From positions 1 to 47,455 of the forward strand of contig NZ_JACJRS010000044.1 in the NCBI RefSeq assembly GCF_014697375.1: 47,455 nucleotides of DNA, written 5' to 3'. The stretch comes from Phormidium sp. FACHB-1136. Lineage in GTDB: Bacteria; Cyanobacteriota; Cyanobacteriia; Phormidesmidales; Phormidesmidaceae. The notes beneath the pieces were generated by a model. The model did not search any database, was not told the origin of the DNA, and worked only from the letters and a program-made list of their open reading frames with translations. Below, one piece after another: positions 1 to 47,455 of the stretch. The position numbers and the translations under genes are program-made. Each line of letters begins with the position of its first letter. Positions within the stretch are counted from its first letter, which is position 1.

Positions 1-34
1 ATGCTGTTGAGGCTATCCATCGGTGCACCGTGTT

Positions 35-172
35 TTACTTGCACCTGCACTCTATGCGGTGGATAGCTTTTTTCCAACCCAACCCCAAAAAACTGTCCGG
101 AGTGTTGCTCCAAGCCTCCATGTCATAGATATGCCAGGTGCCAACCAGAGATTTCGATTCCTTTTTCGCCAT
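35..172 (-). pseudogene. Small ORF, probable truncated remnant of a conserved small protein
   Basis: A 45-residue frame opens at an ATG preceded by AGAGG about nine bases upstream. Its first 20 residues, with SLVGTWHIYDMEAW near the start, resemble from memory the beginning of a widespread small protein of unknown function that normally continues with an acidic DEDYF-type stretch and is longer. Here the similarity stops after the Trp and the frame ends shortly afterwards in unrelated residues. A decayed copy is therefore likelier than an intact gene. It lies just downstream of the pentapeptide gene on the same strand. The family recognition is by eye and uncertain. Nothing else is seen in the first 210 bases. 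Confidence 0.3.
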
Positions 173-210
173 GGTTTATGCCTCTCATCGGTGATGGGTC
201 GCCTTGAATG

Positions 211-2460
211 TTATAGCCCTAATAACAGCAGTAGCGGTGGCAGGGAAGATTGCAGCACCGTGGCTAGTTTGCTAACATCGGACACCGTGGCGGCCACGCC
301 CTTTAAGGCATTCATAGCCATGGAGCAGAGCTTAGCCGTTCGCTGTTCCGGCGGTTTCTTGCCCTCCTCGGCGATAGTTTCCACCGCCTCTAGAGCTTCT
401 TTTTTTTGAGATTCCGAAAGGGCGCTGTCTGCATCAATAGCCTGCTGAAGGGTAGACAGAATATCCGCCAACTCATCTGAACCAGAGACCTCAACCCCCC
501 GCAGTTGTTGAATACTAGTGGTCACCTGGCCGCTAAGGGTGCTGAGAATGCTAGAACCAACGACATCGCCGCCGATACTAACTCGGCCCCCGGTAGACAT
601 ATCCACCGTGCCACTGAGGTCGCCCCCGACACTAATCCGAGTGCCGCTCGACATATCCACATTGCCCCCGGCATTGATGTTGGTTTCTTGGTTAGTCACG
701 GTCATACCTCCTGCATTTTGAATCATGTAAATTTGGTTGCCTTCGCCCTGGATCATCACTGGGCTACTGCGTTCGGCTAGTTGGCCCGTCAGCCGTTCAA
801 TCATCGTCTGCTGCTGGGAAAACAGTTGTCGTACATGCTGAATTTCCGAATCCTTCGCTTGTAACGTCAGTTCGTACCCCGCCTCTAGGCGCTGCACCGC
901 CGATTGGTATTGGGTATTGAGCGCCTGTTGGACTTCGTCTTTGTCGAGTTGGAGAAAATTTTCGCTGGCGATGTCGATTTGTGCCGTGGCTCCCTGGCCC
1001 TGGGGATCAATTTTTTGCACAGAAAACAGGTCAGGAGAATGATAATTAATAGCCGTTTGGGTGAGGGCAAAGGCGAGGGCTTGGGGATTTACGGCTTCCT
1101 GAAAACTGAGGCTAACGCTGCGCTGAATGGCGGCCACCCAAGCTTCAAATTCTCCTGGCTGAAACTCGCCTCTCTCTGGCTGAGGATCGAGAAAATGCCC
1201 CTTGGCACTGCGGCGGAGAAACACCCGCTGGCAGGTCACGCCCTGGAAACGAGTACTGGGGTTAATATGCCAATCTTCAATACAGACATCGGTGAGGGTG
1301 GCCTCGGAGAGATCCGCATTGACCAGGTTGGCCTGGGCCAAATTGCTGCCCGTCAGGTTGGCCCCGCGCAGGTCGGCCCCCATCAGGTTGGCCCCGGCAA
1401 AGTCCATCTCTTGCAGGTCGGCGGGGGGGCAGTTCTCGGCGGCGCGTAGGTTAATGCCCTGCAAGTTTAGCCCCCGAAAATCCTTATCCGGGCTGGTGCC
1501 CTGGGTGAGTAGATGCTGCACCTTGGGGTTATCGAGGTCGAGGTAGCGGCTATCGGTGCGGGCACGTTCTAGACGCTGGGCCTGACGAAAACAGGTGCGG
1601 TAGAGCGATTTACCTCGTAAATCTGTATTTGCCAAGCTGGCCCCGGCAAAGTTCACCTGGTTCAAATCCAGGTTGTGAAAGGAGGTGCCCCCCACCGCAC
1701 CCCAGGCCAATGCCCAATCGCGGATTCCATCTGGATAGTGCCAGGGGCTATGGCGACGGCGGTTGGCGACCCAGGCCAGCAGGACAACAGCCAGGGTAAA
1801 GGTAATGCCAAAGAGTCGGGCTATGACCGTTTCGGCAGCGGTGGCGACCGGAATATTGCCCTCCCGGTAAGGGTTGGGGCTACTACCGATGGCCGAGCCA
1901 ACAATGGCCCCCAGCGCCACTAGCACCAACCCCAGCCATTTTACCCGTGCCGCCTGGAGACAGAGGATATCCACTGCTGCCAAGGCCCAACGTACCAGGC
2001 CAAAGGTGAGAGCGAAGATCGTCCAACAGGTGAAGACGGTAATAGCTGTTGCGATAAAAAAATAGCCGTCCACCAGAGGAATTGTCCCTAGCTGCCCCAA
2101 CAGTCCTTGCAGCGCAATACCGCCGCCCAGAGCAACCAAGCCTACCCACAGTGCCCGATCCCAGCGGTTGTAAGTGGCTATCGTCAGCCACAGAAGTAAC
2201 ACCACGGTGTTGAGGAAGGATTCATAGAACGTGCCAGCAAATCGTCCTAGGCCGAACAGTTCTAGCCCTAGGGTAGTGCTTAACACCGCTGTCAACTCAC
2301 TGGCTAGACCACACCCCAACCCCAACGCGGCCACCAATAGCCCTTTGTGTAAGGTTTTCTGACCCGCGATCGCCCCCTGCAAATTGGCGGGCAGGGAGTT
2401 CTGGTCAAATCGCTGCCCGCGAATATCTTGGGTTGGCTTGGGCTGTGGCAGACTAGTCAC
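211..2460 (-). CDS. Membrane pentapeptide-repeat protein with beta-stalk and hydrophobic C-terminal tail
   Basis: About 749 residues from the GTG at 2460, chosen because AAGG sits eight bases upstream; the frame also opens at a TTG at 2502 without a good ribosome site. Order of parts: degenerate pentapeptide-like start (DIRGQRF), six hydrophobic segments between about residues 39 and 233, pentapeptide repeats (A[DN]LxxAxL pattern) at about 260-286 and 316-394, a Gln/Glu-rich likely coiled coil at 506-561, a Gly/Asn/Ser stretch with repeated SxGGDxxG units at 569-646 that could form a beta stalk, and a helical C-terminal domain ending in a run of leucines. The C-terminal domain resembles tails I recall on other cyanobacterial pentapeptide proteins. 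Function is unknown. It is divergent from the protease/LamG/SLH gene and shares its upstream region. Confidence 0.85.
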   Translation of the reverse strand: MTSLPQPKPTQDIRGQRFDQNSLPANLQGAIAGQKTLHKGLLVAALGLGCGLASELTAVLSTTLGLELFGLGRFAGTFYESFLNTVVLLLWLTIATYNRWDRALWVGLVALGGGIALQGLLGQLGTIPLVDGYFFIATAITVFTCWTIFALTFGLVRWALAAVDILCLQAARVKWLGLVLVALGAIVGSAIGSSPNPYREGNIPVATAAETVIARLFGITFTLAVVLLAWVANRRRHSPWHYPDGIRDWALAWGAVGGTSFHNLDLNQVNFAGASLANTDLRGKSLYRTCFRQAQRLERARTDSRYLDLDNPKVQHLLTQGTSPDKDFRGLNLQGINLRAAENCPPADLQEMDFAGANLMGADLRGANLTGSNLAQANLVNADLSEATLTDVCIEDWHINPSTRFQGVTCQRVFLRRSAKGHFLDPQPERGEFQPGEFEAWVAAIQRSVSLSFQEAVNPQALAFALTQTAINYHSPDLFSVQKIDPQGQGATAQIDIASENFLQLDKDEVQQALNTQYQSAVQRLEAGYELTLQAKDSEIQHVRQLFSQQQTMIERLTGQLAERSSPVMIQGEGNQIYMIQNAGGMTVTNQETNINAGGNVDMSSGTRISVGGDLSGTVDMSTGGRVSIGGDVVGSSILSTLSGQVTTSIQQLRGVEVSGSDELADILSTLQQAIDADSALSESQKKEALEAVETIAEEGKKPPEQRTAKLCSMAMNALKGVAATVSDVSKLATVLQSSLPPLLLLLGL

Positions 2461-2627
2461 GCAATGTACCTTACAAAATGCACCCTTAAAGATTCTGGCC
2501 AAGAGTCTAGACAGGCAGAACCTTAACCCCTTAATGAATCACAAAATGCTTAGATTTCACCTACAGACAACCTTAAGAATTATTTATTTTTCAAGACTGA
2601 CCGAAAAAGAATTGATATTGATAGTAG

Positions 2628-2655
2628 TTGATTCTCCCCTCTAGGGGTATATCAA
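2628..2655. promoter_or_regulatory. Dyad-symmetric site upstream of the protease gene
   Basis: The site reads TTGAT, 3 bases, CCCC, TCTA, GGGG, 3 bases, ATCAA. Outer and inner arms are perfectly complementary, while the 3-base spacers do not pair. It lies 45 bases before the first ATG of the plus-strand gene, in the only gap between that gene and its divergent neighbour. An operator for a dimeric regulator is a reasonable inference; an mRNA hairpin is the alternative. Confidence 0.35.
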
Positions 2656-2700
2656 TCAGCCTTGGTTGCCCTGGTGTTATCGCCAATACAATTTCTTACT

Positions 2701-5700
2701 ATGGGTGTCTCTATGCGACATTTTTCCTCCAATGATCAGACCAGGGGTTCTAATTCTGGGCAGATTCAAGAACAGTGGTGGTTGCAGGGTAATCTGGGCA
2801 GAAGCCGTTGGAGACGTTGGTTTCGGGTAGCTGGTACGGGCACCCCTGGAGAAGAAGGGATAGAGACAGCCGAAGTAAAAAAGGAAGATCTGCAACGGGT
2901 TCTAGAGGTTGTCCGGGAAAGACAATACGGCAAACAAACCAAGCAATTTACCATTGCGCAGGATCAAACCACCTTTCTGCCCCTGGCTTCTTTAGAGATA
3001 GGGTCTGAGCGGAGTCGGGCCATTTGTCGTATCGCTCGCTACTTTTCCCTCAAAACCTGGACAGACCTAATTCGGAACATCGAAGCCTCCGAGAATGCAG
3101 CGGACTACGCCAATGAGGCAACCCTCAAGGAGATTTTTGCCATTCCTGACCAAGTCGCTGAGGATATTTTTAAGCCCACAGAGACCTATCGACCTGGCGA
3201 AGATTCTCCCCTTCAGGCCCTCAAAAACTTGGATGAATCTCAACTCACTAAGATGAATCCTATCCCCATCGGCACGGGCTTTTTGGTAGGTGGTACCCAC
3301 CTGATGACCAATAATCACGTCATTGCCGATCCCGCAGAAGCTTTGGAATGTGTGGCCCAGTTTAATTATGTTCGTGATAGTGCAGGGCTGCTTCAGCAGT
3401 CCGTTGACTATAGCTTTGCCCCAAATATTCTCTTTGTCACCAATCCCGCCTTGGACTATACCTTAGTGCAGCTAGATGCGGGCCAATTTACGCGCCAAGC
3501 GGGCTATGTCTTTGGTTGGTTGCAATTAGTAGGGGATGAGTTCAACATTGCCCCTGGGCTTTCTGTGGATCAGGTCAAGGCCGTCAAAAATCTGGTCAGC
3601 AACACCAATTCATTAACGAGTCAGACCCATAATTCCACTAAAAAAGCAAAAGATATCAAAGCAATTCCGGGGGATCGGGTTCTGTTGGTGCAGCATCCCA
3701 AGGGCCAAGAAAAACAGCTTGTACAAAACGATAATCGAGTGCTAGATTATGACAAAAATGGTTTATTAGATAACTTTGTTAGATACACAACAGACTCAGA
3801 TTATGGATCGTCCGGTAGCCCAGTCTTCAATACTAATTGGGACTTAGTCGCGCTTCATCATGCCGCGATCGCCAAGGAAGATATTTCTTCTACTAAGGAG
3901 GACACGACGGCAGAACTAGGCACAGCCACGTCGACCGAGGAACCCTCAACCAATGTTCCTCCAGCTTCAGCTTCACGAGACAATTCCACCACATCTGAGT
4001 CTGAATCTAAGTCCAAACAACCGAATATTGAGGCATCCCAAGGAATACGAATTTGCCGAATTGTGGCAGATCTACAAGCAAAAAGCTGGGAAAATCCTAA
4101 GCTCAAAAGTTTCCTAGAAGACTTTGTGGTTACGCCAGAGTACCTTGACTATCCCTCTTTACCCTCGGCCTTAAACTTTCTAGGCGGTGGCAACCGCTAT
4201 ATCAGCATCAATAACTCTGTTGGCTTATTAACTGGAAGTGCCAATGGTATCCTTAAAATTTGGAGCCAGACTGGTGTGGAGTTGATGACCCTAAAATTAT
4301 CAGGGTTAACAGCCAAAATCGAGAAACTATGCTTTAGTGCTGATGGTACTTTTATCGCTCTAGTACAGTCCCATACAGATAACCAGCGTAGCCCCATTGA
4401 AATCTGGGCTATTCAGGGAGATAGCCTGAACAGCTTAAAGGTTGGCTGGCAGCGTGATTTGATAAGTTCACATCTGATTAAATCTGCTCCAGCTAAAACC
4501 GTTGTTCTAGAGTTTTATGATGACGCTAAAAACAACCAAAAATTAGTTATATCATTGAGTGCTGATGGTTATCTCGATATTTGGAACATAGAGGGAACGT
4601 TAGTCAAAACTATAGATATTATTCAAAATCAAAAAGATTTTCTGGCGAACGAGATTCAAAAAATTGAAGAAGAATACGCTAAAAAAATTAATGAACTTGG
4701 CCCTATTTCCGAAACGGAAGATGGCTCTACTTCAAGCCTGAGAAACTCTGTTATCAACGAGAAACAGAGAACACTTAAACCATTTCTCGATATTACAGAT
4801 GCTGCCAATCGTTATGCGCTATCTAATCCTTCAGTTAAGTGCTATCCGCAGCATTCTAGATTGGTTTGCAACAGTGGAAAGATTGTTTCTATTCTCGATT
4901 TAAGCCAAATAAACGATTCGGCTAAAGCTATTCCAGTCACTTCTATTCAAGTCAAAGATTTTCGGAATTCACCCTTGAGTGACATACAAAATTTTGCCTT
5001 AAGCCCTGACGGAAAAGAATTAGCTATTCTTAAGTTTTCGTGGGAAAACCCTGAAGGAGAGAAACTTTATGAGGCCACATTTTATGCTGTTAACGGAGTA
5101 GCTATAAAAAGCAGTTCAGGTGAACAAAAACGTTTTTCTAGCGCCATTAACTTTGGTAGAGAAATAGTTTATTCGGTAGATGGCTCCTATGCTTGGGTGA
5201 TAGGCAATGCTGACATCTTAGGTCAATCCTTTGAAGTTCATTTCCTTCCCTTAGCTATAAACCATGGATTTCCTGATCCTGGTAATGCAAAAAAAAATAA
5301 CGTTCAAGATTGGAAATGGAAAATAAGTTCCGATGGCTGCCTAGCATATGCGCTCTCTACAGAGGGAAAGGCTTATCTTTATGCCTTTAAGCCACGACGT
5401 AATATTGATTTTCTAAAGACGCTATCCCACGAAAATGCCATAGCGATGTTGCCTATTCATGAGGCATTTGGAACGTCATCTCAGGACAGACTTTTCTCGT
5501 TCCGCACCCATGATGTCTACACTATTGAAATTCAGCTTAAACCTTACTTTAATGCATCTGGCTCAATTTTGGCTAAGGGTTCTCGCATAGGTAGAGAGTA
5601 TGAGATTGGCATTTTTGAGGGGAAGTTTTTTGTCAATGTTGGGCAGTATAGTTTTAATGCAGGCCCTTCTCCTAGAAACAAAATTACTCATCTAGAGGTT

Positions 5701-8205
5701 GTTTTATTTGGCAAAAACATCAATCAGAATGATTATCGAACAATGGGATTCAATGATGTCATAACACCCAAAGTTTACGTAGATGGGCAAGAGGTGAGCG
5801 TAATACCTAACGTTCAGTTTAGCAGAGATAATACACCTGAGGGCATCGAAAATACTCCGCTTATTATTGGTGGTCATCCGTTTGCTAGCTCAAATGTTTT
5901 TGAATCTGATTGGACGAGTGATCAGGCTATTCTTCCTGAAATATCGAGCTTTCCAGGAGTTATTCTAGAAGTACGCATCTGGAATAAAGAATTGCCAAGG
6001 GAAAATGGCACACTGATAAATAGGAATCCAACGATTTCTAAGGCTTCTAAGGAACAAGGATTGATTGGTTATTGGAATTTCCAAGAGATCTATGGCAATC
6101 GGGTTAGAAACTTGGCTGACCAGGGTGCCGATGGATTTGTAACTGGGGCTGAAGCTGTCTCTCAAGCCGACATTCCATCTCGGTTTACCTCTAGCTTGGT
6201 GTTTAACAGCCCTAATCATTGGGTCAATTGTGGTGCGGAGGAAGGTTTATCTACTCCCACCGCAATTACTGTAGAAGCATGGGAGAAACATCGCTTTGGC
6301 AGCGGCGTTTTAGTTCGGCGCATGGCCACTAATGCGGAGGGTAATGCTCTGGCTGTGGGTTATGAGCTAAGTTTAAAGCGCGACAAGATTTGTGTCGTTC
6401 TTCAAAATGGAGCGACTAAGGCCATCGTGGAAACGCGGCACCGCGTTCCCAAGGATCGGGCGTTTCACCATATTGCGTTTACGTGGGATCAGTCTTCCCA
6501 GGAAGTTCAGATTTACCTGGATGGTCGCCGTCAGGATACGGTAGCGGTCGTAGGGCCTTACAAAACGATTCTGATTGATGGCCAATATCGCAGCACCAGC
6601 CTATTTGATGCCTCCCTAGAAGGAATTACCGCGCCGCTTTATCTGGGTTCGGCCCCTGGAGACAGCAATGATCGTCGCTGGAACATGGCTGAGGTACGGC
6701 TGTGGAATGTGGCTCGCACTCAAAATCAAATTCTCAACAACATGACCCAACGCCTTGCGGAACCACAGCCCGGATTGGTGGGCTACTGGCGCTTGGATGA
6801 TGGCGATGCTACGGCCCGCAACCGAGTGGCTCTCTGGCAAGGGCACAGTGGCCCAGAACACCACGGCAGCATTCAGAGAGCAACTTGGTTCCCGACTGCG
6901 TTACCCTCACCCACCATTGCTCCTGTCCTTGCCGACGATCTCGATTTTGGGCGCTACAGCGGTGTCAACCCTCCAGTGGTAGGCCCGGAAGGTGGTTCTG
7001 AGTGTCCTAATCCCCCGACCGATAAAACCACCGGAGGCGGCGATCCGGATGCCCTGCCGTCGGATATCCAAAATCACTGGGCGAAGGATCGAATTAGGGC
7101 GGTGATGGCTAAGCAGGTGATGCTTCCTGCTGCCCAGGGGCAGTTTTGGCCCAATGCATTCGCTACCGTAGGTGACTATGTCACCGCCGTTGCTGCCGCC
7201 TTCGACCAACCGCTCCAGTTTGAGTCAATTAGCTCTGCGGATTTGCCCGCCACGGATTCCCACTATCTAGCCGCCCAGAAAGCCTACCAGATGGGCTTTC
7301 TGCGTCCCAATGCAGACAATACTTTCAATGTGACTCGGCTAATCCCTGAAGTGGAGGTTTTGGAGGGCTTAGTACGGGGTTTGCATTTCAAGGGTGGTAC
7401 TCTGAATCTAATCAGCGCCTATCCCAGGGCAGCGACGCTATCCCTTGCTCGACGGTTGGCCCTGGCCACAGCTTTGCGCTACGACCTCGTGTTCAAGGAT
7501 AATATTGAGAGCCGCCTAGATGAACACCACTTAATCAACCGTGCCCAGCTAGCGGCCCTGATTTACCAAGCTTGGGCAAAGCTAGGCCAAGCCGAGGCCA
7601 TTCCCTCCGACCATTTTGTGCAGCTTCAAGAACCCCCAGCCTTGTTTGTGGATGTACCCGCCGACCACTGGGCCAGACCCTACATTCAAGGACTTGTGGA
7701 GCAAGGCATCACCCACGGCTATAACGATGGCACCTTTCGCCCCGATCTGCGCCTCAGTCGGGGAGACTTTGCTGTGCTGCTAGTACGCGCCTTTGATCCG
7801 CAACCGCGCCCTGATCGTCGGCAGGCCAACGTGTCCCAATTGTTTGTCGATGTGGCGGACAACGATCCCCAAACCAAATTTATTCAACAAATCTACCGAA
7901 GCGGGATTATGTCTGGCTTACCCGACCGCCAGTTTGGGGTCAAGGCCGTCATTTCTAGGGCAGAGGCCATCACCGCTGTCAAAAAAGTTCTTGAGCTACC
8001 GCCCGACCATGGGGCCACCCACCGCCGCTACACCGACCACCGAGATATTCCCGCCTGGGCCGAAGGCCCTATCGCCGCTGCCACCACCGCTGGCTTAATT
8101 GTGGGGCCTAACTCCGACCGCATTCGGGCAACGGTGCCGATTACCCGCGCCGAGGTCGCCTCCCTCATTTACCAGGGCTGGAACTATCAAACTCAAAAGG
8201 CCTAG
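2701..8205 (+). CDS. Giant trypsin-like protease / WD-like / LamG / SLH protein
   Basis: About 1834 residues from the ATG at 2701; another ATG at 2713 and a TTG at 2662 are possible, and no strong ribosome site decides. A V8/trypsin-like domain carries His in TNNHVIAD (codon 3316), Asp in NPALDYTL (3454) and Ser in GSSGSP (3811), so the triad looks intact. A Ser/Thr/Glu linker follows at about residues 396-443, then degenerate WD-like blades (SADG...W patterns) at 490-920, two LamG/concanavalin-type domains at about 945-1165 and 1165-1385 (each ending in a GLxGYW motif), and at least three S-layer homology domains from 1450 to the end (FxDVPxDHW, TRAEVASLIYQG). SLH domains usually bind cell-wall polymers, yet no signal peptide is visible. 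The middle of the gene is AT-richer than the SLH end, suggesting a mosaic origin. Confidence 0.9.
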   Translation: MGVSMRHFSSNDQTRGSNSGQIQEQWWLQGNLGRSRWRRWFRVAGTGTPGEEGIETAEVKKEDLQRVLEVVRERQYGKQTKQFTIAQDQTTFLPLASLEIGSERSRAICRIARYFSLKTWTDLIRNIEASENAADYANEATLKEIFAIPDQVAEDIFKPTETYRPGEDSPLQALKNLDESQLTKMNPIPIGTGFLVGGTHLMTNNHVIADPAEALECVAQFNYVRDSAGLLQQSVDYSFAPNILFVTNPALDYTLVQLDAGQFTRQAGYVFGWLQLVGDEFNIAPGLSVDQVKAVKNLVSNTNSLTSQTHNSTKKAKDIKAIPGDRVLLVQHPKGQEKQLVQNDNRVLDYDKNGLLDNFVRYTTDSDYGSSGSPVFNTNWDLVALHHAAIAKEDISSTKEDTTAELGTATSTEEPSTNVPPASASRDNSTTSESESKSKQPNIEASQGIRICRIVADLQAKSWENPKLKSFLEDFVVTPEYLDYPSLPSALNFLGGGNRYISINNSVGLLTGSANGILKIWSQTGVELMTLKLSGLTAKIEKLCFSADGTFIALVQSHTDNQRSPIEIWAIQGDSLNSLKVGWQRDLISSHLIKSAPAKTVVLEFYDDAKNNQKLVISLSADGYLDIWNIEGTLVKTIDIIQNQKDFLANEIQKIEEEYAKKINELGPISETEDGSTSSLRNSVINEKQRTLKPFLDITDAANRYALSNPSVKCYPQHSRLVCNSGKIVSILDLSQINDSAKAIPVTSIQVKDFRNSPLSDIQNFALSPDGKELAILKFSWENPEGEKLYEATFYAVNGVAIKSSSGEQKRFSSAINFGREIVYSVDGSYAWVIGNADILGQSFEVHFLPLAINHGFPDPGNAKKNNVQDWKWKISSDGCLAYALSTEGKAYLYAFKPRRNIDFLKTLSHENAIAMLPIHEAFGTSSQDRLFSFRTHDVYTIEIQLKPYFNASGSILAKGSRIGREYEIGIFEGKFFVNVGQYSFNAGPSPRNKITHLEVVLFGKNINQNDYRTMGFNDVITPKVYVDGQEVSVIPNVQFSRDNTPEGIENTPLIIGGHPFASSNVFESDWTSDQAILPEISSFPGVILEVRIWNKELPRENGTLINRNPTISKASKEQGLIGYWNFQEIYGNRVRNLADQGADGFVTGAEAVSQADIPSRFTSSLVFNSPNHWVNCGAEEGLSTPTAITVEAWEKHRFGSGVLVRRMATNAEGNALAVGYELSLKRDKICVVLQNGATKAIVETRHRVPKDRAFHHIAFTWDQSSQEVQIYLDGRRQDTVAVVGPYKTILIDGQYRSTSLFDASLEGITAPLYLGSAPGDSNDRRWNMAEVRLWNVARTQNQILNNMTQRLAEPQPGLVGYWRLDDGDATARNRVALWQGHSGPEHHGSIQRATWFPTALPSPTIAPVLADDLDFGRYSGVNPPVVGPEGGSECPNPPTDKTTGGGDPDALPSDIQNHWAKDRIRAVMAKQVMLPAAQGQFWPNAFATVGDYVTAVAAAFDQPLQFESISSADLPATDSHYLAAQKAYQMGFLRPNADNTFNVTRLIPEVEVLEGLVRGLHFKGGTLNLISAYPRAATLSLARRLALATALRYDLVFKDNIESRLDEHHLINRAQLAALIYQAWAKLGQAEAIPSDHFVQLQEPPALFVDVPADHWARPYIQGLVEQGITHGYNDGTFRPDLRLSRGDFAVLLVRAFDPQPRPDRRQANVSQLFVDVADNDPQTKFIQQIYRSGIMSGLPDRQFGVKAVISRAEAITAVKKVLELPPDHGATHRRYTDHRDIPAWAEGPIAAATTAGLIVGPNSDRIRATVPITRAEVASLIYQGWNYQTQKA

Positions 8206-8293
8206 GGCTTCGATATCCAGATTTCAGGTTTGTGGGGCGCGACTATTGTGCTCCCTAATCTGCAAGGGGCAAAGTCGTTTGGGGTTGTGCCCG

Positions 8294-8860
8294 TTAGCTA
8301 GATTTAGGCGATAAAACCTGTGCCACCGACAACGAAAGCCCTGAAAATTGAGGCGACTGCAAAAGGCTATCCACCCCCAATTCCTCCGCTTCGTACCAGC
8401 CATCTACCAAGGTCAATACCGTTATCTTTGCCTGGGCTGGGTCTACAATCCAGTATTCGGGAATGCCTCGCGCCGCGTATTCAGAACGCTTGTAGCGATA
8501 GTCTCGATCTTCGTTAATTTTTCCGGGCGAAACGACTTCCACTACTAGCAACGGCGGTGGCATTTCCTCGGTAATCGTGCTTCGACATTGCCCTGAAAGA
8601 GCAGCGACCAAGTCTTTCCCCAGCACCATTACATCAGGAATTCTGACCCGTCCAGAAATAACTAATTCTGTTTTGCCCTGGCGAATTTGGTCAAAGCGGA
8701 TCACGTTCAAAAACTGCGCGGCCAAGTAACTGCCAACGATCACGTTGTCTTCATTTTCTGGTGACATTTCAATAATGTCTCCATCCACAAATTCGCAGCG
8801 ACTCTCTGGGCCATCTTCCAGGCTTAAATAATCTGCCAAAGAGAGTTTTGTGGTAACCAT
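8294..8860 (-). CDS. Uma2 (DUF820) family restriction-endonuclease-like protein
   Basis: 188 residues from the ATG at 8860; the frame also opens two codons earlier at a TTG. The Uma2 fold is a PD-(D/E)XK nuclease core, and its hallmarks are visible: an N-terminal LADYLSLED segment, Asp in RIPDVMVL, Glu in LLVVEVVSP, and the ending YRYKRSEYAARGIPEYWIVDP. The family is greatly expanded in cyanobacteria and its role is largely unknown; links to mobile elements or DNA processing are suspected. The gene stands alone between the giant protease gene and the histone-deacetylase-like gene, so context gives no pathway. Length matches the family. Confidence 0.88.
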   Translation of the reverse strand: MVTTKLSLADYLSLEDGPESRCEFVDGDIIEMSPENEDNVIVGSYLAAQFLNVIRFDQIRQGKTELVISGRVRIPDVMVLGKDLVAALSGQCRSTITEEMPPPLLVVEVVSPGKINEDRDYRYKRSEYAARGIPEYWIVDPAQAKITVLTLVDGWYEAEELGVDSLLQSPQFSGLSLSVAQVLSPKSS

Positions 8861-8904
8861 GACCAAAAAAGTTCCTGTGCCTTTGTGATTTCTATGGTAA
8901 CGAT

Positions 8905-9852
8905 CTAAGTCAACCCCAGCCTTGCACCGATGGTGGCCACAACAGACTGGCTGAGGGCCTTGTAGTCGTAGCCACCCTCTAGGCCAAAGAGAATTTTGTC
9001 GGTGACGCGCAGGGCGAATTGGGTGAAGGTTGCGTAGTCCTGGGGGTTCAGGTTGATGCTGGCCAAGGGGTCGGCGGCGGTGGCATCGTATCCGGCGCTG
9101 ATTAGCAATAAATCCGGGTTGAAGGCCCGCAGAAAGGGAATCGCCTGCTGGTCAAATTTCTTGTAGTAGTCGGCGCTGGTGCTTCCTGGTGGCATGGGCA
9201 AATTGAGGACGTTGTGGTGCAGTCCGGTTTCGGTGCTGCGCCCGGTGCCGGGATAGGCGGGAAATTGGTGCAGCGAACAGTAGGCTATGGCGGCGTTGGC
9301 CTCCACGAGGGACTGGGTGCCGTTACCGTGGTGAACATCCCAGTCTAAAAGGGCGACCCGCTGAATGCCGGGTTGCTGGAGGGCATAGTGGGCGGCAATG
9401 GCGGCGTTGGAAAAGAGACAAAAGCCCATGCCGCTATTGCGAATGGCGTGGTGTCCGGGGGGGCGCACTAGGGCAAAGGCGGAATGCCCCGTCTGTAGCA
9501 CGTAATCTACCCCATCCAACCACGCACTCACCGCCAGTCGTGCCGCTTCGTAACTTTGACGAGACACAGCCGTATCGCCATCCCAATAACCGCCGCCATC
9601 CGCCGCAAACTGCCGAATTTTCTCGATATAGCCAGGATCGTGGACAGCAACAATTTCCCGATCCACTGGGCGCTGATCGGCTGGGGTGGGTTCTCGCCAG
9701 TCTAAATGCTCGGCCCAGGGCGCGGCCTTCAGGGCGCTGACGATGGCCGTCAGTCGTCCGGCATTTTCCGGGTGAATTTGCCCTGTGTCGTGGTTGAGGA
9801 AGACTGGGGAATAGAAAATGGCAAAGTCGGCCAGGGAGAAGTCGTGGTGCAC
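8905..9852 (-). CDS. Histone deacetylase / acetoin-utilisation family deacetylase
   Basis: 315 residues from a GTG start. This is a zinc-dependent amidohydrolase of the HDAC/AcuC/APAH superfamily. Visible active-site elements are HPENAGR near the start, the His pair in RPPGHHA, the metal-binding LLDWDVHHGNGTQ, the second metal Asp in ISAGYDA, and LEGGYDY carrying the catalytic Tyr region. All are intact, so activity is expected. Bacterial members remove acetyl groups from small amines, polyamines or protein lysines; the substrate cannot be read from this sequence. It is followed downstream by the Uma2 gene on the same strand with a 44-base gap. Confidence 0.93.
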   Translation of the reverse strand: MHHDFSLADFAIFYSPVFLNHDTGQIHPENAGRLTAIVSALKAAPWAEHLDWREPTPADQRPVDREIVAVHDPGYIEKIRQFAADGGGYWDGDTAVSRQSYEAARLAVSAWLDGVDYVLQTGHSAFALVRPPGHHAIRNSGMGFCLFSNAAIAAHYALQQPGIQRVALLDWDVHHGNGTQSLVEANAAIAYCSLHQFPAYPGTGRSTETGLHHNVLNLPMPPGSTSADYYKKFDQQAIPFLRAFNPDLLLISAGYDATAADPLASINLNPQDYATFTQFALRVTDKILFGLEGGYDYKALSQSVVATIGARLGLT

Positions 9853-9947
9853 GGCGGATCAATCCAGGATCTATTCCTAGGGTAGCTCTAAGGGGTGAAG
9901 ATACGCCCACCTCAGGGATCGGGGTTTAGGCTTACCAGGGAAGTGCT

Positions 9948-10316
9948 CTAGTCATCCTCCAACGGCAGACCAAACTGCACTTTGCCCTTGCCAAAGTAGC
10001 GGCCAAATTGAAGCTCGTAGACCTCGTCTTCGTCCTGGGTTTCCACGCGCAGATCGCTACGGGCATAGCTCACACAGAGCAGCGCATAGCCCTGTTGCCG
10101 CAGGTCGGGGGAGAGCCCCATGGCCTCTGGCTGCACCAGGTCGCCCTCTAGCACCCGCACGGCGCAGGTGGTACAGGCTCCATTGCGGCAGGAGAAGGGC
10201 AGGTCTACCCCCTGACTTTCGGCGGTGTGGAGAATGTAGCGATCTTCGGGCACCTGAAACTGGTAGGTTTGGTCGGTGTCGCGGTGATGAACGATGACAG
10301 TGTGGGTAGGAGCCAT
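9948..10316 (-). CDS. Plant-type 2Fe-2S ferredoxin with C-terminal extension (FdC2-like)
   Basis: 122 residues from the ATG at 10316, chosen because homologues I recall begin just before the VPEDRYILHTAE segment; an in-frame ATG at 10358 would add 14 residues. The cluster ligands are Cys43, Cys48, Cys51 and Cys81 in the C-x4-C-x2-C...C pattern of plant-type ferredoxins. After the domain comes an acidic and then basic tail (EDEVYELQFGRYFGKGK) that ordinary photosynthetic PetF lacks. This tail matches the C-terminally extended class conserved from cyanobacteria to plant chloroplasts, which is thought to serve redox partners other than FNR. It stands alone. Confidence 0.88.
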   Translation of the reverse strand: MAPTHTVIVHHRDTDQTYQFQVPEDRYILHTAESQGVDLPFSCRNGACTTCAVRVLEGDLVQPEAMGLSPDLRQQGYALLCVSYARSDLRVETQDEDEVYELQFGRYFGKGKVQFGLPLEDD

Positions 10317-10455
10317 AGCGCCAATGGAAGCCAGAATAACGGGTGATCTATGCCCCATGCTCTCATGAAAAATTCCTTATGGGATCACCGATGGCATTTT
10401 GGGGCGTTTTTTTGATACCATAACAACTCGGTGGCAAAATGCTACCCCACACCCT

Positions 10456-10542
10456 GGAGAGATGGCCGAGCGGTTGAAGGCGCAGCACTGGAAATGCTGT
10501 TTAGGGGTGACTCTAACGAGGGTTCGAATCCCTCTCTCTCCG
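10456..10542 (+). tRNA. tRNA-Ser (anticodon GGA)
   Basis: 87 bases of a class II tRNA. The acceptor arms GGAGAGA and TCTCTCC pair fully, with G as discriminator. The anticodon stem CAGCA/TGCTG encloses CTGGAAA, giving anticodon GGA for UCC/UCU serine codons. A long variable arm typical of tRNA-Ser precedes the T arm GAGGG-TTCGAAT-CCCTC. CCA is not encoded. A T-run lies about 40 bases upstream. Confidence 0.97.
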
Positions 10543-10699
10543 TCCCCAAGTTTTCGTACCCAACCCAGCCCTCGTCAGGCATGGGGCTGTCGTTTCGCGA
10601 TTTGATCTGAGTTGAGGGTTTAGGCCCTTCATTCAGGGGATAGTCCCACGGCAGGGCTTCAGCGGCCTATGCATCATTGTCAGTCAAAGGTACTGTTCT

Positions 10700-11596
10700 G
10701 TGCTTCAGTTTCAGCCACCGGGCTTTGTTCAGCGGGTTTTAACGACGCCCCTCGGTGTCATGGCCTACTACACCCGTCCACCAGCGTCTCCCCTGCTGGA
10801 GACCGAGGATACCCGTCCGCCCTTGGTCTTTCTCCACAGTCTGGGGGGAGGGTCTTCGGCTTTCGAGTGGTCGAAGGTCTATCCCGCTTTTGGGCATCAC
10901 TATCGGGTCATTGCCCCTGACCTCATTGGCTGGGGGCAGTCGGCCCATCCGGTACGCAACTACCAGGTGCAGGATTATTTTCAGGTCATCACTCATCTGC
11001 TAGAAGCCCTGGCAGAACCGCCCGCCCTGGTGGTAGCGACCTCCCTCACGGCGGGGGTGGTCATTCGGCTAGCCACCCAGCGGCCCCATCTATTTCAGAG
11101 ATTATTGCTCGTGTCTCCCTCTGGCAATGGCGACTTTGGCCGAGACTACCGCACCAGTCTCCCCGCCCTCCTGGCTGGAACCCCAGGCATCGATACCCTG
11201 CTTTACCAACTGGGAGCCGCCAACGAACTGGCAGTACGCGGTTTCCTGTCCACCTTCCTGTTTGCTAACCCCAGTCGTATCACCGAAGATATGGTGCAAG
11301 CCTACCTCACCTGCACCCAGCAGCCCAACGCCCAGTATTCGGCCCTAGCCTCCCTCAACGGCACCATTAGTTTTGACCTAGCCCGCTACATCGGTCAACT
11401 GAAAACGCCCACAACCATTCTCCTGGGTGAGCAATCCCGCTTTACCCCAACCGCCGTCACTCGTCGCCTCGCCAGTCTCAATCCCCAGGCTATCCAGGCC
11501 GTAGCAGAAATCCCCGATGCCGGGGTGCTGCCCCACCTGGAGCGCCCTGACTGGGTGATAGCTCACCTCAAGACCTTCGTGAATACTGAGGGCTAG
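10700..11596 (+). CDS. Alpha/beta-fold hydrolase
   Basis: 298 residues from a GTG start. The fold is shown by LVFLHSLGGG (oxyanion loop), RVIAPDLIGWGQS after strand 4, and a later DAGVLPHLERPDWV carrying the likely catalytic His. The nucleophile elbow reads VVATSLTAG: the Ser is kept, but the usual small residues of GxSxG are Ala and Thr. The protein resembles the cyanobacterial epoxide-hydrolase/haloalkane-dehalogenase-like group, often annotated simply as alpha/beta hydrolase. The substrate is unknown. An internal ATG at 10759 would cut into the conserved start, so the GTG is preferred. Confidence 0.85.
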   Translation: MLQFQPPGFVQRVLTTPLGVMAYYTRPPASPLLETEDTRPPLVFLHSLGGGSSAFEWSKVYPAFGHHYRVIAPDLIGWGQSAHPVRNYQVQDYFQVITHLLEALAEPPALVVATSLTAGVVIRLATQRPHLFQRLLLVSPSGNGDFGRDYRTSLPALLAGTPGIDTLLYQLGAANELAVRGFLSTFLFANPSRITEDMVQAYLTCTQQPNAQYSALASLNGTISFDLARYIGQLKTPTTILLGEQSRFTPTAVTRRLASLNPQAIQAVAEIPDAGVLPHLERPDWVIAHLKTFVNTEG

Positions 11597-11648
11597 GACA
11601 TCCCCTACGGTTGCAAGACACCTCATTTCCCAACCCAGTCCAGCCTCT

Positions 11649-11930
11649 ATGCAACGAAATATTAAACGGGCGAATCCCTTGTCTAACGGCGACTTGGTGG
11701 CTATGGAAGATTTCTCTCTGAGTCAAGAAAAATGCTTATATGAACTATCTTTTCATTCCCTAGGATTTCCAGACATTAGCGGTATATTGAAGATGGAACT
11801 GATGAGGTTCCCCTGGCAGATTCAACAGCCAAATGTCCACACACAAGAAGGAGTGAAAGCGCTGTTAACGTTACATCTGTCTCGCTTAACCAACGACACC
11901 CAATCCCATATTCAATACTTCCTAAAGTAG
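11649..11930 (+). CDS. Small hypothetical protein
   Basis: A 93-residue frame with an ATG start and no clear ribosome site. It has no recognised domain, no signal peptide and no membrane segment. Base composition is more AT-rich than in the genes on either side. It could be a lineage-specific gene, a remnant, or a chance frame; it is listed because it is the only sizeable plus-strand frame between the hydrolase and the epimerase gene. Confidence 0.3.
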   Translation: MQRNIKRANPLSNGDLVAMEDFSLSQEKCLYELSFHSLGFPDISGILKMELMRFPWQIQQPNVHTQEGVKALLTLHLSRLTNDTQSHIQYFLK

Positions 11931-12061
11931 CAAGCGGGGAGCTTTGAGAAACACGAGCTTCAGGATCTTTTAGATCAGCACGTTGTTTCCCTCCATGAAG
12001 GCTAGAACAAAGCTAGGAAGTTCCTTGGAACAGGGGATGGGTGTTGTTTTGTGTGGATGTT

Positions 12062-13117
12062 ATGGAACTTTCTGTACAGCCCTTCACCGTGCATAAGCGG
12101 GTGCCCCTAACGATTAGTCGTGGCACCACGGCTACCTCTACAAATCTTTGGCTAAAAATTCGGGCTGATGGCCTAGAAGGCTGGGGCGAAGCGTCCCCAT
12201 TTTCCATTGGCACCCACCACCAACCCCTAGACATGCTCCAGCGGGATATGGTGCAGTTACGAGGGATTTTATCGGCCTATCATCCTTGGAATCGCCAAGC
12301 CATTGAGGCCGCGATTCAGCCCCTAGGGCTCCAGTCCGCTAGTCGGGCGGCGTTGGATGTGGCTCTATGGGATTGGTGCGGCAAAGCTACTGGACAACCC
12401 ATCTGGAAACTGCTTGGCCTAGATCCGAGCCGGATCGTGCCCACATCGGTCACGGTGGGTATCATGGCCCCCGAAGCCGCCTGCCAACGGGCTCAAGATT
12501 GGATGCATCAAACCCAGGCCCGTACCCTCAAAATTAAATTGGGCCATCCCTCTGGGATCGCCGCCGATCAGGCCATGTTCCAGGCCATTTATGATCAGGT
12601 ACCTGCCGATGTGTCGATCAGCGTTGATGCCAACGGAGGCTGGAACGTTGAGCAAGCCATCCAGATGGCCCAGTGGCTGGGAGAACGCGGTGTTACTTAC
12701 CTTGAGCAGCCTCTCCCGGTTCATCTCGATGACCAGATTCCTACCCTACGGAAACAATCTCCGCTGCCAATTTTCGTCGATGAGAGCTGCTTCCATGCCC
12801 AGGATATTTTGCGGTTGATGCCCCTCACCGATGGCATTAATATTAAGCTGATGAAGGCGGGTGGGCTAACCGCCGCTCTGCGGATGGTTCACATGGCCCA
12901 AGCCTGCGGCCTTCAGGTTATGTTTGGCTGCTACTCAGACAGTAGCCTCGCCAATAGTGCCATGGCCCAACTTGCTCCCTTGGCCCAGCACCTCGATCTC
13001 GACAGCCATCTCAACCTTTGCGACGATCCCTTCACAGGACTTATCCTCCGCCAAGGGTGCGTCTACCCCTCTGCCCACGCCGGACTCGGACTGACCTATG
13101 TATCTCCAGCCCCATAG
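12062..13117 (+). CDS. dgcA: Enolase-superfamily epimerase (dipeptide epimerase / DgcA-type)
   Basis: 351 residues from the ATG at 12062; a GTG at 12041 would add seven residues. This is a muconate-lactonising subgroup enzyme. Active-site elements are all visible: KIK (Lys157, Lys159), Asp189 in VDANGGW, Glu215 in YLEQP, Asp240 in FVDES, and Lys262 in NIKLMKAGG. The pattern fits L-Ala-D/L-Glu epimerases of peptidoglycan recycling and equally the N-acetyl-glutamate racemase DgcA. The next gene overlaps by 20 bases and is DgcN-like, which favours the DgcA role: racemising N-acetyl-D-glutamate to the L form. Family placement is sure; the substrate is inferred from the neighbour. Confidence 0.88.
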   Translation: MELSVQPFTVHKRVPLTISRGTTATSTNLWLKIRADGLEGWGEASPFSIGTHHQPLDMLQRDMVQLRGILSAYHPWNRQAIEAAIQPLGLQSASRAALDVALWDWCGKATGQPIWKLLGLDPSRIVPTSVTVGIMAPEAACQRAQDWMHQTQARTLKIKLGHPSGIAADQAMFQAIYDQVPADVSISVDANGGWNVEQAIQMAQWLGERGVTYLEQPLPVHLDDQIPTLRKQSPLPIFVDESCFHAQDILRLMPLTDGINIKLMKAGGLTAALRMVHMAQACGLQVMFGCYSDSSLANSAMAQLAPLAQHLDLDSHLNLCDDPFTGLILRQGCVYPSAHAGLGLTYVSPAP

Positions 13118-14138
13118 CCGCATTGCCCTGCTCATGCACGAAGGCTTGCAACGTGGAACGGGCAAAACCGGACTTGCCATGGTGCGCTACGGTCGATCCC
13201 CCGTCGTCGTCATCATTGACCATCAGTCGGCGGGGCGATCCTTGGCAGACCTCACGGGCATCCACCAGACCATTCCGATTGTGGATTCGGTCGCTGCGGC
13301 CTTCGCCTACCAACCCGATGTTCTCGTCCTGGGCATTGCTCCTTCCGGAGGGACATTACCGGAACCCTGGTTTCAGGAATTAGAGCAGGCCGTCACCGCT
13401 GGTCTCAGCCTCGTGAACCCCCTCCACACTCCCCTGGCTCAGCATCCCGACCTCATCCCCCACCTGCGATCCGATCAATGGATTTGGGACGTGCGCCAAG
13501 AACCCCCAGGACTTACCGTGGGTAGCGGTAAGGCAAGCCACCTGCCCTGCAAGCGCATCTTGGCCGTCGGCACCGATATGGCCGTCGGCAAGATGTCCAC
13601 TAACCTAGAGCTTCACCGAGCCTGTCGGGATCGGGGGCTTAAATCCAAGGTCATCGCCACAGGCCAAACCAACCTCATGCTAGGGGACGACGGTATTCCC
13701 CTGGATGCCATTCGGGTTGATTATGCCTCTGGAGCCATTGAACAGGCCGTCATGGCCTACGGTTATGACTACGATCTCCTCTTCATTGAGGGACAGGGTT
13801 CCCTCCTCAACCCAGCCTCCACCGCTACTCTCCCACTTCTGCGGGGAAGTCAGCCCACCCACCTGATCCTCGTCCATCGGCCAGGACAAACCCATATCAG
13901 CAATTGTCCCGACATCAAAATCCCTCCCCTTCCCCAAGTGATAACGCTTTACGAGCAAGTGGCCGCTGCGGGGGGAGCCTTTGCGGGAGCTAAGGTCGTA
14001 GGCATCGCTCTTAATACTGGGCATCTATCTCCAACGGCGGCGGCAGAAGTCATGAATGCCACCGAGCAAGACACGGGACTCCCCTGTGCCGACCTATTTC
14101 GAAATGGGGCAGACAAGCTACTAGCCGCTATCCTTTAA
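13098..14138 (+). CDS. dgcN: DUF1611 protein, DgcN-type D-glutamate N-acetyltransferase
   Basis: 346 residues, ATG start inside the end of the preceding epimerase gene. It has the two-part DUF1611 layout: an N-terminal Rossmann-like half (LVLGIAPSGG) and a C-terminal P-loop half with GTDMAVGKMS at residues 158-167, LLFIEGQGSLLNPAS and VVGIALNTGH. DgcN acetylates D-glutamate so that DgcA can racemise it, giving N-acetyl-L-glutamate that feeds arginine synthesis. The overlap implies translational coupling. The older annotation is simply DUF1611/EBNA-like. A cytoplasmic location is expected. Molecular function is inferred from family and pairing, not from substrate residues. Confidence 0.85.
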   Translation: MYLQPHSRIALLMHEGLQRGTGKTGLAMVRYGRSPVVVIIDHQSAGRSLADLTGIHQTIPIVDSVAAAFAYQPDVLVLGIAPSGGTLPEPWFQELEQAVTAGLSLVNPLHTPLAQHPDLIPHLRSDQWIWDVRQEPPGLTVGSGKASHLPCKRILAVGTDMAVGKMSTNLELHRACRDRGLKSKVIATGQTNLMLGDDGIPLDAIRVDYASGAIEQAVMAYGYDYDLLFIEGQGSLLNPASTATLPLLRGSQPTHLILVHRPGQTHISNCPDIKIPPLPQVITLYEQVAAAGGAFAGAKVVGIALNTGHLSPTAAAEVMNATEQDTGLPCADLFRNGADKLLAAIL

Positions 14139-14282
14139 GCCCAGAAGTTGAATAACAAACCGCCCGATACAAGTAATAAAACCCTATGTGAGACTGTCCC
14201 GTTCGTTAGGAAGGTTCTCGCCTTGTCTCGGTGCTGATTGTAAAGCAATGAACGCAGAGGTAAAGACGTCAGCAATGCGCAA

Positions 14283-14507
14283 CTATTTTTTCCGGAGGCG
14301 ATAGGTGATGCGGCCCTTCGTCAAGTCATAGGGCGTGAGCTCAACCTTGACGCGGTCCCCAGGCAGGATTTTGATATAGTTGCGGCGAATCTTGCCAGAA
14401 ATATGGGCCAAGACATTAAACCCATTATCGAGATCCACCCGAAACATGGCGTTAGGCAAGGACTCCGTCACGGTGCCCTCCATTTCAATGAGATCCTGCT
14501 TAGACAA
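14283..14507 (-). CDS. infA: Translation initiation factor IF-1
   Basis: 74 residues with an S1-like OB fold: [41 protein letters not shown] and [10 protein letters not shown] are classical IF-1. It occludes the 30S A site during initiation. The start codon is TTG at 14507, with AGGAG eight bases upstream; the next ATG would remove the conserved first eight residues. It is the last gene of the minus-strand ribosomal run, 61 bases after adk. In related genomes rpmJ follows immediately, but here it lies 16 kb away on the other strand. Confidence 0.97.
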
Positions 14508-14568
14508 GTTGAACTCTCCTCTACGTGGTAACTAAACAATAGGCCCAAAACCCATCTTGAACGACAGT

Positions 14569-15123
14569 TCAACCTGCAATCACCTGCTGAAGAGCAGTAT
14601 AAACCGCCTCCATAGGTTGATTACCGTCCACCGAAACAAGCTGTTGACGGCTGCGATAGAAGTCAATCAGAGGCTCAGTTTGTTGACGGTATACCTCTAG
14701 ACGATGGCGAATCACCAATTCCTCATCATCGGCACGGCCACGTTTGAGCAAACGAGCCACAATGACTTCATCATTTACATCTAAGTTAACGACAAAATCA
14801 GCGGGCTGCTGAATTTGATCCAGAAGCTGACCCAAAAACTCAGCTTGGGGAACATTGCGAGGAAAGCCGTCCAAAACCCAGCCCCCCTGGGCGTCCTCTT
14901 GACCTAGGCGTTCCTTGATCAAGTCCAGAATCAGGTTGTCGGGAACCAACTCTCCGGCGCTCATGTACTGCTCAGCTTTTTTGCCTAAATCAGTCCCTTC
15001 CGCCACCGCAGCACGGAGGATATCGCCCGTAGAGATGTGGGGAACGCCGCCTTCCGCCGCAATTTTTTGCGCTTGGGTTCCTTTCCCGGCTCCCGGTGGC
15101 CCTAGAAAAATGAGTCGAGTCAC
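14569..15123 (-). CDS. adk: Adenylate kinase
   Basis: 184 residues, GTG start. It catalyses AMP + ATP to 2 ADP. The P-loop [10 protein letters not shown] is at residues 7-16, followed by the AMP-binding TGDILRAA and DGFPRN motifs. It is the short-LID type: the segment after LLKRGRADD lacks the long zinc-binding insert seen in Gram-positive enzymes. The GTG overlaps the secY stop codon by one base (TAGTG), so translation is probably coupled to secY, as is common in this operon. Confidence 0.97.
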
Positions 15124-16436
15124 TATTGTTTCACCATTCCTTCGTAGCGTTGGGAAATGACATAGGTCTGAATTTGCTTGGCCGTGTCAATGGCAACGCC
15201 CACCAGAATGAGCAGGGAAGTTGCGCCGAAACCACGGAAGGTGGGAATACGGGTCAGGCTTTCAACCGCACTAGGTACCACCGCGACGAGACCGAGGAAA
15301 ATAGCCCCCAAGAAGGTCAGACGATTCAAAATACGGCTGATGTAATCCGTCGTAGCCTTGCCGGGACGAATCCCGGGAATGCTGGCTCCCATTTTCTTTA
15401 GGTTGCGGGACAAGTCTTCGGGGTTGATCACCAGGGAAGAATAGAAGTAGCTGAAGAAGAGAATCAGCAGCAAATAAACCGCCACATAGAGCAACGAAGT
15501 TGGGTTGAAATAGTTACTCACAAAGCGGTTGAAGGCCGGATTGGTAACGTATTGAGTCACCGAAATCGGCAGTACCAAAACCGCCGAGGCAAAAATGATC
15601 GGCATCACCCCGCCCTGGTTCAGTCGCAGGGGAAGATAATTGCTCTGCTCCAGGTACATCTTGCGCCCCACCTGGCGCTTGGCAGAAATGATGGGAATTC
15701 GGCGAGTGCCTTCCTGGACAAACACAATGCCCACGATCATCGCCAGGAAGGTGATCATCAGGATGATGATGCCCCCGACAATGTTGCGATCCCCGCTTTG
15801 GGCGAGTTCAACGGTTTGCCCTAGGGAACGGGGCAGGGTAGACACAATGTTGAGGAAAATCAGCAGCGACGCACCGTTGCCAATGCCTCGCTCGGTGATC
15901 AATTCCCCAGCCCACATGACAAACATAGAGCCAGCGGTGAGGGCCACCACGGTCTCGAAAACAAAGGGAATGCCGGGTTCCTTCGCGAATTGGTACAGCA
16001 GGAAGGAGGACAGCAGGGTACTTTGCAGCACTGCCCACCCCAGGGCCACGTAACGGGTAATTTGGGAGATTTTCCGGCGTCCTGCTTCCCCTTCATTCTT
16101 TTGTAGGTCTTCCAACGCTGGAAGCGCTGCCGTCAAAAGTTGGATGATGATAGAGGCGTTAATAAACGGCAAAATGCCCAGTGCAAAAATGCCCAGAGCC
16201 GATAGGCCACCGCCCACAAAGATATCGAGGAAGCCGACAACTCCGCCCAGACTCCCTGATTGAATCGAAGCCGCGAAGGCTTGTCGATCAATGCCGGGAA
16301 CCGGGATAAAAATCCCCAACCGAACTAATAGCAAAAGCCCAAGAGTAACCAATAGACGGCTACGCAAGCCAGCGGCTTGGGCCATCTGCATAAAGGTTTC
16401 CTGAGCGCTTGGAGTTTTACCCCGATTAACAACCAT
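15123..16436 (-). CDS. secY: Protein translocase channel subunit SecY
   Basis: 437 residues with ten predicted membrane helices. Recognisable motifs are [12 protein letters not shown] (helix 1), the plug region after it, [11 protein letters not shown], and the cytoplasmic loop [13 protein letters not shown]. It forms the SecYEG pore in the plasma membrane and, in cyanobacteria, also in thylakoids. It lies 102 bases downstream of rplO and overlaps adk by one base, the standard spc-operon position. Confidence 0.98.
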
Positions 16437-16538
16437 GCAATAGCTCCTCGAACCTTAGCGCCTTCGTTCAACAAGTAGAGTGAAACAAACAGGTGTTGTT
16501 ACCCTAACCTTAGTCTAAGGGATGGAAGCCCAACCGGG

Positions 16539-16985
16539 CTAACCAACCACTTCGCAGGTGCCGCCTGCTGCTTCAATTTTGGTCTTGGCAGACTGGGTGA
16601 AGGCCGCCGCTTTCACGTTGAGCGCTACGGACACATCGCCATCGCCCAGGATTTTCAGAGGCCCGTCGTTGGCGGTGAGAATGCCCGCATCGAGCAGGGA
16701 CTCCAGGGAAACTTCCGTACCCGCCGCCAGATCGGTTAGGGACTTCAGGTTGATGATGGTGTACTGCTTTTGGTTCACCAAGGGGAAATGCTTCAGCTTG
16801 GGAATCCGGCGATAGAGGGGCATCTGGCCACCCTCAAACCCAGGGCGAGTACCGCTACCGGAACGGGATTTTTGACCCCGCATCCCAAACCCACAGCTTG
16901 CCCCTTGGCCCGCCGAGATACCCCGGCCTACCCGGCGACGGCGGCGCTTAGAGCCAGGTTGGGGTTGTGCGTCGTTAATTCTCAT
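16539..16985 (-). CDS. rplO: 50S ribosomal protein L15
   Basis: 148 residues. It has the basic Gly-rich N-terminal tail ([24 protein letters not shown]) that threads into 23S r[17 protein letters not shown], and a C-terminal domain with [17 protein letters not shown]. It is a late-assembly large-subunit protein. It follows rpsE by 21 bases. The usual rpmD (L30) between rpsE and rplO is absent, as in other cyanobacteria. Confidence 0.97.
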
Positions 16986-17006
16986 GGCCTAGTCAAGGTA
17001 AAGGGT

Positions 17007-17528
17007 CTAAACGTACAGGTTTTCAACGGGAATATCGCGTTCCTCGGCCACCTCGGAGAAGGTGCGGAGGGAGGCCAGGGCGTTGGCGGCGGCACGAGCA
17101 TTGTTGAGGGGGTTGTTAGAACCGAGCTGTTTAGCCAGCACGTTCTTTACGCCCGCCATCTCAAGCACGGTGCGAACGGCACCCCCGGCAATTACCCCGG
17201 TACCGGGAGCAGCGGGCCGCATGAAGACCTTGGCACCACCGCCCACACCGCTGGAGGGATGGGGAATGGAGTTGGAGCGGGTGAGGGGCACATCCACGAG
17301 GTGCTTTTTGCCATCGGCGACGCCTTTTTTCACGGCCCCGATCACGTCGCTGGCCTTACCTACGCCAACGCCGACCTGGCCCTTCTCATTGCCGATCACC
17401 ACGATGGCGCGGAAGCTCAGTTTTTTGCCCCCTTTCACCACCTTCGTCACCCGGCGGATCTGGACGACCCGCTCCTGCCATTCGGTTTTCTTTTCTTTGG
17501 TACGTGCTTCTTTACGACGGTTTGCCAT
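17007..17528 (-). CDS. rpsE: 30S ribosomal protein S5
   Basis: 173 residues. The dsRBD-like N-terminal domain shows [21 protein letters not shown] and [14 protein letters not shown]; the C-terminal domain shows [19 protein letters not shown] and [12 protein letters not shown]. It acts in decoding fidelity and mRNA unwinding at the entry tunnel. It has a short lysine-rich N-terminal extension. It lies 78 bases after rplR, in conserved spc order. Confidence 0.97.
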
Positions 17529-17606
17529 GCTTTTCCCCAGCCTTGTTGTGTTCCGCGAAATTCGATGGGTATCTATGGGTATCTAACGAACGGTGCTCGT
17601 CGGAGC

Positions 17607-17969
17607 TTACAGGCTTAGCCCTGCTTCCCGAGCCGCCTCTGCCAGAGCCGCCACGCGACCGTGGTAGAGCTTACCGCCCCGGTCAAAGACCACCTGGGTG
17701 ATCCCAGCCTTCAGAGCCCGTTCGGCCACGGCTTTACCCACCGCTGCGGCAGCTTCCTGGGTAGCCCCGGAGGCATCTTTTTCGAGAACGTCAGACTCCA
17801 GGGTAGACGCCGCCGCTAGGGTATGGTGAGCGGTATCGTCAATAATCTGAGCGTAGATGTGCTGGTTAGACCGAAATACCGCCAGACGAGGCCGCTCAGG
17901 GGTGCCAAACACGCGCCGACGGATGCGGGCGTGGCGACGACGGGTTAATTCTTTACGACTTGCTTTCAT
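17607..17969 (-). CDS. rplR: 50S ribosomal protein L18
   Basis: 120 residues, normal length. It has the basic N-terminus [19 protein letters not shown], the core [15 protein letters not shown] and the C-terminal [25 protein letters not shown]. It binds 5S rRNA with L5 to build the central protuberance. The start is three bases after the rplF stop, so translational coupling is likely. Confidence 0.97.
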
Positions 17970-17972
17970 GGC

Positions 17973-18512
17973 TTACTTCTTACCTGACTTCCCAGCCTTA
18001 CGTCGAACCTGTTCCCCGGCATAGCGAACGCCCTTGCCCTTGTAGGGTTCGGGGGGACGGCTAGCCCGGATACTGGCAGCGATGTTCCCCACCAGTTCTT
18101 TATCAATGCCGCTGATGATCACGTTCGTGTTGTTTTCAACGGCGAACTCAATGCCAGCGGGAGGCTCAAACACCACCGGGTGGCTGTAGCCCAAGCTCAA
18201 ATTCAGGTTGCGACCTTGTACCTGAGCCCGGTACCCAATCCCCTGGATTTCCAGACGCTTCTGGTAGCCGTTGGACACCCCTTCAACCATATTGGCCACC
18301 AAGGTGCGGCAGAGACCATGACGCTCCCGAGCCAGCCGAGACTCATCAACGCGGTTCACCAAAACCGTGTCGCCCTCTTGAACCACCGTAACTCCAGTGG
18401 GCAGGGTGCGAGACAGTTCGCCCTTCGGCCCTTTGACCTGAACATCCCGACCGTCAATCGTAATTGACACCTTAGCCGGAATAGGAATTGGCCGTTTGCC
18501 AATACGTGACAT
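17973..18512 (-). CDS. rplF: 50S ribosomal protein L6
   Basis: 179 residues with two tandem L6 folds. [12 protein letters not shown] opens the first; the second ends with the signature [15 protein letters not shown] and a basic tail. It sits near the factor-binding centre of the large subunit. It is 85 bases after rpsH and three bases before rplR. Confidence 0.98.
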
Positions 18513-18597
18513 GATGCAATACTCCTAAATCCTTAGCACTCAATAACAGTGGGCCTTTGGCAAACGCCTATGACCCGAACCCAAAACCGCCGCTGGT

Positions 18598-18999
18598 TTA
18601 CCAGACGTAGCAGAGTACTTCACCGCCAATCCCTTGGCGACGGGCATCGCGGTCGGTCATGATGCCGCTGGAGGTAGAAATGATTGCAATCCCGATGCCC
18701 CCCAGCACCCGAGGCAGTTCTTTCCGGTTGGAATACACCCGCAGACCAGGCTTACTAACACGCGTTAGGTTGCGAATAATGGGCTGACGAGTTTTACCTT
18801 TGTACTTCAGGGCAATCACCAACTGAGGCCGATCATCCTCAGTTGCCTCAGAATAATCGGTGATAAACCCTTCTTCCTTGAGTACCTTGGCAATACTCCG
18901 AGTCATCCGGGTCGAGGGAATATTCACGGTTTGGTGCCGCGCCAAGTTCGCATTCCGAATGCGAGTCAGCATATCCGCAATTGTGTCGTTAGCAGCCAT
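18598..18999 (-). CDS. rpsH: 30S ribosomal protein S8
   Basis: 133 residues. It shows [13 protein letters not shown] at the start, [11 protein letters not shown]-like core ([20 protein letters not shown]) and the C-terminal [27 protein letters not shown]. It binds the central domain of 16S rRNA. In enterobacteria S8 also represses the spc mRNA near rplE; no evident 16S-like target was located here. Confidence 0.98.
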
Positions 19000-19026
19000 A
19001 GTCCTAATTTCGCGTATAAACCTGTG

Positions 19027-19572
19027 TTAGTTGTCCCGGAATGGCATACCCAATGCCTTGAGTAGCGCTCGCCCTTCTTCGTCGGTATTGGCCGTGGTCA
19101 CAATCGTGATGTCCATGCCGCGAATTTGATCGATACCGTCGTAGTCAATTTCGGGGAAAATGAGCTGTTCCCGCAGACCTAGGGTGTAGTTCCCACGACC
19201 ATCAAAACTTTTGGGGCTAATCCCACGGAAGTCACGAATCCGGGGTAGGGCCAGGTTGATCAGACGATTCAAAAAGGAATACATCCGATCCGAACGGAGG
19301 GTAACGGCCACCCCCACAGGCATTCCCTGACGAATTTTGAACCCGGCGATGGCTTTCTTAGCGCGAGTCACCACGGGGCGTTGACCCGTAATCAGGGAGA
19401 TTTCGTTGAGGGAAGATTCCAACGCCTTAGCATTCTGGGAGGCTTCCCCAAGACCTCGGTTTACAGTGACTTTGACAACCTTAGGCACCTGGTGGATGTT
19501 CTCGTACTTAAACTGATCGATCAGTTTCGGTACGACGGTGTCTTTGTAGAACGTTTTGAGCTGGTCTGTCAT
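19027..19572 (-). CDS. rplE: 50S ribosomal protein L5
   Basis: 181 residues of normal length. It contains [39 protein letters not shown], and the C-terminal signature [22 protein letters not shown]. It binds 5S rRNA and contacts S13 across the subunit interface. It lies 74 bases after rplX and 27 before rpsH. Confidence 0.98.
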
Positions 19573-19646
19573 GGATGGTATCTACTTCTTTCCTGGGCTG
19601 GGTCAGGAATACAACTAAAGGATCGAGAGCAACAAGGGGTTATCGC

Positions 19647-19994
19647 CTAGTCGATGATTTCGCCCGTTTTCTTTAGCATTCTCACCTTACGACCGTCTTT
19701 ATCGAAGGTGTAGGCAATGCGGCTGGCGACCTTTTCCTTTTCGGAATACAGCATCACGTTGGAGCTGTGAATCGGCGCTTCTTGGGTCACAATCTGACCA
19801 GACTCGCCCTCTTGTTGGGGCTTGACGTGCTTGGTGCGAATGTTGACGCCCTGCACAATCACCTGGCTTTTCTTGGGGTTCACGGACAGGATTTCACCCA
19901 CCTTGCCCCGGTCGCGTCCGGCAATCACCTGGACAGTGTCGCCCTTGCGGACATGCATTTTGTACCGAACTGGTTTCTTCGTCGCTGTGGCCAT
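19647..19994 (-). CDS. rplX: 50S ribosomal protein L24
   Basis: 115 residues. It has a KOW motif ([20 protein letters not shown]) and [15 protein letters not shown]. It is an assembly initiator at the 5' end of 23S rRNA. Its ATG overlaps the rplN stop by one base (TAATG), implying coupled translation. It is slightly longer than the enterobacterial protein, as usual in cyanobacteria. Confidence 0.97.
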
Positions 19995-20359
19995 TACAGT
20001 ACCTCTGGTGCCAGGGAAACGATCTTAGTGAAGTTCTTATCCCGCAGTTCCCGCGCCACGGGGCCAAACACCCGCGTTCCTTTGGGGTTGCCGTCTTGGT
20101 TGATGATCACCGCTGCGTTGTCATCGAAGCGAATGCTCATGCCGCTGGTGCGACGCAGACCCTTCTTGGTGCGTACCACCACGGCCCGAACCACGTCCGA
20201 CTTTTTCACGGCCATGTTGGGGATGGCGTCTTTGACCACAGCGATAATCACATCGCCCACTCCGGCGTAGCGACGGTTGCCGCCCAGAACCCGGATACAC
20301 ATCAATTTGCGAGCGCCGCTGTTGTCGGCCACATTGAGATAGGTTTCTTGCTGAATCAT
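19994..20359 (-). CDS. rplN: 50S ribosomal protein L14
   Basis: 121 residues, near the universal length of 122. It shows [36 protein letters not shown] and the final [18 protein letters not shown]. It lies at the subunit interface, where it meets the ribosome silencing factor RsfS. It starts 11 bases after rpsQ. Confidence 0.98.
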
Positions 20360-20370
20360 GAGTTCCCCCG

Positions 20371-20622
20371 CTAGGCGTCTGCCGCTCTGTTAACAATGTC
20401 AGCCACGACCCAGCGCTTCGTCCGACTCAGGGGACGGGTTTCAAGAATGCGAACGCGGTCGCCCTCTTGGCAGGTATTCTCTTCGTCGTGGGCTTTGTAG
20501 CGCTTGGTGCTAACCACAATTTTCCCGTACTTGGGATGGGCGGATCGACTTTCCACCGCAACAACGACGGTTTTATCCATCTTGTTGCTCACCACCGTTC
20601 CTACTCGTTCTTTAACCGCCAT
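20371..20622 (-). CDS. rpsQ: 30S ribosomal protein S17
   Basis: 83 residues with an OB fold. Signature stretches are [36 protein letters not shown] and the closing [18 protein letters not shown]. It is a primary 16S-binding protein of the body of the 30S subunit. It is 18 bases after rpmC. Confidence 0.98.
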
Positions 20623-20640
20623 CTGGATTCCCTATCTCCC

Positions 20641-20895
20641 CTATGCTGATACCGATTCTGCTGTCGCCGCAGTCGCATCGTCCGTTTGAGCGGCGGCGAG
20701 TTCCCGTTCCCGGAGCACCGTCATCAACTGAGCGAGACGATGGCGAGCGTGCTTAAACTGATGGACTTCCTTCGTAAGCTGGCGAGTCGCCTTTTTAAAC
20801 CGAAGCTGGAACAGGTCGCGCTTGGTTTCAACGATGGCCTCTAGCAGCTCAGCATCACTCAGGCTCCGCGCCTCTTTAATCTTGGGCAATGCCAT
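20641..20895 (-). CDS. rpmC: 50S ribosomal protein L29
   Basis: 84 residues, somewhat longer than the 63 of E. coli because of an Ala/Thr-rich C-terminal tail. The core helical hairpin is clear (DAELLEAIVETKRDLFQLRF, HQFKHARHRLAQLMTVLRERE). It lies at the peptide-exit side of the 50S subunit, next to L23. It starts three bases after the rplP stop. Confidence 0.96.
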   Translation of the reverse strand: MALPKIKEARSLSDAELLEAIVETKRDLFQLRFKKATRQLTKEVHQFKHARHRLAQLMTVLRERELAAAQTDDATAATAESVSA

Positions 20896-20898
20896 AAC

Positions 20899-21318
20899 CT
20901 AGGCCTCCTTGCTGTCTCGAACAATAAACTTGGTCTTGAAGGGAAGCTTGAAGGCCGCCAGTCGCATGGCTTCACGGGCCGTTGCCTCGGGCACCCCAGC
21001 AATTTCAAAGACAATTCGACCGGGCTTCACCACGGCCACCCAGTATTCGGGGTTCCCTTTACCGGAACCCATCCGGGTTTCAGCGGGGCGCATGGTGACG
21101 GGCTTATCGGGGAACACTCGGATCCAGATTTTCCCACCCCGGCGAACATAGCGGGTCATGGCACGACGGGCGGCCTCAATTTGGCGGGAGGTCAACCAGC
21201 AGGGCTCGGTGGCCTGAAGGGCAAAATCCCCAAAGCTGATGTCGCTGCCCCGCTGGGCCATTCCGCGCATACGACCACGGTGCTGCTTGCGAAATTTTGT
21301 TCGTTTTGGACTAAGCAT
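20899..21318 (-). CDS. rplP: 50S ribosomal protein L16
   Basis: 139 residues. [19 protein letters not shown] opens the protein, followed by EARRAMTR-type ([19 protein letters not shown]), [22 protein letters not shown] and [10 protein letters not shown] near the end. It helps place A-site tRNA near the peptidyl-transferase centre. It is 60 bases after rpsC, three before rpmC. Confidence 0.98.
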
Positions 21319-21378
21319 GGCTCGGCACTCGTCAATTCACAGGTCAAAAGTTAGTTCGAGAAAACGTCGGGTCAGCCG

Positions 21379-22113
21379 TTATTCTTCGTTGGAGCGATCT
21401 TCAAATTGCTGGCGACGGCGAGGCTGACGGCGACGAGGCTGGGCATTGCTAGGAGCCGGAGCCTGCTCTTCTTGGCCGGGGATGATCTCACCCTTGAAGA
21501 TCCACACCTTGACGCCCAGGATGCCGTAGGTGGTTTGGGCGGTGGTGTAGGCGTAGTCCACATCGGCCCGCAGGGTGTGTAGGGGCACTCGGCCTTCGCG
21601 AGTCCACTCCGTCCGGGCGATTTCCGCGCCGTTCAGACGACCGCTCACCTGAATTTTGATGCCTTCCACCCCAGCTCGCTGAGCCCGCTGAATGGCCTGA
21701 CGCACCACCCGACGGAAGGACACCCGACGCTCCAGTTGTTGGATGATGTATTCTGCCACCAGGGCCGCATCGGCGTCCACCCGGCTAACTTCCACCACGT
21801 TGACCCGAATTTGACGGCTGGAGTCCTTCAGCAGCTTTTGCAGGCCCACCCGCAGGGATTCAATCCCGGCACCGCCTCGGCCCACCACTACCCCAGGACG
21901 GGCGGTGCGAACTTCGAGATCAATCTGATCGGCCTTGCGCTCGATCCGAATGTCGGCGATACCCGCATTGTTCAGGGTCTTCTGAACGTACTCGCGAATA
22001 CGATGATCCTCTTGGAGCAGTTCAGGGTAGCGCATCCCCTCCGCAAACCAGCGGGAGCGGTGCTCCTGAACCACGCCTAGGCGAAACCCGGTTGGATGAA
22101 TCTTGTGTCCCAC
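21379..22113 (-). CDS. rpsC: 30S ribosomal protein S3
   Basis: 244 residues. [14 protein letters not shown] starts the N-terminal domain. The KH domain contains [14 protein letters not shown], and the C-terminal domain [20 protein letters not shown] and [12 protein letters not shown] Pro/Arg/Gln-rich tail of about 25 residues extends beyond the common core. It is part of the mRNA-entry helicase site with S4 and S5. The 110-base gap before it contains a short tandem repeat. Confidence 0.98.
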
Positions 22114-22132
22114 GAACTAACCCTCTTCAAAG

Positions 22133-22174
22133 TGCTGCTGAACGACTGCTGCTGAATGCTTGCTGCGAAGCAAG
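22133..22174. repeat. Degenerate 14-base tandem repeat between rplV and rpsC
   Basis: Two near-identical 14-base units beginning TGCTGCTGAA sit head to tail, followed by a third weaker unit starting TGCTGCGAA; a further TGCTGAA lies at 22180-22186. They occupy most of the rplV-rpsC spacer. Replication slippage is the simplest origin; no role is evident. Confidence 0.5.
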
Positions 22175-22223
22175 GACGGTGCTGAATACTCAACGGGGCT
22201 CAATCAAGCCTTGGCCCGGTGCC

Positions 22224-22580
22224 CTAATCGACCGTTGGAGCAACGGCGATGGTGATGTGGCAGGTGGGTTTACGGATTTGGTAAGCCCGACCTTGGGCAC
22301 GGGGGCGGAAGCGGCGCAGGGTCGGGCCAGCATCGGCGAAGGCCTCGCTGATCACCAGATTCGCCGGATCAAGGCCATTGTTGTGCTCAGCGTTGGCCAC
22401 CGCCGACCGCAGCACCTTGATGATGGGTTCACAGGCCTTGTAGGGCATGAACTCCAGGATAATCAGCGCTTCGCGGTAGCTTTTGCCCCGGATTTGATCG
22501 AGCACCCGACGAACCTTGCGGGGCGACATCCGGACATATTTGGCTACTGCCTTAACCTGCTCAGAGGTATCTACAGCCAT
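22224..22580 (-). CDS. rplV: 50S ribosomal protein L22
   Basis: 118 residues. It shows [20 protein letters not shown], the helix region with [13 protein letters not shown], and the exit-tunnel hairpin near [20 protein letters not shown]. Its loop lines the narrow part of the peptide tunnel. It starts 18 bases after rpsS. Confidence 0.98.
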
Positions 22581-22598
22581 GTCTCTAACTTCCTCTAC

Positions 22599-22877
22599 CT
22601 AACGACGCGCTTTTTTATCACTTTTGGCATGGCCTCGGAAGGTTCGCGTGGGGGCGAACTCACCCAGTTTGTGCCCCACCATTTGCTCCGTCACGTAGAC
22701 GGGAACATGCTGACGACCGTTGTGGACGGCGATGGTGTGCCCAATCATTTGGGGCAGAATTGTCGAAGCCCGCGACCAGGTCTTAATCACCTGCTTGTCG
22801 CCCTTCGCATTGAGGGCTTCAACTTTTGAGAGTAAGTGGTCAGCCACAAAAGGCCCTTTTTTCAACGAGCGCGACAT
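22599..22877 (-). CDS. rpsS: 30S ribosomal protein S19
   Basis: 92 residues, universal length. [16 protein letters not shown] at the start and the signature [20 protein letters not shown], then [18 protein letters not shown]. It is located in the 30S head and contacts S13. It lies 54 bases after rplB. Confidence 0.98.
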
Positions 22878-22931
22878 GATTCAGTCCCTACACAACAATC
22901 TGATACCGTCCAATTACGTCCATTGCCCAGC

Positions 22932-23795
22932 CTAGGCATTCCGTCCACCGCGTCCCCGCTTGGACACCCGACGGCGCTTCCGCACCACATACTTGTCGCT
23001 GTCCTTCTTCTTCTTGCGGGTCTTGAAGCCCAGAGCAGGCTTACCCCAAGGGGTAACAGGCCCAGAGCGGCCAATGGGAGCCCGACCTTCACCACCACCG
23101 TGGGGGTGATCCACCGGGTTCATCACGCTACCGCGCACTTCGGGACGACGGCCCAACCAGCGCTTACGCCCCGCTTTACCCAGGCTGACGTTCCGCACAT
23201 CGGCGTTGCCCACTTGGCCAATGGTGGCGTAGCACTCGCGCCGCACCATCCGCACTTCCGTAGACGGCAGCTTCAGGGTGACATAGTCCCCTTCCTTGGC
23301 TACTACCTGGGCACCTGCCCCAGCGGAACGCACCATCTGACCGCCTTTTCCAGGCTGCATCTCGATGTTGTGAACCGTGGTACCGAGGGGAATTTTGTAC
23401 AGAGGCAGCGCGTTTCCGACTTCCAAAGGCGAATCCGGGCCAGAGATCACGGTGCTGCCCACGGCCAAGCCAGCGGGAGCCAGGATGTAACGCTTTTCCC
23501 CATCTTCGTAGTGGAGTAGGGAAATGCGGGCGTTGCGGTTGGGGTCGTACTCGATGGAGGCGACCTTGGCGGGAACGCCGACTTTATCCCGGCGAAAATC
23601 GATCACCCGGTAGAGGCGCTTGTGGCCACCGCCGCGATGGCGGCAGGTGATCACACCCCGGTTGTTGCGCCCCTTGGGACGATGCTTGGAGCGAGTCAGC
23701 GACTTTTCGGGTTCACTGCGGGTGATTTCGGCAAACTCGGATACAGTTCGCTCACGCGTGCCCGGGGTATAAGGTCGGTAAGAACGGATGCCCAT
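22932..23795 (-). CDS. rplB: 50S ribosomal protein L2
   Basis: 287 residues. It shows [37 protein letters not shown], and the functionally essential C-terminal stretch with [19 protein letters not shown], whose His is needed for peptidyl transfer. The C-terminus is strongly basic ([16 protein letters not shown]). It bridges the subunits. It is 56 bases after rplW. Confidence 0.98.
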
Positions 23796-23851
23796 GGAAA
23801 TACTTGCTGGCTACACGGCAAAGGTTGCGGAAGTCTCTAAGATCAAATTCC

Positions 23852-24151
23852 TTAGAGATCGGGGAAGAGGGGAATGGAGTCCCCAGCGGCGAGGGTGACA
23901 ATGGCCCGCTTGTAGTGAGCCCGGTTGCCCACAAAGCGACCATAGCGGCGCTTCTTTTTGGGAGGGTTGTAGGTGTTCACAGAGACCACCTTGACCTCAA
24001 ACAGTTCTTCGATGGCGTCCGCAATATCAAACTTGGTGGCGCGGGGATCCACCTCGAAGACGTACTGGTTATTTTCCAGCAGTAGGGTAGCCTTCTCAGT
24101 CACCAGGGGGCGACGAATGATGTCAGCCAGGGTTGGCGCAGTATTAGTCAC
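23852..24151 (-). CDS. rplW: 50S ribosomal protein L23
   Basis: 99 residues from a GTG at 24151, chosen because a perfect AGGAGG lies six bases upstream; an in-frame ATG at 24175 gives eight extra residues and no ribosome site. It contains [36 protein letters not shown] and [14 protein letters not shown]. It docks SRP and trigger factor at the tunnel exit. The GTG lies inside the last codons of rplD, overlapping by eight bases, so the two are translationally coupled. Confidence 0.95.
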
Positions 24152-24776
24152 AGTAAACCTCCTGAATGGCCTCAAGGGCGGGGGACGTAATTACAATCTG
24201 GTCAGCGACAAGCAGGTCATGGACGTTGAGATTCGCCGCCGTGATCAGCTTGACGTTTTCGATGTTGCGGGCAGACAGGTAAACCAGTTCCTGCTTTTCG
24301 GAGATGATGAGCAGGATTTTGCCCTCCACATCCGCGCCCCAGCGGCCCAAAGCTTCGATCAGTTCCTTCGTCTTAGGACGCTCGAACTTATCGGCGAAGG
24401 CTTCGACCACAATCAGGTCATCCACCCGGCTTTGGAACGCGGTACGCAGAGCCAGACGCCGCTCCTTGCGGTTCATCTTGACACTGAAATCGCGAGGCTT
24501 GGGGCCGAAGGTGACACCACCGCCCCGCCACAGCGGAGAACGGTTGGAGCCAGCCCGCGCCCGACCCGTACCTTTTTGACGCCAAGGCTTACGACCACCC
24601 CCGCTCACTTCGGCGCGGGTTTTGGTGGATACCGTTCCTTGCCGTGCGTTATGCATCTGCCGCACCAGGGCACGGTGGACGATGTGAGAGGCAGTTTCTT
24701 CGCTGGCGACCTTGAGATCCAAAGTCGCGCTGCCAGCCTCTTGGCCCTCCCAGTTTTTTACGGCGCACTCAACCAT
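24144..24776 (-). CDS. rplD: 50S ribosomal protein L4
   Basis: 210 residues. It has the long loop [20 protein letters not shown] followed by [20 protein letters not shown] that enters the exit tunnel, and a C-terminal domain with [16 protein letters not shown]. In enterobacteria L4 represses its own operon through the S10 leader; an equivalent in cyanobacteria is not established. It lies 65 bases after rplC. Confidence 0.98.
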
Positions 24777-24841
24777 TGTCTTGACCTATCCCTACAACTC
24801 CGAAAGTCTCTCAAAAATGGCCCATCTCAATGCTTGAGGGA

Positions 24842-25477
24842 CTAGGCCTTCACCCACTTGGCCGGGGCAACACTCAACAGCGCACCGGGTTTGCCCGGAA
24901 CTGCGCCCTTAATCAGCAGCAGGTTACGCTCGTTGTCTACCCGCACCACTTCCAGCTTCCGAACCGTCACCTGGGTGTTGCCCAACTGACCCGCCATCCG
25001 CTTACCGGGATAGACACGGCCAGGGGTGGTACCTGCTCCGGTGGAACCAGGCAGACGGTGGTTCTTGGAACCGTGGGCCATGGGGCCACGACGGAAGTTG
25101 TGGCGCTTTTGATAGCCCGCAAACCCACGACCGATGCTCTTGCCCGTCACGTCCACGAGCTGGCCAGCCGCGAAGGATTCAGCGGTGATGGCTTGGCCGA
25201 GTTCGTAACCGTCCGCCGCATCCACCCGATACTCCTTGAGGTGGCGCAGGGGGGCGCTGCCGGATTTTGCCAGGTGCCCCAGTTCGGGCTTGTTGAGGGC
25301 TTTTTCGGCCACTTCATCAAAACCGACCTGAATCGCCGCATAGCCATCGGTATCTGGAGTCTTCACCTGCGTGACTACGCAAGGCCCAGCCTGGACGACA
25401 GTGACCGGGACGGCGTTCCCCGCGTCATCAAATATTTGGGTCATGCCCAGCTTTTTGCCGAGAATACCGACTGCCAC
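24842..25477 (-). CDS. rplC: 50S ribosomal protein L3
   Basis: 211 residues from the GTG at 25477, chosen because the protein then starts [16 protein letters not shown], matching the family, and GAAAGG lies just upstream; the frame extends to an ATG at 25519 that adds 14 atypical residues. Signature stretches are [20 protein letters not shown] and [14 protein letters not shown]. It is an early assembly protein near the peptidyl-transferase centre. It is the first gene of the run. No rpsJ (S10) precedes it, as usual in cyanobacteria, where S10 sits with tufA. Confidence 0.96.
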
Positions 25478-25518
25478 AGCCTTTCTCCCTAACTTACACA
25501 CTACAAAATGCGCTTTCA

Positions 25519-25595
25519 CCTTCTCAGAAGGCTGATGCGCATCTCAACTACGTCAACTTTTGAACGTCACTCAGACGCGAAAGCTCAGTGAGCTT
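25519..25595 (-). other. Inverted repeats in the rplC leader
   Basis: Two compact inverted repeats lie between the rplC start and its candidate promoter: CCTTC-TCA-GAAGG at 25519-25531 and AAGCTCA-G-TGAGCTT at 25581-25595. Neither is followed by a T-run on the minus strand, so they are not classical terminators. In the roughly 270-base leader of a ribosomal operon they are candidates for an autoregulatory RNA structure, which is inference only. Confidence 0.35.
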
Positions 25596-25760
25596 CCTTG
25601 ACTCGATTGGTCACTATTCAAAAGAAAGCTGGCTTCTGAAGGCTCAAGGAGAAGACCTGTAAAGATCTCAGCCGTTATCTGGCCCTGAACCGAAACAGCC
25701 ATTTGCCAGGACTTGAGTGGTGCGCTGACCCCTCAGTATCCATTTCAGCGGCGATTTACT

Positions 25761-25789
25761 ATATTACAGTCCTCAAATGGATATGTCTA
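25761..25789 (-). promoter_or_regulatory. Candidate sigma-70 promoter of the rplC operon
   Basis: On the minus strand TAGACA (25789-25784) and TAATAT (25766-25761) are 17 bases apart; TATAGT just downstream is an alternative -10. Transcription would start near 25754, leaving a leader of about 275 bases before rplC. The rest of the 25520-26091 gap holds no convincing gene; a TACAAT at 25967-25972 may be a plus-strand -10 for ndhN. Confidence 0.4.
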
Positions 25790-26091
25790 TAGTCACAACA
25801 AAAGTTTTTTGGATAGGCGATCAGGACAGGACGATTCAGTCGGCTTGACGGCACAGCGGGAGCCACACTTGCGGCAAGACGGTGAAAAATCCAGTGATTA
25901 GCCCTGATTATCGCAACCCTAGGGAATCCTGGGTGAATTGCCGTCGATATCCCGCCGCAATGGCATTACAATTTCTGTAGTGTTGGGACTGTAGTCTGAG
26001 AGAAACGCGGGCCTTGCGCTCTGCCTAGGACTACTGGACAGGGTTCTGAATCTTGGAATCAACCATTGTTATCGACGACTTGAGGGCGAGT

Positions 26092-26559
26092 ATGGCGTTA
26101 TTGACCACTGGTAAAGGGTTCATTCGTGACGTTGAAACCCACCGGGCCATTGCGGTGCGAATGCCCTTAGAAGGCGGCTTTGAGGGTCGCTATGAGCGTC
26201 GGCTGAAGGCCAAGGGCTATGAAACGATGAACCTCACGGCCCGAGGGCTAGGCGATATTGCCGCCTATTTGACCGATGTTCACGGGGTGCGTCCGCCCCA
26301 CTTGGGCAAGAAGACTGTGGGCAATTCCGCCGCCGTGGGTTACACCTATTTTGTGCCGCCGATGTTGACCTATCGCCTAGAAACCCTGGCTCCCAAGGCG
26401 AAGGGCATGGTGCTGTGGCTGATCGAAGGACATATTCTTTCCCGTCAAGAACTGGCCTATCTGGTGAATTTGCCCCAAGTCGAGCCCCGCGTGCGAGTCG
26501 TCGTGGAAATGGGTGGAGAGCGCTACTTTAGCTGGGAACCCTTGGCGAACTCGCTCTAG
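26092..26559 (+). CDS. ndhN: NAD(P)H-quinone oxidoreductase subunit N
   Basis: 155 residues from the ATG at 26092. This start fits the family (MALLTTGKGFIRD) and has GAGG eight bases upstream; the frame extends to a TTG at 26053. Conserved stretches are VRMPLEGGFEGRYERRLKA, GDIAAYLTDVHGVRPPHLGK and VGYTYFVPP. NdhN is a peripheral subunit specific to the photosynthetic NDH-1 complex of cyanobacteria and chloroplasts, acting in cyclic electron flow and respiration at the thylakoid. It is divergent from rplC and 20 bases upstream of ldpA, a linkage I recall from other cyanobacteria. Confidence 0.97.
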   Translation: MALLTTGKGFIRDVETHRAIAVRMPLEGGFEGRYERRLKAKGYETMNLTARGLGDIAAYLTDVHGVRPPHLGKKTVGNSAAVGYTYFVPPMLTYRLETLAPKAKGMVLWLIEGHILSRQELAYLVNLPQVEPRVRVVVEMGGERYFSWEPLANSL

Positions 26560-26579
26560 GTCAAGCGGAACCGTTTGAC

Positions 26580-27926
26580 GTGCCCTTCCTGCCATCTACC
26601 ACCGATGTCGTGTTGCCATCGCCCTACCGTTCGCTACAGACAGGGCAGTGGGTTAAGTTGATTTGTGGTGCGAGCTATCAGGATATGCCGACCATTCGTC
26701 GGTTGGCGATGGTGTATGCCCTGGCTGGGGTGGACTGTGTTGACGTTGCCGCTGATGTGGCAGTTGTCGCTGCGGCGCGTCAGGGGGTAGCCGATGCGAT
26801 GATCGTGGCAAAACGGCTGGAAGCGCAGGCGAGTCGTGCCGTTGGATCCTGGGATTCCCTTCTTCCCCAGCCGCCCCATGCTCTGACGCATCGCCTGAAG
26901 GATGATTTGCCCTGGTTGATGGTGAGTCTGAACGACAGCGCGGATCCCCACTTTCGCAAGGCCTTTTTTGATGCGGCCCACTGTCCCCCGGATTGTCCTC
27001 GGCCCTGCGAGAGCATTTGTCCAACCGATGCCATTCATTTCCCAGATCACGGGCAGGGCGGAGTGGTTCCTCGCCTGTGCTATGGCTGCGGACGGTGCAT
27101 CGCGGTCTGTCCGGTTGATAACATCGTGGCCCAAGCCCACCTAGCCCGCCCCGAAGACTTCCTCCCGGAGGCGCTGAACCAGGTCGATGCCGTAGAAATT
27201 CATACCCACGTTGGGCGTCAGCGAGAGTTCGCCGCCCTGTGGCAACGTCTTGAACCCTGGAGAGGGCAGATCAAGCTGGTTTCCGTCAGTTGTCCAGACA
27301 ATCCGAACATCGTGGAATATCTGAAAGCGTTGCACCATCTGATGGCACCCCTCACCCTGCCGCTGATTTGGCAAACCGATGGTCGCCCTATGAGTGGTGA
27401 TTTGGGCAAAGGCACCACCCATGCCACCCTGCGTTTGGCCCAAAAAGTCCTGGCCGCTGATCTACCGGGCTATGTCCAACTGGCGGGCGGTACCAATGCC
27501 CATACCGTCCATAAACTTAGGGAACTGGGCTGGTTGAAACGGGCGAATCCCCTGAGTCCCCCGCTGGCAGAATTGTACCCTAATGACCTAGGCCATACCC
27601 CGCATCCCTGGGTGGCAGGGATTGCCTATGGCAGTTATGCCCGGACGCTGATGATGCCTCTGCTAGAAACCTTGGAGCCCTACCTCGAACCCTGGCTTCA
27701 GCCTTGGCCCCAGGCCGCTAATGGGGAGACCTTGGGTACTCATCCATCGACTTCTTCCCAATGCCCAGTGCCCCCAGCGAAAGAACCTCCAGACCGTCTA
27801 GGGGGCTTGGATGATCTGGTCGCGGCCATTGATCAGGCGCGGCACTTGGTAGGGGGAATCAAGCAGGGGCAGGAAATCACGCCCTCCGCCATGGGGAAGG
27901 TAGCTTGGGGAGAAAGCGGATTTTAG
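26580..27926 (+). CDS. ldpA: LdpA, iron-sulfur circadian input protein
   Basis: 448 residues from a GTG. The N-terminus contains [18 protein letters not shown]. Two 4Fe-4S ligand sets follow: Cys135, 139, 143 and 147 (with CP), then Cys167, 170, 173 and 177 ([12 protein letters not shown]). LdpA senses cellular redox state and modulates the circadian period with light intensity through the Kai/CikA system. The C-terminal half carries a low-complexity Pro/Ser linker near 27735-27795 that is unlike the conserved domain. It lies 20 bases after ndhN and 17 before the next gene, so an ndhN-ldpA-ycf45-like operon is likely. Confidence 0.95.
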
Positions 27927-27943
27927 TGGATTGTCCTAGAATT

Positions 27944-29830
27944 ATGGACATCGGTTCCAAACACTCTATGGTTAGCGATCACAGCGAACAGTCTTCGGCC
28001 AACGAATCCTCAGCGGTTGATTGGTCTGCCCCAGCCCAGCCCGCCCATGCTTCAAGTATCAGCCCAGATCACATTCATGCCCACAGTATTCACCCCAGCC
28101 CGACGGACGATCTGGATCAACTCCTAGATATTTTGCCCCCGGCCCTGCGAGATCTATTAAGACAACATCCCAATCGGCAAACCCTGGTGGAAGTGGTGCT
28201 GGATTTGGGACGTTTGCCGGAAGCCCGTTTTTTTGGTGCCGTTGAATACTTGGCAGAAACCCCCATTACCCACGCCGATTTGGAGCACTGCATTCAGCGG
28301 GTGGGAGCCTTTGGCGGCGACAATCGAGCCGGAATTGAAAAAACCCTACACCGGATTAGCGCCATACGAAACCGATCCGGCGCAGTGATTGGGCTGACCT
28401 GTCGGGTGGGCCGAGCCGTCTTTGGCACTATCGGCATGATTCGGGACTTGGTGGAAACGGGCCAGTCGATTTTGATGCTGGGGCGGCCAGGGGTGGGCAA
28501 AACCACGGCCCTCCGGGAAATTGCCCGCGTCCTTGCCGATGATTTGCAAAAGCGGGTCGTCATTATTGATACTTCCAACGAAATCGCGGGCGATGGCGAT
28601 ATCCCCCATCCCGCCATTGGTCGGGCTCGGCGAATGCAGGTGGCCCGCCCAGAGGAGCAGCACCGGGTGATGATCGAGGCGGTGGAAAACCACATGCCAG
28701 AGGTGATCGTCATTGACGAAATTGGCACTGAGCTAGAAGCCTTGGCCGCTCGTACGATTGCTGAGCGGGGCGTTCAGCTGGTGGGAACCGCCCACGGCAA
28801 CCGCCTGGAGAACCTGATTAAAAACCCCACCCTTTCGGATTTGATTGGTGGCATCCAATCCGTCACCCTGGGGGACGAGGAAGCCCGACGCCGGGGCAGC
28901 CAAAAAAGCGTTCTAGAGCGCAAAGCCCCTCCCACCTTCGACATTGCCGTGGAAATGCTAGAACGGCAGCGGTGGGTCATCCACGACGATGTCACGATGA
29001 CCATCGATAATCTGCTGCGAGGACGGCAACCGGGGATGCAAGTGCGCACCCTGGACGAACAGCAACGGGTCATGATCACCCACGAATTGCCCGGATCCGG
29101 TCGGGAGGTGGCCAAACCCTCTCGGTCAGGGATGGGGTGGCGAGCCGCAGGCCAAATGACACCGCCCAGCCCTACTCCCGCCAGCCTTGCCGCCCCAGGC
29201 CGTCACAGCCAGGGTAGCCACTACCTCAGAGCCAGTTTGGGTAGCGATGATCCCTTGCCCAAACCTGCATCGGAATGGATGGATCTGCTGGAAACGGCAG
29301 AGGATCGAGACGATCTCGGCCCCAATGGCGAGGATCTCCTGCGCCTCTATCCCTATGGTGTCAGCCGTCATCAAATTGAACGGGTCATTCAAACCCTGGG
29401 AATGCCGCTGATCATCACCAAGGATTTAGATAGTGCCGATGCAGTGTTGGCCCTGCGTTCCCACAGCAAAACCCAGGCCAAGCTCAAACACATGGCCCAG
29501 GGACGGCATCTGCCCGTACATTTAGTGAAGTCGAACAGCATCCCCCAAATTACCCGCGCTCTACAACGGTTGCTGCGCTTGGACGACAGCCCTGAAGACC
29601 TTAACCTCGAACTCTTTACCCGCAATGGCGGCGAAGATGAGCTAGAAGCCCTAGAGGAAGCCCGCCTCGCCGTGGAGCAAATTGTGATTCCCAAGGGACA
29701 GCCCGTCGAGTTACTGCCCCGTTCGGCCCGAATTCGGAAAATGCAGCACGAACTGGCGGAGCACTATCGTCTGAAGTCTCTCAGTTGCGGTGAAGAACCC
29801 AATCGACGTCTGCGGATCTATCCCGCCTGA
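27944..29830 (+). CDS. Ycf45-like AAA ATPase with C-terminal R3H domain
   Basis: 628 residues from the ATG at 27944; a second ATG at 27968 is equally possible, and a TTG at 27905 would overlap ldpA. An Ala/His/Ser-rich leader of about 55 residues comes first. The ATPase core has Walker [10 protein letters not shown] at about 180-188 and Walker [11 protein letters not shown], related to SpoIIIAA and plastid Ycf45. A linker follows, then a C-terminal R3H single-stranded nucleic-acid-binding domain with [15 protein letters not shown]. The function is unknown; nucleic-acid-linked motor activity is inferred from the domains. It is conserved next to ldpA in cyanobacteria. Confidence 0.92.
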
Positions 29831-30063
29831 AGACGGACACAAACCCTAGTTACCAAGGTCAAAAGCACTTGTCTCAGGCGATTCTCAGGCGATTGATCAA
29901 TTTCTCGTTCGCCCCCATGGCCGGATCGCAGGGTGGGCTCATGGATCGATTTAGCTCAGAGAGTCGTGGAGACCACCGCTCAATATAAAATAAGAAGACC
30001 TGAATGACGCTTAATCGGCCCTGATCGCTGGTCGTTCGGCCTTGAAATCCTTCAAAGACGCCT

Positions 30064-30465
30064 ATGAAAACCTTACTTTCCCGCTTATTTGCGCTGATGC
30101 TTGTTGCGGTCATTGGCCTAACTGGCTGTAGCGCTGGCACTAGCGGTATGCTCTCTGGGGACTATCGCCAAGATACCCTCATGCTGGTGGATAGCCTCAG
30201 AACCGCCATCACTCTCCCCGACGACGATCCCGCCAAGGCAGAGGCCCAAGCAACGGCCAAAGTGGTCATTAGTGACTTTGCTTCTCGCTACCGCCGGGAT
30301 GCCTCCGTGGCGACCCTCAGCTCCTTCACCACTATGCGTACGGCTCTCAATGCCATTGCTGGCCACTACAGTTCCTATCCCAATCGTCCCCTGCCCGAAA
30401 AACTCAGAACTCGCGTTGAACAAGAATTGAAGCAGGTCGAGGCTGCTTTAAAACGAGAGGCTTAA
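30064..30465 (+). CDS. psb27: Photosystem II assembly lipoprotein Psb27
   Basis: 133 residues. It has a lipoprotein signal peptide with lipobox LTGC (Cys22), followed by a four-helix domain with YRQDTLMLVDSLRTAI, FASRYRRDASVA, FTTMRTALNAIAGHYSSYP and RPLPEKL, which are hallmark Psb27 stretches. It binds CP43 on the lumenal side during PSII biogenesis and repair and blocks premature binding of the oxygen-evolving extrinsic proteins. A TATAAA at 29984-29989 is a possible -10. The 233-base gap before it holds no gene, and a strong terminator follows. Confidence 0.97.
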   Translation: MKTLLSRLFALMLVAVIGLTGCSAGTSGMLSGDYRQDTLMLVDSLRTAITLPDDDPAKAEAQATAKVVISDFASRYRRDASVATLSSFTTMRTALNAIAGHYSSYPNRPLPEKLRTRVEQELKQVEAALKREA

Positions 30466-30491
30466 CCCGCTCTCACCATCCCCGTCAACCC

Positions 30492-30516
30492 AAAACCCGC
30501 CCTGCGCGGGTTTTTT
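30492..30516 (+). terminator. Intrinsic terminator of psb27
   Basis: AAAACCCGC and GCGGGTTTT pair over nine bases around a five-base loop, followed by a run of six T, 27 bases after the psb27 stop codon. It insulates psb27 from the ribosomal genes downstream. Confidence 0.9.
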
Positions 30517-30676
30517 AATTCCCCACAGCTATTCCACAGCCTGTCCCCCTCCATCCATTCACCGGGACTTCACAAGCGCTCAACCATCTAAAGGTCAATG
30601 GCCAGGTTCCGTTAATCCAGGGTTCGTGAGCGGGGAGCGGGGATCCTCAATGCCTGGAAAGGCTCAAAATCATCAT

Positions 30677-30706
30677 TTGACGATTGGGGCATCCCTTTGC
30701 TAGGAT
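30677..30706 (+). promoter_or_regulatory. Candidate promoter of the rpmJ-rpsM segment
   Basis: TTGACG (30677-30682) and TAGGAT (30701-30706) are 18 bases apart, placing a start near 30713, about 29 bases before rpmJ. The segment is cut off from the spc operon that normally drives it, so a local promoter is expected. Confidence 0.5.
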
Positions 30707-30741
30707 AGCAATTCTGTAGTGAAGTGAAGTGCGAGTTGGAC

Positions 30742-30855
30742 ATGAAAGTCCGTGCGTCTGTTCGCAAAATGTGCGACAAGTGTAGGGTGATTCGCCGCCG
30801 AGGGCGAGTCATGGTGATTTGTTCTAATCCTAAGCACAAGCAACGCCAAGGTTAG
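30742..30855 (+). CDS. rpmJ: 50S ribosomal protein L36
   Basis: 37 residues: [20 protein letters not shown], then a tail with [11 protein letters not shown]. The zinc ligands Cys11, Cys14, Cys27 and His32 (C-x2-C...C-x4-H) are all present. It is a small zinc-ribbon protein of the large subunit. It normally follows infA directly; here it begins a separate plus-strand run 16 kb from infA. Confidence 0.97.
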
Positions 30856-30876
30856 CGAGGTTTAGGAGGGTAGGCC

Positions 30877-30984
30877 ATGGGTTTACCGAGTGTAGTGTGG
30901 GAATTGGATAGTTTCGGGAACGCTCTGTCGCCCTCTTGGATTGGTGCCTTTGGCGCTAGGCGGCTGTGTGAGACGCGACTTTAG
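30877..30984 (+). CDS. Possible 35-residue small protein between rpmJ and rpsM
   Basis: An ATG preceded by AGGAGG at an ideal seven-base spacing opens a 35-codon frame ending in TAG 55 bases before rpsM. The peptide has three Trp or Phe pairs (VVWELDSFG, PSWIGAFG) and no known motif. The ribosome site is better than those of several real genes nearby. It could be a small protein, a leader peptide or a chance frame. Confidence 0.3.
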   Translation: MGLPSVVWELDSFGNALSPSWIGAFGARRLCETRL

Positions 30985-31039
30985 CCATCAGCATCAATGC
31001 TGTGAGATTTTAAGCTCAACGTTTGGGGAGATAGTTTAG

Positions 31040-31423
31040 GTGGCACGGATAGCAGGCGTGGACTTGCCACGCGACAAACGAGTTGAAATTGGCCTGACCT
31101 ATATCTATGGTATTGGCCTGACCCGCTCCAAAGCAATTCTAGAGAAAACGGGTGTCAACCCTGATATCAGGGTGAAAGATCTCACCGATATGGATGTTGC
31201 TAAGTTACGGGATGCCGTTGAGAGCGACTACCAGGTGGAAGGGGATCTTCGCCGTCTAGAGAGCATGAACATCAAGCGTTTGATGGACATTGGCTCCTAT
31301 CGTGGGCGTCGTCATCGGGCGGGGCTACCCGTTCGGGGACAACGGACTCGCACCAATTCTCGCACCCGTCGAGGCGGTACCCGTCGTACGGTGGCTGGCA
31401 AGAAGAAAGCGCCCAAGAAGTAA
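31040..31423 (+). CDS. rpsM: 30S ribosomal protein S13
   Basis: 127 residues, GTG start with GGGGAG about ten bases upstream. It shows [26 protein letters not shown] with an HhH-like turn, and the basic end [18 protein letters not shown]. It lies in the 30S head and contacts the P-site tRNA and L5. It is 184 bases from rpmJ, an unusually wide gap, and a terminator-like hairpin follows it. Confidence 0.98.
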
Positions 31424-31472
31424 TCCCCCAACCCTAGCTTTGGGTTTTGGCTCAAAGCGCCTGTGATAGGTA

Positions 31473-31502
31473 AAGCTCGCTGACATCCGTAGCGAGTTTT
31501 TT
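31473..31502 (+). terminator. Terminator-like hairpin between rpsM and rpsK
   Basis: CTCGCT (31476-31481) pairs with AGCGAG (31491-31496) around a nine-base loop; A and G residues upstream extend the stem, with one G-T pair, into the following run of six T. It meets intrinsic-terminator criteria inside what is normally one transcription unit. A TTGACT at 31501-31506 might be a -35 for rpsK. Confidence 0.7.
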
Positions 31503-31549
31503 GACTGTCTATTAATTGTCGATGTTTACAGTGATTTAGTGACAGCACC

Positions 31550-31942
31550 ATGGCCAAACCAACTCGAAAAACGGGTCCACGCAAGAGTAAAAAGAATATC
31601 CCCAGCGGCGTTGCCCACATTCGCTCCACGTTTAACAACACGATTGTGACCATCACCGACCAGTCGGGGGAAGCCATTTCCTGGGCATCAGCGGGTTCTA
31701 GCGGGTTTAAAGGAGCCAAGAAAGGAACCCCTTTTGCCGCTCAAACCGCCGCCGACAGTGCGGCTCGACGCGCCATGGATCAAGGGATGCGCCAAATTGA
31801 GGTGATGGTCAGTGGCCCCGGTGCGGGACGTGAAACCGCGATTCGAGCCCTCCAGGGAGCTGGTCTAGAGATCACCCTGATTCGTGATGTCACGCCCATT
31901 CCCCACAATGGCTGTCGTCCCCCCAAGCGTCGGAGGGTTTAG
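31550..31942 (+). CDS. rpsK: 30S ribosomal protein S11
   Basis: 130 residues. It has [54 protein letters not shown] and the end [18 protein letters not shown]. It forms part of the 30S platform near the mRNA exit. It lies 126 bases after rpsM and 59 before rpoA. Confidence 0.98.
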
Positions 31943-32001
31943 GGTGCTGGGATAATTGATTTGTCCAGCTAGGTCTATCGAGGATAAAGGGAGGCGGCAC
32001 C

Positions 32002-32952
32002 GTGGCACAGTTTCATGTAGATTGCATCGAGTCAGTAGTAGAGCCCGATCAAGGGCAGTATGGGCGCTTTGTTATTGAGCCCCTGGAGCGTAGTCAGGGT
32101 ATTACCGTAGGCAATGCGCTTAGGCGAGTTTTGCTCTCCAACCTAGAGGGCGTCGCGATTACCGCCGTACGGATTGCTGGGGCAACCCATGAGTTCTCTA
32201 CCATTACTGGCGTTCGAGAAGACGTGCTGGATATTCTCCTCAACATGAAGGAGATCATCCTCAGAAGTCACTCCAGCCAGTCCCAAATTGGTCGGCTGCT
32301 GGTTCAAGGGCCAGCGCGAGTGACCGCTGGTCACTTTGACTTACCCTCCGAGGTTGAGGTTGTCAACTCTGATCAATACATTGCCACTGTGGCCGATGGA
32401 CATACCCTCGAAATGGAGTTTCGCATTGAGCGGGGCCACGGCTATCGAGCGGTGGATCGCAGTAAGGATGATGCGACCGCCCTCGACTTTATCCAGATTG
32501 ACTCGGTGTTCATGCCCGTGCGCAAAGTCAATTACACCGCTGACGAAGTCGTCGTTTCTGGATCTATGCAGAAAGACCAGCTCACCATGGATATCTGGAC
32601 AAACGGCAGCATTACCCCCCAGCAGGCCATGAGCCAAGCTGCCGATATCCTGGTTAACCTCTTCATGCCGCTGAAGGATGTCACCCTTGAGCCCAAGTTT
32701 GACGATGAGGAAAAGGAAACCGACGATCCGAACAACCAGATTCCCATCGAGGAATTACGGTTGTCGGTGCGGGCCTACAACTGCCTCAAGCGGGCTCAAA
32801 TCAACTCTGTTGCCGATCTGTTGGACTTTAGCCAAGAAGACCTCCTAGAGATCAAGAATTTTGGTCAAAAGTCAGCGGAGGAAGTGATCGAAGCCCTCCA
32901 GGAGCGGTTGGGAATTACTCTGCCCGTAGAAAAGGCGTCTAAAACTGCCTAG
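32002..32952 (+). CDS. rpoA: RNA polymerase alpha subunit
   Basis: 316 residues, GTG start with GGGAGG eight bases upstream. The N-terminal dimerisation domain shows EPLERSQGITVGNALRRVLL and HEFSTITGVREDVLDILLN. The acidic linker EEKETDDPNNQIP leads to the C-terminal domain with LSVRAYNCLKRAQI and KNFGQKSAEEVIEAL, which binds UP elements and activators. Normal length for cyanobacteria. It stays between rpsK and rplQ. Confidence 0.98.
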   Translation: MAQFHVDCIESVVEPDQGQYGRFVIEPLERSQGITVGNALRRVLLSNLEGVAITAVRIAGATHEFSTITGVREDVLDILLNMKEIILRSHSSQSQIGRLLVQGPARVTAGHFDLPSEVEVVNSDQYIATVADGHTLEMEFRIERGHGYRAVDRSKDDATALDFIQIDSVFMPVRKVNYTADEVVVSGSMQKDQLTMDIWTNGSITPQQAMSQAADILVNLFMPLKDVTLEPKFDDEEKETDDPNNQIPIEELRLSVRAYNCLKRAQINSVADLLDFSQEDLLEIKNFGQKSAEEVIEALQERLGITLPVEKASKTA

Positions 32953-33033
32953 GGCTATCGTCTCGCCGTTTGCCCCAGCGGTACTGTGAGTTGTCATCGT
33001 TGTTTTTCTATTGTTCACCTGAGTTTAAGAGTT

Positions 33034-33384
33034 ATGCGCCACCGTTGTCGCGTTCATCAACTAGGTAAGCCTGCCGATCAGCGCAAAGCCCTGCTTCGGG
33101 CACTTACTACCGAACTGATCCGCCATGGGCGAATCACCACCACCAAAGCCCGTGCCCAAGCGGTGCGAGAGGAAGCGGATCGAATGATCACCCTAGCTAA
33201 GGATGGTTCTCTCTCCTCCCGTCGCCGCGCCCTTGGCTATATCTACGACAAGCAGCTTGTCCACGCTCTGTTCACCGAAGCCCCAGAGCGCTACGCAGAT
33301 CGCCAGGGTGGTTATACCCGCATCCTGAAAACCGTCAGCCGTCGGGGAGATAACTCCGAGATGGCCATCATTGAGCTCACCTAA
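33034..33384 (+). CDS. rplQ: 50S ribosomal protein L17
   Basis: 116 residues from the ATG at 33034, which gives the family start [20 protein letters not shown]; the frame extends upstream to 32986 with unrelated residues. Further signatures are [20 protein letters not shown] and [20 protein letters not shown]. It surrounds the tunnel exit. It is 81 bases after rpoA, 29 before truA. Confidence 0.96.
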
Positions 33385-33413
33385 GCATCTTCCCGGTGGT
33401 GTTCCTGCGAACC

Positions 33414-34286
33414 ATGGAAAAGCGTTCTCCCATCCAGCGTAGCCTTGCGGCTAACCCCGTTGAGTTTGGCCAACCGACTCAACGGGTCGCCCTGGTTGTG
33501 CAGTATGTGGGCAGTCAACTCCATGGCTGGCAGTGGCAACCCAATGCTCGAACCGTGCAGGGAGAACTGGAGCAGGCACTAGCTGCCGTGGTAGGTTATC
33601 CCATTCGGGTCAGCGGTGCCGGACGTACCGATACAGGGGTTCATGCGGCGGCCCAAGTGGCTCACTTTGACGCCCCGGCCTTTATTCCTGCCCACCGTTG
33701 GGCCGATGTTTTGAATGGTCGTTTGCCCCAGGACATCCTTGTTCGTGCTTCGGTGCGGGTGGGGGAGTCATGGCACGCTCAGTTCTCGGCCCAGTGGCGA
33801 CGATACCGCTATACCCTATACACTGGATCCTGCCCCAACCTGTTTGTACGCCCCTTTGTGTGGCACTACCACCACCACGATCTTGACCAAGGGCGAATTC
33901 AAGCTGCGCTGGATACACTGGTGGGTTACCACGACATGACCGCCTTTCACCGGGCGCGCTCTGGTAAGCCCCATTCCTGGGTCGATCTTCAGGAGGCACT
34001 GTGCCAACGCCGGGGGGATTTCCTCACGGTAGAACTCCAGGCCAAGGGATTTCTATACGGTATGGTAAGGCTGATTATGGGCTTGGTGGTCAAAGTAGGT
34101 CAGGGGGAAATGTCTCCCGCAAGCTTTCACCAACTTTGGCAGGAGCGGCAACGGGAACGGGTCAAATATTCCGCTCCGGCCCAGGGATTATGCCTGCTGA
34201 GGGTAGGCTATCACCCCTCTCCCTTTCCCCGCGATCTGTGGTTTGATGCCCAGCCTCAGTTTTATCTGGGTACGGTTGCTGCCTAG
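33414..34286 (+). CDS. truA: tRNA pseudouridine(38-40) synthase TruA
   Basis: 290 residues from the ATG at 33414; GTG codons at 33396 and 33399 are alternatives. The catalytic Asp73 sits in GAGRTDTGVHA; other TruA stretches are QVAHFDAP, HYHHHDLDQGRIQ and FLYGMVRLIMGLV. It converts uridines 38-40 of the tRNA anticodon arm to pseudouridine. The gene lies between rplQ and rplM, as in other cyanobacteria. A perfect hairpin (34292-34306) follows it. Confidence 0.96.
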   Translation: MEKRSPIQRSLAANPVEFGQPTQRVALVVQYVGSQLHGWQWQPNARTVQGELEQALAAVVGYPIRVSGAGRTDTGVHAAAQVAHFDAPAFIPAHRWADVLNGRLPQDILVRASVRVGESWHAQFSAQWRRYRYTLYTGSCPNLFVRPFVWHYHHHDLDQGRIQAALDTLVGYHDMTAFHRARSGKPHSWVDLQEALCQRRGDFLTVELQAKGFLYGMVRLIMGLVVKVGQGEMSPASFHQLWQERQRERVKYSAPAQGLCLLRVGYHPSPFPRDLWFDAQPQFYLGTVAA

Positions 34287-34291
34287 TCAAC

Positions 34292-34306
34292 CAAACCTAG
34301 GGTTTG
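34292..34306 (+). other. Inverted repeat between truA and rplM
   Basis: CAAACC-TAG-GGTTTG is a perfect six-base stem without a T-run, six bases after the truA stop. It may stabilise an mRNA end or be a processing site; no terminator function is claimed. Confidence 0.35.
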
Positions 34307-34351
34307 TGCGGATGCTCTCGAAAGAATGCCTAAACAACGGATAACAGTGCT

Positions 34352-34810
34352 ATGACAACCAAAACCTACATCCCCCCCCAAGCGACCATTGATCGCCAGT
34401 GGTACGTGATTGACGCAGAAGGTCAGCGGCTAGGCCGTCTGGCGACGGAAATTGCCACCATTCTGCGGGGCAAGAACAAGCCAACCTTCACCCCTAATAT
34501 GGATACTGGGGACTTTGTAATTGTGGTGAACGCCGACAAGGTAGTAGTGACGGGTCGCAAATCGACAACTAAACTCTACCGTCGCCACTCTGGGCGTCCG
34601 GGCGGGATGAAAACCGAGACCTTTGACAAACTTCAGGCGCGTATCCCTGGTCGAATTATTGAGCAAGCGGTGAAGGGAATGCTGCCCAAAACCACCTTGG
34701 GTCGTCAACAGTTCACGAAGCTCAAAGTGTATGCTGGGCCAGATCATCCCCATCAAGCTCAGTCTCCCCAAACCCTTGTTATCAACACGATTCCTGGAGA
34801 AGTGAAGTAA
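34352..34810 (+). CDS. rplM: 50S ribosomal protein L13
   Basis: 152 residues. It shows [39 protein letters not shown] and [20 protein letters not shown]. It is an early 50S assembly protein. The stop codon overlaps the rpsI ATG by one base (TAATG), the classical rplM-rpsI coupling. Confidence 0.98.
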
Positions 34811-35223
34811 TGCAGGTCACCGATAAATCTGAACGCGCTGTGTACTGGGGTACCGGTCGCCGCAAGTCTGCCATTGCTCGGGTGCGTCTAGTGCCCGGTA
34901 GCGGACAACTCACCATCAACAAGCGTCCCGGTGATGAGTATTTGCAGTTCAACCCGGCCTACCTGATGTCCACCAAGGCTCCCCTGGAAGTCCTGGGTCT
35001 GGAAAACGACTACGACATTTTGGTCAACGTCAAAGGCGGTGGATTGACCGGACAGGCCGATGCCATTCGCCTTGGTGTGGCAAGGGCACTGTGTGAACTG
35101 GCCCCGGAAAACCGCAAGCCCCTTAAGGTGGAAGGGTATCTCACCCGCGATCCTCGGGCTAAGGAGCGGAAGAAGTACGGATTGAAAAAAGCTCGCAAGG
35201 CTCCCCAGTTCTCGAAACGCTAA
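34810..35223 (+). CDS. rpsI: 30S ribosomal protein S9
   Basis: 137 residues. It has [39 protein letters not shown] and the basic tail ending [12 protein letters not shown], whose final Lys/Arg reaches the P-site tRNA anticodon. Translation is coupled to rplM. A GC-rich hairpin lies ten bases downstream. Confidence 0.98.
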
Positions 35224-35232
35224 TGTTCTGGG

Positions 35233-35248
35233 CCTCCCTCTTGGGAGG
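35233..35248 (+). other. GC-rich hairpin between rpsI and rpmE
   Basis: CCTCCC-TCTT-GGGAGG forms a six-base perfect stem ten bases after rpsI. The nearest T-rich stretch starts six bases beyond the stem, so it is at best a weak terminator or processing signal ahead of rpmE. Confidence 0.4.
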
Positions 35249-35287
35249 ATCGATGTTCTTTTATGTCTATCATTTTTGGCACGATCT

Positions 35288-35527
35288 ATGGCTAAGTCTG
35301 ACATTCATCCCACCTGGTATCCAGAGGCCAAGGTCTTCTGTGATGGTCAGGAAATTATGACCGTGGGCTCTACCAAGCCTGAACTCCACGTCGATGTGTG
35401 GTCGGGAAATCACCCCTTCTACACGGGCACCCAGAAAATTATTGACACCGAGGGTCGAGTGGAGCGCTTCCTGCGCAAGTATGGTATGGCGGATACCTCT
35501 GCAACCAAGGCCGAAGATAAGGCTTAG
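35288..35527 (+). CDS. rpmE: 50S ribosomal protein L31, zinc-free type
   Basis: 79 residues from the ATG at 35288; an in-frame TTG lies four codons earlier. It shows DIHPTWYPEAKVFCDGQEIM, VDVWSGNHPFYTGTQKI and ERFLRKYGM. Only one Cys remains, so the zinc-binding CxxC pairs of classical L31 are missing, as is usual for cyanobacterial L31. It bridges the subunits. It lies 64 bases after rpsI and 151 before prfA. Confidence 0.95.
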   Translation: MAKSDIHPTWYPEAKVFCDGQEIMTVGSTKPELHVDVWSGNHPFYTGTQKIIDTEGRVERFLRKYGMADTSATKAEDKA

Positions 35528-35645
35528 CCCCAGTTCCTACGCACCATCGGCTTCCATCCCTGATATTTAAAATCGATGGGTGGAGGGTGTTGGTTGCCAT
35601 CCTGACGGACCAGGCTCGCTGGATGGAGAGACGTAAGGCGGTTAG

Positions 35646-36779
<1,134 letters not shown>

Positions 36780-36800
36780 GGCGCTACTGGAGGGTACCCC

Positions 36801-38060
36801 ATGACTCGATTTCTGCACATTGCCGATATTCACCTGGGGTTTGACCGCTACAACAGTCCGGAGCGTACCAAGGATTTTTTCTACGCCCTGCAAGCCACCC
36901 TGGACAAGTACGCCGTCCAGGCCGAGGTTGATTTCGTCGTAATTGCGGGGGATCTCTTCGAGCACCGCAACATTAAGCCTGCCACCCTCAACCAGGCGCA
37001 GATCTGCCTCCAGGCGCTACAAAAAGCCAATATTCCGGTCTTTGCCATTGAGGGCAACCACGATAACCGCCCCTACGGCACGACCACCAGTTGGCTGAAG
37101 TATCTTTCGGAGTGGGGGTTGCTAATGTTGCTGGAGCCCCAAGATCCCAAACTGGGGGGAGATTTTTTGGTGCCCTGGAATCCCCAAACGCGCACGGGCA
37201 GCTACTATGACCTGGACTGCGGCGTGCGGGTGATTGGGTCAAACTGGTATGGATCGACGGCACCCAGAGCGATTGAACAGATGGCAGCGGCCATTCAGGA
37301 TCTACCCCCCGGCCCTGACACAACGGTGCTGATGTTTCACCACGGTCTGGAAGGCCAAATTGCCCGCTACGCTGGGGCGTTGCGCTATACCGATCTGCTT
37401 CCCCTCCGGGCGGCGGGGGTGGATTACTTGGCCCTGGGGCACATCCATCGCCAGTATGAGGCCGAGGGCTGGGTGTTTAACCCCGGATCCCTGGAGGCGA
37501 ACAATGTAGAAGAAAGCGTCCATCGCCGGGGAGCTTATCTAGTTGAGGTAACGGATCAGGGTTTACGCCCGGAACTGCAAACCGATTACGTTCAACGCCC
37601 CATTCTCCGTCTGGAGGTGTCGGCCAAGGGTGACGAGACGGTCGATGAGCTACGCGCCCAATGTCACGAGGCTGTGGTAGCCGGGATGAAACGCCTGCCG
37701 GAAGGTGCGCTGAATCCCATTTTGGAACTGCGGATTACCGGACAGGTGGGCTTTGATCGACTGGAACTCGATACCCGTAGCCTACAGGAGGAACTTCGGG
37801 AGAGCAGCGAGGCGCTGTTTGTGCTGCTGAAATACGATGCCGAGGCCGTGGCCTATCAAACCCCCATTGTTGAAGGGCAAAACCGTTTAGCCATTGAACA
37901 GGCCATTTTTATGGATATGCTGGCCGCCCACCACGACTATAAAAGCAAGGCCGAACCGCTGGCCCTAGGGCTGACGGATCTCAAGGATCGACAACTGGGG
38001 GGGGCCGATGAAACCGACCTGTATCAGTTTGTTGGACAACTGTTGGATCTTGATCGGTAG
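36801..38060 (+). CDS. Calcineurin-like phosphoesterase, SbcD/Mre11-type DNA exonuclease subunit
   Basis: 419 residues. The metal-binding set of Mre11/SbcD nucleases is complete: IADIHLG (Asp, His), IAGDLFEH (Asp), IEGNHDNR (Asn, His), MFHHG (His) and LGHIHRQY (His pair). The C-terminal 150 residues are helical and less conserved. Such proteins process DNA ends with an SbcC/Rad50 ATPase, but no sbcC lies next to it. It begins 21 bases after prfA and might be transcribed with it. The exact pathway is inferred from family. Confidence 0.9.
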   Translation: MTRFLHIADIHLGFDRYNSPERTKDFFYALQATLDKYAVQAEVDFVVIAGDLFEHRNIKPATLNQAQICLQALQKANIPVFAIEGNHDNRPYGTTTSWLKYLSEWGLLMLLEPQDPKLGGDFLVPWNPQTRTGSYYDLDCGVRVIGSNWYGSTAPRAIEQMAAAIQDLPPGPDTTVLMFHHGLEGQIARYAGALRYTDLLPLRAAGVDYLALGHIHRQYEAEGWVFNPGSLEANNVEESVHRRGAYLVEVTDQGLRPELQTDYVQRPILRLEVSAKGDETVDELRAQCHEAVVAGMKRLPEGALNPILELRITGQVGFDRLELDTRSLQEELRESSEALFVLLKYDAEAVAYQTPIVEGQNRLAIEQAIFMDMLAAHHDYKSKAEPLALGLTDLKDRQLGGADETDLYQFVGQLLDLDR

Positions 38061-38120
38061 CGACATCGGTAGCGACTGAAGGGGCTGGCGGTCAGGCCTC
38101 GATCCTCAGCCACAAGGACT

Positions 38121-38876
38121 CTACCAAAAGGCCAGCAGACTGCGCTGCTGCCAAATCATCAACAGGCCGCTGAAGGCGACGAAGGTGTAGACCAGTTGCC
38201 GAAATTGGTCAGCCGAAAGTTTGGCTAGAACGATTTTGCCGAGCCAGTTAGCCGGGATGGCCCCAAGACCAATGACTAAACCGTAGGCTAAGTGCTGGAG
38301 GCTCAGGGTGCCGAGTCCGGCATAGGCCATGATTTTGAGCAAGTGGAGGGCCACCTTATGCACGGCCTTGGTGGCCACCATGGCTTCTTTTTCTAGGCCA
38401 TAGCTGAAGTAGAGGGGATTCATCGCCGGACCCGTGCTGCCAATGAGCCCCGACCCAATGGCGTTGACGAGGGCATAGGGCAGGAAGTGCCAGGTTTTGA
38501 CGTTGAATCGACTCTCCTTGGGGCCAAAGAGTTCATTCAAGAACATGACAATGAGGCCCAAACCCAACACCAACTGAAGCCCCTCGGCATGGACATGGGT
38601 GAGCCCATAGCAGCCAATCGCGGCTCCAACGGCTGCGCCAGGGATGTACCAAAGGGTAAGGGACCAATCGATATGCGGCCAGAGTAACAGCCCCCGCTGG
38701 GCATTGCCTACCAGCAGCCCGATGGTGATGACGGGGGCTACGGCTTGGGCACCAAGGAGAATCGAAATCAGAGGAATGAGGATAAAAGGACTCCCTCCAC
38801 CCGCTAACATGCTGATAAACCAGGCCACAAAGCTTGTGAGAAGCAAATAAAAGGCAATCATGTTCGCAGTCGGCAA
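38121..38876 (-). CDS. TSUP-family (TauE/SafE) membrane transporter
   Basis: 251 residues, almost entirely hydrophobic, with about eight membrane segments in two homologous halves. Typical stretches are SMLAGGGSPFILIPL in the first half and GSGLIGSTGPAMNPLY in the second. TSUP members export sulfite, sulfonates or other small organic anions; the substrate is not readable here. It is convergent with the SbcD-like gene and divergent from the M48-like gene. No terminator is obvious in the 60-base convergent gap. Confidence 0.88.
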   Translation of the reverse strand: MPTANMIAFYLLLTSFVAWFISMLAGGGSPFILIPLISILLGAQAVAPVITIGLLVGNAQRGLLLWPHIDWSLTLWYIPGAAVGAAIGCYGLTHVHAEGLQLVLGLGLIVMFLNELFGPKESRFNVKTWHFLPYALVNAIGSGLIGSTGPAMNPLYFSYGLEKEAMVATKAVHKVALHLLKIMAYAGLGTLSLQHLAYGLVIGLGAIPANWLGKIVLAKLSADQFRQLVYTFVAFSGLLMIWQQRSLLAFW

Positions 38877-39029
38877 AGGTGATTTAGATTTCTTTACCTA
38901 GTCTTAAGTTTAGGGGGTTGGCCTCCCCCCTGACTAGCGCAGCTCCCCCGATCCGATTCGGAATGGGGACGAGATTGGCTAGAGTATGTCCTGTGGGCCT
39001 CCTGATGTGATGGACATCGTCAACGACCT

Positions 39030-41606
39030 ATGGCTGAGTTTTCGGAACGGCAACACCCGCCCCATGGCCCAGGGCCGAGATCCTCGACGCCCCAACCGGA
39101 TGCCCTAGCAGAGGATCTCTATCGTCGGGCCGTACTGGCCTTTAAGCAAGGGCAAGATCATGACGCGTTGAATCAGTTTCAGCAGCTCATTCAACTGCCG
39201 ACCGTCACACCCTCCATGCAGATCAAAGGACAGATGGGGCTGATTCTGGCGCAGAAACGTCTCGGACAGTTTGATCAAGCCCGCCAAGGGTGCCAGCAAG
39301 TCTTGGCGAGCGGGCTTCCCCAGGCGCGTCAATGGGCTGAATCGGTGCTCGCGAAACTGCCGCCTTTACCCCAAGCAACGTCTGATGCTACAGCACCCAA
39401 GTTCACGACCGCTGACGCCACCGGGTTTGTGCCCTTGGATTCGCCTGCTATAAATCCACCTGCCACCGCCCAAGCAGCCACAGCGCTGCCGTTCGATCCC
39501 ACTGGATTTACCCCCTTGGCACCTCCCGTTCCAGCCACCGCCGTCCCTGGGAAAACACAGCATGAGGGCAAAACTAGGTCGCCGCTGCCCCCCGTTGCCC
39601 CCGGCCTTGGGCCAGATTTAGGCGGGCCAGATTTAGGCGGGATGGATGCCCCCCTGGTGCAGGGCTCATTATTTCATTATCAAGGGCTTAATCAAGCGAT
39701 GGGAGCAGCATCGCCCGACCCTGCCCCCGCCCACCCGGAACTCCCTGACATGACGGCGATGGGCGCTGCGATTTCAGATCCTCCAGTGGCCCCGATCCCT
39801 ACTGGTAGCCAACCTCTACCCCGTGGCCAAACCGCCCTGCCTCGGTCAAGCCAGCGCCAGGGACAGCGTTATTCTCCGATTAGTCCCCCCTACCAGGTCT
39901 GGGCCGCGCAAATGATCACGGTGGTGGTGGTGCTGTGGGTATCCACCACGGGGCTGCACCTGCTATTGGGCGTAATCAATACCGTGCTGAACCCGGTAAC
40001 TTGGCCCATCAGCCTAGGGGGGCTACCCCTGTTGACTCGATCCTACACGCGCCCCATGGTTGTCCTGGTGCTGGGCTCGATGCTAATCAGTCCTTGGTGG
40101 ATGGATTATCTCCTAGCCCAAATCTACGGGCAGCGTCCTTTAACCACCCGCCAACTGCAAGGGACACATCCAGAGATCCTCAAACGGCTGCGGCAACAAT
40201 GCCAGCAGATGGGATGGTATCTGCCGGAACTGCGCCTTTTGCCGACGGCAGATCCCCTGTGTTTTAGCTATGGTTGGCGGCCTCGTCATTTGCGCATTGT
40301 GGTGAGTCAGGGGCTACTGGATAGCGGTGATGATGAGCTGTTAGGAATGTTCTATGCCTATGAACTCGCCCACATGGTGAACCAGACCACAGCCGTCCTC
40401 TCTGGCCTGGGGGGATGGCTGGTGATCTTCCACGTCCTGAGCGGGCGTTTGGCCCAGTGGAGCGAGGGGGCTTCCCGTCGGTTTCCCAAGGTGGCTTTGG
40501 GGGGTATGGCCTGCCTTTGCTATGGCTTATTTTGGAGTTTGCGGCGAGGCTTGCTGTGGCTCTCCCGACGGCGCAGCGACTGGGCGGATCACCGAGTTGA
40601 AGCCCTTACCCAACGGCCCGACCTCCAGCAGCAACGGTTACGCTGGCTGACGCTTCAGCTTCCGGCTCACCTGGCCCAGCGGAGCCATCTACATCCCCTT
40701 TGGGAAAGCTTGGATATTTTGATGCCCCTGAGTCCCCAATCGGCCCTCAGCCCCGGCAGCTTGATCCCGACCCTGGGCGAATCGGCCACGGTACTGAATG
40801 ACTGGATCAACCCCTATCGCCACTGGCTCGTGGGTGGAGCGTCCCATCCTCCCCTGGGGGAGCGCCTGCACTGGCTCAACCAGCGGGCCATCCAGCGACA
40901 GCAACCGACCCTGGATCTGACCGAGCCGACGCTGCCGATTCTGCCTACGGTCTCGCTGCCTCGGCTGATGTGCCAAAAAAGTCCGGTGTTGGGCCTGATT
41001 CTCGGCAGTGGCATTGCCCTGATCTTTTGGTTTGTGGGGGGGCTGGTGCTGCGGCTGAATTGGTACCGCCTGAGCTGGTGGTACCAGGATGAAAGCTTGC
41101 TCTACGGTGGCATTCTGCTAGGGCTGGGCCTGGGGCTGTTGACCCGAATCAACACCCTCTACCCCGATATTCCCACCACTCAAGCCCCCGTTTCCGACGC
41201 CAAATGGCTGCTGGGAAAACCGGATCAACTGCCCGTGGAAGGGGAACCCTGTCGGCTTTCGGGCACGTTGATCAACCCCCTAGGTACTAACCAAGACAAA
41301 GGGTTCTTCTCCCATACCCTGTATCTCAAGACTTTCGATGGATTGGTGAAACTGGGCTTTTCTTCCCCCCAACCGATGCTGTGGGCCTTGCGCCCCACCC
41401 CGTCTCCCCTGAAGCCATGGATAGGCCGAGCCGTCACCGTGTCTGGCTGGCGACGGCGCAATGATGGCGTGGTTTGGGTCGATGTCGCCACCATTGGCCT
41501 GAGTTCCCAGCGACAGGCCATCCCGATTGTGGCCCCAATCTGGGCAACCCTGGTTAGCCTAGGACTATGTCTAGCAGGGGTCTTTGTGATCTTGGCTGGG
41601 GTCTAA
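39030..41606 (+). CDS. Large membrane M48-like protein with degenerate zinc motif
   Basis: 858 residues. TPR-like helices occupy residues 25-110 (LYRRAVLAFKQGQDHDALNQ), followed by a Pro/Ala-rich linker to about 285, membrane segments near 290-375, an M48 peptidase-like domain at about 385-545, two more membrane helices at about 650-710, a C-terminal OB-like domain and a final membrane helix. In the M48 motif the first His of HExxH is Tyr444 (YELAH, codon TAT at 40359), and the later ExxxAD ligand region reads RRSDWADHR without the usual Glu. The metal site is therefore probably broken, suggesting a pseudoprotease. A single C-to-T change would explain Tyr444, but the second defect argues against simple sequencing error. 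Confidence 0.85.
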   Translation: MAEFSERQHPPHGPGPRSSTPQPDALAEDLYRRAVLAFKQGQDHDALNQFQQLIQLPTVTPSMQIKGQMGLILAQKRLGQFDQARQGCQQVLASGLPQARQWAESVLAKLPPLPQATSDATAPKFTTADATGFVPLDSPAINPPATAQAATALPFDPTGFTPLAPPVPATAVPGKTQHEGKTRSPLPPVAPGLGPDLGGPDLGGMDAPLVQGSLFHYQGLNQAMGAASPDPAPAHPELPDMTAMGAAISDPPVAPIPTGSQPLPRGQTALPRSSQRQGQRYSPISPPYQVWAAQMITVVVVLWVSTTGLHLLLGVINTVLNPVTWPISLGGLPLLTRSYTRPMVVLVLGSMLISPWWMDYLLAQIYGQRPLTTRQLQGTHPEILKRLRQQCQQMGWYLPELRLLPTADPLCFSYGWRPRHLRIVVSQGLLDSGDDELLGMFYAYELAHMVNQTTAVLSGLGGWLVIFHVLSGRLAQWSEGASRRFPKVALGGMACLCYGLFWSLRRGLLWLSRRRSDWADHRVEALTQRPDLQQQRLRWLTLQLPAHLAQRSHLHPLWESLDILMPLSPQSALSPGSLIPTLGESATVLNDWINPYRHWLVGGASHPPLGERLHWLNQRAIQRQQPTLDLTEPTLPILPTVSLPRLMCQKSPVLGLILGSGIALIFWFVGGLVLRLNWYRLSWWYQDESLLYGGILLGLGLGLLTRINTLYPDIPTTQAPVSDAKWLLGKPDQLPVEGEPCRLSGTLINPLGTNQDKGFFSHTLYLKTFDGLVKLGFSSPQPMLWALRPTPSPLKPWIGRAVTVSGWRRRNDGVVWVDVATIGLSSQRQAIPIVAPIWATLVSLGLCLAGVFVILAGV

Positions 41607-41709
41607 GCTTGGTAACCAACTTATCGCCTAGATTTTGCCACCGTAGCGAAGCCCTGCAACCATCCGTAACAAGCATCGGTAAGATGGCTACTTTAGGGAG
41701 TAGGTGTCT

Positions 41710-42192
41710 ATGCTGCCCACCTTTGCCACCGACCGCGACCACGCCCTCGCCAGCCATCTGATGCAGCCCTGTCTCATCCGCATCATCGACAACCTCCGAA
41801 AAGCCACGGAAAACCTAGACTGGCAGAGCGAATATACCCAGGCCCAACACTGGCCGGAGGGCACCACCGACGCCCAAAAACAGCAGGTGGCCGAGTTGGC
41901 CGCTCAACTGGATCAGGCCGATGCCGATACGGCTCCTGACCTGGAACAAGCCCTGCGCCAGTTGCCCACCCCTACCCCGATCTACCACCTCCGCCTCACC
42001 CAAGGCGACCGGGTGGTCACCCTGGATGTGTGGGAACTGTGCTTTCGTCTCTGCTTTGTGAATTATGTTCCCGATCAACCCGTTACGGTAGATGCTGGCT
42101 TGGTGGAAGCCGATGGTGAGATTGATTGGATTACCCTAGATGAAAAGGCCAAGACGTTAATCACGCAAGCTTTGGCGGAAGCGACGGCCTAG
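41710..42192 (+). CDS. Conserved-looking protein of unknown function
   Basis: 160 residues from the ATG at 41710; a GTG at 41704 is two codons earlier, and GGGAG lies just upstream of both. It is acidic and soluble: a helical N-terminal half rich in Gln and Ala, then a predicted beta region with YHLRLTQGDRVVTLDVWELC and an ending DWITLDEKAKTLITQALAE. It has no signal peptide, membrane segment or known motif. It is 53 bases before the PHP gene, on the same strand, and could be cotranscribed with it. Confidence 0.7.
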   Translation: MLPTFATDRDHALASHLMQPCLIRIIDNLRKATENLDWQSEYTQAQHWPEGTTDAQKQQVAELAAQLDQADADTAPDLEQALRQLPTPTPIYHLRLTQGDRVVTLDVWELCFRLCFVNYVPDQPVTVDAGLVEADGEIDWITLDEKAKTLITQALAEATA

Positions 42193-42245
42193 GCGCAAAA
42201 TCTTGCCACACATCCTCTCGACTCCCCATTTTCCCCATTTTCCCC

Positions 42246-43091
42246 ATGCTCGACCTGCACAACCACACCACCTATTCCGACGGTACTCTCTCCCCAGCAG
42301 ATCTGGTGAAAGAGGCGACCACGGCGGGAGTCAAGGCGTTAGCCATTACCGATCACGACACCCTGGCGGGCTGGGATGAGGCGTTCTCAGCGGCGGGGGA
42401 TGTGCTGGAAATTGTGCCGGGGGTGGAACTGAGCACCACAGAAAACGGGCGATCCTTGCATGTGCTGGGGTTTTATCCCAACCGGGATGCCTTGGATCCG
42501 GCGTTGCAGGAACGGTTGGAAGTGCGACGCGAACGGGCGGCGGCGATGGTAGAACGGCTGGCGGAACTGGGCCTTCCGATTACGCTTCCGGCGATGGAGG
42601 GCAACCGCGCACCGGGACGACCTCACCTGGCAGCGGCGATGGTGTCGGCGGGCTATGCCACGTCGATGGATGAGGTGTTTGACCGTTGGTTGGGGGATCA
42701 CGGCCCCGCCTACGTGCCCTATGCGGAGTTTTCGGCGGCGGATGGCATTCGGCTATTGCGGGATTGTGGGGCGGTGCCCGTGTGGGCGCATCCCTACCTG
42801 TTTCGGGGCGGCACGGTGGAGACCGTTTTGCCAAGGTTAGTCGAAGCGGGGCTGATGGGGTTGGAGGTCTATCATCCCAGCCACAGCCCCAGTGATGTAC
42901 GACGACTGGAGGCATTTTGCCAGCGCTATGGCCTGGTGATGACGGGTGGCAGCGACTACCATGGCCCCAGCCCAGATCGTCAGCGGGCTAAGGATCAGAG
43001 CCATCTCAATCAGCTTCAGTTGCCGCTGGCCTTGCTGGAACCGCTGCAACGGGCCAAAGCCTCCCTACAGGCCGCTACCCATGCTGAATAA
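42246..43091 (+). CDS. PHP-domain metal-dependent phosphoesterase (RNase AM / TrpH-like)
   Basis: 281 residues. The PHP metal site is complete: LHNHTTYSDGT (His, His, Asp), ITDHDT, VPGVELST (Glu), a later VWAHPYLF His and the terminal GGSDYHGP Asp-x-His. This layout matches the YciV/RNase AM group, 5'-3' exonucleases that act on short RNAs and on 3',5'-bisphosphonucleotides, so either RNA turnover or pAp hydrolysis is likely. The gap before it contains two CCCCATTTT direct repeats (42226-42246). Its last 11 bases overlap the start of the next gene. Confidence 0.9.
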   Translation: MLDLHNHTTYSDGTLSPADLVKEATTAGVKALAITDHDTLAGWDEAFSAAGDVLEIVPGVELSTTENGRSLHVLGFYPNRDALDPALQERLEVRRERAAAMVERLAELGLPITLPAMEGNRAPGRPHLAAAMVSAGYATSMDEVFDRWLGDHGPAYVPYAEFSAADGIRLLRDCGAVPVWAHPYLFRGGTVETVLPRLVEAGLMGLEVYHPSHSPSDVRRLEAFCQRYGLVMTGGSDYHGPSPDRQRAKDQSHLNQLQLPLALLEPLQRAKASLQAATHAE

Positions 43092-46000
43092 CCTGTTTGA
43101 TGTGCTGGGTCAGGCGTTGCCCTGGAGCGATAGCTTTCAAGACAGCGGGTTTTGGGTGGTGTTTTTGGCGGGGCTATCCCAGGCCATTGCCCAGAGCATC
43201 ATTTTGTTTGTGAACCAGGTGCGGCCCCTGCGGTTTCTGATTAGCCTGGTGTTGGCGGCGCTGCTGTTTGTGGTGGGCTATGGCACCTGGGCCTTCAGCA
43301 TTTGGCTGGCCAGTGCTTGGCTGTTGGATGCGCCGATTGCGCTGGACATTATCACCCGCAGCCTAACCCTGGGTTATTTGCCGCTGACCTTGAGCTTTTT
43401 GGGAGCCTTGCCCTACCTGGGCCTGCCGATTCTGCGGCTGCTGGCGGTGTGGAGTTTGCTGCTGGTGGTCGCTAGTTTTGAGGCGTTAGCTAACCTCTCG
43501 GCCCCGCTGGTGGTGGCCCATGTGGGGCTGGGCTGGGTGGTGCTGCTGGTGCTTCAGCAAACCGTGGGGCAACCCCTGGTGAGATTTGGCCATTGGCTGA
43601 CCAACAAAGTAGCCGGGGTGCAATTGGTGGTGGATCAAAACCAACTGCGGATGCTGATTAACCAGCGAGCCATGACCGAGGGCTGGGGGACATCGGAGGG
43701 GGCCGCTCCGTCGCCGGAAAACCCGTCTAAGCCCGATTTATCGGCAAATTTGGCGAGTAATAGCCCTAAGTCGTTGGATTTCGCGGATTCCTTGGATTCC
43801 GTAGAGTCCTTGGATTCAAGGGCTGATTCAGTCTTCCCAAACCCCGCACCACGGGCCACAGTTCGGACAAGGGCGACAACATCGCGCCAGCAGTGGTTAG
43901 CCAAGGCCGCCCTCAATCCTCGGGTGGTGTGGTTGCGGCGATGGCTGCGGTTGTTTGTCATCTACGGCGGCTTGGCCCTGCTGACCCTGGTGATCAGCCT
44001 CGCCCTAGAGCCTGTGCGCGACATCCTGCTGCGGGTGTTGAACCGCCTGAGCTTTACCCGCTTGCCCACGGGGCCACTGTTTGAGGTGCTTTGGATTGGT
44101 GGGCTAGCGCTAGTCGTAGCCGGATTATTAGCCCCCCTGGAAGCCCTGGGCTGGTGGGCCGGGTGGTATGGCGATCCGGTGCAAACCCTGCCCCCGCTGG
44201 ACGATGGGAACCCGGTGAACCCGGAGGCTCCGGCCATTCGCCGCTACATTGTGTATTTGGACGGCATTAACCAGGCCACGGCGGACTATCAGCCAGCGGT
44301 GGCCCAATATTTGACGGAACTAGGGCAGTGCCTTCCCGCCGATATGGCCCTGGTGAAAGGACTGATGCCCTACTCGGTGCTAAACCGTTCCCTCACCCAG
44401 GGCCGACCGTTGGCCTTCTTTTGGCGCTCCACCAAGGCCCTGTCTAAACGGTTTGCGGGCTGGGTGGGGATGGTGATTAACCTGCGAAACCTAATGATTG
44501 TGGCGGTTTCTGCCGATTCACGCTACGGCCCGATCTACAACCAGGGCGTGGCCCAGCGGGTCTACGAAAGCCTGGTGCAGCAGGGCTATCCCCTCGGCGG
44601 CGGCGTGCCCCTCACCCTGATTGGCTACAGCGGCGGCGGCCAAATTGCCATGGGCATCATGCCCTTTTTGCGGCGGGCGCTGTTTGCCCCCATCGAGGTG
44701 ATTTCCCTTGGCGGCGTGATCAGCGGCAACGTCCGTGCCCTGGAGGCCGAGCAGCTCTATCACCTGGTGGGCGACCGCGATAAGGTGGAACGCCTGGGGC
44801 CAATCATGTTTCCCCGTCGCTGGCCCCTAATGCGGCTGTCCTACTGGAATCGGGCCAAGCGCCAGGGCAATATCACTTTCATTTCCCTAGGCCCGGTGGC
44901 CCACCAGGTGCCGGGGGGCGTGGTGGATCCCAACGCCTTTTTGCCCGATGGTCGCAGTCACCTTCAGCAAACCGTGGATCTCACCCTGGATATCCTGGTG
45001 GGCGATCTGCGGCAACAGCTTGATCTGCAAAAGGACGACATTCTCACCCAGGGCAACTACTACCGCTACCAAACCACCGAGTTTAATCATCCCAGCTTCT
45101 ATCCCCCCGGCCTTGTGCCCCCGGCCCCCTGGTATCGGCCCGTGGCCCCCTGGATGGGACGGCTGATTTTGCCGAAACTTGAAAACCGCCACCCCCAGGG
45201 CGATGTGGGGTTAGAAGTGCTCCACGCACCACCGGACTATGCCGACTGGATCGGTCAGGTGGTGCAACTTCACTGGCGGCCCGACCCCGACTTTCGGCGC
45301 GAATTTCAGATCGTCAGCCGCGACATTCACTTCAGTGCCGATGCCGAAGCTTCTCACCGGGACGGGTTGATTTTGCCGACCAGGCTCAATCACTGGCGGG
45401 TGGTGTCGCCCCTGGAATCCCTGGCGGGGGCGCGTCCGGTGGATGATGTGGTGGTGCAGTTGCCGGATCCGGTGACGGTGGAGTGGGTGCGGCCCTCACC
45501 CCTAGCCGCTCTCCCTGTGGGAGAGGGGGACAAGAGGTTGTTGCAGACTCAGGGTTTAGCGCAGACTCAGGATTTGGTGAGGAAACCGCTGCGGTTGACG
45601 GTGGTTCAGGAGCCAATTCAGACCTCCGGGCGGTTTTATGGCTTGGTGCGGTTTGTGGAGGCTGTGGATGAAGGGCCGGAGCGGTTTCGGGTGGCGCATT
45701 TCAACCCAGCTACCGGGCAGTTTGATGGCCTGATCGAAACGGTGTGGTTGCCGACGGTGGTGTTGGATAGCAACGACACTCCGGCTTCGGTGAACCAGGA
45801 CTTAGACAAGTCTCCCCTCAACCAGGACGGCTGGTATATCTATGGAGCCTGTGCGGCTAGCGGCGAGTTTGTGGTGCAGTCTTTGCGGCCTCGGCGGCTG
45901 TTTCAACTGCGTCCGGGTCGGTTTCTGGGCAACCATCGCCAGGGGCGGCACTATTTGGAACGAGAATCTTGGCAAAATCTCGCAGCCAAGAAGGGCACGG

Positions 46001-46905
46001 TTGAATCGGTGCTGATTGATCCTCGCTGGGCCGAGGCCGAGGAAGCCGCTGCCCAGTGGCAGGAAGGGGATCAGGCATTGTTGGTGCATGTCTATGGCGG
46101 CATTGGTGGGGCCAAGGCGGAACCCGCCACCCAGGGGCCAGTGTATTTTGGCCATTTTTCTTACGGCATGGCGCGGGTGGTGCGCGAACCCATCGCCAAC
46201 GAGCTTCAGTTCCAAATCCGCTACCACCAGGTCTATGCCCACAGTCGGCGCGGACTAATTGCGGGCACGCTGGACTGGACGCTGTACATGGGCGACCGCC
46301 AGTGGGGCTTTATGGGCACTCGGCCCGTGTCGGATATTTTGGTGAAATTGCCCGCCTACACCGAACCCTTTTCCTTTGTGGGCAGCGCCTGGTCGGCCCT
46401 GGATGACCTATGCCTAGAACTGGAAATCATGACCGCCCGTTACCGCATCGGCGATGGCAACGGCGTCACCTACATCGGCCCCGCCAACAACTGCGCCCAA
46501 GACTCCAACCAAGCCCTCTACGCCAGCGCCAAATATCTAGAAGACGCCATCCTAGAGCATCGCGCCAAACTCAAAGCCTGGGAAGCCCGCTATCCGCACC
46601 AAGCTAAACAACTCCGCCAACTCATTCATTTCCGCAAAGCCATCCAGCGCCGCATCCTCCCCTTCGGCAGCGCCCGTGCCGACTGGGAAACCGCCCAAGA
46701 GACCCTCGGCAGCAACCTCTCCGACTATCCCCTCAAAAACCTAGGCCGAGGACTGCTAAGCTGGCGCACCATGCTACCCCGCAAGGCCAGCGACACCATC
46801 ACCGAACTCTGCCTCGACCACGGAGCCGCCCTCTGGGTTCTCCGCACCAACCAAATCGGCGGCGAAAATCCCGACATCGAACCCGTCGCCCCCTTCACGC
46901 TGTAA
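43081..46905 (+). CDS. Very large membrane protein with alpha/beta-hydrolase (lipase-like) domain
   Basis: 1274 residues from the ATG at 43081, inside the end of the PHP gene; the frame is open further upstream but only over PHP coding sequence. The N-terminal 180 residues hold about five membrane segments. A Ser/Asp-rich linker with SLDS repeats at about 220-250 follows, then two more membrane segments near 290-360. The hydrolase core reads RYIVYLDGINQ and LTLIGYSGGGQIAMG with nucleophile Ser517, and AHQVPGG supplies a possible His. The last 650 residues are beta-rich and unrecognised. A palindromic repeat is embedded near residue 810. The function is unknown; a membrane-lipid or ester substrate is only a guess. 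Confidence 0.85.
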   Translation: MLNNLFDVLGQALPWSDSFQDSGFWVVFLAGLSQAIAQSIILFVNQVRPLRFLISLVLAALLFVVGYGTWAFSIWLASAWLLDAPIALDIITRSLTLGYLPLTLSFLGALPYLGLPILRLLAVWSLLLVVASFEALANLSAPLVVAHVGLGWVVLLVLQQTVGQPLVRFGHWLTNKVAGVQLVVDQNQLRMLINQRAMTEGWGTSEGAAPSPENPSKPDLSANLASNSPKSLDFADSLDSVESLDSRADSVFPNPAPRATVRTRATTSRQQWLAKAALNPRVVWLRRWLRLFVIYGGLALLTLVISLALEPVRDILLRVLNRLSFTRLPTGPLFEVLWIGGLALVVAGLLAPLEALGWWAGWYGDPVQTLPPLDDGNPVNPEAPAIRRYIVYLDGINQATADYQPAVAQYLTELGQCLPADMALVKGLMPYSVLNRSLTQGRPLAFFWRSTKALSKRFAGWVGMVINLRNLMIVAVSADSRYGPIYNQGVAQRVYESLVQQGYPLGGGVPLTLIGYSGGGQIAMGIMPFLRRALFAPIEVISLGGVISGNVRALEAEQLYHLVGDRDKVERLGPIMFPRRWPLMRLSYWNRAKRQGNITFISLGPVAHQVPGGVVDPNAFLPDGRSHLQQTVDLTLDILVGDLRQQLDLQKDDILTQGNYYRYQTTEFNHPSFYPPGLVPPAPWYRPVAPWMGRLILPKLENRHPQGDVGLEVLHAPPDYADWIGQVVQLHWRPDPDFRREFQIVSRDIHFSADAEASHRDGLILPTRLNHWRVVSPLESLAGARPVDDVVVQLPDPVTVEWVRPSPLAALPVGEGDKRLLQTQGLAQTQDLVRKPLRLTVVQEPIQTSGRFYGLVRFVEAVDEGPERFRVAHFNPATGQFDGLIETVWLPTVVLDSNDTPASVNQDLDKSPLNQDGWYIYGACAASGEFVVQSLRPRRLFQLRPGRFLGNHRQGRHYLERESWQNLAAKKGTVESVLIDPRWAEAEEAAAQWQEGDQALLVHVYGGIGGAKAEPATQGPVYFGHFSYGMARVVREPIANELQFQIRYHQVYAHSRRGLIAGTLDWTLYMGDRQWGFMGTRPVSDILVKLPAYTEPFSFVGSAWSALDDLCLELEIMTARYRIGDGNGVTYIGPANNCAQDSNQALYASAKYLEDAILEHRAKLKAWEARYPHQAKQLRQLIHFRKAIQRRILPFGSARADWETAQETLGSNLSDYPLKNLGRGLLSWRTMLPRKASDTITELCLDHGAALWVLRTNQIGGENPDIEPVAPFTL
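45493..45526. repeat. Palindromic intergenic-type repeat embedded in a coding region
   Basis: CCCTCACCCCTAGCCG is followed by CTCTCCC-TGT-GGGAGAG, a perfect seven-base stem. This is the familiar dispersed bacterial repeat that is normally intergenic and is read as PSPLAALPVGEG on one strand and LPQGERLGVR on the other. Here it sits in frame inside the 1274-residue protein. Confidence 0.6.
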
Positions 46906-46925
46906 CGGCAAAACGCAGCGGCGGC

Positions 46926-46985
46926 AGATAACCTTGAACTCAGCACCAGCGGCTTTCGCCCGTCCGCTGCCGTGAAGTGTTAGGC
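46926..46985 (-). mobile_element. attC-like integron recombination site (60 bp)
   Basis: On the minus strand the element begins GCCTAAC (46985-46979), matching the RYYYAAC core, and ends GTTATCT (46932-46926), a GTTRRRY core with two mismatches. Between them nested pairings are TAAC/GTTA, CTT/AAG, CAC/GTG and CAGCGG/CCGCTG, giving the fold-back of an attC site, and the length matches the classical 59-base element. The TAA stop of the adjacent minus-strand gene lies inside the first core, as in gene cassettes. No integrase gene is in the window. Confidence 0.5.
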
Positions 46986-47396
46986 TGCGTTGTTCTCAGT
47001 GTTCTCAGTAGAAACAATCGTAATTTGTCCGCCAACTCCTAATGAGGGGTACTCATTACGGACAATCTTGCCAGTATTAGAAATACTGTAGACATATACA
47101 ATAGCCTTTGGAATATTACTGCTTGCTATATAGTTCGACACCTGCTTAACGTAATCTTCCATTAGTCGAGAATTCAGAAACTTAGAACCACGAAGAAGTT
47201 TAACCTCAAGAATGACTTTTTCTATTCCTGATACTAATAGAAGATCCAGGGTAATCGCATCTAATTTGGTATAAATTGTACTTGACAGAATAGCAGGGAT
47301 AGAAGTTTGAGGATTCGTTGCCCTTGAGACAGCGGAAGAGTAATGGCGGAGGGTTAATGGGAAAGCATTTCCCTCATCAAAGTGAAGCGACCCCAT
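46980..47396 (-). CDS. Putative PD-(D/E)XK nuclease-like cassette gene
   Basis: 138 residues from the ATG at 47396; an in-frame TGA lies 15 bases upstream of it, so the frame is complete. A stretch reading DAITLDLLLVSG then VILEVKLLRG has the Asp...Glu-x-Lys layout of restriction-endonuclease-like folds, with a following YVKQVSNYI helix. This assignment is by pattern only. The gene is clearly AT-richer than the flanking genes and ends inside the attC-like site, which together suggest acquisition as a mobile gene cassette. Function is unknown; a nuclease or a PD-(D/E)XK-fold accessory protein is possible. Confidence 0.6.
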   Translation of the reverse strand: MGSLHFDEGNAFPLTLRHYSSAVSRATNPQTSIPAILSSTIYTKLDAITLDLLLVSGIEKVILEVKLLRGSKFLNSRLMEDYVKQVSNYIASSNIPKAIVYVYSISNTGKIVRNEYPSLGVGGQITIVSTENTENNAA

Positions 47397-47455
47397 GGCC
47401 CAAGGCTTTGGTCAACAGGTGCTGAGTCCTCAGCAGGCCCGAGAGGCTAAGATTT
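47395..47455 (+). CDS. Possible start of a gene running off the window
   Basis: An ATG opens a 20-codon frame (MAQGFGQQVLSPQQAREAKI) that is still open at the right edge. It is GC-rich like host genes, and its ATG shares CATG with the start of the minus-strand nuclease-like gene. Too short to identify. Confidence 0.2.
   Translation, partial: MAQGFGQQVLSPQQAREAKI

Follow-up and report, generated by a model that had tools for sequence, protein, structure and literature searches.

The window, the whole stretch of 47,455 nucleotides of Phormidium sp. FACHB-1136 DNA that was analysed, contains two overlapping genes on the plus strand, where all features of the pair given below also lie. The upstream gene (12062..13117, an open reading frame from ATG to stop, with a GTG at 12041 as an alternative open start) encodes a 351-aa enolase-superfamily protein that resembles DgcA and dipeptide epimerases and has the Pfam domains MR_MLE_N and MR_MLE_C. 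The downstream gene (13098..14138, ATG to stop) encodes a 346-aa protein with the Pfam domains DUF1611_N and DUF1611 and, by structure comparison, a DgcN-like fold. The overlap is exactly 20 bases by the frame coordinates (13098..13117). The sequence-only reading had described an epimerase of this superfamily with a complete active site, overlapping a DUF1611 protein by 20 bases; the Pfam domains, the coordinates and the alignment described below bear out all three points. Among the best 80 matches, the closest DUF1611 relatives were those of 'Filamentous cyanobacterium CCT1' and Nodosilinea (70% identity). Both window proteins share 69–70% identity with those of CCT1, the gene alignments are full-length with at most one gap, and the nucleotide changes fall mostly at codon position 3 (86/57/202 and 85/45/203 over the three positions in the two genes), so selection acts on both genes at the protein level. 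Such pairs commonly overlap by 1–60 bases (41 of the 60 measured, with start codons estimated from the alignment), and 17 bases is the most frequent length. An alpha/beta hydrolase gene and a 93-codon open reading frame lie upstream of the pair, and a LysR-type dgcR was not found in these two frames. The next long non-nested frames downstream are on the minus strand, and no other gene of the window looks like part of the unit.

The epimerase residues were read from an alignment to B. subtilis YkfB, whose individual residues were given the roles that we take them to have, and conservation was counted in 71 rows of the window's type. The first catalytic lysine pair, K157-x-K159 (12530..12538), is present in 71/71 rows, as is the metal ligand D189 (12626..12628); the metal ligands E215 (12704..12706) and D240 (12779..12781) and the second catalytic lysine K262 (12845..12847) are each present in 70/71 rows. 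The two aspartates of the DxD motif, D312-L-D314 (12995..13003), are kept in 70 and 71 of the 71 rows. Since all catalytic residues aligned to YkfB are present, the active site of the window epimerase is complete. Near the N terminus, the window shares I18-S19-R20-G21 (ISRG, 12113..12124) with DgcA rows, and R20 would be the residue that binds a side-chain carboxylate, a role presumed for this arginine from YkfB.

The Pfam description of the DUF1611 protein gives a Rossmann-like N-terminal half and a P-loop C-terminal half. An AlphaFold2 model of the window protein (mean pLDDT 92.1) was compared with solved structures. The closest match was Ava_3511 of Anabaena variabilis (2obn), a close relative whose title names just the DUF1611 family (Z 49.8 over 343 residues, 60% identity), followed by TM0796 (2g0t, Z 38.0) and DgcN-25328 (7xrj, Z 36.4, rmsd 3.7, 325 residues, 32% identity). 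The next matches (Z about 13–14) covered the C-terminal half only and included cobyrinic acid a,c-diamide synthase, dethiobiotin synthetase and other P-loop proteins. P-loop proteins, and no GNAT protein, were found among the best 50 matches listed by Foldseek and by VIA each, an absence that proves nothing. As modelled, the window protein has the DgcN fold. Its P-loop, GTDMAVGK (G158-K165, 13569..13592), is followed by M and not by the usual S/T, and G158, T159, D160, G164 and K165 are invariant in both DUF1611 alignments. This loop may hold the phosphates of CoA and would not hydrolyse a nucleotide.

The adjacency of the two families across cyanobacteria, which had been named as a check, was surveyed in 292 genomes of the phylum. 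Raw matches to PF07755 were found in 91 genomes and to the window epimerase in 98 (1e-10); Synechococcus elongatus, a control genome, also matched PF07755. Before counting, nine genomes were dropped for weak or partial DUF1611 matches (G131, G172, G266, G130, G142, G154, G182, G246 and G263) and 15 for epimerase matches weaker than 1e-40, and G266 was retained as an epimerase row though its match is a fragment. Full-length DUF1611 was then present in 82/292 genomes and the epimerase in 83/292, with both genes in 81, DUF1611 only in 1, the epimerase only in 2 and neither in 208. The pairing is beyond chance, and the partnership is near-obligate. Where both genes occur, they are linked in 75 of the 81 genomes and unlinked in 6; the epimerase lies upstream on the same strand in 70 (no more than 600 bases separate the matches in 65 of these, and 5 lie within 3 kb), and the order is reversed on one strand in 5. 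The sole DUF1611 copy of the DUF1611-only genome (G211) is of a second kind and lies beside a PLP racemase. Loci of this kind resemble the window in placing DUF1611 next to a racemase and differ from it in that the PLP racemase (alanine/ornithine family) comes from an unrelated family, Ala_racemase_N, and its DUF1611 falls in a separate clade. The epimerase of G053, one of the two genomes with the epimerase alone, is more distant (166 bits). The other, G266, has a single 304-codon frame with remnants of both genes, which looks as though one deletion had taken most of each. A shared function is argued by the retention of both genes where they are unlinked and by their loss at once. Four neighbourhoods of unlinked copies were scanned, and they contained two kinase-type proteins, UvrD and an SH3 protein, with nothing in common.

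The distribution beyond cyanobacteria was examined in a scan of one genome per species (84,980 species), in which at least 585 stretches held relatives; the 80 most similar to the window, out of at least 585, were used, so the sample leans to cyanobacteria. The epimerase was near DUF1611 on the same strand in 61 of these best 80 stretches. Among them, pair loci were titled Planctomycetota/Pirellula, Armatimonadetes/Fimbriimonas, Natronohydrobacter, Paracoccaceae, Gammaproteobacteria, Acidiferrobacteraceae, Flavobacteriaceae and Deltaproteobacteria, many of the non-cyanobacterial ones being metagenome bins with possible contamination. The cyanobacterial setting had been presented as special; the pair is no oddity of this genome, as it occurs in 81/292 genomes of the phylum and in other phyla. 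Trees of the epimerase and of DUF1611 were built from 52 rows each, chosen by the authors, and agreement of the main branching was judged by eye. Both trees show the same order: cyanobacteria with planctomycetes inside, then a group of Armatimonadetes, Alphaproteobacteria, Gammaproteobacteria and Flavobacteriaceae, then a family of the cyanobacterial phylum (f38) that was placed with modest support (87/73 and 93/75). The branching details within cyanobacteria differ between the two trees. The two genes seem to have moved as one. The proposal that the two proteins act together is supported by this shared main branching and by 81 genomes with both genes against 1 and 2 with a single gene.

A characterised system of this kind is DgcN-DgcA, in which, as an ISME J paper reportedly states, DgcN acetylates D-glutamate and DgcA racemises the resulting N-acetyl-D-glutamate; Pseudoalteromonas sp. 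CF6-2, which we take to be the strain of the original study, carries dgcR-dgcN-dgcA on a plasmid. Both activities are supported in PMC10845958 and PMC12363236. The window pair is like that of CF6-2 in its two protein families, in the adjacent and overlapping genes (7 bases in CF6-2), in the catalytic residues and in the ISRG and DxD motifs, and its modelled DUF1611 protein is like the solved DgcN 7xrj in fold. It differs in gene order (epimerase-DUF1611, as against DUF1611-epimerase in CF6-2), in having no dgcR just upstream, in model scores of about half the cut-offs and in its separate clades. The window DUF1611 protein reaches 212.8 bits on the DgcN model NF041892 (cut-off 480) and the epimerase 202.4 bits on the DgcA model NF042940 (cut-off 400), and the CF6-2 controls pass both (DgcN 493.4, DgcA 412). 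None of the 292 phylum genomes exceeds the DgcN (NF041892) cut-off. In the DUF1611 tree, five DgcN rows lie on one side of a branch with 100/100 support and the window protein lies outside; in the epimerase tree, the clade that unites four DgcA rows with E. coli YcjG (100/100) likewise excludes the window protein. The DgcN and DgcA rows are distant, set apart by branches of 2.27 and 2.02 changes per site. By these scores and trees, the window pair is judged not to be a member of the named DgcA and DgcN families. The label of a dgcA-dgcN-like pair is supported for the families and their joint action, and it fails as an assignment to the named families, since both scores are far below the cut-offs and both proteins fall outside the CF6-2 clades. 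This is a real, conserved and near-obligate pair that most likely works like DgcN-DgcA and forms a separate clade. A search by title and the start of the abstract recognised no open-access paper on the pair in cyanobacteria; subscription papers were outside this search.

Another substrate was considered as a rival reading. The chemistry may be the same and the substrate D-Asp, D-Gln or another D-amino acid, or the acyl donor may differ, with the epimerase inverting the product. This explanation, which we consider rather improbable, agrees with the separate clade on long branches in both trees and with the alignment: among the 100 columns invariant in the five DgcN rows, 52 hold the same residue in at least 90% of 30 cyanobacterial rows, and 23 are conserved as a different residue. 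Window position 291 is Y in the cyanobacterial and planctomycete rows shown, and M in DgcA rows and most others. Two alphaproteobacterial genomes, G295 (locus L136, titled Natronohydrobacter) and G296 (locus L146, titled Paracoccaceae), carry both a window-type pair and a dgcN-dgcA pair, which suggests two substrates or two controls. DgcA-like genes occur in 105/120 genomes of the family of G295, and 26 of the 30 loci read there have a DUF1611 gene no more than 1.5 kb away. Against another substrate, R20 of ISRG, which DgcA rows share, would suit an acidic side chain if the arginine has the role that we presume for it.

Several features were tried as discriminators between DgcA and dipeptide epimerases, and all were rejected. 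In dipeptide epimerases, the DxD motif meets the free amine of the dipeptide; the motif is kept in DgcA rows too and does not discriminate. It is retained in the window although N-acetylglutamate has no free amine, and likewise in DgcA rows. ISRG is present in 63/68 paired rows of the window's type and in 32/36 paired DgcA-type rows; the same columns read IARG in E. coli YcjG and TALR in B. subtilis YkfB, and 3iji lacks the motif. It was rejected because a few paired rows carry IARG instead and because most unpaired DgcA-type rows have it (4/6 rows without DUF1611 within 1.5 kb). A higher score on the DgcA than on the AEE model failed likewise, since 3iji has the same preference (226 vs 159 bits) and a truncated E. 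coli YcjG reached 400.2 bits on the DgcA model. E. coli YcjG is an L-Ala-D/L-Glu epimerase, and 3iji, the nearest solved epimerase, which the tree places as sister to the window's group (94/77, a modest support), is presumably the dipeptide epimerase of Bacteroides thetaiotaomicron, its deposit title being muconate cycloisomerase. With YcjG inside the DgcA clade and 3iji preferring the DgcA model, the epimerase sequence does not separate the two activities, and L-Ala-D/L-Glu epimerase activity may also fit the window protein.

The window epimerase could be an L-Ala-D/L-Glu epimerase for murein peptides, with the DUF1611 protein acting otherwise on the same peptides. It is like YkfB, YcjG and 3iji in fold family, catalytic residues and an intact DxD motif, and unlike YcjG and 3iji at ISRG; several named dipeptide epimerases are among its nearest solved structures. 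The peptides would be supplied by a YkfC-like endopeptidase (AvPCP type), which frees L-Ala-gamma-D-Glu in cyanobacteria according to PMC2954226, where a ykfB-ykfC neighbourhood in B. thetaiotaomicron is also described; AEE genes in cyanobacteria are mentioned in PMC3605383. An AvPCP orthologue is present in the window's genome (280 bits to 2hbw). The distribution of this endopeptidase argues the other way. It was found in 132/139 genomes of the class, of which 62 do not have the pair; it was absent from 6/76 pair-bearing genomes of the class and from all five pair-bearing genomes of family f38. No positive association with the pair was found within the class (70/76 pair-bearing genomes vs 62/63 others), so a dedicated dipeptide route is not an obvious reason for the pair. 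The scores on the L-Ala-D/L-Glu epimerase models are low (PRK15129 141 bits, cut-off 343; NF041118 131, cut-off 500), and the near-absence of the epimerase without DUF1611 is left unexplained. A dipeptide epimerase is accordingly given a low probability. The link to peptidoglycan recycling that the sequence-only reading had drawn is likewise not favoured by this endopeptidase, the one enzyme tested, as it does not occur preferentially with the pair.

The fate of the product was considered through the other proposed links. ArgJ is present in the window's genome, so N-acetyl-L-glutamate would have a ready use there. Cyanophycin synthetase, to which the pair had also been connected, was found in 105/292 genomes of the phylum. 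Within the class it is commoner in genomes with the pair (61/76 vs 36/63 without, p 0.005, uncorrected for descent), but 20/81 pair-bearing genomes of the phylum lack it (61/81 have it); the link is weak at most. The gene neighbourhoods of the pair offered no recurring partner, as no third family was present in more than 14 of the 87 loci read, and hence name no source or sink of D-glutamate in cyanobacteria. One locus of family f38 (L158) contained NadA, a flavoprotein, a GGDEF/HD protein and AhpC, with no link to D-amino acids. Outside cyanobacteria, a gene for an M55 D-aminopeptidase follows the pair in L146, and in Haladaptatus a more distant DUF1611 gene shares a gene row with those for two dipeptide epimerases, a D-aminoacylase and a Pab87-type serine hydrolase.

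We favour, with about even confidence, a two-step module that acylates and then racemises, most likely with D-glutamate as substrate and N-acetyl-L-glutamate as a product for arginine synthesis. In the first step, the DUF1611 protein would acylate a D-amino acid, most likely D-glutamate, at its amino group, the acyl group being most likely acetyl from acetyl-CoA. The epimerase would next use K159 and K262 to invert the acylated amino acid at its alpha carbon, by way of an enolate stabilised by the metal, and N-acetyl-L-glutamate could enter arginine synthesis directly. The acetyl donor, the substrate, the D-to-L direction and the entry into arginine synthesis are thus the putative parts of this scheme. 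The module is consistent with the co-occurrence, the cases of G211 and G266, the six unlinked two-gene genomes and the same main branching, with the near full-length structural match to 7xrj and the ISRG common to window and DgcA rows, and with ArgJ and the D-amino-acid genes of L146 and Haladaptatus outside cyanobacteria. Evidence on the other side comprises the scores below both cut-offs, the 23 differing DgcN columns, the lack of a recurring third gene, the two genomes with both pair types, which hint at different substrates, the sister position of 3iji (presumably a dipeptide epimerase), the retained DxD motif and the fact that ISRG is not tied to pairing. Racemases of the enolase superfamily are reversible, and the pair could in principle run from L to D, with an N-acyl-D-amino acid as its product, to serve in signalling, in storage or as a natural product. 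Nothing specific speaks for that direction, and the broad distribution without a recurring third gene and the neighbouring D-amino-acid catabolic genes at two loci outside cyanobacteria make it very improbable.

The solved structure 2obn would gain a testable function. If the route yields N-acetyl-L-glutamate, phototrophs would have a further supply of this precursor of arginine, and the turnover of the wall may be linked to nitrogen metabolism. We suggest tentatively, as a possible wider reading, that cyanobacteria and several other phyla have an unrecognised acyl-CoA-dependent module that converts wall-derived or environmental D-glutamate to N-acetyl-L-glutamate and bypasses free L-glutamate into the PII-controlled arginine pathway; DUF1611 might then be a general acyltransferase partner of racemases of two unrelated folds and perhaps two epimerase lineages. 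The named DgcN-DgcA families are only one branch of a wider partnership, so that counts made with the cut-offs of the named models would miss the others.

Some further genes were recorded in loci of other groups. A beta-keto acid cleavage enzyme, a GNAT protein and a deacetylase-like gene precede the pair in L136, which also has a class III aminotransferase, and precede DUF1611 in L140, where no epimerase frame was called beside it. The histone-deacetylase-like gene was dropped as a candidate third member because only L136 and L140 had it among the loci searched. A relative of this gene lies in the window at 8905–9852 on the minus strand.

The E. coli L-Ala-D/L-Glu epimerase YcjG was placed within the DgcA clade of the tree, and even a truncated YcjG still attained the cut-off of the DgcA model; the DgcA and L-Ala-D/L-Glu epimerase models therefore overlap.

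The order of the pair was reversed in f38, a family composed of small-genome members of the phylum, where the DUF1611 gene was followed by the epimerase gene (L158–L162). The arrangement of DUF1611 before epimerase is common to f38 and Pseudoalteromonas. A remnant of the pair was also observed. In the genome G266 (L170), a single frame joined the start of the epimerase to the end of DUF1611, as if most of both genes had been lost in one deletion. An intact epimerase in G174 was adjoined by a DUF1611 gene broken over two frames, reflecting either decay or a sequencing error. Outside these genomes, two bins labelled Fimbriimonadales (L077 and L078) carried a DUF1611 protein with 62% identity to that of the window, which is due to either contamination or transfer; the epimerase was not found in the stretch read of these two loci.

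In seven genomes of the phylum (L163–L169, with L168 consisting partly of N and L169 split across two frames), a second kind of DUF1611 gene stood immediately next to a gene for a PLP racemase from the alanine/ornithine family, and the same adjacency was detected on one Phaeobacter plasmid and one Vibrio plasmid (L068 and L069). This PLP racemase family bears no relation to the racemase family of the window-type epimerase.

DUF1611 matches were obtained in 102 plasmid records, including those of Klebsiella (20), Vibrio (16), Sinorhizobium (14) and Pantoea (12), and many of the plasmid records among the matches listed were annotated as dgcN. A Haladaptatus plasmid (L067) carried consecutive genes for a D-aminoacylase, a dipeptide epimerase, DUF1611, a second dipeptide epimerase and a Pab87-type serine hydrolase. 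DUF1611 was further present in seven contigs called viral in IMG/VR (L151–L157), with an adjoining Na+/H+ antiporter and, in five of them, a UmuC-type polymerase also beside it; these contigs are probably bacterial or prophage DNA.

A histone-deacetylase-like gene is located on the minus strand of the window (8905–9852), and its product shared 32.6% identity over 230 residues with the counterpart in L136, a locus titled Natronohydrobacter. Such a gene adjoined the pair or its DUF1611 in L136 and in a further locus, L140, and was not found beside the pair in the remaining loci searched. Upstream of the pair or its DUF1611, both loci carried consecutive genes for a beta-keto acid cleavage enzyme, a GNAT protein and the deacetylase-like protein, and the row of L136 additionally contained a class III aminotransferase. 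This gene row is reminiscent of a breakdown route for acetylated amino acids.
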